Positions 1 to 39,861 of a stretch of DNA of 39,861 nucleotides are shown here, piece after piece. The notes below the pieces were generated by a model. The model saw only the letters and a list, made by a program, of their open reading frames with translations, did no database searches and was not told the DNA's origin. The stretch is taken from positions 1-39,861 of the forward strand of contig CAKZTD010000260.1 of assembly GCA_937921595.1 (NCBI GenBank). Direction: 5' to 3'. The stretch comes from an uncultured Saprospiraceae bacterium (GTDB lineage: Bacteria; Bacteroidota; Bacteroidia; Chitinophagales; Saprospiraceae). The translations under genes and the position numbers were made by a program. Each line of letters starts with the position of its first letter. Position 1 is the stretch's first letter.

Positions 1-273
1 CTTACGAAAAACAGAAGGCTCTTGAGGAAGGTAACCAATGCCAAGTTGTGCTCGCTTATACATCGGAAGTTCTGTGATATCTTCATCATCTAAAAACACT
101 TTTCCACTAAACGGTTTGATAAAACCAACGACCATATAAAAGGTAGTAGTCTTTCCGGCTCCGTTTGGTCCCAACAATCCCACAATCTCGCCTTGCTTGA
201 CCTCGACGGACATTTCTTTTACCACTTTCCGTTTTCCGTAGTACTTGACAAGATTTTCTGAACGTAGCAACAT
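1..273 (-). CDS. lptB: LPS export ABC transporter ATP-binding protein LptB (3' part cut off by window edge)
   Basis: The 91 N-terminal residues of an ABC ATPase are present; the gene continues beyond the left edge. The Walker A motif GPNGAGKTT lies at about residues 39-47, followed by [24 protein letters not shown] and the Q-loop region [13 protein letters not shown]. That GYLPQE..VFRK stretch and the YYGKR.VV start are typical of LptB, the cytoplasmic ATPase that powers LptFG to extract lipopolysaccharide from the inner membrane. The ATG at 273-271 gives the canonical LptB N-terminus ([13 protein letters not shown]). A TAnnTTTG box lies just upstream. Identity as LptB rather than another ABC ATPase is inferred from this motif context; the C-terminal half with signature and Walker B is not visible. 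Confidence 0.9.
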
Positions 274-293
274 ATTTTTTTATTCGTTTGAAA

Positions 294-301
294 CAAAGAT
301 A
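294..301 (-). promoter_or_regulatory. Candidate Bacteroidota -7 promoter box for lptB
   Basis: On the minus strand this reads TATCTTTG, a perfect TAnnTTTG match, ending 20 bases before the lptB ATG. A TTG is found about 24 bases further upstream, slightly beyond the usual spacing, so the -33 element is weak. Confidence 0.45.
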
Positions 302-357
302 AGAAGTAAAATGTAAGGGCACACTCAATTTGTTAATCTATTAAACGTCTCCAAGGC

Positions 358-1983
358 TTATTCGTTGCGTTCCAGCTTAAGAGAAAGTTCTCCTTTCAAT
401 TCCCAGTTTTCTCGAAGTGCGTCTAGTTTTTTGGAAATCAAAGCTTCGGGTTGTGATTGATTATCATAGTTCCCGGTGTCCCATCTTCCATTTTTATTGC
501 GATCAGTGATGACTTCGATGATGTATTGACCTGCGGGAATTGTTTTATAATTTTTTTCATAAAGCGTTATTCCCGAAACAGGAACCGACTCTACTAAATT
601 GGTATTGTTTTTAATATACAAGTTGATGACATAATGTTGACTCGAATCCAGGTCGGTAACTCTGAGTAGTAAATCTCCAAAAGCCTTCTTTGCTAAAATA
701 TTATAAGCCTGTTTGATCGTATCTTGATTTTGCATTTGAAACATGTCGGTCACCGCATTTGGTAAGACGACCAATTGATAAGAGCTATCTTCTATCCATC
801 GATGCTTGATGATTAATTCTTTTTCTTTGATTTCTAACTTTGGAACCTTACCTGTCGGAATCGAATCCAATAATAAAATGACCAAATTAGTATCAACCTT
901 TTCAATAGGATGATTAAAAGAAATGCGAACTTCTTTTGTTGGATTTACTCGGATAAATTCTGCCTTACGAACATCGGCTCTTTTAAGAGAATCGTTTTTT
1001 AAAAAAATATCTTTCTCTGGAGGCATGACTAAAAACGTATCTCTAAATTCATCACCTTGTTCAACGAAAATATTCCAAGAAGAAGTATCTGCTTGATCAT
1101 ACCAGACAATGATAGAATCTTGTTCATTTTCATAAAAAACATTTTGACCAATATCCTCGTGTGTGACTTTTACATCATAAGGTTCCTGATTAAATTTTAA
1201 AGCGATTCTACCAAATTGTTTATTCTTAGGAGGTGTCAATCGGACCGATGGACGTTCCAGGAAAATGCTAATCGGAGGAATTATTTCTTTAGGGTTTGTC
1301 AGGGTGATCATGCTATCTGGAAAACCAATTAATTCTGTTTCTGAATCAAAAAAGTATTGTTGCCCTTCGTCTTTTATTGCAAAAACTTTGAAGGTGTCCG
1401 CTTTTACATTTTGGATTTTATAATCACCTTTTACATCCGTTCTTGCAAAGTAAAAAGGTTTTTCAGTTCGGACAACGGAGTCAGCGAGATTATCAAAAAG
1501 TAAGAGCAAAACATCTTTCTCTGGTTTTCCTGTAAGTGCATTGAAAATGTTTCCAGAAACTTCCATCGAGTCAATGAAATCTCCTGTTGAAAAAACAAAC
1601 CTTAGATCGTCTACTTTGTTTCCTGCTGTATAATCTGCGACAGATGCCCCAAAGTTAATCGTATAAGTAGCATCGGGTCTAAGCTCTTCGTTTTCATCAA
1701 ATTCGAACTTTACCGTTTTTAATTTTTTAGTGAGGTTCCAACGTTTTTGCAATGGTGGAGAAATGATGACTTCTTTAAAAACATCTTTCAAATCGACATA
1801 TTCATTGAAAACGAGTTCTATGTCTTGCTTTTTAAAATTGGTTTGAAAATTCTCCGTAGACTCATCAATTTGCATGATTGGAGCTTTTTCATCTTTAGGG
1901 CCACCGGTCGGGCCGGCTCCCATATTTGCACAAGCAAAAAAGGTAAGTAAACTTAAAAAAATGAAGTACTGATTTTTAAACAT
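358..1983 (-). CDS. Lipoprotein with SbsA-type Ig-like domain
   Basis: 541 residues. The N-terminus is a lipoprotein signal: hydrophobic segment at residues 5-17, then FFAC with the lipidated Cys at 18, followed by GAGPTGGPKDEKAP. Residues about 33-130 fit the bacterial Ig-like SbsA fold seen in many Bacteroidota lipoproteins (KAPIMQIDES...FNEYVDLKDVF...ISPPL). Later beta-rich stretches and a C-terminal segment (PAGQYIIEVITDRNKNGRWDTG) look like further sandwich domains. Probably attached to the periplasmic or outer-membrane leaflet; substrate or partner unknown. It is followed on the same strand by lptB 84 bases downstream, so co-transcription is possible, but lptB has its own -7 box. The function is not assigned in the family. 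Confidence 0.75.
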   Translation of the reverse strand: MFKNQYFIFLSLLTFFACANMGAGPTGGPKDEKAPIMQIDESTENFQTNFKKQDIELVFNEYVDLKDVFKEVIISPPLQKRWNLTKKLKTVKFEFDENEELRPDATYTINFGASVADYTAGNKVDDLRFVFSTGDFIDSMEVSGNIFNALTGKPEKDVLLLLFDNLADSVVRTEKPFYFARTDVKGDYKIQNVKADTFKVFAIKDEGQQYFFDSETELIGFPDSMITLTNPKEIIPPISIFLERPSVRLTPPKNKQFGRIALKFNQEPYDVKVTHEDIGQNVFYENEQDSIIVWYDQADTSSWNIFVEQGDEFRDTFLVMPPEKDIFLKNDSLKRADVRKAEFIRVNPTKEVRISFNHPIEKVDTNLVILLLDSIPTGKVPKLEIKEKELIIKHRWIEDSSYQLVVLPNAVTDMFQMQNQDTIKQAYNILAKKAFGDLLLRVTDLDSSQHYVINLYIKNNTNLVESVPVSGITLYEKNYKTIPAGQYIIEVITDRNKNGRWDTGNYDNQSQPEALISKKLDALRENWELKGELSLKLERNE

Positions 1984-2006
1984 AGATTCGAGCTTTGCAC
2001 TTTCTG

Positions 2007-2014
2007 CAAAAGTA
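2007..2014 (-). promoter_or_regulatory. Candidate -7 box for the Ig-like lipoprotein gene
   Basis: Minus-strand TACTTTTG, a perfect TAnnTTTG match, 23 bases before the ATG at 1983. No good TTG at the expected -33 distance is seen. Confidence 0.4.
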
Positions 2015-2108
2015 AACGTTTTGGAACAGGCTTATGTGTTGTAGGAGGAAAAATTAACAAAAGCTTTTGAGATAATTGGGTGAATCAGATTTGAACGGTA
2101 TTAGGTGT

Positions 2109-2154
2109 TCGGCATTACAAAAGCCCGAAAATCTAATAACGAATGCCGTTTTTT
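2109..2154 (+). terminator. Hairpin with T-tract oriented on the plus strand
   Basis: CGGCATT (2110-2116) pairs with AATGCCG (2142-2148) and is followed by six T (2149-2154). It lies between two minus-strand genes (xerD and the lipoprotein), so its T-tract faces the wrong way for them; there is no plus-strand gene immediately before it. The 25-base loop makes it a weak terminator. Confidence 0.35.
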
Positions 2155-2219
2155 CTTAGTTTAGAGCAATGTGATAAAATCAAAAAATACCAAAAAAGCA
2201 TATAACATTTCACTAAAAT

Positions 2220-3125
2220 CTACTTCCCCCTCGGATGAAAATTCAAAATAGTTTCTCTTAAAAAATCCTTGTCCAAGTGCGTATAAATCTCCGTAGTTGT
2301 AATCGATTCATGCCCAAGCATATCCTGGACTGCTTTGAGATCAGCGCCACCTTCGACCAGATGAGTTGCAAAAGAATGTCGAAAAGTATGCGGGCTCACC
2401 GTTTTCGTAATTCCTGCTAATTTCACCAGATCTTTCACGATCATAAAAACCATTACCCGACTCAATTTTTTTCCTCGTCGATTGAGAAATAAAATATTTT
2501 CATGATCCTTGTGGATATTCATCATGCCTCGTCTGACACCATCTTTATAAAAATTGATATGCTTTAATGCACTTTCTCCGATAGGAACAATTCGTTCTTT
2601 ATCATTTTTACCAATCACCTTTACAAAACCAATTTCTTCATAGAGGTTAGTCATTTTTAAATTAATCAACTCACTCACCCGAAGGCCACAAGCATAAAGC
2701 GTTTCCAACATCGCTCGATTTCGAGTTCCATGTGGTTCGCTCAAATCGATGACATCCAATATTTTATTGACTTCTGCAATACTTAAAACCTCAGGAATTT
2801 TTCGTTCTAATCTAGGTCCTTCCAATAAATCCGTTGGCGCAAAGTCAGTAAGATCCTCCACCAAAAGATATTTATAAAAAGCTTTAAGACCAGAGATAAT
2901 TCTAGCTTGAGTGCGTTCACCTAATCCGAGTTCATTGATCCAATGAATAAATTCCTCCAGATGTTTTAATTCTACCTGGAGAGCATTGATTTTATATCCT
3001 TTGATTTCTAAAAACTCAACTAATTTCCCAGTATCTCGAACATAAGCTTCCACTGAATTTCCCGAAAGTGATCTTTCGAGCATCAGATAAGATTTAAAAC
3101 CACTAAGTAATGAATTCCAGTCCAA
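2220..3125 (-). CDS. xerD: Site-specific tyrosine recombinase XerD/XerC
   Basis: 301 residues, the usual Xer length. The N-terminal SAM-like core-binding domain spans about residues 5-90 and the catalytic domain about 110-295. The full tyrosine recombinase set is visible: R149 (CGLRVSEL), K173 (GKNDKER), H246 and R249 (PHTFRHSFATHL), H272 (LGHESITTTEIY) and nucleophile Y281. Xer enzymes resolve chromosome dimers at dif during division. Bacteroidota often have several Xer-like enzymes; the compact length, absence of a mobile-element context and the sequence HTFRHSFATHLVEGGADL favour a housekeeping XerD over an integrase. XerC is the alternative. No dif-like site was recognised nearby. The gene stands alone, divergent from the OmpA-like gene. 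Confidence 0.88.
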   Translation of the reverse strand: MDWNSLLSGFKSYLMLERSLSGNSVEAYVRDTGKLVEFLEIKGYKINALQVELKHLEEFIHWINELGLGERTQARIISGLKAFYKYLLVEDLTDFAPTDLLEGPRLERKIPEVLSIAEVNKILDVIDLSEPHGTRNRAMLETLYACGLRVSELINLKMTNLYEEIGFVKVIGKNDKERIVPIGESALKHINFYKDGVRRGMMNIHKDHENILFLNRRGKKLSRVMVFMIVKDLVKLAGITKTVSPHTFRHSFATHLVEGGADLKAVQDMLGHESITTTEIYTHLDKDFLRETILNFHPRGK

Positions 3126-3439
3126 TTGATTTTTTTTAAATAAAAATTACATACTGAGTAAACGTTCCACTTAATATGATCTTATGTGCCTAATGTGGTA
3201 AAAGCGAAATAAAGAAGAACAAAAAATATTACAAATTTAACCTTCTCAAAGATATCAAAAGAAAACATATGTTGACCACCAAAACTACCAATCACCGGTT
3301 TTCAAGCAAAAACAAGATGCTACATTATAAAAGCAAAGGCTGAAACTCCCTTCAAAGCCGTATTTTACGAAAAAACAGAAGCGAAATACACGAAATTTAA
3401 ATTTTTGTGTACTTTTAACGCATAACAAAAATCTATTTT
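3126..3439. other. Gene-free divergent intergenic region
   Basis: 314 bases between the divergent starts of xerD (minus) and the OmpA-like gene (plus). A+T-rich, with no supportable ORF, no strong hairpin and no perfect TAnnTTTG box. The nearest candidate on the plus strand is TACTTTTA at 3410-3417 (7 of 8), 22 bases before the OmpA-like ATG. It probably holds the promoters of both genes. Confidence 0.5.
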
Positions 3440-4309
3440 ATGAGAATATTTCTCGGAATTTTGGTCTTCCTCGTTTGGGCATCGATTTGTCGCTACGGAT
3501 ATGTTTGCCAAATTAAGGGTCTCTGCAAAGCAGAAGTAGTCGAACCAGTCGAAGCTCCTCGACATCAAACACTCGATCTAATCTTAGATGATTCTATTAC
3601 TTATTTAAAAGGTTATGACCAATTTGTTTTTCGGAACGGATTGATTGAACCTGATTTGAATGAGAATAATGGAGCTTATCTAGATAGCTTGGCAAGCGTA
3701 ATGAAAGGAGATTCTACAATCGAATTGACACTTGTTGGATTATACCGCCCTAGTGAAAAAGGGAAACGCTCTGGAATATTTGAAGACCTTGGTTTAGCTA
3801 GGGCTGCTGAGATGAGGAAACTGCTGATGGACAGAGGGGTGAAGGAAGCGATGTTTTCTTTGGATTCAAGACAAGCCGCAGGAGAAGAGTTGATTCAGCC
3901 GATTGAATTTTTGCTGACCAGTGATAAAGAAGGTACGCCGGAAGAGTATACAAAAATTCAATTCACCTTTACCAATATGACTTTTTCAGATGCGAATTTT
4001 GAAAAAGGATCTCCGGTTTTTGTCCCAGGTGATGCACTCCAAACGTATGCAGATTCTGTAAAAACTTATCTTGATTTAAATCCTGATAAAAACTTAACGA
4101 TTATTGGGCATTGCGATAGTGATGGCACAGATGATTATAATCTAGAGTTGGGAAAAAATAGAGCAGAAAGTGCAAAAGAATATTTCACTAAATTAGGAGT
4201 AGTTGCTACGATTAAAACAGAAAGTAAAGGAGAGAGTGAACCAGCTTTTCCAAATGACACTGAGTTGAACATGCAGAAGAATCGAAGAGTCAATTTTGTA
4301 TTAGAATAA
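3440..4309 (+). CDS. Membrane-anchored protein with two OmpA-like domains
   Basis: 289 residues. Residues 1-18 form one hydrophobic segment that acts as a signal or anchor, with no clear lipobox. The C-terminal ~105 residues are a good OmpA/MotB peptidoglycan-binding domain: VFVPGDALQTYADSV, LTIIGHCDSDGTDDYNLELGKNRAESAKEYF and the terminal MQKNRRVNF. The middle region (about 45-165) has the same layout in degenerate form (LTLVGLY..., LGLARAAEMRKLLMDRGV), suggesting an internal duplication. Likely a periplasmic wall-binding protein. It is followed after 59 bases by the coiled-coil/HhH membrane protein, so the two may form one envelope-associated pair, although the second has its own -7 box. 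Confidence 0.78.
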   Translation: MRIFLGILVFLVWASICRYGYVCQIKGLCKAEVVEPVEAPRHQTLDLILDDSITYLKGYDQFVFRNGLIEPDLNENNGAYLDSLASVMKGDSTIELTLVGLYRPSEKGKRSGIFEDLGLARAAEMRKLLMDRGVKEAMFSLDSRQAAGEELIQPIEFLLTSDKEGTPEEYTKIQFTFTNMTFSDANFEKGSPVFVPGDALQTYADSVKTYLDLNPDKNLTIIGHCDSDGTDDYNLELGKNRAESAKEYFTKLGVVATIKTESKGESEPAFPNDTELNMQKNRRVNFVLE

Positions 4310-4331
4310 AACAAGCACTATAAACCAGTTC

Positions 4332-4339
4332 TACTTTTG
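4332..4339 (+). promoter_or_regulatory. Candidate -7 box before the coiled-coil/HhH gene
   Basis: TACTTTTG, a perfect TAnnTTTG match, 29 bases before the ATG at 4369. There is no clear -33 TTG at the expected distance, so it may be a chance match. Confidence 0.35.
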
Positions 4340-4368
4340 GTAGACACTAAACGATAAAATTTTCAATT

Positions 4369-5364
4369 ATGGATATGGATACCATTAAAGATTTTTTAAA
4401 TAACCTTTTTACAGAGATGGGATCAGAAGAAAGCATCTTGATTATGATCTTTTTAGTTGGTTCTTTTTTAATAGGATTATTATTTGGCTGGTGGGCAGGA
4501 CGTCGAGGTAAAAAGAGACTCAGAAAAGCATTAAAACAAAAAGAGTCTGCATTGATAACACTTGAAGCAGAACACAAAGCAGTGCAAGAACAGTTAGGTT
4601 TGAAAGAAGCGGATTTGACTAAAGCTGAATTGGAGGTGGAAGAACTCAAAACTAAGGTTTCTCAGATCGAGCATGAAAAAGAAGTCATGCGCTCTGATTA
4701 CCATGAGTCAAAGACTTACATGGAAAACTTAAAAGAAGAAAACCTTTCTTACCTTTCTCAGATTGAAACTTTAAATGGACAAGTGCTGAGTTTAGAAAGC
4801 AGAGCTACTGAAAGAGAAGAGCTGATCGAAACAGCTGCTTCGAATGCAATTGCAGATGTTGACCTTTCTCAGGTACAAAATAATTATGATAATGCAAACT
4901 TAAGACTAGCAGCAATTGAAGAGAAGTTAGCTAGAATGGAGACAGAAAACATCACTTTGAAATCTGAAATCTCTTCGATGAAAGATTCTTCTACCATTGC
5001 ATTTTTGGATGAGGATCCAGAAGGTGAAGATGAAGAGTTAGTAATTGAAGATGTAAACGAGGCTGCCGAAATCGGAGAAATACTTGATCCGGAAGAAAGA
5101 TCAAATGTTGCTCGCCAAAAATTAAAAGCAGCATTCGGGGATCGGATATCTATCGCTTCCGCTGGTGAAAAGGACGACCTTAAAAAGATCAATGGGATCG
5201 GACCTTTTATCGAACAGAAATTAAATGACATTGGAATTTATACCTATAATCAAATCGGTCAATTTGATGGAGATTTAGTAGAGCAAATTACTGATGCGAT
5301 TCAGTTTTTTCCAGGTCGAATAGATCGAGATGACTGGGTGGGTCAAGCGAAGAAATTAAGTTAA
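4369..5364 (+). CDS. Inner-membrane coiled-coil protein with C-terminal helix-hairpin-helix domain
   Basis: 331 residues. One transmembrane helix spans about residues 21-44 (LIMIFLVGSFLIGLLFGWWAG), followed by a basic stop-transfer RRGKKRLRK, so the long part is predicted cytoplasmic. Residues 45-210 are a Lys/Glu/Leu-rich coiled coil, followed by a very acidic linker (EDPEGEDEELVIED). Residues about 268-331 contain an HhH-like motif (DDLKKINGIGPFIEQKLNDIGIYT), as found at the C-termini of many bacterial proteins. HhH modules bind nucleic acid or pack against protein; which applies here is unknown. The first of two close ATGs (4369, 4375) is taken as start. A membrane tether for DNA or for the adjacent OmpA-like protein is only a guess. 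Confidence 0.72.
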   Translation: MDMDTIKDFLNNLFTEMGSEESILIMIFLVGSFLIGLLFGWWAGRRGKKRLRKALKQKESALITLEAEHKAVQEQLGLKEADLTKAELEVEELKTKVSQIEHEKEVMRSDYHESKTYMENLKEENLSYLSQIETLNGQVLSLESRATEREELIETAASNAIADVDLSQVQNNYDNANLRLAAIEEKLARMETENITLKSEISSMKDSSTIAFLDEDPEGEDEELVIEDVNEAAEIGEILDPEERSNVARQKLKAAFGDRISIASAGEKDDLKKINGIGPFIEQKLNDIGIYTYNQIGQFDGDLVEQITDAIQFFPGRIDRDDWVGQAKKLS

Positions 5365-5412
5365 AATTGTGGACTACGAAATTAAAAATATCAATTTTTT
5401 ATTTAAAAGAGC

Positions 5413-5443
5413 TTGCAACTTAAGATAATAAAGTTCATCTTTG
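5413..5443 (+). promoter_or_regulatory. Candidate promoter of the ilv leader RNA
   Basis: TTG at 5413-5415, a 20-base spacer and CATCTTTG at 5436-5443 (7 of 8 against TAnnTTTG). Transcription would start about 10 bases before the first leader-peptide ATG at 5461, giving a very short 5' end as is usual for attenuators. It is the only promoter candidate I see before leader 1; the 23 bases between terminator 1 and leader 2 hold none. Confidence 0.45.
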
Positions 5444-5460
5444 ATTTATAAATATTAAAA

Positions 5461-5517
5461 ATGAATACGAACTTCAATATCATTTCTGTCATTATTATTA
5501 ACGTCATTATTACTTAA
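5461..5517 (+). CDS. Ile/Val-rich leader peptide 1 of the ilv operon
   Basis: An 18-codon ORF reading MNTNFNIISVIIINVIIT and then TAA. Seven codons are Ile (six ATT-type runs plus ATC) and two are Val; there is no Leu. It lies directly upstream of an intrinsic terminator and of the ilvD-B-N-C-A cluster, which makes Ile and Val. This is the layout of a classical amino-acid attenuator: ribosomes short of charged tRNA-Ile or tRNA-Val would stall in the run. The stop codon ends two bases before the antiterminator strand (5520-5529), so a ribosome that completes translation would cover that strand and allow termination. It is not expected to have a function as a peptide. No database support was checked. 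Confidence 0.85.
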   Translation: MNTNFNIISVIIINVIIT

Positions 5518-5519
5518 TG

Positions 5520-5586
5520 TCGAAGGAAATGGTATTCTAAAAATATAAATTAAAAAGCCACTTTCCTTCGAGAGTGGCTTTTTTTA
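5520..5586 (+). promoter_or_regulatory. Attenuator 1: antiterminator strand plus intrinsic terminator
   Basis: Terminator: AAAAGCCACT (5553-5562) pairs with AGTGGCTTTT (5573-5582), extended inward by T-G, T-A and C-G around loop CTTC, and followed by a T-tract to 5585. Antiterminator: TCGAAGGAAA (5520-5529) is perfectly complementary over 10 bases to TTTCCTTCGA (5562-5571) inside the terminator, and with one bulge TGG (5530-5532) can also pair with CCA (5558-5560). The two folds are mutually exclusive. The antiterminator strand begins two bases after the leader-1 stop, which is the geometry needed for a translation-coupled switch. Confidence 0.82.
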
Positions 5587-5609
5587 TTGCACTTAATTAA
5601 AAATTTACA

Positions 5610-5699
5610 ATGCTTACTTTCAACACAATTATTATTAGCATCATTATTATTTCTGTCGTGGTCATTATTAGCACACGTCACAGGAAGGATGCTTGTTGA
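5610..5699 (+). CDS. Ile/Val-rich leader peptide 2 of the ilv operon
   Basis: A 29-codon ORF that begins MLTFNTIIISIIIISVVVII and ends STRHRKDAC followed by TGA. Nine Ile and three Val codons sit in an uninterrupted hydrophobic run at codons 7-20; Leu appears once. It starts 24 bases after terminator 1 and resembles leader 1 (both carry F-N then blocks of Ile broken by Ser), suggesting a duplication. Codons 25-28 contain the antiterminator strand AGGAAG (5682-5687), so a ribosome stalled in the Ile/Val run leaves it free, while one at the stop codon covers it. A longer frame over the same bases in another phase is not supported. Confidence 0.85.
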   Translation: MLTFNTIIISIIIISVVVIISTRHRKDAC

Positions 5700-5752
5700 A
5701 ATAAATTATAAAAATTTCAAAGCCGCTCTTCCTACGAAGTGCGGCTTTTTTT
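5682..5752 (+). promoter_or_regulatory. Attenuator 2: antiterminator strand plus intrinsic terminator
   Basis: Terminator: AAGCCGC (5720-5726) pairs with GCGGCTT (5741-5747); after a T-T mismatch CTTC (5728-5731) pairs with GAAG (5736-5739) around loop CTAC; T-tract 5746-5752. Antiterminator: AGGAAG (5682-5687), inside leader 2, is complementary to CTTCCT (5728-5733), with possible extra GC pairing of 5691-5692 to 5725-5726. Compared with attenuator 1 the stem keeps AAAGCC.CT...GGCTTT but changes an A-T pair to G-C, a covariation that supports real stem pairing in both copies. Confidence 0.8.
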
Positions 5753-6053
5753 ATGCATTACTCTTTCAAGTTTATTGAGCTTGTTTTGAATATTGTCGAA
5801 GCTCTTGATGAATGGGTAAATAAAAGAAAGGAATAATGGCAAGTTTCTAAATGCCTCGATATAAAATTAAACATTTGGCAGTAACTGACTTTCGTAACAA
5901 ATAATGTGATAGAATATTGACACTCAAAGACTTAGTGTGAAATTGACACTTTAGGCCACCGTAAAACATAATTTATTTGACTTTTAAACAGACGGTATTG
6001 GAAATAATTTTAAATTCCTTAGGAATACCACAGCGATAAACAAGACTAATAAA
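5753..6053 (+). other. Gene-free 5' leader between attenuator 2 and ilvD
   Basis: 301 bases. It contains two direct copies of ATTGACACT (5916-5924 and 5942-5950, 26 apart) with an AGTGT inverted partner (5934-5938) between them. Just before ilvD there are alternative small hairpins: GGTATT (5994-5999) with AATACC (6024-6029), or ATTCC (6014-6018) with GGAAT (6022-6026). These could be an operator and a translation-control stem, but none has a perfect promoter box beside it. A 27-codon ORF (5753-5836) is present but unconvincing as a gene or as a third attenuator. Confidence 0.4.
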
Positions 6054-7730
6054 ATGAATGAATTAAATAAATATTCCAAAACGGTAACACAAGATGAGAC
6101 ACAACCTGCTGCTCAGGCGATGTTACATGCCATAGGCTTGACGACCGAAGATTTAAAGAAACCGCAGGTTGGAATTGTCAGCACTGGCTGGGAAGGAAAT
6201 CCTTGCAACATGCACCTCAATGATTTAGCAAAAGAAGTCAAGGTTGGTGTCCAGCAAGAAGAACTCATCGGATTAATTTTCAATACAATCGGAGTAAGCG
6301 ATGGCATTTCAATGGGAACCACTGGGATGCGTTACTCACTACCTTCCAGAGATATAATTGCAGATTCTATAGAGACAGTCGCAGGTGCACAATGGTATGA
6401 TGCCATTGTCGCTGTTGTTGGTTGTGATAAAAATATGCCAGGAGCAATGATGGCTTTAGGACGTCTAAATCGTCCAGCAATTTTAGTTTACGGAGGAACA
6501 ATTAATTCCGGATGTTATCTTGATAAAGAGCTCGATATTGTTTCAGCCTTTGAAGCCTTAGGTCAAAAAATCGCAGGAAATATTTCTGAAAAAGATTTTA
6601 AAGGAGTCGTTCGAAACGCATGCCCCGGACCAGGAGCTTGTGGTGGAATGTACACTGCCAATACCATGGCTTCTGCAATCGAAGCAATGGGAATGAGCCT
6701 TCCTTATAATTCCTCCAACCCAGCGGTCAGTAATGAAAAACAATCCGAATGTGGACAGATCGGATCAGCCATAAATTATTTATTAGAAAATGATATCAAG
6801 CCACGGGACATCATGACTCGTGAAGCTTTTGAAAACGCCATCACCCTCATTACTGTTTTAGGTGGTTCGACAAATGCCGTTATTCACATGGTAGCAATGG
6901 CGAAATCTGTTGGTGTTTCTTTGACGATAGATGATATCCAGAAGATTGGAGACAAGACACCTCTTTTAGCAGATTTAAAACCAAGTGGAAAATTCCTCAT
7001 GAAGGATTTGCATACTGTAGGAGGTGTTCCCGCAGTTTTAAAATTGCTTTTAGAAAATGGATACCTCTACGGCGACTGCTTAACTGTCACTGGAAAAACA
7101 CTCGCTGAAAATCTCGCCTCCGTTCCTTCTCTTCCTTCCGATCAAAAAGTGATCAAACCTTTCGATAATCCAATTAAAAAAACTGGCCACATTCAAATCC
7201 TCTACGGCAACCTTGCTGAAGGCGGAGCTGTGGCAAAAATTACTGGTAAAGAAGGAGAAGTATTCAAAGGAACTGCAAGGGTTTTTAATAGTGAAGCCTT
7301 AGCAAATGAAGCCATCAAAAATGGAGTGATCCAAGAAGGTGATGTTATCGTCATTCGATTTATTGGCCCCAAAGGTGGCCCTGGAATGCCAGAGATGTTG
7401 AAGCCAACTTCTGCGATTATGGGAGCCGGACTAGGAGGGAAAGTAGCACTGATTACCGATGGTAGGTTCTCCGGCGGAACACATGGGTTTGTTGTTGGAC
7501 ACATTACCCCAGAAGCTCAAGCTGGTGGATTGATCGCATTACTAGAAGATGGCGATCCAATTACAATTGATGCGGTCAATAATACCATCGATGCTCATCT
7601 AGATCAAACAGAAATTGATCAGCGAAGAGCCAAATGGAAAGCACCCGCAATTTCAGCAACTAGTGGCATGCTTCGTAAATACGCGAAGTGTGTTTCTTCT
7701 GCCAGCGAAGGTTGTGTAACGGATGAGTAG
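6054..7730 (+). CDS. ilvD: Dihydroxy-acid dehydratase
   Basis: 558 residues, normal length. IlvD dehydrates 2,3-dihydroxy-isovalerate and 2,3-dihydroxy-3-methylvalerate to the 2-oxo acids, the third step of Val and Ile synthesis. Cysteines expected to hold the [2Fe-2S] cluster are C51 (GNPCNMH), C124 (VGCDKNMPG) and C196 ([12 protein letters not shown]). Further family motifs are [21 protein letters not shown] and [17 protein letters not shown] with the catalytic-site Ser region. It is the first structural gene after the double attenuator and is followed after 123 bases by ilvB. Cytoplasmic. Regulation by Ile/Val-dependent attenuation is inferred from the leader. Confidence 0.97.
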
Positions 7731-7740
7731 AAAACTTATT

Positions 7741-7780
7741 TGATCAAGCAACGACATTGATAACTTGATGGCTTGATCGC
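7741..7780. repeat. Inverted repeat between ilvD and ilvB
   Basis: GATCAAGC (7742-7749) and its reverse complement GCTTGATC (7771-7778) enclose a 21-base loop 11 bases after the ilvD stop. There is no T-tract, so it is more likely an mRNA hairpin than a terminator. Similar hairpins are present in the later gaps of the cluster. Confidence 0.5.
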
Positions 7781-7853
7781 TTTATAAAATATGAGTTTTC
7801 GATTAAGGTTTTAAAAAAAGTATAAACAAATAACGAAGGTTAAATATTGTAAA

Positions 7854-9599
7854 ATGAAAAGAGCATTTCACACAGAAAAATCTACAGGAGAAGCAATCAG
7901 CGATACCAAGCGTGTAGTCACTGGAGCCGAAGCCGTTTTGCTTTGTCTTTTAGAAGAAGGTGTTGATACCATCTTTGGATATCCAGGTGGTGCGATTATG
8001 CCAGTTTATGATGCTTTGTATCACTACCAAGATAAATTGCAACACATCTTGCCACGCCATGAACAAGGTGCTATTCATGCCGCAGAAGGTTATGCTCGAG
8101 TGACTCGGAAGACCGGCGTTTGTATGGCGACCTCTGGTCCAGGAGCAACCAACCTAATCACCGGAATCGCAGATGCGACGATGGATTCTACACCTGTGGT
8201 TTGTATCACCGGTCAAGTCTACAGTAAGGTCTTAGGTTCGGATGCTTTCCAAGAAGTAGATGTAGTTGGATGTACAACTTCGGTGACCAAATGGAATTAT
8301 CAGATCACCAAAGCGGAAGAAATTCCAGCGGTTTTTGCAAAAGCTTTTTACATCGCTAATTCCGGAAAGCCAGGAGCAGTCGTGATTGATATTACAAAAG
8401 ATGCACAATTCGGAGAAGTAGAATTCACCTACAAAAGAAATCCAGTAATCAGATCATATCACCCAAACCCAAAGCCTTGTCCAAACAAAATACAAGCAGC
8501 TGCTGATTTAATCAACCAAGCTAAGAAACCATTTATCCTTGCTGGTCATGGAATTCAAATTGCTCATGCGCAAGAAGCTTTTAAAAATTTTGTTGAAAAA
8601 ACGGGGATACCAATTGGTTGTACGATTCATGGTTTGTCTTCTATTCCTTCAAGTCATCCTCTCCATATGGGCATGCTCGGGATGCATGGAAACTATGGCC
8701 CAAATGTCAAAACCAATGAGTGTGATGTCTTGATTGCAATTGGGATGCGATTCGATGACCGGGTGACGGGAGATTTGAGTCGCTATGCAACACAAGCAAA
8801 AGTTATTCATATCGAAATCGATCCTTCCGAGATTAATAAAAATGTAAAAGCTGATGTTCCACTTCTTGGAGATGCGAAAAAGGTTTTGGAAAAATTGATT
8901 CCATTATGCGATGGAAAGACCTATCCAGGTTGGATTTTAGAATTTAAAGATTGTGAAAAAGAGGAGCGAGAAAAAGTGATAGAAAGAGATTTAAAAGAAA
9001 ATGAACAAGGTCAGATCAAAATGGGGCAAGTAGTTCATACGGTAAGTGAAATGACGAATGGCGAAGCGATTGTTGTGACAGATGTTGGTCAACACCAAAT
9101 GGTTGCTGCGAGATATTACAAATACCAATCTACGAATCAATGGGTTTCCTCCGGCGGTGCAGGGACGATGGGTTTTGGCCTTCCGGCAGCCTTTGGGGCG
9201 AAGCTGGCGAAACCAGAAAAAGAAGTGGTTGCCTTCATCGGAGATGGAGGTTTTCAAATGACCATCCAGGAATTAGGGATGTGTAGTCAATGGAATGTCG
9301 GGGTAAAGATAGTCCTCTTGGATAATGAATTTCTTGGGATGGTAAGACAATGGCAACAATTGTTTTTTGAAAAAAGATATTCCTCTGTTGCTCTTCAAAA
9401 TCCAGATTTTATAAAAATAGCAGAAGGCTTCGGTGTGGCAGGGAAGATGGTAGAAAAACCAGAAGATTTAGAAAGTAGTATTCAAGAAATGTTAGATCAT
9501 GATGGTCCTTTTTTATTACACGTAAAGGTTGAAAAAGAAGAAAATATTTTTCCAATGATTCCAACAGGATGCTCTGTTTCAGAAATAAGATTAGAGTAG
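7854..9599 (+). CDS. ilvB: Acetolactate synthase, large (catalytic) subunit
   Basis: 581 residues with the three thiamine-diphosphate enzyme domains in order: PYR domain (about 22-190; [14 protein letters not shown], catalytic Glu E70 in [22 protein letters not shown]), central FAD/Rossmann-like domain (about 215-350), and PP domain with the ThDP motif [29 protein letters not shown]. It condenses pyruvate with pyruvate or 2-oxobutyrate, the first common step for Val and Ile. The FAD-domain segment MRFDDRVTG and the C-terminal QWQQLFF.KRYS are characteristic of biosynthetic AHAS rather than catabolic ALS. A roughly 20-residue N-terminal extension precedes the PYR domain; the ATG at 7854 is used. 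The regulatory subunit ilvN follows after 88 bases. Confidence 0.96.
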
Positions 9600-9687
9600 C
9601 CGCTACTGGATTAGTAGATTGGTTATTAGTAATCGGTATATCAAAAATAAAACAATCCGCTAAGGTGCCAATTAAAAAAAACAGATC

Positions 9688-10224
9688 ATGAAAGAATTTA
9701 CAATATCAGTTTTCTCAGAAAATAAAACAGGCCTTATCACTAGGATTGTTTCCGTTTTTACAAGAAGAAATCTCAACATAGAAAGTCTGACTACTTCAGA
9801 GTCGTCGATAAAAGGGATTCATAGATTTACAATTGTCGTAAAGCAAGAAGAAGAGGACGTAAGAAAGTTAGTCGCACAGATTGAAAAACAAGTAGATGTG
9901 ATCAAAGCATTTTATTATCATCCTGAAGAAATCGTGCATCAGGAAATTGCATTGTATAAAGTACCGACTGCAGCTTTTTCTCAAGGTGATAAAGTAGAAA
10001 AATTGATTCGATCCTATAATGCAAGAATTTTATCTATAGAGCCAGAATATATTGTTGTCGAAAAGACAGGACACTCTTCTGATACAGACGCCTTGCTCAA
10101 AGAATTTCAACAGATAGGAATCTACGAGTTTGTTCGCTCTGGCCGAGTCGCAATTGTAAAACCTATGGAACAACTAAATACTTATTTACAATCCCTGGAA
10201 AATACTCCAATGGAGAACGATTGA
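9688..10224 (+). CDS. ilvN: Acetolactate synthase, small (regulatory) subunit
   Basis: 178 residues. Residues 1-75 are an ACT domain (FTISVFSENKTGLITRIVSVFTRRNLNIESLTTSES), which binds Val as feedback inhibitor and activates the large subunit; residues about 85-165 are the usual C-terminal small-subunit domain (EIALYKV, ARILSIEPEYIVVEKTG, YEFVRSGRVAIVKP). Its position directly after ilvB fits the usual AHAS pairing. The symbol ilvN is chosen over ilvH by convention only; the sequence does not distinguish them. Confidence 0.94.
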   Translation: MKEFTISVFSENKTGLITRIVSVFTRRNLNIESLTTSESSIKGIHRFTIVVKQEEEDVRKLVAQIEKQVDVIKAFYYHPEEIVHQEIALYKVPTAAFSQGDKVEKLIRSYNARILSIEPEYIVVEKTGHSSDTDALLKEFQQIGIYEFVRSGRVAIVKPMEQLNTYLQSLENTPMEND

Positions 10225-10234
10225 TCAAGGATTA

Positions 10235-10252
10235 GCAAGTTTTAAAACTTGC
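10235..10252. repeat. Perfect 18-base palindrome between ilvN and ilvC
   Basis: GCAAGTTTTAAAACTTGC, 11 bases after the ilvN stop. The half-site GCAAGTT/AACTTGC is the same word found in the larger dispersed intergenic palindromes of this window. No T-tract follows. Confidence 0.6.
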
Positions 10253-10371
10253 ATTATTACCCACTTTCATTTACAGACTCGTTCCTCGTCTTAAAACTTA
10301 AAAGAGTACAGAAAAATATTTTATAAAAAAGGTAAACGGAACAAACCCCGAATACCAATAATTTAAAAATC

Positions 10372-11430
10372 ATGGCAAAAATAAACTTTGGTGGTGTTGA
10401 AGAAAATGTAGCCACACGTGACGAATTTCCATTAGCGAAAGCAAGAGAAGTATTAAAAGACGAAACCATAGCGATCATTGGTTACGGTGTACAAGGCCCA
10501 GGTCAAGCACTTAATCTTAGAGACAATGGGTTCAATGTTATCGTCGGTCAACGGCAACCGTCCCAATCTTGGGACAAAGCAATTGATGACGGCTTCGTTC
10601 CTGGTGAAACACTTTTTCCAATCGAAGAAGCTTGCAAGCGCGGAACCGTTATTCAATATTTGCTTTCAGACGCTGCACAAATTTCTCAATGGGAAAATAT
10701 CAAACCGCATTTGACTGCTGGTAAAGCATTGTACTTTTCTCATGGTTTTGGAATTACCTACAAAGAACGAACAGGGATTATTCCTCCGGCAGATATCGAT
10801 GTAATTCTCGTTGCTCCAAAAGGTAGTGGAACTAGCCTTCGTAGAATGTTTGTCGCAGGACGTGGATTGAACTCCAGTTATGCGATTTTTCAAGATGCAA
10901 CTGGACGAGCAGAAGAAAGAGTCGTTGCCCTTGGAATCGGAATCGGTTCTGGATATTTATTTGAAACGACTTTTAAAAAAGAAGTCTATAGTGATTTGAC
11001 CGGAGAACGTGGATCATTGATGGGAGCGATTCAAGGATTGTTTGCAGCACAATATGATTTGCTTCGAGCAAGAGGCCATTCGCCATCAGAAGCTTTTAAT
11101 GAAACGGTGGAAGAAGCAACGCAATCTTTATATCCACTCGTTGCAGAAAATGGAATGGATTGGATGTACGCCAATTGTTCTACAACTGCTCAACGTGGTG
11201 CTCTGGATTGGTGGAAAAAATTCCGAGATGCAGTAGCTCCAGTTTTTGCGGAATTATACGATAGTGTTGCTACTGGAAATGAAGCGCAGCTGTCTATCGA
11301 TTCTAATAGTCAATCCGATTATCGTGAAAAATTAAGTGCAGAACTAAAAGAACTTCGAGAGTCAGAGATGTGGGAAACGGGAAGAGCTGTTAGAGCATTG
11401 CGACCGGAGAATGAGAAAGTGAAAGTTTAA
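10372..11430 (+). CDS. ilvC: Ketol-acid reductoisomerase (NADP+)
   Basis: 352 residues. The Rossmann nucleotide-binding motif GYGVQGPGQ sits at 38-46, followed by VIVGQRQPSQSW, where R61 and the Ser residues are positioned to read the NADPH phosphate. The knotted helical C-terminal domain has the metal/substrate motifs YSDLTGERGSLMGA and NETVEEATQSLYPLVAENG. It isomerises and reduces acetolactate and acetohydroxybutyrate, the second Ile/Val step, using Mg2+. The length is close to class I enzymes (about 330-350), without the duplicated knot domain of class II. It is 147 bases after ilvN and probably on the same transcript. Confidence 0.96.
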   Translation: MAKINFGGVEENVATRDEFPLAKAREVLKDETIAIIGYGVQGPGQALNLRDNGFNVIVGQRQPSQSWDKAIDDGFVPGETLFPIEEACKRGTVIQYLLSDAAQISQWENIKPHLTAGKALYFSHGFGITYKERTGIIPPADIDVILVAPKGSGTSLRRMFVAGRGLNSSYAIFQDATGRAEERVVALGIGIGSGYLFETTFKKEVYSDLTGERGSLMGAIQGLFAAQYDLLRARGHSPSEAFNETVEEATQSLYPLVAENGMDWMYANCSTTAQRGALDWWKKFRDAVAPVFAELYDSVATGNEAQLSIDSNSQSDYREKLSAELKELRESEMWETGRAVRALRPENEKVKV

Positions 11431-11444
11431 ATTAGCAAGTTGAT

Positions 11445-11526
11445 AAGTTAACAAAAGAACAATTTAATAAGTTAGCAATAGTCGCCCCATTGTTATTCTG
11501 TTAGTTTGTTCTTTTGTTAATTTTTT
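11445..11526 (+). terminator. Long hairpin with T-tract between ilvC and ilvA (dispersed palindrome, copy A)
   Basis: TTAACAAAAGAACAA (11448-11462) and TTGTTCTTTTGTTAA (11506-11520) are perfect 15-base complements, extendable by three weak pairs, with a 43-base loop, and followed by TTTTTT (11521-11526). It could end or attenuate transcription between ilvC and ilvA, lowering ilvA, or simply stabilise the ilvC 3' end. Words such as GTTAAC, TTGTTC and AGCAAGTT are shared with the repeats near 25800, 27700 and 28900. Confidence 0.5.
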
Positions 11527-11560
11527 CAAATTATAGAATTGAAGTCAAAGTAAAAAAATC

Positions 11561-12826
11561 ATGTCTCAAGCATCTCAATCTTCTCCACTTATCAGCGTCG
11601 AAAATGTCTACAAGGCAAAGGTTCGATTAAAAGGTATTGCCCAGCATACCCCTTTGATGTCGAATTATAATTTGTCAGAAGAGTATGGCTGTAATCTTTT
11701 TTTGAAAAGAGAAGATTTGCAGATCGTCCGATCCTATAAAATCCGTGGTGCTTATAATAAAATGTCAGGGATTTCGGAAGAAGATTTGCAGAGAGGAGTG
11801 GTTTGTGCCAGTGCGGGGAATCATGCGCAAGGTGTAGCTTTTGCTTGTTTAAAACTCGGCGTCAAAGGGACAATCTATATGCCTTCCACGACACCCAAAC
11901 AGAAGGTGGACAAAGTTCGACTTTTTGGAAAAGATAAGGTGACGATTATTTTGGAAGGAGATACTTTTGATGTGTCTTATGATTTAGCTTCGAGAGATGC
12001 GGAAAAGAATAACAAGGTTTTTATTCATCCTTTTAATGACCTAAAAGTGATGGAAGGGCAGGCTACTGTTGGCTTGGAAATTTTGGAAGATTCTACGGAG
12101 AAAATTGACTATGTTTTTGTAGCCATTGGTGGTGGTGGATTGGCATCTGGGCTTGGTAGTTATTTCAAACAACTGAGTCCCAATACAAAAATCATTGGTG
12201 TAGAACCTGCGGGCGCTGCTTCCATGAAAGCATCGGTAAACGCAGGTGAAGTTGTAAGTTTGGAACACATTGATTCCTTTGTCGATGGAGCTGCAGTGAG
12301 AAGGGTAGGGGAGCAGACTTTTGAAATTTGTAAAAAAGTAGTTGATGATTTTGTACAGGTGCCAGAAGGAAAGGTTTGTTCTACCATTTTAAAATTATAT
12401 AATGAGGAAGCGATTGTTGCTGAACCTGCGGGAGCTTTGACGATTGCTGCTTTAGATTTTTATAAAAAAGAAATCAAAGGAAAGAATGTGGTTTGCATCA
12501 TCAGTGGTGGAAATAATGACATTACTCGAACGGAAGAAATCAAAGAGCGATCGCTTTTGTATGAAGGCTTGAAACATTACTTTATTATAAAATTTCCGCA
12601 ACGCGCTGGCGCACTTCGGGAGTTTTTAAATGTGCTGGGAGAGAATGATGACATCACCCATTTCGAATATACTAAAAAACACAATCGGGAGTCTGGGCCT
12701 GCAATGGTTGGGGTAGAATTAAAAAATAAATCCGATTACCCTGATCTGATTGCTCGTATGGAAAATCAAGGAATTCAGTTTCAAACTTTAAATGATAATC
12801 CGATGTTGTTTGATTTATTGGTATGA
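11561..12826 (+). CDS. ilvA: Threonine ammonia-lyase (threonine dehydratase)
   Basis: 421 residues. PLP fold type II enzyme with Schiff-base Lys K60 (RSYKIRGAYNKM), the CASAGNHAQGVA asparagine loop, the phosphate-binding glycine loop AIGGGGLASGLG, and IISGGNNDITR near the end of the catalytic domain. A single C-terminal ACT-like regulatory domain occupies about residues 340-421 (FPQRAGALREFLNVLG...NREGPAMVGVEL-type). It makes 2-oxobutyrate, the Ile-specific precursor. The length, shorter than the two-ACT E. coli IlvA of about 514, matches the one-regulatory-domain form of many Gram-positives and Bacteroidota. Position after ilvC and the Ile-rich leaders support a biosynthetic rather than catabolic role. 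Confidence 0.93.
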   Translation: MSQASQSSPLISVENVYKAKVRLKGIAQHTPLMSNYNLSEEYGCNLFLKREDLQIVRSYKIRGAYNKMSGISEEDLQRGVVCASAGNHAQGVAFACLKLGVKGTIYMPSTTPKQKVDKVRLFGKDKVTIILEGDTFDVSYDLASRDAEKNNKVFIHPFNDLKVMEGQATVGLEILEDSTEKIDYVFVAIGGGGLASGLGSYFKQLSPNTKIIGVEPAGAASMKASVNAGEVVSLEHIDSFVDGAAVRRVGEQTFEICKKVVDDFVQVPEGKVCSTILKLYNEEAIVAEPAGALTIAALDFYKKEIKGKNVVCIISGGNNDITRTEEIKERSLLYEGLKHYFIIKFPQRAGALREFLNVLGENDDITHFEYTKKHNRESGPAMVGVELKNKSDYPDLIARMENQGIQFQTLNDNPMLFDLLV

Positions 12827-12899
12827 TGTTTTTTTGATAAAAAATACGCTAAAGTATAATCACTCACTTTATACGAATTCCATTTTCAGCTTGTAGATA

Positions 12900-12907
12900 T
12901 AACTTTG
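12900..12907 (+). promoter_or_regulatory. Candidate -7 box upstream of the four-helix membrane protein
   Basis: TAACTTTG, a perfect TAnnTTTG match, 123 bases before the ATG at 13031. The stretch after it has a short GC-rich patch (12941-12967) and the inverted repeat ATCAAT/ATTGAT (12971-12976, 12984-12989), which would lie in the 5' untranslated region. Confidence 0.35.
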
Positions 12908-13030
12908 TTTGTTAACTTTATGTTATTGAGTAGTTTGACGGAACCCGCCTGCTCCGCGATCGGGCAGTTTATCAATAAGTTATATTGATTTTATTTCGTC
13001 ATTTATTAAAAACAAAACATAATAAAAACA

Positions 13031-13492
13031 ATGGAATCATCAGCATCGTCAGCAATTTACAACGTATTAAAACACTTACATTCAGTTAATAGATGGATTG
13101 TTTTAGTATTATTAATCTTGGCTATTATTTCTGCATTTCAAGGTTGGTTTGGAAAGAAAACATATACAGGAGGAGATAAGAAAAAAGCCTTATTTGCACT
13201 CATCTTTACTCATGTTCAACTTTTAATCGGAATAATTCTATATTTTGTTAGTCCAATAATCAAAGCTGGAGGAGGTATGAAAAATGCGGTATGGCGATTT
13301 TATGCTGTGGAACATTTTGCTATGATGATCCTTGCGGTTATTTTAATTACGGTTGGTTATGCAGTAGCTAAACGTAAAACCGTTGATGTTTCAAAATTTA
13401 AAACAACAGCTATTTTTTATGTTATCGCTTTATTAATAATGTTAGCTGGAATACCTTGGCCATTTTTGAAAGGCTTCGGAGGATATTATTAG
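13031..13492 (+). CDS. Small four-helix membrane protein, cytochrome-b-like
   Basis: 153 residues with four predicted transmembrane helices (about 22-40, 53-76, 90-112 and 124-146). Histidines H15, H17, H61 and H95 fall at or near helix ends, a pattern compatible with haem coordination. Similar short proteins in Bacteroidota are commonly named cytochrome B family proteins, but a haem role is not proven. It is a single gene ending in a bidirectional terminator shared with the giant surface protein. Sequence features visible are HLHSVNRW near the start and a C-terminal PWPFLKGFGGYY. No partner gene is nearby. Confidence 0.65.
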   Translation: MESSASSAIYNVLKHLHSVNRWIVLVLLILAIISAFQGWFGKKTYTGGDKKKALFALIFTHVQLLIGIILYFVSPIIKAGGGMKNAVWRFYAVEHFAMMILAVILITVGYAVAKRKTVDVSKFKTTAIFYVIALLIMLAGIPWPFLKGFGGYY

Positions 13493-13514
13493 TAGAAAAA
13501 TAAATGTCTGAAAT

Positions 13515-13551
13515 AAAAAAAGTCATTGGTGATTCACCAATGACTTTTTTT
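13515..13551. terminator. Bidirectional intrinsic terminator
   Basis: AGTCATTGGT (13521-13530) pairs with ACCAATGACT (13536-13545) around loop GATTC, flanked by A- and T-tracts. It lies between convergent genes, so it can serve both. Confidence 0.9.
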
Positions 13552-13571
13552 ATTTATAAAATGATATAAAA

Positions 13572-16500
13572 CTATTTCTTAGACAAAACCACTCTCTGAA
13601 CAAATACCTCTCCATCAACAATTACTCTCGCTAGATAAACTCCGTTTGGAAAGTCAGCCAAAGAGACTTGATAGTTTTTAGCAGAAACATTTTCTTTATT
13701 CCAATCTAATAATACACGTCCAGTTACATCGAGTACCGATAACTGAACAATCATAGATTCTTCTAATTCAATGTTGACAGCGAATTTACCAATTGTTGGA
13801 TTCGGATTAATTTTGATATACTTTTCGAAATCCAAACTTGTCGTAGAAACAATATTGTCGATGGTGTAAGTCTCAGAACTTATTGAACAACCATTGATAT
13901 CTGTAACCGTTAAAGTATAAGATCCAGCCGGTGCATCCAATAAATCTTCTTCATTTGAAACAACCATTCCATTCGCATCGGTCCAAGTGTAATTATAAGT
14001 TGGCGTTCCTCCAGTAACACTCACTTCGATAGAACCATTACCACCGTTTTCCATTTCGTTGATAATGTTATCCGTCGAAATTGTAATTGCAGAAGGCTGT
14101 GTAATCGTGATGATCTCTTCGAATTGACAACCTACTCCGTCCGTTATGATTACCGAATATTCACCTGAAGAAATGTCTGAAATTGACTGAGTCGTTTCCC
14201 CCGTATTCCACAAGTAAGTATAACCTGGAGTTCCTCCTGACGGTAAAGCGATGATGTTTCCATCACTTCCTTCAAAACAAGAAACTGGATCGAAATCGAA
14301 AGTACTTTCCAAAGTATTTTCAACAGTAATGCTAAAACTACAAGTCGCAATATTTCCAGCCATATCTTCTACCTGATAAGTAATCATTGTTAGCCCCTCA
14401 GGAAATTGAGCACCACTTGGAAGACCTTCAATTAAAACTGGTTCCATCGCAGAACAATTATCTGATACCGATGGTAAAGTATAATTGATACCTTCACAAC
14501 TATTACTTACGATATTTTCAATACAACTGATTGCTGGTGCAAGATTATCAACAACAGTTACGATGGCTGTTTGACTTGTCATGTTTCCTGCTAAATCAGT
14601 AACTTCAAATACTATCTCATTTTGTCCAAGATGAGAACAATCAAATGATTCTTGATTGATTATGAATTGATCAATTCCACAATTATCGGTCGTTCCATCA
14701 TCAACCATACTAGCATCAATGACTGCGGTTCCATTTCCATCTAAATTTACAAAGATGTCTTGGGTGATTACATTCGGTGCAATATTGTCCATTGACGATA
14801 CTTCAATTTCTTCTGTTTTTTCACAACCAGATTGATCAGTAATTAATACAGTATACAAACCACTTTCTAAATCATTAATTGTAGAAGTCGTCAAACCATT
14901 TGACCATAGGTAAACGTAATTGCCATTTCCTCCAGAAGCGGTAATACTGATAGAACCTTGAGTGTCATTAGGGCAAACGTTATTGTTAACTGCATCAACT
15001 TGGATGGCTATGTCTTGAGGTTGAGCAATGACTAATTCTATTTGGTCTTCGCAACCGAAAGCGTCAGTAGCAATAATAGTGTAGATTCCAGCGCCAAGAT
15101 TATTTACACTTGATTCGGTAACTCCATTTGACCATTGATAAGTGTATGGTCCAGCACCTCCGCTAGTGTTTAATGTTGCTGTTCCGTTACTCGCTCCAAA
15201 GCAAGAAGCATCAGAGGAAGAAACTAAAGTAAGTTCTGGTAAATCGATTTGAGCTACTTCAATGGAAGAAGAACTAGTACAACCATTGCTTGTATTCGTT
15301 ACCAACAAGTTGTAAACACCAGGAGCGTTAATTAAAGGATTTTGAATATCCATATCTCCTACGATATTTCCATCTGTGGTTGTCCATTGATAATTAATAT
15401 TTGAACCAGTGGAGGATCCAGAACCATCAATGTTTAATTCAGAAAGGTTACAATTAAGTGCTTGATTGACTTCTGCAATTGCAAGCGGACTTTGAATGTC
15501 TTCTAAAACTTCAATCGTCGTTTGGTCAACACATCCATTGTCTTGATCTGTAATAAGTAAAGTGTAAGTTCCAGGTGTTGAAATATCTATAACCTCAGAA
15601 GTGCCGATCTCGGTTTGATTTGCATCTTGCCAGCTATAAGATAAAGAACCTTCCGCAGAAGAATTACTTCCAGAAATACTTACCAGGTTATTATTACAAG
15701 TTAATGTTCCGTTTGTTTCTGCAACTGCAATTGGTGTATCTGTACTTGCTTCAACTAGTGCTGTAGTGGAAGCAGAGCAACCATTTTCAGAATCAGTTAT
15801 AATTAAAGTATAGGCCCCTGCATTCAAAACTTCAATGTCAGAAGTCGTCCCGATTTCCATTCCGTTTTGATCCAACCAGATAAAATTCAATGGACCATTT
15901 GCTGAAGAGCTTTGACCAGAAATGAGGACTGTTCCATTCGTACAATTTAAAACACCGGCGACATCTGTCACCGCAGTTGGAATATCTGTACTTGCTGAAA
16001 CTTCAACAGCACTAGAAGCCGTACAACCATTGTTTGTATTCGTGACTATCAGTTGATAGGTTCCAACCATTGAAACATCGATGGTCTCATCAGTTCCAAT
16101 AGTGTTACCATTTACATCTGACCATATAAAGTTTAAAACTCCATTTGCCGAAGAATTACTAGCATCTAAAAGTGTAGAAGTATTTACACAATCCAAAATA
16201 TCTGGATTGATAATATCTACGGTTGGAGTATTGGTATCTTCTTCGATGATTATATTGGAAGAAGCAGAACAACCATTGTCAGTATTGGTTACCAGAAAGG
16301 TATAACTTCCAGGAGTGTTTACTTCAACAGAAATATCATTACTGATCAATTGCCCAGCATCATTTATCCATTCATAATTATAATTACTTCCTTGAGACGA
16401 ACCATTTCCATCAATTAATACCACACCATTGATACAATTTAAAATGCCTTCAGTGGCTACTTCGACCGTAGGGAAATCGGTACTTGCTGAAACCTCAGTT

Positions 16501-19500
16501 TGAGAAGAAGCCGTACATCCGTTTTCGAGATTCGTTACAATTAAGGTATAAGTTTCAGCAGCTGAAACTTCAACGGAAATCTCATTGCCGACATTGGTGT
16601 TGTTAGAATTTAACCATAGGTATTCAAAATTTGAACCCGTGGAAGAACCAGAGCCATTGAGCTCAATAACTGAAGTGGCACAATCTAATTGACCATTTGG
16701 ACCTGCATTAGAAACAGGCGATTCTGTATCTTGATCGATTTCTATAAAAGCATTTGAAGTACAACCGTTTTCAGTATTGCTAACAATGATTTGGTAAGTG
16801 CCTGCTTGAAAAACATCAGCAGTGGGATTAGAACTGATATCCTCATTACTTTCGTTCAACCATTGGTATTCAAATTCAGCTCCACTTGAAGAAGCCGAAC
16901 CATCTAAGGTTATGGAATTCGTAATACATGTTAGGGTTTCCGCATTTCCAGCATTAGCAAATGGCGCCTGAGTATCTTCTGTAATGTCAACACTTTCAGA
17001 AGCTGTACAACCGTTTTCTGTATTGGTAACAATCAGTGTGTAGGTGTCATAAATCTCCACCATTTCTTGGACCTCTAAGCCGATAGTTACAGCGGCAGAG
17101 TTAAGCCATTCATATTCAAATTGACTGCCTTGAGAAGAAGCAGTACCATCTAAAGTAATGGTATTGATAACACAAGTTAGGTGGTCATCTTCTCCAGCAT
17201 TAGCAATGGGGAATTCAATGTCTTGAGAAACTTCTACAGAATCATCATTTGTACAACCAGTTTCCGTGTTTGTTATAATCAAAGTGTAGATGTCTGGTTG
17301 GTCTACGTCGACTTCGATCTCTGCACTGATTTCCTCATTATTAGAATTTAGCCATTGGTATTCAAATTGGCTTCCGTCGGAAGAAGCACTACCGTCAAGG
17401 TTTATATTTAAAGTAATACAATTTAACAAACCATCATTTCCAGCATCTACGATTGGTGTTTCAATGTCTTGGGATATTTCAACACTTGCATTAGATGAAC
17501 AACCGTTTTCAGTATTGGTTACGATCAAAGTATAGGTATCGGCCTGATCGATTTCCAATTCGATTTCTGAACCGATTTCTTCGTCATTTGAATTTAACCA
17601 TTGGTATTCGAATTGACTACCTTCAGAAGAAGCATCTCCATTCAGATTGATTGTATTTACGATGCAAGTTAGTTGATCATCATTTCCAGCATCAGCGGTC
17701 GGAGCTTCTACATCTTCAGTCACTTCAGTGCTTGCATTGGAAGAACAACCGTTTTCAGTATTGGTCACAATTAAAGTGTAAGTATCTGAATTATCAACTT
17801 CTATTTCAATTTCAGTACTAATTTCATCGTTATTAGAATTTAACCATTGGTATTCAAACTGGCTACCTTCAGAAGAAGCACTTCCATCCAAAATGACCGC
17901 ATTATTTGTACAAGTGATTTGATTATCATCTCCCGCATTTGCGGTAGGAAGATTAGTGTCTTGAGTAATCTCAACAACCGAATTTGAGATACAACCATTT
18001 TCAGTATTCGTGACGATTAAAGTATAGGTATCTGCCTCATCGACTTCTACTTCTATTTCTGTACCGATTTCTTCATCATTAGAATTTAACCATTGATATT
18101 GAAATTGAGTACCTTCGGAAGAGGCGCTTCCGTCCAAGTTTAAGGTACTTGTCGTACAAGTCAATTGATCGTCATTTCCTGCATCAGCAGTTGGAGCATT
18201 TGTATTTTGAGTAACGGTCACAGAAGAAGTTGAAGTACATCCGTTTTCAGTATTGGTAACAATCAATTCATAAACACCGGATTGATCAACTTCAACATTT
18301 AGATCGGTACCAACTTCCTCATTATTGTTATCTAACCAAGAGTATTCAAATTGATTTCCTTGAGAAGAAGCACTTCCGTCAAGATTAACAACTGAAGTGT
18401 TGCAAGTAATCTCATCGCCATTTCCCGCATCTGCAGTCGGAGCTTCTATGTCTTGAGTAACTTGGGTAGAAGAAGTTGAAGTACAACCATTATCAGTATT
18501 CGTTACTATAAATTCATAAGCTCCATTTTGGTCTACATCGATTGTGAGTTCGTTACTTATTTCATTTCCTTCAGGATTAAACCATTGATAAAAATACTGG
18601 CTCCCCTGAGAAGAAGCACTTCCGTCCAATGTAATAGTCGATAGAGTACAAGTTAAAGTTCCATCTTCTCCCGCATCTGATTGAGGCGAATTTAAATCTC
18701 CTTCAACGATTACATCATCAAAGCTTTGACAACCAGTCTGAGTATTTAAAACAGTTATCGTATAAATTCCTGGTTGATCTACAGTAGGAGAAAGCGTATT
18801 TGATCCGCTAACAATATTTCCATCTAGAGTTTCCCAGGAGTAATTAATATCCGGCCCTGTTTCAGAACCAGTACCATCAAGATTAATATTAGAGTCGTTA
18901 CAACTAATGGAAACTGTTGAGCCTGCTTCTGCATTTGGGGCAGGTTCATTTTCAATAATAACAGAAGAGATCACCGTACATCCATTTTCATCAGTAACCG
19001 TTGCAGCGTAATTACCTGCCGATAAATCATTGATGACATTGCTTGTGGTAGGTCCATTTCCAATATCATAAACAAAACTACCCGTTCCGCCATTTGCAAA
19101 TAAAAGGATAACACCATCGGTTTGATCACAATTTTCATTAATGGCATCAGTTGTAAAATTTATTGCAGGAGGTTCATTAATAAAAACCGTTGATGTCTCC
19201 GTACAGCCATAAGAGTCTGTAACCGATAAAGCATAAAGCCCTCCGGAAAGATTCATTAAGTCTTCCGTGTTTGCACCATTACTCCAGTTGTAACTATAAT
19301 TCGTTCCTCCTCCAGAAGTAGACACAAAGACACTTCCATTATTTTCTCCGGCACAAGCTACATGATTGGTGTTGTCTATGTTTACAAGGAGAGGAGAGGA
19401 AGGACCATCAATAATGAAAGGACCGACTTCAATGGAATGGCCTTGGCCTTCAGTGATGGTACAGCTGTAAGATCCTGAAGGAACACCGTTAAGATCTTCG

Positions 19501-20156
19501 GTTGTTGCGCCATTATCCCAAGAGAAAGAAATACTTCCATGACCACCTTCTATGGTAAGATCGATTCCTGATTCAGCATCTTGATAACAAATAGGAGCAG
19601 TCACTACTTCTGTTGCGTCGAGATTACAACTGTTGACCCAGTTTTCCCAAGTACCTAAAGGTGGTTGTCCCACTTCGTAAATTTTTCTATTGGGACAAAC
19701 CTTATATAAGGTTGGGAAATAATTAATATTAAAATCAGAATTAAAGCTTCCTCCATTACTACCTGTGATGTGAACAATTGGGTAGTCGACATCTACTGTC
19801 CAATCACCAAAAGTACCTCCACTACAACCAGCTGTTCCGTAAAGACAAGCTTCATTAGTACTGGTACTGGATTCTACCATAAAGATTTCAATTTCATTGG
19901 TTCCATTCGGACCATATTCTGCATAGAGATCGCTAAGAACATGGGTGTTGTGGTAATTCCAACATGGACCACACCAGGTAGCCATGACATCGAAGACTAC
20001 ACTTTTGCCTTCATCAAGAACATCATAAAGGGTATGCGTATTTCCATCGACATCGGTAAAAGTGATATTGGGTGCGATGGAACCGTCAGGTAGTTGAGCA
20101 AAAAGATTAAAGGATAAAAAGAGACAAAAGAGCAGGGTAGAAAACCGGGTTTTCAT
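13572..20156 (-). CDS. Giant T9SS-secreted surface protein: thioredoxin domain, SprB-like and 15 PKD-like repeats
   Basis: 2194 residues. Signal peptide 1-20 (LLFCLFLSFNLFAQ). Residues 22-180 are a thioredoxin-like domain with active-site WCGPC (61-65). Residues 185-407 hold SprB-type modules ('GSISFSWDNGATTEDLNGVPSGSY' pattern). Residues 408-1641 are 15 Ig/PKD-like repeats of about 82 residues; nearly all carry a Cys pair (L-T-C near the start, E-N-G-C near the end), which may form intradomain disulfides. Then come two SprB-like modules, two HYR-like domains (VTDLAGNMTSQTAIVTVVDN), two more SprB-like modules and, from about 2105, a type A T9SS sorting domain (NPNPTIGKF, VLDVTGRVLL, FPNGVYLARV). 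Predicted to be secreted and anchored at the cell surface. Adhesion or gliding is a guess; the CGPC suggests an oxidoreductase activity. Repeat units 4-7 are the most alike, pointing to recent expansion. Confidence 0.9.
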   Translation of the reverse strand: MKTRFSTLLFCLFLSFNLFAQLPDGSIAPNITFTDVDGNTHTLYDVLDEGKSVVFDVMATWCGPCWNYHNTHVLSDLYAEYGPNGTNEIEIFMVESSTSTNEACLYGTAGCSGGTFGDWTVDVDYPIVHITGSNGGSFNSDFNINYFPTLYKVCPNRKIYEVGQPPLGTWENWVNSCNLDATEVVTAPICYQDAESGIDLTIEGGHGSISFSWDNGATTEDLNGVPSGSYSCTITEGQGHSIEVGPFIIDGPSSPLLVNIDNTNHVACAGENNGSVFVSTSGGGTNYSYNWSNGANTEDLMNLSGGLYALSVTDSYGCTETSTVFINEPPAINFTTDAINENCDQTDGVILLFANGGTGSFVYDIGNGPTTSNVINDLSAGNYAATVTDENGCTVISSVIIENEPAPNAEAGSTVSISCNDSNINLDGTGSETGPDINYSWETLDGNIVSGSNTLSPTVDQPGIYTITVLNTQTGCQSFDDVIVEGDLNSPQSDAGEDGTLTCTLSTITLDGSASSQGSQYFYQWFNPEGNEISNELTIDVDQNGAYEFIVTNTDNGCTSTSSTQVTQDIEAPTADAGNGDEITCNTSVVNLDGSASSQGNQFEYSWLDNNNEEVGTDLNVEVDQSGVYELIVTNTENGCTSTSSVTVTQNTNAPTADAGNDDQLTCTTSTLNLDGSASSEGTQFQYQWLNSNDEEIGTEIEVEVDEADTYTLIVTNTENGCISNSVVEITQDTNLPTANAGDDNQITCTNNAVILDGSASSEGSQFEYQWLNSNNDEISTEIEIEVDNSDTYTLIVTNTENGCSSNASTEVTEDVEAPTADAGNDDQLTCIVNTINLNGDASSEGSQFEYQWLNSNDEEIGSEIELEIDQADTYTLIVTNTENGCSSNASVEISQDIETPIVDAGNDGLLNCITLNINLDGSASSDGSQFEYQWLNSNNEEISAEIEVDVDQPDIYTLIITNTETGCTNDDSVEVSQDIEFPIANAGEDDHLTCVINTITLDGTASSQGSQFEYEWLNSAAVTIGLEVQEMVEIYDTYTLIVTNTENGCTASESVDITEDTQAPFANAGNAETLTCITNSITLDGSASSSGAEFEYQWLNESNEDISSNPTADVFQAGTYQIIVSNTENGCTSNAFIEIDQDTESPVSNAGPNGQLDCATSVIELNGSGSSTGSNFEYLWLNSNNTNVGNEISVEVSAAETYTLIVTNLENGCTASSQTEVSASTDFPTVEVATEGILNCINGVVLIDGNGSSQGSNYNYEWINDAGQLISNDISVEVNTPGSYTFLVTNTDNGCSASSNIIIEEDTNTPTVDIINPDILDCVNTSTLLDASNSSANGVLNFIWSDVNGNTIGTDETIDVSMVGTYQLIVTNTNNGCTASSAVEVSASTDIPTAVTDVAGVLNCTNGTVLISGQSSSANGPLNFIWLDQNGMEIGTTSDIEVLNAGAYTLIITDSENGCSASTTALVEASTDTPIAVAETNGTLTCNNNLVSISGSNSSAEGSLSYSWQDANQTEIGTSEVIDISTPGTYTLLITDQDNGCVDQTTIEVLEDIQSPLAIAEVNQALNCNLSELNIDGSGSSTGSNINYQWTTTDGNIVGDMDIQNPLINAPGVYNLLVTNTSNGCTSSSSIEVAQIDLPELTLVSSSDASCFGASNGTATLNTSGGAGPYTYQWSNGVTESSVNNLGAGIYTIIATDAFGCEDQIELVIAQPQDIAIQVDAVNNNVCPNDTQGSISITASGGNGNYVYLWSNGLTTSTINDLESGLYTVLITDQSGCEKTEEIEVSSMDNIAPNVITQDIFVNLDGNGTAVIDASMVDDGTTDNCGIDQFIINQESFDCSHLGQNEIVFEVTDLAGNMTSQTAIVTVVDNLAPAISCIENIVSNSCEGINYTLPSVSDNCSAMEPVLIEGLPSGAQFPEGLTMITYQVEDMAGNIATCSFSITVENTLESTFDFDPVSCFEGSDGNIIALPSGGTPGYTYLWNTGETTQSISDISSGEYSVIITDGVGCQFEEIITITQPSAITISTDNIINEMENGGNGSIEVSVTGGTPTYNYTWTDANGMVVSNEEDLLDAPAGSYTLTVTDINGCSISSETYTIDNIVSTTSLDFEKYIKINPNPTIGKFAVNIELEESMIVQLSVLDVTGRVLLDWNKENVSAKNYQVSLADFPNGVYLARVIVDGEVFVQRVVLSKK
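15234..18935 (-). repeat. Coding tandem array of 15 units of about 246 bases
   Basis: It encodes residues about 408-1641 of the giant protein. Units 2 to 14 have exactly 82 codons each; unit 1 has 85 and unit 15 has 83. Central units share stretches such as Y-Q-W-L-N-S-N and Y-T-L-I-V-T-N-T-E-N-G-C, while outer units are diverged. Assembly from short reads may be unreliable here. Confidence 0.85.
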
Positions 20157-20255
20157 AATTTGGTGGTTAATTCGTTTTGGAAAAAAATAATGCGAAACGG
20201 GAGTATTAGCAAGAGAAAGATAAGAAAAAATAGTGATTTTTTAAGAGTCAAACAT

Positions 20256-20290
20256 AAAAAAGGCTGTCTGGATTTCCAGACAGCCTTTTT
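20256..20290. terminator. Strong intrinsic terminator after the LEA-like gene
   Basis: AAAAAAGGCTGTCTGGA (20256-20272) pairs with TCCAGACAGCCTTTTT (20275-20290), with A-tract and T-tract on the two sides. On the minus strand it follows the LEA-like gene ending at 20314 and precedes the giant gene, insulating the two. Confidence 0.92.
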
Positions 20291-20313
20291 AGGTATGTGT
20301 AATGTTAAGTCTT

Positions 20314-21411
20314 CTAAGAATCAATCACATCATCTGCTGCATCTTTAGCCGCATCAGCGATATCTTTTCCAGAATTTTTAACACCATCGAATGCATCTTT
20401 AGCTTGATCTACTAGATCTGAGAAAGATTCTTTTCCTCCGCTTGCAGCATTGCCTGCCATATCTTTAGCACCATCAACTACATCGCCAGCTTTGTCAACA
20501 ACTCCGCCCGCCATGTCTTTGGCACCCTCAACTACATTGCCTGCCATGTCTTTAGCACCGTCTGCTAAGTCGCCAGCTTTATCTACAGCACCGCTTGCCA
20601 TATCTTTAGCACCGTCTGCTAAATCACCAGCTTTATCCATTGCACCACTGGCCATATCTTTGGCACCTTCCACAGCGTCACCTGCTTTGTCTTTTACCGC
20701 ATTTGCCATGTCGCCAGCTTTATCCATTGCACCACTGGCCATATCTTTAGCACCTTCCACAGCGTCACCTGCTTTGTCCTTTACCGCGTCGGCCATGTCG
20801 CCAGCTTTATCCATTGCACCACTGGCCATGTCTTTAGCACCTTCCACAGCGTCACCTGCTTTGTCTTTTACCGCATCGGCCATGTCGCCAGCTTTATCCA
20901 TTGCACCACTGGCCATATCTTTAGCACCTTCCATCGCATCACCTGCTTTGTCTTTTACAACATCAGCCATGTCGCCAGCTTTATCCATTGCACTACTGGC
21001 CATATCTTTAGCACCTTCCATCGCATCACCTGCTTTGTCTTTTACGACATCGGCCACGTCACCCGCTTTGTCCATTGCACTGCTTGCCATATCTTTAGCG
21101 CCTTCCATTGCGTCACCTGCTTTATCCATAACTACACTTCCTGCATCTTTTGCCATGTCTACAGCACCTTCCATTACATCACCCGCTTTGTCCATTACTG
21201 AACCTCCAACATCTTTCGCTGTTTCCATTGCATCACCAGCAACATCTGCTAATTTACCACCTGCATCTTTTGCGATATCAACGGCGCCTTCCATTACATC
21301 TCCTGCAGACTCAACGACATCACCTACGACATCACCTGCTTTGTCTGCAACATTTTCTGCAACATCTTTAGCGGAGCCAAATAATTTTTTTAGAAAATCA
21401 AAAAATCCCAT
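20314..21411 (-). CDS. LEA-like amphipathic repeat protein
   Basis: 365 residues composed mainly of Ala, Asp, Lys, Gly, Met and Val. After MGFFDFLKKLFGSAKD the protein is a long series of helical repeats around D-K-A-G-D and E-G-A-K-D-M-A; residues 119-263 are five near-identical units of 29 residues. There is no signal peptide, transmembrane helix or Cys. Composition and repeat style resemble group 3 late-embryogenesis-abundant proteins, which are disordered in water and protect membranes or proteins during drying or freezing; that role here is inferred. The N-terminal MGxFxFLKK also starts the BON-LysM protein at 34739-35209. An overlapping long open frame on the plus strand is an artefact of the repeat composition. 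Confidence 0.75.
   Translation of the reverse strand: MGFFDFLKKLFGSAKDVAENVADKAGDVVGDVVESAGDVMEGAVDIAKDAGGKLADVAGDAMETAKDVGGSVMDKAGDVMEGAVDMAKDAGSVVMDKAGDAMEGAKDMASSAMDKAGDVADVVKDKAGDAMEGAKDMASSAMDKAGDMADVVKDKAGDAMEGAKDMASGAMDKAGDMADAVKDKAGDAVEGAKDMASGAMDKAGDMADAVKDKAGDAVEGAKDMASGAMDKAGDMANAVKDKAGDAVEGAKDMASGAMDKAGDLADGAKDMASGAVDKAGDLADGAKDMAGNVVEGAKDMAGGVVDKAGDVVDGAKDMAGNAASGGKESFSDLVDQAKDAFDGVKNSGKDIADAAKDAADDVIDS
20623..21057 (-). repeat. Five tandem 87-base coding repeats
   Basis: They encode residues 119-263 of the LEA-like protein, five units of 29 residues starting (V/M)A(D/N)(V/A)VKDKAGD and ending DKAGD. High similarity between units at base level indicates recent tandem duplication and possible copy-number variation between strains. 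Confidence 0.85.
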
Positions 21412-21501
21412 GTTCTTAATAATTTAGGTTAAAAATTAAAATGTTTGTTCAAAGTCCTCTAAAAATAAGTAATTATTAATGGTTTTTATAATATTCCTTA
21501 T

Positions 21502-22281
21502 TTAAGTTTTGGGGAGCTCGCTTTGATCTTTTATAATTTTGATAAATTCTTCTGTCAAACTTTTTGATTTCATCTGGCTTTTGAAATTTATCAAGGTATC
21601 GTTATAGCATAATTTCCCTTGATGAATAATGACTAAATCATCGCATAGTAAATCAACTTCACTCATGATATGAGAAGAAAAAATAACTGTTTTTCCTTGT
21701 TCTTTACATTGGCGAATTAGGTTGATAATATTCTCTGCGGTGATCACATCTAGACCTGAAGTTGGTTCATCAAAAACAACAACATCCGGATCATGGATCA
21801 TCGTTCTGACAATAGAAACCTTCTGTTTCATCCCTGTTGATAATTGGCCAATTCTTTTATTCGCAAAATTGTGCATATCCAATAAAGTGAAAAGGAAATC
21901 TTTACGTTCTTTAAATACTGTAGACTCAACTTGATAGAGATCTGCAAAATATTTGACCACTTCATTTGGTGTTAGCCTTTTATAGAGTCCGGTACTGCCG
22001 GTTAGGAATCCGATTTTTTGACGGACGATTTGTTCCGATCCTTCGACATGATGTCCTGCTACTTCGATGCTTCCTTTTGATGGTTTTAAAATAGTGGCAA
22101 TCATTCGGAGTGTGGTCGTTTTGCCAGCTCCATTTGGACCTAGTAAAGAACAAATTCTTCCTGATTGGCAAACAAAGCTGATGTCATCAACGGCGACCAG
22201 AGCATTTTGATTGGTTCCGATTTCTTTTCTTTGTTGTTTCGAAAGTAGAAAGGATTTACTTAGGTTTTTAACGGTGATCAT
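21502..22281 (-). CDS. NatA-type ABC transporter ATP-binding protein
   Basis: 259 residues. Walker [11 protein letters not shown] (about 49-58), ABC signature LSTGMKQKVSI, Walker B VVVFDEPTSGLD and H-loop SSHIMSEV are complete, so it should be an active ATPase. The segments IGFLTGSTGLYKRLTPNEVVKYFADLY and MIATILKPSKGSI are those of NatA-like ATPases, which work with a NatB-type permease in Na+ efflux or antibiotic/peptide export. No permease gene adjoins it: the neighbours are the LEA-like gene and the divergent skp. Its membrane partner must be elsewhere, or the gene works with an unlinked ABC-2 permease. Confidence 0.85.
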   Translation of the reverse strand: MITVKNLSKSFLLSKQQRKEIGTNQNALVAVDDISFVCQSGRICSLLGPNGAGKTTTLRMIATILKPSKGSIEVAGHHVEGSEQIVRQKIGFLTGSTGLYKRLTPNEVVKYFADLYQVESTVFKERKDFLFTLLDMHNFANKRIGQLSTGMKQKVSIVRTMIHDPDVVVFDEPTSGLDVITAENIINLIRQCKEQGKTVIFSSHIMSEVDLLCDDLVIIHQGKLCYNDTLINFKSQMKSKSLTEEFIKIIKDQSELPKT

Positions 22282-22593
22282 AAATATTTGAGATGAATAG
22301 ACTGAAAATTTATTGCTCCAAAAGATAGATATTTCTTTACTGAAAAGGCCTTTTAATTAGACAAAGATTAAGTTTTTTTTAACGGGATAGGTACAGGAGT
22401 ATTTCAATACCTTAGCTTTGCATTGGTTCAAAGTATTGATAATCAATTGTTTTTAAGGTAAATGCATTAAAAGAAGGGATAAAGAAGCTGAAATAATGTT
22501 CTGTTAAAAATTATTAAAGTTCCGTTACTAGCGCTAACTTTGTCGTATAAAGATAGAGAGAACGATTTTTAGAATACATTTAAAAAAATAGAA
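22282..22593. other. Gene-free divergent region between natA-like and skp-like genes
   Basis: 312 A+T-rich bases. On the plus strand there are two perfect TAnnTTTG matches, TAGCTTTG (22413-22420) and TAACTTTG (22535-22542). On the minus strand TATCTTTT (22327-22320) is a 7-of-8 match, 39 bases before the ATPase ATG. A short palindrome GTATTTCAATAC is present (22399-22410). No ORF or RNA gene is seen. Confidence 0.5.
22535..22542 (+). promoter_or_regulatory. Candidate -7 box of the skp-like gene
   Basis: TAACTTTG, a perfect TAnnTTTG match, 51 bases before the ATG at 22594. It is preceded by an A/T-rich stretch but no clear -33 TTG. A second match upstream (22413-22420) could be an alternative start. 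Confidence 0.45.
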
Positions 22594-23112
22594 ATGAAAA
22601 ACATATTAAAAATAAGCGCTTTTATGTTCCTTTTGGTTTTAGGAAGTGCAACAGAAATGGTTGCTCAGAAATTTGGTTACCTAAATTCTCAGGAATTGAT
22701 TTTATTGCTTCCTGAAGCTAAGCAAGCGGATACTCAATTGGAAACTTACCAAAAACAATTGGCTAGTGCTTTTGAAGTAAAAGTGACCAAATTTCAAGCT
22801 GATGCTACAGCTTTTCAGAAAAAGGCAGACGGTGGAGGATTAAACCAGATCCAAATGCAAGAAGGTGGTGCTGCTCTTCAAAAACGTCAAGAGGCATTAC
22901 AAAAGGAAGAGTATGATCTTGGACAACAAGTGGCTGCAAAGCGAAATGAATTGTTGAAGCCATTATTAGAAAAGATTGATAATGCGATCAAAGAAATTGG
23001 AAAGGAAGGAGGTTACACCATGATTTTTGATTCAAGCGGAATGAATGTTATGCTTTATCATGATACTTCTAAAGATGTGATGTCTTTGGCAAAAGCAAAA
23101 CTTGGACTATAA
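22594..23112 (+). CDS. skp: OmpH/Skp-family periplasmic chaperone
   Basis: 172 residues, typical for the family. Signal peptide at residues 1-24 ending at V-A-Q, then KFGYLNSQELILLLPEAKQAD, the characteristic start of OmpH domains (G-Y-(V/L)-(D/N)-S-Q-x-(I/L)). Residues about 50-125 are coiled-coil tentacles (QKKADGGGLNQIQMQEGGAALQKRQEALQKEE) and the C-terminus IGKEGGYTMIFDSSGMNVMLYHD closes the trimer body. Skp holds unfolded outer-membrane proteins in the periplasm. Here it is a single gene, not next to bamA or lpxD as in many bacteria. Confidence 0.88.
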   Translation: MKNILKISAFMFLLVLGSATEMVAQKFGYLNSQELILLLPEAKQADTQLETYQKQLASAFEVKVTKFQADATAFQKKADGGGLNQIQMQEGGAALQKRQEALQKEEYDLGQQVAAKRNELLKPLLEKIDNAIKEIGKEGGYTMIFDSSGMNVMLYHDTSKDVMSLAKAKLGL

Positions 23113-23141
23113 AAATACAACAACATAACCCCTTGGACCGA

Positions 23142-23175
23142 AGAGGCTTTTGATTAATTTCAGAAGCCTCTTTTT
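23142..23175. terminator. Intrinsic terminator between convergent skp and site-2 protease genes
   Basis: AGAGGCTT (23142-23149) pairs with AAGCCTCT (23164-23171), followed by TTTTT. The opposite strand has a weaker U-tract, so it mainly serves skp. Confidence 0.8.
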
Positions 23176-23188
23176 AATTTAGCAGCTG

Positions 23189-24298
23189 CTACTTTCCTTT
23201 CTTCAGTCTCAAAAAATTATTCATCATTGATACATCGATAACACCGACTAATTCCTCTTCGTTATAAACAGGTAGGATACTATATCCATGTTCTTGCATG
23301 ATTTTCAAAACATGTTCAAGATTATCACTAAGAGATATCGACTCGTAACTTTGACTTAAGTATTCTGCAACTGGTCCTTCGAGGTCATTTTTCCGGATAG
23401 CTTCCATGATAAATAATTCATGTAGTACACCAACTAATTTATCTTCCGCGTCAAATACTAAAAAGTTCTTTTCAATATTTCGTTTAATATGATCCTCCGC
23501 TTCACTCATTTTTGAGTCTAAAGATAATTTTGTAAAATTTGACCGAAAGAGATCAGCAACGGAATGGTTTTTTAAAACTGTTTCCATTTTTACCATTCTA
23601 TATTCCTGAGTTGCCAGAAAGAAAACAAAGGCGCCAATGAAGGACGTAGTAATGGCAGATTCATAAATGCCATAAATGATCATTCCAATTCCAAAAAGGT
23701 TTCCAAGGTAAGATGCAATCTGGGTTGCTCGCAACCTCCCAAGTTTTAGAGATAGTAGAGACCTGAAAATTCTCCCACCATCCATCGGAAAGGCTGGAAG
23801 TAGATTGAATCCTGCGAGTGCAATATTTCCTAATAGTAAGACAGGGAAAACTGTGAAAGGATGATCAAATTCTATCATTCTATAAAGACTTTCTATAAAA
23901 TTCATATCCCAACTAATCTCTTTTTGAAAGAGTAGAGTGATGATAGGAATGAGAATGATGACGATAGCAATGTTGACTAGAGGACCAGCAATAGCAACAT
24001 AGAATTCCTGCATAGGCTTTTCCGGAAGCTTTTCCAAACGGGCAACTCCTCCAATCGGAGAAAGAATAATATCCCTAGTTTCTACGCCATATCTTCGAGC
24101 TGTCAAAGCATGTCCATATTCATGTAAAACCACACAAATGAAAATACTGATCAAGAACAAACTCATCAAAGCAATCGCTTCCCAAGGTAAACCTTTTACA
24201 TAACCATCATAAGCGATATACAACATCAGTAGCCCAAAACTCCAGTGAAGTTTTACAGGAATACCAAACATCGTCGCAATTTTTATTGATCCTTTCAT
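23189..24298 (-). CDS. Site-2-protease family zinc metalloprotease with CBS domain pair
   Basis: 369 residues. M50/S2P active site: HEYGH with H59, E60 and H63 in a hydrophobic segment, and the distal ligand motif NLLPAFPMDGGR with D173. About five or six transmembrane helices cover residues 15-235. The C-terminal part (about 245-369) is a CBS-domain pair (VADLFRSNFTKLSLDSKMSEA..., YSILPVYNEEELVGVIDVSMM), which often binds adenosyl ligands. This is the S2P group related to SpoIVFB-type and archaeal CBS-S2P enzymes, which cleave membrane-embedded substrates such as anti-sigma factors. The substrate is unknown and no sigma/anti-sigma gene is adjacent. Confidence 0.88.
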   Translation of the reverse strand: MKGSIKIATMFGIPVKLHWSFGLLMLYIAYDGYVKGLPWEAIALMSLFLISIFICVVLHEYGHALTARRYGVETRDIILSPIGGVARLEKLPEKPMQEFYVAIAGPLVNIAIVIILIPIITLLFQKEISWDMNFIESLYRMIEFDHPFTVFPVLLLGNIALAGFNLLPAFPMDGGRIFRSLLSLKLGRLRATQIASYLGNLFGIGMIIYGIYESAITTSFIGAFVFFLATQEYRMVKMETVLKNHSVADLFRSNFTKLSLDSKMSEAEDHIKRNIEKNFLVFDAEDKLVGVLHELFIMEAIRKNDLEGPVAEYLSQSYESISLSDNLEHVLKIMQEHGYSILPVYNEEELVGVIDVSMMNNFLRLKKGK

Positions 24299-24368
24299 TG
24301 TAAGTTTAAATATACTTCTTTAGAACGGGAAAAGTGGGGGAGAGGTTGTGTAAATTGGGATTAAAACA

Positions 24369-24411
24369 AAAAAGCGAAATAGCATTTCTCAGAAACACTA
24401 TTTCGCTTTTA
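24369..24411 (-). terminator. Intrinsic terminator after the acyl-CoA dehydrogenase gene
   Basis: AAAGCGAAATAG (24371-24382) pairs with CTATTTCGCTTT (24398-24409), with an inner TTTCT/AGAAA extension. The A-run on its left gives a U-tract on the minus-strand transcript. Confidence 0.85.
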
Positions 24412-24444
24412 ATAGGAACATTTTATTTATAAAAAGAAATCTTC

Positions 24445-25632
24445 CTACACATTCTCCATATTTCCATCCATCACTGGAACATAAAGATTTCCGTTTTTAA
24501 TAATATCTCTTGAAATGACCAATTGCTGAATCTCGGAAGTACCTTCGTAAATCTGAGTAATCTTCGCATCTCTCATCAATCGCTCAACATGATATTCTTT
24601 TACAAAACCATATCCTCCATGAATTTGAACAGCTTCAATAGTCGCATTCATCGCAACTTCAGAAGCATAGAACTTTGCCATTGCAGCAGCAGTACCATAA
24701 TCCATGTGCTGATCTTTTAACCAAGCTGCTCGATAAACAAGCATTCTGGCAGCTTCGATATCTGTTGCCATTTTAGCTATTTTAAATGCGATTGCCTGGT
24801 GTTGATTAATCGGCTTACCGAAAGTTTTTCTTTCGTGAGAATAAGCAACAGCTAATTCATAAGCACCGGCAGCAATTCCTAAAGCTTGAGCTGCGATTCC
24901 GATACGTCCACCGTTTAAGGTTTTCATTGCGAATTTAAAACCAAAACCTTCATCACCAATTCTATTCTCTTTAGGAACTTTTACATCATTATACATGATG
25001 GTATGTGTATCCGAAGCTCTGATACCAAGCTTGTCTTCTTTTGCACCAACAACAACTCCATCCCAATCGGATTCTACAATCAAAACATTAATTCCACGAT
25101 GTCCTAATTCTTTATTGGTTTGAGCAACGACAAGATGAATTTTTGAAGTGCCACCACTTGTGATCCAGTTTTTTGTACCATTAAGTATATAATGATCTCC
25201 CATATCAACTGCAGTTGTTTGTTGACTCGTTGCATCACTACCTGCTTCAGGTTCTGAAAGACAAAAAGAACCAATCGTTTCGCCACTTGCAATCTTAGGT
25301 AAGTATTTTGCTTTTTGATCTTCCGATCCGAAAGTTTCAATACCCCAAGCAACTAATGAGTTATTAACAGAGACAATTACCGAGCAAGAGCTATCAACTT
25401 TTGATAATTCTTCCATTGCTAAAACATAAGATATGGTATCCATACCTCCACCTCCATATTGAGGATCTACCATCATACCCAGAAAGCCTAGCTCTCCCAT
25501 TTCCTTAACCTGTTCGGTTGGATATTGCATCTTAGAATCTCTTTCAATTACGCCAGGTTTTAATACATTTTGCGCAAAATCTCTCGCAGCTTCTCTAACT
25601 GCTAATTGCTCTTCGGTGAGTTTAAAATCCAT
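24445..25632 (-). CDS. Acyl-CoA dehydrogenase (short-chain/butyryl-CoA type)
   Basis: 395 residues with the three ACAD domains: N-terminal helical (1-120), middle beta (121-240; FCLSEPEAGSDATSQQTTA and WITSGG bind FAD) and C-terminal helical (241-395). The catalytic base is E363 in IYEGTSEIQ, the position used by short/medium-chain enzymes; RKTFGKPI and QIHGGYGF are the family signatures. It oxidises acyl-CoA to enoyl-CoA and passes electrons to ETF in fatty acid or branched-chain amino acid breakdown; the exact chain length is not readable. It is a monocistronic gene with its own terminator; no ETF or thiolase gene is nearby. Confidence 0.93.
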   Translation of the reverse strand: MDFKLTEEQLAVREAARDFAQNVLKPGVIERDSKMQYPTEQVKEMGELGFLGMMVDPQYGGGGMDTISYVLAMEELSKVDSSCSVIVSVNNSLVAWGIETFGSEDQKAKYLPKIASGETIGSFCLSEPEAGSDATSQQTTAVDMGDHYILNGTKNWITSGGTSKIHLVVAQTNKELGHRGINVLIVESDWDGVVVGAKEDKLGIRASDTHTIMYNDVKVPKENRIGDEGFGFKFAMKTLNGGRIGIAAQALGIAAGAYELAVAYSHERKTFGKPINQHQAIAFKIAKMATDIEAARMLVYRAAWLKDQHMDYGTAAAMAKFYASEVAMNATIEAVQIHGGYGFVKEYHVERLMRDAKITQIYEGTSEIQQLVISRDIIKNGNLYVPVMDGNMENV

Positions 25633-25771
25633 TATTTCTTAGGTTTTATTAGTTTTTAGAAATTAGGAAAGTGTATAAAAAAAAAGCCTTTCCGAATTTC
25701 CAGCGAAAATACGCTAATTAAAGCGAATATTATAATTTTATGTTTCAAACTGTCGCTGATTTCTGACAAAA

Positions 25772-25858
25772 GAATGAGCCAACAAGCTATCAAAACAATA
25801 AGATTTCAAGAAGGGAACTCAATCTTAACTTGCTAACTTATTATTTGTTCACTTAATC
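25772..25858. repeat. Dispersed intergenic palindrome, copy D (3' of the MFS gene)
   Basis: The right part contains TTAACTTGCTAACTTAT (25825-25841) and TGTTCACTTAAT (25846-25857), identical words to copy C near hisS (28909-28925 and 28931-28942), with 4 instead of 5 bases between them. The left part GAATGAGCCAACAAGCTA corresponds to GAATAAGTGAACAAGCTA in copy C. The centre (CAAGAAG) is the reverse complement of that in copy C (CTTCTTG). Confidence 0.7.
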
Positions 25859-25863
25859 AAAGC

Positions 25864-27129
25864 TTATTTAGACTTTTCGAGTGTCTTATAATTTTGTAGA
25901 AGAACAAAAACAGATAGTAAAAGAAAAATAGAGAGACCTGCGTAGGCAAATTTGATATTATGACCTTCCTGAAAAAACACCATGGAGAAAATGGAGAGGA
26001 ATAGGATTCTGAAAAGTGTATTGATTTGGGTGAAAATACTCATGGCTCGGCCATAGACTTGATTTGGAACATGCATGAAAAGGTAGGTAACACGTTGGAT
26101 TCTGACTCCAGCATTACAAAGTCCCATTAAAAAAAACATAAAAAAGAAGACCGTATTTTGAGCAGTAATACTTAAAACCATGTAGGCGACCATTGGGACT
26201 AAAGTCATCAAAATGATCGAAGCTGGGATGTTTAATTTTCTGAAAATAGAACGAATAGCTATTCCAGAGAAAACAGCACCAATAGCGAAGAGCATTTTTC
26301 CTGATGCGAAAACATCACCGCTTTCTAATAAATGATTTTTAACATAAATTGGAGCAAGGAAGATTGTAGTAACAATCGCTGCAGCGAATACAGAATGAGA
26401 TCCGACGCCAAAGATTAATATTTTAATGTTTTTGAGCAGATAATTGATTCCAACCATCATCCTTTCTTTGAGTGGGCCGGTCTCGGTTTTTCGTTCTGTC
26501 AGAGAGGTGTATTTTATAAAATAAATAACAGTGAATCCTAGGAAGTAAGTTACTGCATCTAAAGCAAATATTTCATGGATGTCCCATGATTCAAATATCC
26601 AGCCTGTATTGAATTCGAAACCAAGGAGATTGAAAAGTCCATTATTCGACCCTTCTAATAAAATAGCCGCAGTAGCACCTGCGAGCATATTGGTAGTTTG
26701 TCCTTGAATTTCAATATAGGAGGAAATACTTCCGTATCGTTCTTTTTCCGTGATCTCCTGAACAAAAGCGTAGAGATTAGGATAGTGAATGTTATAATTG
26801 AAAAAGGTAAATAGGAATACAAATCCGACGACCCAATGGGACAGACCTCCGCTTTCAAATCCATACCAAGCTATTCCTGATAATAACAAGCCAGAAACGA
26901 TTGTGGTAATCATGAAAATATATTTCCGGTTGTACTTGTCTACAAAAGTTCCACTATAGGGAACCCAGATCAAACCAACGATATTCGTAACGATGTAAAT
27001 AAGGCCGAAAGTGCTCATCTTGTCTTGCATAGCAAAATACCAGGGAATAGCAATCATGCTAATACCTTGGGAAACTCCAGAGATGGAGTTCGCGATGAAC
27101 AAGAGGATTATTGCGGAGCGATTCTTCAA
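25864..27129 (-). CDS. Major facilitator superfamily permease (MFS_3-like)
   Basis: 421 residues, about 12 transmembrane helices. The loop 2-3 motif A-like sequence GTFVDKYNRKYIF is at about residues 60-72, and the C-terminal half repeats the fold (MGLCNAGVRIQRVTYLFMHVPNQVYGRAMS). This resembles the enterobactin-exporter/MFS_3 group of efflux proteins; the substrate is unknown. The start is a TTG codon (27129-27127): no ATG occurs in frame between it and the upstream stop at 27151-27153, and the next Met would remove helix 1. A palindrome 24-51 bases upstream may be an operator. A copy of the dispersed palindrome lies just past its 3' end. Confidence 0.82.
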   Translation of the reverse strand: MKNRSAIILLFIANSISGVSQGISMIAIPWYFAMQDKMSTFGLIYIVTNIVGLIWVPYSGTFVDKYNRKYIFMITTIVSGLLLSGIAWYGFESGGLSHWVVGFVFLFTFFNYNIHYPNLYAFVQEITEKERYGSISSYIEIQGQTTNMLAGATAAILLEGSNNGLFNLLGFEFNTGWIFESWDIHEIFALDAVTYFLGFTVIYFIKYTSLTERKTETGPLKERMMVGINYLLKNIKILIFGVGSHSVFAAAIVTTIFLAPIYVKNHLLESGDVFASGKMLFAIGAVFSGIAIRSIFRKLNIPASIILMTLVPMVAYMVLSITAQNTVFFFMFFLMGLCNAGVRIQRVTYLFMHVPNQVYGRAMSIFTQINTLFRILFLSIFSMVFFQEGHNIKFAYAGLSIFLLLSVFVLLQNYKTLEKSK

Positions 27130-27152
27130 AGGTGTTGTAATATGGTTGAACT

Positions 27153-27180
27153 ATGACTAAGACAATTGAATGTTAGTCAT
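27153..27180 (-). promoter_or_regulatory. Candidate operator palindrome upstream of the MFS gene
   Basis: ATGACTAA (27153-27160) and TTAGTCAT (27173-27180) are perfect inverted arms around 12 bases, centred 37 bases before the TTG start. Spacing and arm length suit a dimeric repressor or activator, but no regulator gene is adjacent. Confidence 0.4.
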
Positions 27181-27254
27181 GGTTCATTTTTGTTAGCTAT
27201 GGGTTGAATAGGAAGGGGCTGTTAAGCCTTGATATTTTGAATGAAAATTAAATT

Positions 27255-27560
27255 TTATTCAATCACTTCCATTAAAGTTCTAAAGGCAACATATTGGTCT
27301 TTATATCGCTCAGTATGATCGGCTTGTAAAGCTTTAGCATGCTTGGCTTGATATTCTTTAAAAGTATCCATGTCTTTCAAATAATATTGAAAAGCATAAG
27401 TTACACCGCCATCTTCTTCTTCAAATAATATTTTACAAATCTTATAGTTGATGAAAAGACCAGTATTCATGACATCAGGAATATGTCTTTCTCTCATCCA
27501 TTGCAACCATTCTGTTTCTAACGTTTGATTGATTTTTACCGTTACATTATATAATATCAT
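27255..27560 (-). CDS. DUF4286 family protein
   Basis: 101 residues from the ATG at 27560-27558 (MILYNVTVKINQTLETEWLQWM). The open frame extends 19 codons further upstream, but that stretch (rich in Phe and Ser) does not look like the family and the conserved DUF4286 start is MI(L/I)YNVTV. It ends in EYQAKHAKALQADHTERYKDQYVAFRTLMEVIE. A small soluble ferredoxin-like alpha/beta (dimeric) protein is likely; the function is unknown in the family. It is divergent from pheS, with the dispersed palindrome copy B in between. A 7-of-8 box TATCTTTC lies in the upstream stretch that would be translated if the longer start were used, which supports the shorter start. Confidence 0.75.
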   Translation of the reverse strand: MILYNVTVKINQTLETEWLQWMRERHIPDVMNTGLFINYKICKILFEEEDGGVTYAFQYYLKDMDTFKEYQAKHAKALQADHTERYKDQYVAFRTLMEVIE

Positions 27561-27645
27561 AATTGCATATTTATGGCTGAAAGATACGGTTTCGGAACTA
27601 AAAAAGAGATAAATCAATTGAACAAAGTAACATTTAGAAAGCGAA

Positions 27646-27750
27646 CAATTTCTATTGTTTTACGAACTTGCTACCTTATAATAATGTTAACCTGATAACT
27701 TGTTCTGTTGCTAACCTGTTCGTCTGGTAAGTTGCTAACTTGTATTATAG
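27646..27750. repeat. Dispersed intergenic palindrome, copy B (upstream of pheS)
   Basis: It contains the words GAACTTGCTA, GTTAACCTGATAAC, TTGTTCTGTTGCTAAC and AAGTTGCTAACTTGT, the same vocabulary as the copies at 11445-11526, 25772-25858 and 28864-28943, but in a more diverged form. It ends just before the pheS -7 box. Confidence 0.55.
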
Positions 27751-27770
27751 CATAAATGGCTCTAAAGTAT

Positions 27771-27778
27771 TACCTTTG
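27771..27778 (+). promoter_or_regulatory. Candidate -7 box of pheS
   Basis: TACCTTTG, a perfect TAnnTTTG match, 39 bases before the pheS ATG. The -33 region is not clear. It probably drives the pheS-hisS-gatA run. Confidence 0.5.
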
Positions 27779-27817
27779 CACCTTCATTGTAAAAAGTTAT
27801 TTAAAAACTAATTAAGA

Positions 27818-28855
27818 ATGTCAGCTGAAATTTTTGATAAAGTAAAGTCAGTACTCGCAGAAATTGAAACTTCAAATCCTCAATCTCCTGAGGAAGTGGA
27901 ACAATTTCGGATTACTTATTTGGGCTCAAAAAATAAGATCAAACCTCTTTTTGGAGAGATTCGTCATATTCCAAATGAGCAGAAGAAAGAGTTTGGACAA
28001 TTGGTGAATACTGTGAAGCAAGCAGCTGAAGATAAATTTCAGGCTTTAAAATCTGCATCAGAAGCTGCACAGGATCAGGTGGATCTTGGGAGCATAGATT
28101 TGACTGCTCCAGGAGAGCCGATTAATATTGGTTCCCGACACCCTGTTTCTATCACGCTAAATAAAATTATTGACATTTTTACCCGTATCGGTTTTAATGT
28201 AGCTGAAGATCGGGAGATTGAAGATGACTGGCATAATTTCACAGCGATGAATACGCCAGAAGATCATCCAGCTAGAGATATGCAAGATACGTTCTATCTT
28301 AAGGATAGTACAGAGATGTTGTTGCGGACGCATACTTCTTCTGTGCAAGCAAGATGGATGACAAAAAATAAACCACCAATTCGGATTATTGCTCCGGGAC
28401 GAGTATATCGTAATGAAACAATTTCGGCACGATCACATTGCCAGTTCCATCAGGTAGAAGGATTGTATGTTGATAAAAATGTTTCCTTCGCAGATATGAA
28501 ACAGACGCTTTTATATTTTGCTCAGGAGATGTATGGTGCTGAAACAAAAATCAGATTACGGCCGTCTTTCTTTCCATTTACAGAGCCAAGTGCGGAGATG
28601 GATGTAAGTTGTTTTATCTGTGATGCGAAAGGTTGCTCTGTTTGTAAATATACAGGCTGGGTAGAAATTCTCGGATGTGGAATGATCGATCCTGAAGTTT
28701 TGAAGAACTGTGGCATCGACCCAGATGAATATACTGGCTTCGCATTCGGGATGGGTATCGAACGTCAAGCGATGATGTTATACCAAATCAACGACATCCG
28801 TTTATTATTCGAAAATGATGTCCGCTTTTTAAATCAATTTAAATCTGCTTGGTAA
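27818..28855 (+). CDS. pheS: Phenylalanine--tRNA ligase alpha subunit
   Basis: 345 residues. The N-terminal coiled coil that binds tRNA is at about residues 1-85 (FRITYLGSKNKIKPLFGEI), followed by the class II catalytic core: motif 1 HPVSITLNKIIDIFTRIGFNVAEDREIEDDWHNF, motif 2 RTHTSSVQARWM and GRVYRNETISARSHCQFHQVEGLYVD, and motif 3 GFAFGMGIERQAMMLYQINDIR. It charges tRNA-Phe together with PheT, which is not adjacent, as is common in Bacteroidota. The insertion with CFICDAKGCSVCKYTGW (four Cys) looks like a small zinc-binding loop. It is followed after 95 bases by hisS. Confidence 0.96.
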   Translation: MSAEIFDKVKSVLAEIETSNPQSPEEVEQFRITYLGSKNKIKPLFGEIRHIPNEQKKEFGQLVNTVKQAAEDKFQALKSASEAAQDQVDLGSIDLTAPGEPINIGSRHPVSITLNKIIDIFTRIGFNVAEDREIEDDWHNFTAMNTPEDHPARDMQDTFYLKDSTEMLLRTHTSSVQARWMTKNKPPIRIIAPGRVYRNETISARSHCQFHQVEGLYVDKNVSFADMKQTLLYFAQEMYGAETKIRLRPSFFPFTEPSAEMDVSCFICDAKGCSVCKYTGWVEILGCGMIDPEVLKNCGIDPDEYTGFAFGMGIERQAMMLYQINDIRLLFENDVRFLNQFKSAW

Positions 28856-28863
28856 TACAAGAT

Positions 28864-28943
28864 GAATAAGTGAACAAGCTAACAAATTAGCAAATTTGAG
28901 GCTTCTTGTTAACTTGCTAACTTATGCACTTGTTCACTTAATT
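28864..28943. repeat. Dispersed intergenic palindrome, copy C (between pheS and hisS)
   Basis: TAAGTGAACAAG (28867-28878) and CTTGTTCACTTA (28929-28940) are perfect 12-base arms. Inside them TTAGCAA (28887-28893) pairs with TTGCTAA (28914-28920). It ends 7 bases before the hisS ATG, so the folded form would sit at the hisS ribosome entry site. Shares 17-base and 12-base identical words with copy D at 25825-25857. Confidence 0.75.
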
Positions 28944-28950
28944 ATATTAT

Positions 28951-30294
28951 ATGTCAAAGCCTAGTATTCCAAAAGGTACCCGAGATTTTGGGCCTTTAGA
29001 AGTTGGAAAAAGAAATTTTATTTTCGATACGATTCGTTCTGTGTTTGTAAAATATGGTTATCAACCAATCGAGACACCGACGATGGAAAGTTTATCCACC
29101 TTGACTGGGAAATATGGGGAAGAAGGAGATAAGCTGTTGTTCAAAGTTTTAAACAACGGAGACTTTCTAAAGAAAGCAGATCATGATGCTTTGGAACAAA
29201 AGAACTCTGTCCGATTGATTCCTTCGATTGCAAAACGTGGATTGCGTTATGACCTAACGGTTCCTTTTGCTCGCTTCGTCGTGATGAATCAAAACTCAAT
29301 TACTTTTCCTTTTAAAAGATATCAAATACAACCAGTCTGGAGAGCGGATCGTCCTCAGAAAGGTCGCTACCAAGAATTTTATCAATGTGATGTAGATGTG
29401 GTCGGTTCTAATTCGCTGATGTATGAAGCGGAATTGGTGCAGATTTATGATGAAGCTTTTGCAAAATTAGGAATCGATGTAACGATCAAAATCAATAACA
29501 GGAAAGTACTTTTCGGAATGGCAGAAGCTGCTGGAATTGCTGACCAGTTTATGGATATGACCATGGCGATTGATAAACTTGATAAGATCGGAGAAGATGG
29601 AGTGAAAAACGAAATGCTAAAACGCGATATTCCAGAATCAGCAATTGAAAAGATTTTGGGAATGATGAAATTGAGTTCGCTCGATGACTTAGAAACTAGT
29701 TTTCAAGATAGTGAAACAGGTTTAAAAGGAATCGAAGAATTGAGAACGTTTCACAAATATTTTGATTTAAAAGAATCAACCAATACGGTTAAGTTTGACA
29801 TCACTTTGGCAAGAGGTTTAAATTATTATACTGGATGTATTGTTGAAGTAGCTGCCAATAATGTGCAGATTGGATCCGTCGGTGGTGGTGGGCGTTATGA
29901 TGATTTGACGGGTGTCTTTGGATTGAAAGGAGTATCCGGTGTTGGGGTTTCTTTTGGTGCAGATCGGATTTATGATGTGATGGAAGAGTTGGATATATTT
30001 CCAGAGGAAGCGACGCAAGGATTGAGTTTGTTGTTTATCGCTTTTGATGATGCCGCTCATAATTACGCTTTTGATTGTTTAAACAAATCACGAGCAGCAG
30101 GAATTGCTTCTGAATTGTATCCTGCTCCAGTCAAACTCAATAAGCAAATGAAATACGCGAATGCTCGAAATGTTCCTTACGTTGCCTTAGTGGGTAGTCA
30201 GGAAATGGAGCAAAATGTAGTGGCATTAAAAAACATGGAAACTGGAGATCAAATCTTAGTTTCTATGGAAGAACTAATAAAAAAAATGTCTTAG
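28951..30294 (+). CDS. hisS: Histidine--tRNA ligase
   Basis: 447 residues. Class II synthetase core with PKGTRDFGP at the N-terminus, motif 2 region YDLTVPFARFV...RYQIQPVWRADRPQKGRYQEFYQCDVDVVG, the His-specific motifs LARGLNYYTG and GGGGRYDDL, and motif 3 GVGVSFGADRIYDVM. The C-terminal anticodon-binding domain is about residues 350-447. It charges tRNA-His. gatA starts three bases after its stop, so the two are likely translationally coupled. The dispersed palindrome immediately before the ATG could affect hisS translation. Confidence 0.96.
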   Translation: MSKPSIPKGTRDFGPLEVGKRNFIFDTIRSVFVKYGYQPIETPTMESLSTLTGKYGEEGDKLLFKVLNNGDFLKKADHDALEQKNSVRLIPSIAKRGLRYDLTVPFARFVVMNQNSITFPFKRYQIQPVWRADRPQKGRYQEFYQCDVDVVGSNSLMYEAELVQIYDEAFAKLGIDVTIKINNRKVLFGMAEAAGIADQFMDMTMAIDKLDKIGEDGVKNEMLKRDIPESAIEKILGMMKLSSLDDLETSFQDSETGLKGIEELRTFHKYFDLKESTNTVKFDITLARGLNYYTGCIVEVAANNVQIGSVGGGGRYDDLTGVFGLKGVSGVGVSFGADRIYDVMEELDIFPEEATQGLSLLFIAFDDAAHNYAFDCLNKSRAAGIASELYPAPVKLNKQMKYANARNVPYVALVGSQEMEQNVVALKNMETGDQILVSMEELIKKMS

Positions 30295-30297
30295 AAA

Positions 30298-31749
30298 ATG
30301 GCAAAATATTCCTCAATCAACGATGTTCAAAAAGCAATCGGCTTAGGTGAAACCACCTGTGTTGAACTAGTGGAATATTACCTGAAGCAAATTGAAACGA
30401 CCAAAGAATTTAATATTTACATTGAAGTGTATGCAGAAGAAGCAAAAGCAAAAGCTGCTGAACTAGATGAAAAATTTAAAAACGATCCAAGTCAGATTGG
30501 TCGTTTACACGGAATGGTACTCTCTTTAAAAGATGTCATTTGTTATAAAGGTCATCAAGTAACCGCAGCTTCAAAAATTTTGGAAGGTTACGAAACCCCT
30601 TTTTCAGCAACAGCTGTCGAACGTATTTTAAAAGAAGATGTCATCATCATCGGTCGAGTCAATTGCGATCAATTTGCAATGGGGTCTACCAATGAAAATT
30701 CCATTTACGGCCCAGTGAAAAACTTCGCTGATCCAGAAAAAGTTCCAGGTGGATCATCAGGCGGATCGGCCGTTGCGGTACAAGCAGATACTTGCTTAGC
30801 ATCTTTGGGTTCAGATACTGGAGGTTCTGTTCGTCAACCCGCGTCCTTTTGTGGAGTGACTGGATTTAAATCTACTTACGGACGAATTTCCCGATATGGA
30901 TTACTCGCATATGCTTCTTCTTTTGATCAAATTGGAACCTTAACGCACAGCGTAGAAGATGCTGCTTTACTGGTAGAAATCATGTCTGGAGCGGATGACT
31001 TTGATGGAACAACAAGCAGACGGGATGTAGAATCCTGGTCTCAGGTTGAGTCTTTTAGTAAAAAATCAAAAATTGCTTATTTCAAAGCGGCAGTAGAACA
31101 TGAAAGTTTAGACCCAGAAGTCAAAGCACAAACGCAAGCTATTATTGATCGTTTAAAATCAGAAGGCCATGAAGTAGAAGCCGTGGATTTTGATTTACTG
31201 GATTATATCATCCCTTCCTATTATGTATTGACGACGGCGGAAGCTTCGACCAATTTATCTCGCTTTGATGGAATTAGATATGGACATCGAAGTGATCAAG
31301 CGACCAATCTTTTCGAAACTTATAGTAAGTCTAGAGCAGAAGGTTTTAGTCCAGAAGTGAAACGTAGAATTATGTTGGGAACCTTCGTTTTGAGTTCAGG
31401 TTATTATGATGCTTATTATGGAAAAGCTCAACAAGTAAGGCGTTTGATCCAGCAAAGAACAGAAGAGATTTTTAAAGGAGATGAAAAAGGAGGTTCAGCA
31501 TATGATTTTATCATGATGCCAGCCTCTCCGGTACAACCTTGGAAAATAGGAGCAAAAATAGATGATCCTGTCGCGATGTACCTCTCTGATATATTCACTG
31601 TTCAGGCGAATATGGTAGGAGTTCCTGCTATTTGCTTGCCTGCTGGGAGCTTTGAAAGCGGCATGCCTTTTGGAATACAGTTTATCGCAAATAGGTTTGA
31701 AGAGCAGAAGCTTTTCTCCTTTTCTAAATACTTTCAAAGAATATTTTAG
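30298..31749 (+). CDS. gatA: Asp-tRNA(Asn)/Glu-tRNA(Gln) amidotransferase subunit A
   Basis: 483 residues, the expected GatA length. Amidase-signature Ser-cisSer-Lys triad: K78 (LSLKDVIC), S153 (GGSSGGSA) and S177 (GSDTGGSVRQPASFCG). It hydrolyses Gln to supply ammonia for GatB, which amidates mischarged Asp- or Glu-tRNA. gatB and gatC are not in the window, as is common where gat genes are scattered. Identity over generic amidases is supported by FDQIGTLTHSVEDAALL, YYVLTTAEASTNLSRFDG and RIMLGTFVLSSGYYDAYY, all GatA hallmarks. Overlap with translation genes pheS and hisS agrees. Confidence 0.94.
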   Translation: MAKYSSINDVQKAIGLGETTCVELVEYYLKQIETTKEFNIYIEVYAEEAKAKAAELDEKFKNDPSQIGRLHGMVLSLKDVICYKGHQVTAASKILEGYETPFSATAVERILKEDVIIIGRVNCDQFAMGSTNENSIYGPVKNFADPEKVPGGSSGGSAVAVQADTCLASLGSDTGGSVRQPASFCGVTGFKSTYGRISRYGLLAYASSFDQIGTLTHSVEDAALLVEIMSGADDFDGTTSRRDVESWSQVESFSKKSKIAYFKAAVEHESLDPEVKAQTQAIIDRLKSEGHEVEAVDFDLLDYIIPSYYVLTTAEASTNLSRFDGIRYGHRSDQATNLFETYSKSRAEGFSPEVKRRIMLGTFVLSSGYYDAYYGKAQQVRRLIQQRTEEIFKGDEKGGSAYDFIMMPASPVQPWKIGAKIDDPVAMYLSDIFTVQANMVGVPAICLPAGSFESGMPFGIQFIANRFEEQKLFSFSKYFQRIF

Positions 31750-31868
31750 CTACCCCTCATTTAGCTTATATCCTAGCTTTCCCCCATTTTTATTAGAAGT
31801 TGATTTAAGTAAACGTTAAAGTAGAGGTCTTTTTCATAAAAAATTACTGCTGTCTACGTTTAATGCAT

Positions 31869-31876
31869 TAGTTTTG
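31869..31876 (+). promoter_or_regulatory. Candidate -7 box of the first lytic transglycosylase gene
   Basis: TAGTTTTG, a perfect TAnnTTTG match, 116 bases before the ATG at 31993. The 5' untranslated region would be unusually long; no clear -33. Confidence 0.35.
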
Positions 31877-31992
31877 CATACCGATTAATTGGCCCACTTT
31901 AGGCCTTCAAGATATTTTGAGATTAACCAGCGCAATGAGAAGCTAGCAGCACAGTTCGTAGGTAGGCAAAGCTCTCGTTTTAATAGAATTCC

Positions 31993-32901
31993 ATGAACAC
32001 TAGAGTTTATATAAGTATGATTTGCTTACTCCTCTTGGGAGGTTCAGTTTTTGCAAATAATACAGAACCAATAAAGAAAAGAAAAAAGAGAAGTAAAAAA
32101 ACTTCCACTAAGATTCCTCGCTATTCCAAAGAAGTAATTTTGGAACGGTTGGATGAATACCAAGATCTGATGGATATCAGATATACAAAAAAAGTGAAGG
32201 GCGAAATCAGAGAGTATACAAGAATGGCAAGGACTGCGACAGAGAAGCTTATCGGGAAGTCAGCCATGTATTTTCAAATGATTGATGATTCGCTACGACA
32301 ATACAATCTTCCAAGAGAATTAAAAGGGATGGTGATTATTGAGTCACGTTGTGATATCAAAGCAAAATCACCAGCCGGAGCCGTAGGCTTATGGCAGTTT
32401 ATGCCAAGGACCGCTCGGAAATATGGATTGAAGATCGATAATTATGTCGATGAACGATGTGATCCATATAAGGCAACTTCTGCAGCAATGAAATATTTGA
32501 CTGATTTGTATGCTCGATTTGGTGATTGGAATTTAGCTATTGCTTCTTACAATTGTGGAGAAGGAACAATGCAAAAGGCCATGAGGAAAGCAAAGAGCAG
32601 AGACTTTTGGAAGGTCCGAAAAGAATTACCTGAGGAGACGCAGTATTATATTCCAAAATTTATTGCGGCGACTTACATGATGGATAATTATCTCTTCTAT
32701 GATTTACACCCAGCATATCCTGACTATGATTTGCAGATGACCAAAATAGTGGTTGTCTACGAAAGGAAGTCTTTTAAGCAGATTGCAGCGGATACTGGTC
32801 ACTCTATCGAGGTGATCAAAAGGCTAAATCCAGCTTATCGAAAAGGAATCATTCCACCTAGTGCAGAAGGGCGGCAACTGATTCTTCCAAAGTTAGGATA
32901 A
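31993..32901 (+). CDS. Lytic transglycosylase (SLT/MltD-like), short form
   Basis: 302 residues. Signal peptide 1-21 (CLLLLGGSVFA). A very basic linker (KKRKKRSKKTSTK) precedes the catalytic SLT domain at about residues 95-225, with catalytic E117 (VIIESRCDIKAKSPAGAVGLWQFMPRTA) and the AIASYNCGEGTM motif. The C-terminal 60 residues (YERKSFKQIAADTGHSIEVIKRLNPAYRKGIIP) resemble a degenerate LysM. It cleaves peptidoglycan glycan strands with formation of 1,6-anhydro ends. It is a paralogue of the next gene, 288 bases downstream, which carries two extra LysM domains. Periplasmic or outer-membrane-proximal. Confidence 0.88.
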   Translation: MNTRVYISMICLLLLGGSVFANNTEPIKKRKKRSKKTSTKIPRYSKEVILERLDEYQDLMDIRYTKKVKGEIREYTRMARTATEKLIGKSAMYFQMIDDSLRQYNLPRELKGMVIIESRCDIKAKSPAGAVGLWQFMPRTARKYGLKIDNYVDERCDPYKATSAAMKYLTDLYARFGDWNLAIASYNCGEGTMQKAMRKAKSRDFWKVRKELPEETQYYIPKFIAATYMMDNYLFYDLHPAYPDYDLQMTKIVVVYERKSFKQIAADTGHSIEVIKRLNPAYRKGIIPPSAEGRQLILPKLG

Positions 32902-32904
32902 GAT

Positions 32905-32994
32905 TTATTTAAGAATTTGAGATTTGTTATTTAGTATTCTGATGCTGATTATTTGGCTTCAAATATTAGATCCGAAATGTTCGTTCTTAAATAA
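32905..32994. repeat. Inverted repeat after the first transglycosylase gene
   Basis: TTATTTAAGAA (32905-32915) and TTCTTAAATAA (32984-32994) are perfect 11-base arms with a 68-base loop. There is no T-tract; it may be a 3' stabilising hairpin. Confidence 0.4.
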
Positions 32995-33189
32995 GGAGAC
33001 GGAATAAATGTTGTTAAATATTTTATTTATTAATATGTTTTAACAGTTTATTCCCAACATTCTGGATTGTAAAACCGTTAAATAACGCATTCACCACTGA
33101 ATCTTATGTCTTATGTTTATGAAATCCGAAGGCTTATCATTATTTTACTGCCTTGCTTAAACAGACGATAGATAAACAAGAACTGAATA

Positions 33190-34656
33190 ATGAGAGAATT
33201 TTTCCTTTTTTTGCTATGCTTTACACTATGCCTTTCTAATATAAATAGCCAGAGTTCCGATGCCTACAGTGCATTTGCTTTGATCTCAGATCAAGAAATA
33301 AAGAACCGGCTTTCTAATATTCAGAATGACATTGTATATCCAAGATTTGATCCTGCCGTAAGGAGTTACATCAATACCTATACCGTAAAGAAAAGAGAGC
33401 GAACCGAAGCGATGCTTGGTAGAACGGTTATTTATTTTCCTTTATTTGAAAGACTATTAGCGGAGAGTGGATTACCTACTGATTTGAAATATCTATCAGT
33501 GGTAGAATCTGCGCTTAATGCTCATGCAGTATCTCGATCAGGTGCAGTTGGCCTTTGGCAATTTATGCCTCCGACAGGAAGAGAGTGTGGATTGAGTATC
33601 AACAGAACTGTTGATGAAAGAAAAGATCCAGAGAAAGCGACTCGTGCAGCGATTCAATATTTGGCAAAACAATTTAAACGATACGGGAATTGGGAGCTTG
33701 CACTTGCTGCATATAACGGTGGTGCGGGAAGAGTGAATCGTGCAATTAAAAGAGGTCGAAGTAAAAACTTTTGGAAAATCAGAAGACATTTACCAAGAGA
33801 AACTCGGAATTACGTTCCTGCATTTATTGCAGCAACTTATATCAATCATTATTTTCAAGATCATGCTTTGAGTCCTGTTTATCCAGATTCAGAATTTCAA
33901 AGAACCGAAATGATTAAAGTGTATAAGACTTTAACTTTTAGTGAATTGGCAGAAGTAACGGGGACACCAGAGTATGTAATTGAGTTTTTAAATCCTTCGT
34001 ATAAGCAAGGATATATTCCTTCAAGTGTTGTCGGAAGTAATATGGTTCTTCCAGAAGAACGAATGGCTGCTTTTAAAAACTGGTATGGTCTACCGGATAG
34101 TGGAACTAAAAATTACGTAGTTGGGGAAAGAGTATTAGCGCCAAGATATAGGTCTGTTGTTCCGGATAATTCAACTCAGCTTTTTTATGATGTCCAAGAT
34201 GGTGAAACGATAAATGAACTAGCGAAGTCTTTCTATTGTGATGAAGCGGATATCATGAAGTGGAATAAGTTGACTTCTCGAAAATTAAGAAATGGTCAAA
34301 GTCTTTTGATTTTTGTGTCGAGAGATGAGATTAAGCCAATTGCTTTATTGGAGCCTTTGTCTTTAACTCCTGCTCAGCCAATGACAGTTGCAAAAGAAGA
34401 AGAAGTTAACTGGCAGCCAATCGCATTACCAAAAATACAAGATTCTAAAAAGGCACGAAAGAAAGCTAAACGGAAAGCAAAAAAATCGAGCGGTAAGAAA
34501 AAATACATTATTCATAAAATCGAACGAGGAGAATCTTTATTGACGATCGCTGCTCAATATGAAGGCGTAACAATCAATGATTTAATTTCGCTTAATAATA
34601 TCCAATCTAGTGAATCACTAAAGCCTGGAACGAAATTGAAAGTGAAAAAGAAGTAA
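33190..34656 (+). CDS. mltD: Lytic transglycosylase with LysM domains (MltD-like)
   Basis: 488 residues. Signal peptide 1-20 (FFLFLLCFTLCLSNINSQ). The SLT catalytic domain occupies about residues 80-215, with catalytic E106 (VVESALNAHAVSRSGAVGLWQFMPPTG) and ALAAYNGGAGRVNRA. It is followed by a partial LysM-like segment (about 240-275), a LysM at about 335-380 (YDVQDGETINELAKSFYCD), a Lys-rich linker and a terminal LysM (about 442-488: IERGESLLTIAAQYEGVTINDLISLNN). The architecture SLT-LysM-LysM is that of MltD. A 16-base direct repeat with 20-base period (34648-34663, 34668-34683) spans the stop codon, a small local duplication. Confidence 0.9.
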   Translation: MREFFLFLLCFTLCLSNINSQSSDAYSAFALISDQEIKNRLSNIQNDIVYPRFDPAVRSYINTYTVKKRERTEAMLGRTVIYFPLFERLLAESGLPTDLKYLSVVESALNAHAVSRSGAVGLWQFMPPTGRECGLSINRTVDERKDPEKATRAAIQYLAKQFKRYGNWELALAAYNGGAGRVNRAIKRGRSKNFWKIRRHLPRETRNYVPAFIAATYINHYFQDHALSPVYPDSEFQRTEMIKVYKTLTFSELAEVTGTPEYVIEFLNPSYKQGYIPSSVVGSNMVLPEERMAAFKNWYGLPDSGTKNYVVGERVLAPRYRSVVPDNSTQLFYDVQDGETINELAKSFYCDEADIMKWNKLTSRKLRNGQSLLIFVSRDEIKPIALLEPLSLTPAQPMTVAKEEEVNWQPIALPKIQDSKKARKKAKRKAKKSSGKKKYIIHKIERGESLLTIAAQYEGVTINDLISLNNIQSSESLKPGTKLKVKKK

Positions 34657-34678
34657 AGAAAAATAATAAGAAGTAAAG

Positions 34679-34722
34679 AAAAAAGGTTTACTAAACTTTC
34701 GAAGTTTAGTAAACCTTTTTTT
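34679..34722. terminator. Bidirectional intrinsic terminator
   Basis: AAAAGGTTTACTAAACTT (34681-34698) and AAGTTTAGTAAACCTTTT (34702-34719) are perfect 18-base complements around TCG, with A- and T-tracts. It separates the convergent MltD and BON-LysM genes. Confidence 0.93.
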
Positions 34723-34738
34723 ATGATTTGTATTTTTT

Positions 34739-35209
34739 CTATTGTGCAGGAATTCTCAAAACCTGACCAGGATAGATTTTGTCAGGATGACTTAACATCG
34801 GTTTGTTCGCTTCAAAAATCATCTGATATTTCATTGGATCTCCATACTGAGATTTAGAAATTAGAGAAAGTGAATCTCCTTTCTGAACTGTATAGAATAC
34901 TGCTTCAGGTTCTGGGTTTTCAACATCAATACGATCGTCTACACATCCAATTCCTTCGACATTCCCTAAAGCAAGAATAACTTTTTCTCTTTCTGCATTG
35001 GTCATAGTCTTACCGCTAACAATTACTTGTTCGCACAATTCTACATTCAAGTTATCGATAGGAATACCTAAAGATTGGATTTCTAATTTTAGTAATTCTT
35101 CTTTACTTGGCTCCGGTGCTGCACTAGCTGAAGGTGTAGCTGAAACTTCCGGTGCTTTCTTTTTGAAAAGCTTAGATCCGGCATTTTTTAAAAACGAAAA
35201 GAGTCCCAT
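34739..35209 (-). CDS. BON-LysM protein (Kbp/YgaU-like)
   Basis: 156 residues. The N-terminus MGLFSFLKNAGSKLFKKK is followed by an Ala/Ser/Pro linker, a BON domain (about 43-100: IDNLNVELCEQVIVSGKTMTNAEREKVILALGNVEGIGCVDDRI) and a LysM domain (about 106-154: YTVQKGDSLSLISKSQYGDPMKYQMIFEANKP). This is the architecture of E. coli Kbp (YgaU), a cytoplasmic K+-binding protein; no signal peptide is seen here either. In Bacteroidota, such small proteins are common and their role is not established. The MGxFxFLKK start is shared with the LEA-like protein at 20314-21411. Confidence 0.82.
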   Translation of the reverse strand: MGLFSFLKNAGSKLFKKKAPEVSATPSASAAPEPSKEELLKLEIQSLGIPIDNLNVELCEQVIVSGKTMTNAEREKVILALGNVEGIGCVDDRIDVENPEPEAVFYTVQKGDSLSLISKSQYGDPMKYQMIFEANKPMLSHPDKIYPGQVLRIPAQ

Positions 35210-35346
35210 AAGTTTATTGTTATACAGTGAATTAATTATGATTTTTTACAAAATCACTTCTATACAAAACAAGGTAAGTAATTATTATTAGAAGTAATTA
35301 AACATATAAAAGAATTAACATGAATGAAGAAGTGTTTTTTGAAATA

Positions 35347-35380
35347 ATAAAAAAGCCGGAGTTTTTAAAACCCCGGCTTA
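35347..35380 (-). terminator. Intrinsic terminator after the first Hsp20 gene
   Basis: AAGCCGG (35353-35359) pairs with CCGGCTT (35373-35379), with an inner GTTTT/AAAAC stem; the adjoining A-run gives a U-tract on the minus-strand transcript. Confidence 0.8.
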
Positions 35381-35490
35381 AAGTAAAACACCTAAAAAAC
35401 CTTTGTTGATTATTGCCTCGGGTGAGGACAATTTATGATCAAACAAAATTCAACACTATGAAAAACTATATTAACTAACTTAAACTTAAA

Positions 35491-35931
35491 TTATGAAATA
35501 TCTATACTGCGTTTCTTAACTACTTCCACTTCTTTTTTAGGAAGCGAAATATTCAAAATCCCATTTTCGTATGTAGCAGAGATTCTATTTTTATCTACCT
35601 TATCGCTAAGATTAAAACTTCTTTCAAAAGAAGTATAGGCGAATTCTCGCCGTGTAAAATTCTCCGATTTTGGAGCTTCCTCTTTTTTCTTTTCAACAGA
35701 AATCTTCAGTTGATCTTCTTCAATATTCAGTTGAAAATCTTCTTTCTCTAAGCCAGGAGCTGCGAGTTCAAGTCTAAAATCTTTCCCTGTTTCGATTACA
35801 TTAACAGAAGGTTGGCTATTTACAAAATCACTACCTACAAAATCTGCAATACTTCCATTAAATAGATGATCTGCAATTGTGTTTAGTGATTGGTTGTTTG
35901 GGCCAAAAATGTTATATTTTAAAAAGTTCAT
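35491..35931 (-). CDS. Small heat-shock protein, Hsp20/alpha-crystallin family (copy 1)
   Basis: 146 residues from the ATG at 35931-35929 (MNFLKYNIFGPNNQSL). The open frame runs 10 codons further, but that part (MRQRTKKYIN) is unlike the family and contains the A/T-rich 5' region. The alpha-crystallin domain is at about residues 45-140: PSVNVIETGKDFRLELAAPGLEKEDFQLNIEEDQLKISVEKKK, the conserved F-x-R-x-F block (REFAYTSFERSFNLSDKVD) and the NGILNISLPK motif. It prevents aggregation of unfolding proteins; the C-terminal I-x-I is missing in strict form (KKRSIDIS). It is a tandem paralogue of the next gene. Confidence 0.92.
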   Translation of the reverse strand: MNFLKYNIFGPNNQSLNTIADHLFNGSIADFVGSDFVNSQPSVNVIETGKDFRLELAAPGLEKEDFQLNIEEDQLKISVEKKKEEAPKSENFTRREFAYTSFERSFNLSDKVDKNRISATYENGILNISLPKKEVEVVKKRSIDIS

Positions 35932-35999
35932 GTTTATATATTTTTTTGTTCTTTGCCTCAAATAGAAAGAGGGAAGAATCTTGTTATTAATAGTTTTAA

Positions 36000-36028
36000 A
36001 AAGTGGGTAGCCTAAAATCCGACTACCC
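36000..36028 (-). terminator. Hairpin after the second Hsp20 gene
   Basis: GGGTAG (36005-36010) pairs with CTACCC (36023-36028); the A-run at 35998-36002 yields a U-tract on the minus-strand transcript. It separates the two hsp20 genes into independent units. Confidence 0.65.
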
Positions 36029-36075
36029 TGAATAACAAAACGATTTATGATAGAGTATGAATTTTTATGATAATG

Positions 36076-36525
36076 TTATTTAATTTCAATACTTCTAGGA
36101 GCTTGCTCTTTCGCTTCTTCCTTCTTAGCAAGTGTTAGGTTCAAAATCCCGTTCACAAAATTTGCCTCGATACTTTTAGTATCAATAGTTTCTGGTAATC
36201 GGAAAGTTCTTTTGAACTTATTGAAATTGAATTCCCGCTTAATAACTTTTTGGCCTTCTACAGCTTCAATGGTTTTATTCGCCTCGATCGTAAGAATGTC
36301 TTTTTCGATGTCGATTTTAAAATCTTCTTTGCTAAGTCCTGGAGCAGAAAGTTCAATTTTGAAATGATCTGTAGCTTCTATTACATTCACTGCCGGTTTA
36401 TTACTGACGAGGTGATTTTTTGAAAGTTCATTGAAACTAGTATTCATGATTTCATTAAAAATGTTGTCAAATGCATTGTGTGATCTTCTTACTTTTTTTC
36501 CTGGTTTTACATTTACGAAAGTCAT
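36076..36525 (-). CDS. Small heat-shock protein, Hsp20/alpha-crystallin family (copy 2)
   Basis: 149 residues from the ATG at 36525-36523 (MTFVNVKPGKKVRRSHNAFDNIFNEIM), which is the usual Bacteroidota Hsp20 N-terminus; the frame could extend 11 codons more. The alpha-crystallin domain covers about residues 45-143: PAVNVIEATDHFKIELSAPGLSKEDFKIDIEKDILTIEANK, REFNFNKFKRTFRLPETID and NGILNLTLAKKEE. The C-terminal RSIEIK gives an I-x-I tail motif that docks into neighbouring subunits in Hsp20 oligomers. It lies upstream of copy 1 with a terminator between them. A sigma-54-like promoter candidate is found before it. Confidence 0.92.
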   Translation of the reverse strand: MTFVNVKPGKKVRRSHNAFDNIFNEIMNTSFNELSKNHLVSNKPAVNVIEATDHFKIELSAPGLSKEDFKIDIEKDILTIEANKTIEAVEGQKVIKREFNFNKFKRTFRLPETIDTKSIEANFVNGILNLTLAKKEEAKEQAPRSIEIK

Positions 36526-37073
36526 AATATTATCTTTTTTAAGTTTTGATAAACTCATTTATTAAATTGAGGTTATCGTGAATTTTTAAATTTGATTACG
36601 CTTTTGCTAGATCAATCGGTGTACCATTCCAGTTTTTGCGACTTTTTTGCCGAAAAGGAAAAAATACAGATGACAAAATGGCTGTATCGTTAGATTGTAA
36701 CTGACATAATTGCAGCTTTAAATAAGAACTAGATGTCAAATATTTGGAATGGATTTGTTCCCCGATCCTTTTACGAAGTTTAAAATGTTCGAAGTGATCA
36801 GAATATAAGGTGCGACGAGTTGTATTTTTGGTAGGGTGAAAAACTCTAGGATGTCTTTTTTTAAGATTCTTGATTAGCCTAGATTGCGAACAAGAAGGTT
36901 TTAGAAGTTAAACCTTAGTATCTTTTTGAGTGTGCTGCGGCTTATCTTATTTGATTACCTAGAATTTGAATTAGATAGATTTTAGGAATTTATAAAAATA
37001 AATTTGAAAGGAGGGGAAATGTTGATTAGTAAAATTGATTCGGTAAGAGTCTTAATTGAAAACTCACTCCTCA
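36526..37073. other. Long gene-free region upstream of hsp20 copy 2
   Basis: 548 A+T-rich bases between the hsp20 start and the 3' end of the flavoenzyme gene. No supportable ORF, RNA gene or perfect TAnnTTTG box was found on either strand. The one promoter-like site is the sigma-54-type match at 36611-36626 on the minus strand. The rest is unexplained. Confidence 0.5.
36611..36626 (-). promoter_or_regulatory. Sigma-54-like promoter candidate for hsp20 copy 2
   Basis: On the minus strand TGGTAC (36626-36621) is followed after 5 bases by TTGAT (36615-36611), close to the TGGCAC-N5-TTGCA consensus but with GA instead of the usual GC at -12. The predicted start lies about 75 bases before the ATG. 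This is a single imperfect match and no sigma-54 activator gene is in the window. Confidence 0.25.
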
Positions 37074-38372
37074 TTATCGAGGTAATCGATCTCTTACCAG
37101 CTTTGCTTCTTGAATCTCCTCTATCGATTTACATCCCGTCAATCCCATCGTCAATTCAAAATCAGAGTAGAAATTTTTGATGACCTCAGCGACACCTTCT
37201 TCACCATTTATTGCGAGACCATAACAGAAAGGCCTGCCAATGCAAACTGCTTTTGCACCAAGAGCAATGGCTTTGAACATATCAGCACCGCTACGGATTC
37301 CGCTATCTAAAAGAACAGGAATTTTCCCATCAACTTCTTTGATGATCTCAGGTAATGCTTCGATGGAAGAAATGGATCCGTCAACTTGTCGACCTCCATG
37401 ATTAGAAACGATGATGCCATCGACTCCGTAATCTATTGCAAGTTTTGCATCTTCAGGATGAAGAATCCCTTTGAGAATAATAGGCAGTGAAGTTTGCTCT
37501 CGAAGAAAAGCAAGGTCATTCCAAGTTAATGAAGGACGAGAATAGATACTTATAAATTGTCGAACGGCTTTGAGTGGTCGTTTGGTTTTTAAATTATTAA
37601 AAAATCCGCCAGGGTAGGACCGTATCAATTCGATCGCATTTGCGATGGTGTCTAGTGTAAGTTTTCTTTCAATTGGTTCCGCATTATCTGGCTCATCGAG
37701 GAGTTTGTTGAACACCGGATCGCTGGTATATTGAGCAATGCCTTTGCCTCGAAGAAATGGCAAGTAAGCTAAGTCTAAATCCTGGACTCGCCAACCAAGT
37801 AGGGTAGTGTCAAGTGTGACCGTGATCGCAGAACAACCAGCAGCCTCTGCTCTTTTTACTAAGCTAGCAACGAGATCATTTGACTTGCTCCAGTAAAGTT
37901 GAAACCAGCGAGGACTGTTGCCCATGACCGCTGCAGTTTGCTCCATCGGAAAAGAAGCCTGATTAGAAAAGATCATTGGGATACCCGTTTTTGCTGCAGC
38001 TTTTGCTACCGCTAAATCAGCTTGTTTATGTGCTAGTTCTAATACACCGACAGGAGAAAGTAACAAAGGGAAAGGAAGTTGGTCGCCAAATAATTCAATC
38101 GAAGTATCTCGTACAGAGACATCTCTCAACATACGAGGAACGATTTTCCATTTTGAAAAAGCAGAACGATTTTCTCGGATTGTGCCATCTGTTCCAGCAC
38201 CACCAGCGATATAAGCAAAAGCTTCTTTTGACATACTTGCTTTTGCCTTGTGTTCTAGTTTTTGAAGATCGAAAGGGATTTTTGGAAGATGTCCACTCAT
38301 ACCAGAGATATACGTTTCTTTTTGTCTATCGACAGCAGAGTAATGCTTCAGAGATGAGGGTTGCTTTTTCAT
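37074..38372 (-). CDS. FMN-dependent alpha-hydroxy-acid oxidase, lactate 2-monooxygenase-like
   Basis: 432 residues, longer than glycolate oxidase (about 360) because of an extra loop. FMN (S)-hydroxy-acid oxidase TIM barrel with all catalytic residues: Y55 (FAYIAGGAG), Y160 (FQLYWSK), R195, K301, catalytic H325 and R328 (VSNHGGRQVDG), and phosphate motif DSGIRSGADMFKAIALGAKAVCIGRP. The segment GWRVQDLDLAYLPFLRGKGIAQYTSDPVF and the long 220-290 loop match the lactate 2-monooxygenase subgroup (as in mycobacteria), which decarboxylates lactate to acetate, more than LldD or lactate oxidase. Substrate is therefore lactate or a related 2-hydroxy acid, unproven. No lactate permease adjoins it. Confidence 0.85.
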   Translation of the reverse strand: MKKQPSSLKHYSAVDRQKETYISGMSGHLPKIPFDLQKLEHKAKASMSKEAFAYIAGGAGTDGTIRENRSAFSKWKIVPRMLRDVSVRDTSIELFGDQLPFPLLLSPVGVLELAHKQADLAVAKAAAKTGIPMIFSNQASFPMEQTAAVMGNSPRWFQLYWSKSNDLVASLVKRAEAAGCSAITVTLDTTLLGWRVQDLDLAYLPFLRGKGIAQYTSDPVFNKLLDEPDNAEPIERKLTLDTIANAIELIRSYPGGFFNNLKTKRPLKAVRQFISIYSRPSLTWNDLAFLREQTSLPIILKGILHPEDAKLAIDYGVDGIIVSNHGGRQVDGSISSIEALPEIIKEVDGKIPVLLDSGIRSGADMFKAIALGAKAVCIGRPFCYGLAINGEEGVAEVIKNFYSDFELTMGLTGCKSIEEIQEAKLVRDRLPR

Positions 38373-38426
38373 GTCGAGATCGGTACGTGTATTTGGTGCT
38401 TTGACAAATTACAAATTTTTTGACTA

Positions 38427-38466
38427 TAAAAAAATTGCTCACCCCGAACAAATCAGGATGAGCAAT
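38427..38466 (-). terminator. Intrinsic terminator after the TonB/T9SS gene
   Basis: ATTGCTCA (38434-38441) pairs with TGAGCAAT (38459-38466); the A-run at 38428-38434 forms a U-tract on the minus-strand transcript, separating it from the flavoenzyme gene. Confidence 0.8.
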
Positions 38467-38489
38467 ACGTAATAGAAATTTAAATCTTA

Positions 38490-39861
38490 TTATTTTTGTA
38501 AAATAATTTCCTTAGTAATAATCTTTTTGTCTTGTTCAAAAGAAACCATTAAAGCTCCAGTAGCAGCCGATTCAATATTTAGATCACTGATTTTTACCTC
38601 CTTTCCATTATAAACTTTTTGGAAAATTCGTTTTCCATTTATATCTGCAATGGTAACCGTAGTTGGGCTATCACTAGTTGAAGATAGTTCAATGTTTATT
38701 TTTCCGTTAGATGGATTTGGGAAGATATTGATCGTTTCAAAATTTGATAGCTGATTAATAGCTGGGGCATTTCCTATTTGAGCTTGTCCAGTTGCTTGTT
38801 GTGCATCTGTTTGAGGAGCTTTATCAACGACTTTTCCTTCTACTTTTTTATCTGTATTAGACTCTAACTTAAATTTCACTGGAAGATTAAAAGATACATC
38901 AACAGCCTTGCCTTTTTGCATGCCTGGCGTCCATTTCTCTTCAAGGGTATTCATTGAATTGACAACTTTTAAAACGGCTTCGTCCGTTCCGCCTCCAATT
39001 GATCGTAAAATCTTAGGTTCTTTAATTCCTCCTTCCTTAGTAATGATAAAGTTTACGACTACTGTTCCTTCTATTTTTTGATCTCTTGCTGTTGAAGGAT
39101 ATTTTAGGTTTGTGTAAATATAGCTTAGCAATGCTTGGTTAGAACTTTCTTTGGTAGATGTTCCTGGAAACATTGGCATTTGTTCTACAACCCTGAATGG
39201 CTCATTGCTTTCGAAAACTGGTGGCGGCGGAGGTGGAGGTGGTGCGTTTTTATTTCCATAACCTACGATATTAATATCTGCTTTCAATGTTATAATTTCA
39301 ACAACGCCATCTTTTCCTTTCTCGCCATACTTTTTTATCGCAGCTTCTCCTTTTAATACATTGATCTCCTTGATGTCTTGTGGATCGAGATGTTCAGATG
39401 ATTCGACTTCTTTTTCATCGATGATGATTAAAGGATTATTTGGGAATTTTTCTTTGATGACCAATGAAAGGTTGCTCTTTGCAGGTTCAGTTGAAGGACC
39501 TTCGAGTTTGAATTTAACAGGTAGATTATATTTTACTCTCACTTCTTTTCCTCTTTGTTTTCCAGGAATAAAGCCTGGCATTTCTTGAGCAATGCGAAGC
39601 ACTTCCTCGCCACAACCAGCACCGATATCTCGAAGTATTTTTGCATTAGAAAGATGCCCATTTTTTTCTACAACAAAAGAAACAACTACTGTTCCTTGAA
39701 CATTATTCTCTCTGGCAAGAGCTGGATATTTTATATTCGAATAGATAAACGTCAACATATTTTTGTCGGCGCAGGCCTTACGTTCTTTGGCATCTTCGAT
39801 ATCTTCGCAACCTTTGAATCGTGGCATTTCTTCAACGACTTGAAAGATTTCTTCTGTCTCA
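38490..39861 (-). CDS. TonB C-terminal domain/plug-like protein with T9SS sorting signal (5' end outside window)
   Basis: The coding frame stays open to the right edge (E-T-E-E-I-F-Q-V-V-E-E before the first Met seen at 39827), and a matching F-R-V-V-E-Q-M-P-M-F occurs again inside, so the gene starts beyond the window. Visible order: a TonB C-terminal domain (LTFIYSNIKYPALARENNVQGTVVVSFVVEKNGH...PVKFKLE), a receptor-plug-like segment (NPLIIIDEKEVESSEHLDPQDIKEINVLKGEAAIKKYGEKGKDGVVEIITLK), a poly-Pro tract, a second TonB C-terminal domain and a type A T9SS sorting domain (INIFPNPSNGKINIEL, DINGKRIF, KEIILQK). Such TonB-C/plug mixtures occur in M56/BlaR1-like sensors of Bacteroidota; whether an M56 part lies upstream cannot be seen. 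Confidence 0.8.
   Translation of the reverse strand, partial: ETEEIFQVVEEMPRFKGCEDIEDAKERKACADKNMLTFIYSNIKYPALARENNVQGTVVVSFVVEKNGHLSNAKILRDIGAGCGEEVLRIAQEMPGFIPGKQRGKEVRVKYNLPVKFKLEGPSTEPAKSNLSLVIKEKFPNNPLIIIDEKEVESSEHLDPQDIKEINVLKGEAAIKKYGEKGKDGVVEIITLKADINIVGYGNKNAPPPPPPPPVFESNEPFRVVEQMPMFPGTSTKESSNQALLSYIYTNLKYPSTARDQKIEGTVVVNFIITKEGGIKEPKILRSIGGGTDEAVLKVVNSMNTLEEKWTPGMQKGKAVDVSFNLPVKFKLESNTDKKVEGKVVDKAPQTDAQQATGQAQIGNAPAINQLSNFETINIFPNPSNGKINIELSSTSDSPTTVTIADINGKRIFQKVYNGKEVKISDLNIESAATGALMVSFEQDKKIITKEIILQK

Follow-up and report, generated by a model that had tools for sequence, protein, structure and literature searches.

The ilvDBNCA operon of an uncultured Saprospiraceae bacterium (NCBI GenBank assembly GCA_937921595.1, contig CAKZTD010000260.1; the 39,861-nucleotide stretch analyzed is called the window) is preceded by two short, Ile/Val-rich open reading frames (ORFs), each followed by a terminator hairpin of its own. 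We propose, with a probability of roughly three in four, that both units are ribosome-mediated attenuators acting in series on leader transcripts. Serial attenuation, as put forward in the original prediction, is well supported in silico by the anatomy of the units, their alternative pairings, conservation, controls, the recurrence of such arrays in relatives, and the absence of −7 boxes between units.

Anatomy of the leader region

The features of the window on which the argument turns are listed below; TANNTTTG is the −7 box consensus of sigma-A in the available text of PMC9723704 and PMC7366714.

4369-5364: gene upstream of the leaders, with weak family matches only
5413..5443, + strand: candidate promoter P1, with TTGC at 5413-5416, 19 nt, and CATCTTTG at 5436-5443 (7/8 against TANNTTTG)
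5461..5517, + strand: leader ORF 1, MNTNFNIISVIIINVIIT, 18 codons with 7 Ile and 2 Val; orthologous leaders in L002 and L003
5476..5487, + strand: protector segment 1 of unit 1, inside ORF1, pairing with 5525-5536 in the minimum-energy fold
5521..5534, + strand: segment 2 of unit 1 (antiterminator strand), starting 4 nt past the ORF1 stop codon
5553..5585, + strand: intrinsic terminator 1, with stem, CTTC loop and T tract; hairpin −17.2 kcal/mol
5610..5699, + strand: leader ORF 2, MLTFNTIIISIIIISVVVIISTRHRKDAC, 29 codons with 9 Ile and 3 Val, including a Val triplet; its counterpart in L003 is MVTINIISIIIIIAVIVIIGP
5681..5695, + strand: segment 2 of unit 2, within the last codons of ORF2
5719..5752, + strand: intrinsic terminator 2, hairpin −16.9 kcal/mol, with a counterpart in L003
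5973..6012, + strand: candidate promoter P2, with TTATTTGACTTT at 5973-5984 and TAATTTTA at 6005-6012 (7/8 against TANNTTTG)
6054..7730, + strand: ilvD, first gene of the operon (TIGR00110, 742.5 bits, cut-off 618)
7854..12826, + strand: ilvB, ilvN, ilvC and ilvA (TIGR00118, TIGR00119, TIGR00465 and TIGR02079 of NCBIfam, each above its cut-off)

Terminator 1 and ORF2 lie 24 nt apart, and both composition and ViennaRNA folds agree with the initial description of two Ile/Val leader ORFs with intrinsic terminators at that distance. Given a frequency of Ile plus Val of 0.144 in seven nearby CDSs, the composition of the leaders has an uncorrected probability of 2e-4 per leader ORF, each ORF being taken alone. 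The folds of units 1 and 2 stand at z −5.3 and −4.6 relative to shuffles, 0 of 200 of which were as good for each unit. A simple terminator scan of the window returned 0 terminators, neither terminator 1 nor terminator 2; the ViennaRNA folds show both. Further along the window, the − strand carries an ORF for a 2194-residue repetitive protein (13572-20156), which presumably resembles thioredoxin at its start and a type IX secretion sorting domain in a C-terminal stretch.

The alternative antiterminator suggested for each unit is borne out by pairing energies. In unit 1, the partner of positions 5521-5534 is the 5′ arm of terminator 1 together with its loop, at −14.8 kcal/mol, a value equaled by 0 of 100 shuffles; in unit 2, positions 5681-5695 pair with the terminator 2 arm at −12.9 kcal/mol, a value equaled by 3 of 100. 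The antiterminator becomes the minimum-energy fold once the terminator 3′ arm is omitted (unit 2) or trimmed to 6 nt (unit 1), and a protector 1:2 pairing inside the leader ORF is seen in the minimum-energy folds only. For segment 2 of unit 2, the unit 1 arm is as good a partner (−13.0 kcal/mol) as its own arm (−12.9 kcal/mol). The elements of a leader-peptide attenuator are thus present in silico: a short Ile/Val-rich ORF, a terminator after it, and an exclusive antiterminator near the stop codon. In the classical geometry, segment 2 is covered by a ribosome that has reached the stop codon, but mostly not by one stalled on upstream codons; the window units match this geometry in the position of segment 2, 4 nt past the stop codon for unit 1 and within the final ORF codons for unit 2. 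Judged from sequence, both units look like classical ribosome-mediated attenuators.

Two other explanations of the region were rejected. A riboswitch or T-box finds no counterpart in Rfam, where no family, including the T-box/riboswitch families and the amino-acid leader families Thr_leader, Leu_leader, Phe_leader and Trp_leader, reached its gathering score in the window. In a relaxed scan, the best match of unit 1 was Thr_leader (RF00506; 39.2 bits, E 1.1e-5, gathering score 55), and unit 2 had weak leader matches only, with Thr_leader (22.0 bits) among others. A single unit accompanied by a chance ORF is at odds with the shuffle and hisG-region controls described below, which gave 0 doubles. 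No plasmid homologues of the leader region were present in the plasmid collection searched.

Conservation within the genus

Four genomes of the genus provided ilvD loci, L001 (the window), L002, L003 and L004; a fifth, G003 (75% complete), had no ilvD match. Both units are kept in two of the four, the window and L003, so the second unit is dispensable; L002 has unit 1 only, and the sole unit of L004 aligns with unit 1. Among the units of the 30 arrays described below, window unit 1 is closest to L003 unit 1 and window unit 2 to L003 unit 2. Hence, with each unit most similar to its positional counterpart, the pair is older than the split between the window and L003. The double leader is found again in a close relative, and it recurs in other Bacteroidota arrays.

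The terminators differ in their pattern of change. With the only unit of L004 taken as counterpart and the arms aligned by structure, by hand, 52 of 52 pairs of terminator 1 are standard in the four genomes, and 4 of its 13 pairs are changed on both sides. In terminator 2, two stem positions distinguish the window from L003, with 0 compensatory changes, and the two share the location of a mismatch inside the stem (T-T in the window, C-C in L003). Covariation, which the original prediction had put up as a check on both stems, is thus present in terminator 1, but terminator 2 has no both-sided change. Upstream, the arrangement TTGC-N19-CATCTT of P1 is also seen by eye ahead of the first leader in the same-genus L003 and L004, with CATCTT alone in L002. 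The −7 boxes of P1 and P2 are both imperfect in the window.

Recurrence of serial leaders in other genomes

We used a detector that calls a leader where 10 codons include six or more I/V/L, of which four or more are I/V, and where the stop codon lies −15 to 75 nt from a hairpin with a T tract; as a positive control, it recovers E. coli ilvL precisely where it is annotated. In a set of 207 distinct ilvD upstream regions it found 83 single and 11 double leaders, as compared to 7 singles and 0 doubles in 621 dinucleotide shuffles and 11 singles and 0 doubles on the 207 reverse strands. A phylum-wide search added 104 regions (42 single, no tandem), bringing the set to 311 distinct regions with 125 single and the same 11 double. 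These 311 are best-scoring matches rather than a random draw; they comprise 30 + 80 loci, 25 new loci + 80 regions, and 28 new loci + 80 regions, minus 12 that were repeats or shorter than 300 nt, the searches behind the last two groups having yielded an ilvD match in 266 of 399 and 277 of 392 genomes. On 59 hisG upstream regions the Ile/Val detector gave 5 singles and 0 doubles, and a His detector applied to the 311 ilvD regions found one unit in 5.

Inspection of the matches removed several. In L163 and L167 the first unit is false, being upstream sequence, which reduces the 11 doubles to 9 genuine ilvD tandems (L001, L003, L022, L074, L101, L107, L120, L138 and L195); their carriers include an Ignavibacteriae MAG (L074), Gaetbulibacter (L101) and an uncultured Aquimarina (L107). 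L326, picked on purpose as belonging to the same genus as L195, has two units. The first units of L072 and L402 are false detector matches (by eye or by automatic rules), the L385 match is the end of another gene, and pieces in L071, L103, L369, L370, L375, L377, L378, L380, L386, L394 and L396 were likewise rejected; we take the latter to resemble the ATP synthase epsilon C-terminus. As other single matches may be false too, the numbers of singles given here are upper values. In the opposite direction, the automatic rules drop three genuine-looking tandems, L101, L120 and L094, whose hairpin is called too long.

In some zero-unit loci ilvE lies ahead of ilvD; three such genes were checked and all exceed the TIGR01122 ilvE cut-off. 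A scan farther upstream, over the 85 zero-unit loci that offer more than 1200 nt, found none in 52, one unit in 25, two in 7 and three in 1 (L218); six of the seven doubles remain (L036, L048, L061, L094, L227 and L229), the first unit of L072 looking false. Named carriers of arrays include Tenacibaculum caenipelagi (L048), Chryseobacterium lathyri (L061) and, from the ilvD set, Gaetbulibacter sp. S0825 (L101). Searches with IlvE supplied 57 scanned loci, namely 26 distinct Flavobacteriaceae genomes plus a repeat (L399, repeating L350, itself the genome of L218) and 30 loci in the family of G556. The assignment to Flavobacteriaceae follows from a record of that family, L271, that repeats L076, Zeaxanthinibacter. 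The 26 ilvE-first Flavobacteriaceae loci (L339-L355 and L400-L408) are the matches with E < 1e-90, 17 of 30 from one search and 9 of 30 from another. Of these best-matching loci, 14 are double (e.g., L353), 3 triple (L350, L354 and L400), 5 single (e.g., L345) and 4 without a unit, the one false unit (L402) being excluded; 17 of 26 therefore hold two or three units. The 30 loci of G556's family (L369-L398) had one match in 17, none in 7 and two in 6, and in every one of these 6 at least one match was judged false. Shuffles of the 57 loci gave 5 singles in 285 and 0 doubles. The reverse strands gave 6 singles and 1 double (L339), the latter from symmetrical terminators that work both ways, which makes reverse strands a weak control.

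Altogether, 33 ilv arrays were counted by eye (30 double and 3 triple), 30 of which (27 double and 3 triple) are kept by the automatic rules. Judged by these comparisons, the series of units in the window is no accident: a congener keeps both units, 33 arrays are found, and 621 shuffles gave 0 doubles. A tree of IlvD (FastTree, 160 rows) has 10 tandem rows and 10 changes of state; as it scores ilvE-first loci as zero, it shows only that tandems are scattered and offers no count of gains.

The second unit might also be a neutral leftover of a tandem duplication. L352 and L107 are likely recent duplications, and L002 and L004 hold one unit, as this explanation would allow. Nonetheless, in 28 of 30 arrays the first unit is less like the last unit of its own array than like some unit of another array, yet most of these diverged units retain terminator and antiterminator. 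Unit 2 of the window is, moreover, matched by unit 2 of L003, and we regard such a leftover as improbable.

Some further likenesses among arrays were observed. Upstream of ilvE, the last unit is probably duplicated in L350, L352, L354 and L400, the units of L352 being almost identical. The ilv arrays of L195 (window's family) and L402 (Flavobacteriaceae) are very alike, with unit scores of 0.83 and 0.89, and the IlvD of L195 lies nearest to that of Myroides L038 in the tree; together these perhaps reflect horizontal transfer of operon and leader. By eye, the last 130 nt ahead of ilvD in L195 resembles the 3′ end of the gene preceding ilvD in L038, and is perhaps a relic of a lost ilvE. In G556's family (L371-L395, upstream of ilvE), several single leaders are Leu-rich with Val and Ile, e.g., ...VVLLPVIILNLLLLNIL...; elsewhere the leaders are Ile/Val leaders.

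Units of an array as probable parts of one transcript

The distance from a terminator to the start of the next leader has a median of 24 nt (range 11-153) in the 30 arrays. Of 134 regions, 31 contain TANNTTTG within the 90 nt ahead of the first leader, as against 11.8 expected, most often at a distance of 26-30 nt from the leader start; TTG at −33 is only weakly enriched (6 vs 3.3 expected). At 24-34 nt before the leader start, the box occurs in 29 of 168 single units and 9 of 30 first units, as opposed to 0 of 33 later units (first vs later, Fisher p 0.0006); an exact −7 box is missing in 21 of the 30 first units. Scanned directly, the inter-unit gaps had the box in 0 of 9, with 0.6 expected. 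A promoter in the gap was therefore rejected on the 0/33 count and the median gap, and the claim that no promoter lies between the units stands on the same two figures.

These data bear on the alternative of separate promoters, one per unit, with that of unit 2 overlapping terminator 1, so that the units act in parallel rather than serially. In its favor, the his arrays described below have wider inter-unit gaps (53-163 nt) with room for a promoter, and the window has a weak sigma-70-like match (9/12) at 5604-5632. A start from that match would fall inside ORF2, past its start codon, and the absence of TANNTTTG from all 33 later units and all 9 gaps (0.6 expected), together with the 24-nt median, further argues against separate promoters, which we hold to be very improbable.

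An antiterminator stronger than 95% of 60 shuffles is present in 115 of the 168 single units, 20 of the 30 first units and 27 of the 33 later ones; those falling short number 3 of 18 tandem units in the first set and 16 of 63 units in the 30 arrays. Mean pairing with the terminator arm is −13.1 kcal/mol in single, −12.3 in first and −14.9 in later units, while a stretch of equal length just upstream of the leader pairs with the same arm at −5.8, −5.0 and −10.8 kcal/mol, respectively; for later units this control stretch can include the previous terminator. Own pairing exceeded cross-unit pairing in 58 of 72 within-array comparisons, and over 102 units it averaged −13.1 vs −9.2 kcal/mol for swapped partners, with the own arm in the best 5% in 43 of 102.

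The original prediction had also raised the idea that the two units sense different Ile/Val ratios, and a stronger form of it would divide the labor, one unit sensing mainly Ile and the other Val. The Val triplet of ORF2 is in keeping with such a division. Against it, Ile exceeds Val in both window leaders, and across the 30 arrays the mean composition of first units (34.6% Ile, 10.5% Val) is close to that of later units (40.1% Ile, 8.3% Val). Different sensing thus gains no support, and a division of labor seems to us highly improbable.

A candidate promoter downstream of both terminators

The spacer from terminator 2 to ilvD is 301 nt and contains P2. Its 12-nt TTATTTGACTTT does not vary among the four genomes of the genus, the three besides the window have an exact TANNTTTG at the corresponding position, and the −7 box lies about 43-65 nt ahead of ilvD in the genus. 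From this conserved block after terminator 2, we infer that ilvD of this genus may also be transcribed from a promoter lying beyond both attenuators. The claim that read-through of both is needed consequently holds for leader transcripts only, since the P2-like block (5973-6012) may let ilvD bypass both.

Taken further, the operon could be driven mainly by P2, the attenuators governing a minor upstream transcript and mattering little for ilvD. Besides the conserved TTATTTGACTTT with its −7 box (exact in three genomes, TAATTTTA in the window), this is favored by a count over attenuator-positive loci: of the 45 whose spacer reaches 120 nt, 19 have TANNTTTG in the spacer as against 8.2 expected. 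When TTG at −33 is also required, the same 45 spacers give 0 vs 2.25 expected, and the window's −7 box is imperfect. Against this reading, too, unit 1 is retained with compensatory changes. In 11 of the 25 arrays measured, the last terminator lies just 21-44 nt ahead of the first gene (start of match), leaving little room for a bypass promoter. We consider a dominant role for P2 unlikely and retain serial attenuation of leader transcripts as the preferred reading.

Leaders of other amino-acid operons

Upstream of hisG in the window's genome (L463, contig C112, hisG at 34662) two His leaders, MILIQLHQNSHHYNTSIT and MNFNQNFHLHHHAFVERCKW, stand in series, each with a terminator. All four genus members examined (L463-L466) have double His leaders, as does L469, from another genus. 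In 30 hisG loci (from 30 of 35 genomes with a match), 5 were double, 20 single and 5 without a unit, and 150 shuffles gave 3 singles; in antiterminator pairing, 8 of the 10 double-array units surpass 95% of shuffles. These his arrays have wider inter-unit gaps (53-163 nt), which would leave room for separate promoters. In L463-L466, by eye, a conserved five-codon ORF (ATG ACC ACT GCA or ACA ATA TGA) shares an ATGA with the beginning of His leader 1, an overlap that may suggest translational coupling of the leader.

Among the 68 hisG matches in Flavobacteriaceae, 29 of the best 30 had a single His unit and the other had none, with 0 in 150 shuffles; the 29 of 30 indicates that leader peptides are widely used in the phylum. 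The best trpE-like gene in each of the four genus genomes, which is below the family cut-off, has one WWW leader. A scan upstream of leuA showed no leader.

Proposed mechanism and relation to known systems

We propose two complete leader-peptide transcription attenuators in series on a single leader RNA of ilvDBNCA. In each, a ribosome reaching the stop codon would cover segment 2, allowing the terminator to form and ending transcription; with uncharged tRNA-Ile or tRNA-Val, a stalled ribosome would leave segment 2 free to pair with the terminator 5′ arm, and the polymerase would continue. A polymerase started at P1 would have to pass both terminators, and leader read-through would approximate the product of two probabilities; compared with one attenuator, this should lower the basal level, widen the range and make the response to Ile/Val shortage steeper. 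In this genus, P2 after terminator 2 may add a leader-independent base level. Ribosome stalling, the single transcript and the activity of P1 and P2 are read from the arrangement of the elements, and the multiplied read-through with its lower basal level and steeper response is deduced from them in turn.

Several known systems offer partial parallels. The E. coli ilvL leader of ilvXGMEDA (NC_000913.3) likewise has an Ile/Val/Leu-rich peptide and a terminator ahead of ilv genes; in contrast to the window, the same detector finds one unit, and the ilvL peptide has several Leu. The Salmonella mgtCBR leader, with mgtM and mgtP, has two short ORFs in one leader, each in an attenuator (PMC3641672), and the window, too, has in silico two ORF-controlled attenuators in one leader. 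According to the available text of that source, the mgtCBR attenuators respond to different signals (ATP and proline) with additive effect, and its authors term them a singular example, setting them against the metE leader, whose two sites are expected to act as intrinsic terminators. The window differs from mgtCBR, as far as that text describes it, in apparently reading the same amino acids twice, to judge by codon content, and in having a terminator per unit. The B. clausii metE tandem riboswitches, which act independently, share with the window two serial switches and two terminators, but are ligand-binding RNAs without leader peptides (PMC3641672, in the portion available).

In the same phylum as the window, strong indications of attenuation ahead of operons for amino acids have been described in Flavobacterium psychrophilum (PMC9723704), the accessible text of which mentions no series of leaders. 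The rimP-leader of several Gammaproteobacteria has a second terminator in tandem and so resembles the window in its serial terminators, but in the available part of its description (PMC2965389) it is not presented as an amino-acid leader peptide. Two leader peptides also precede ermB (PMC8274638); in the excerpt at hand, they are overlapping ORFs in an erythromycin-induced translational attenuation, unlike those of the window. Work on the sensitivity of attenuation (PMC1183508) contains neither "tandem" nor "two attenuators" in its available text. Searches of the main texts of open-licence papers gave no described series of same-amino-acid leader attenuators.

Implications

Attenuation is a textbook switch with a single decision point. 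Two amino-acid-sensing stop switches in place of the usual one should make ilv control tighter and steeper. In toy numbers, a read-through of 0.1-0.9 per unit would yield ranges of 9, 81 and 729 fold for one, two and three units. A series would raise gain at the cost of basal level, a trade-off that strains with arrays make testable. We further suggest, with somewhat less assurance than for the window itself, that serial same-amino-acid attenuation (two to three units; ilv and, in this genus, his) is probably a common architecture in Bacteroidota, in which units are gained by duplication and lost, and in which their number would set gain and basal level. Relatives with one, two and three homologous units may thus be regarded as natural experiments on the tuning of gain and basal level.
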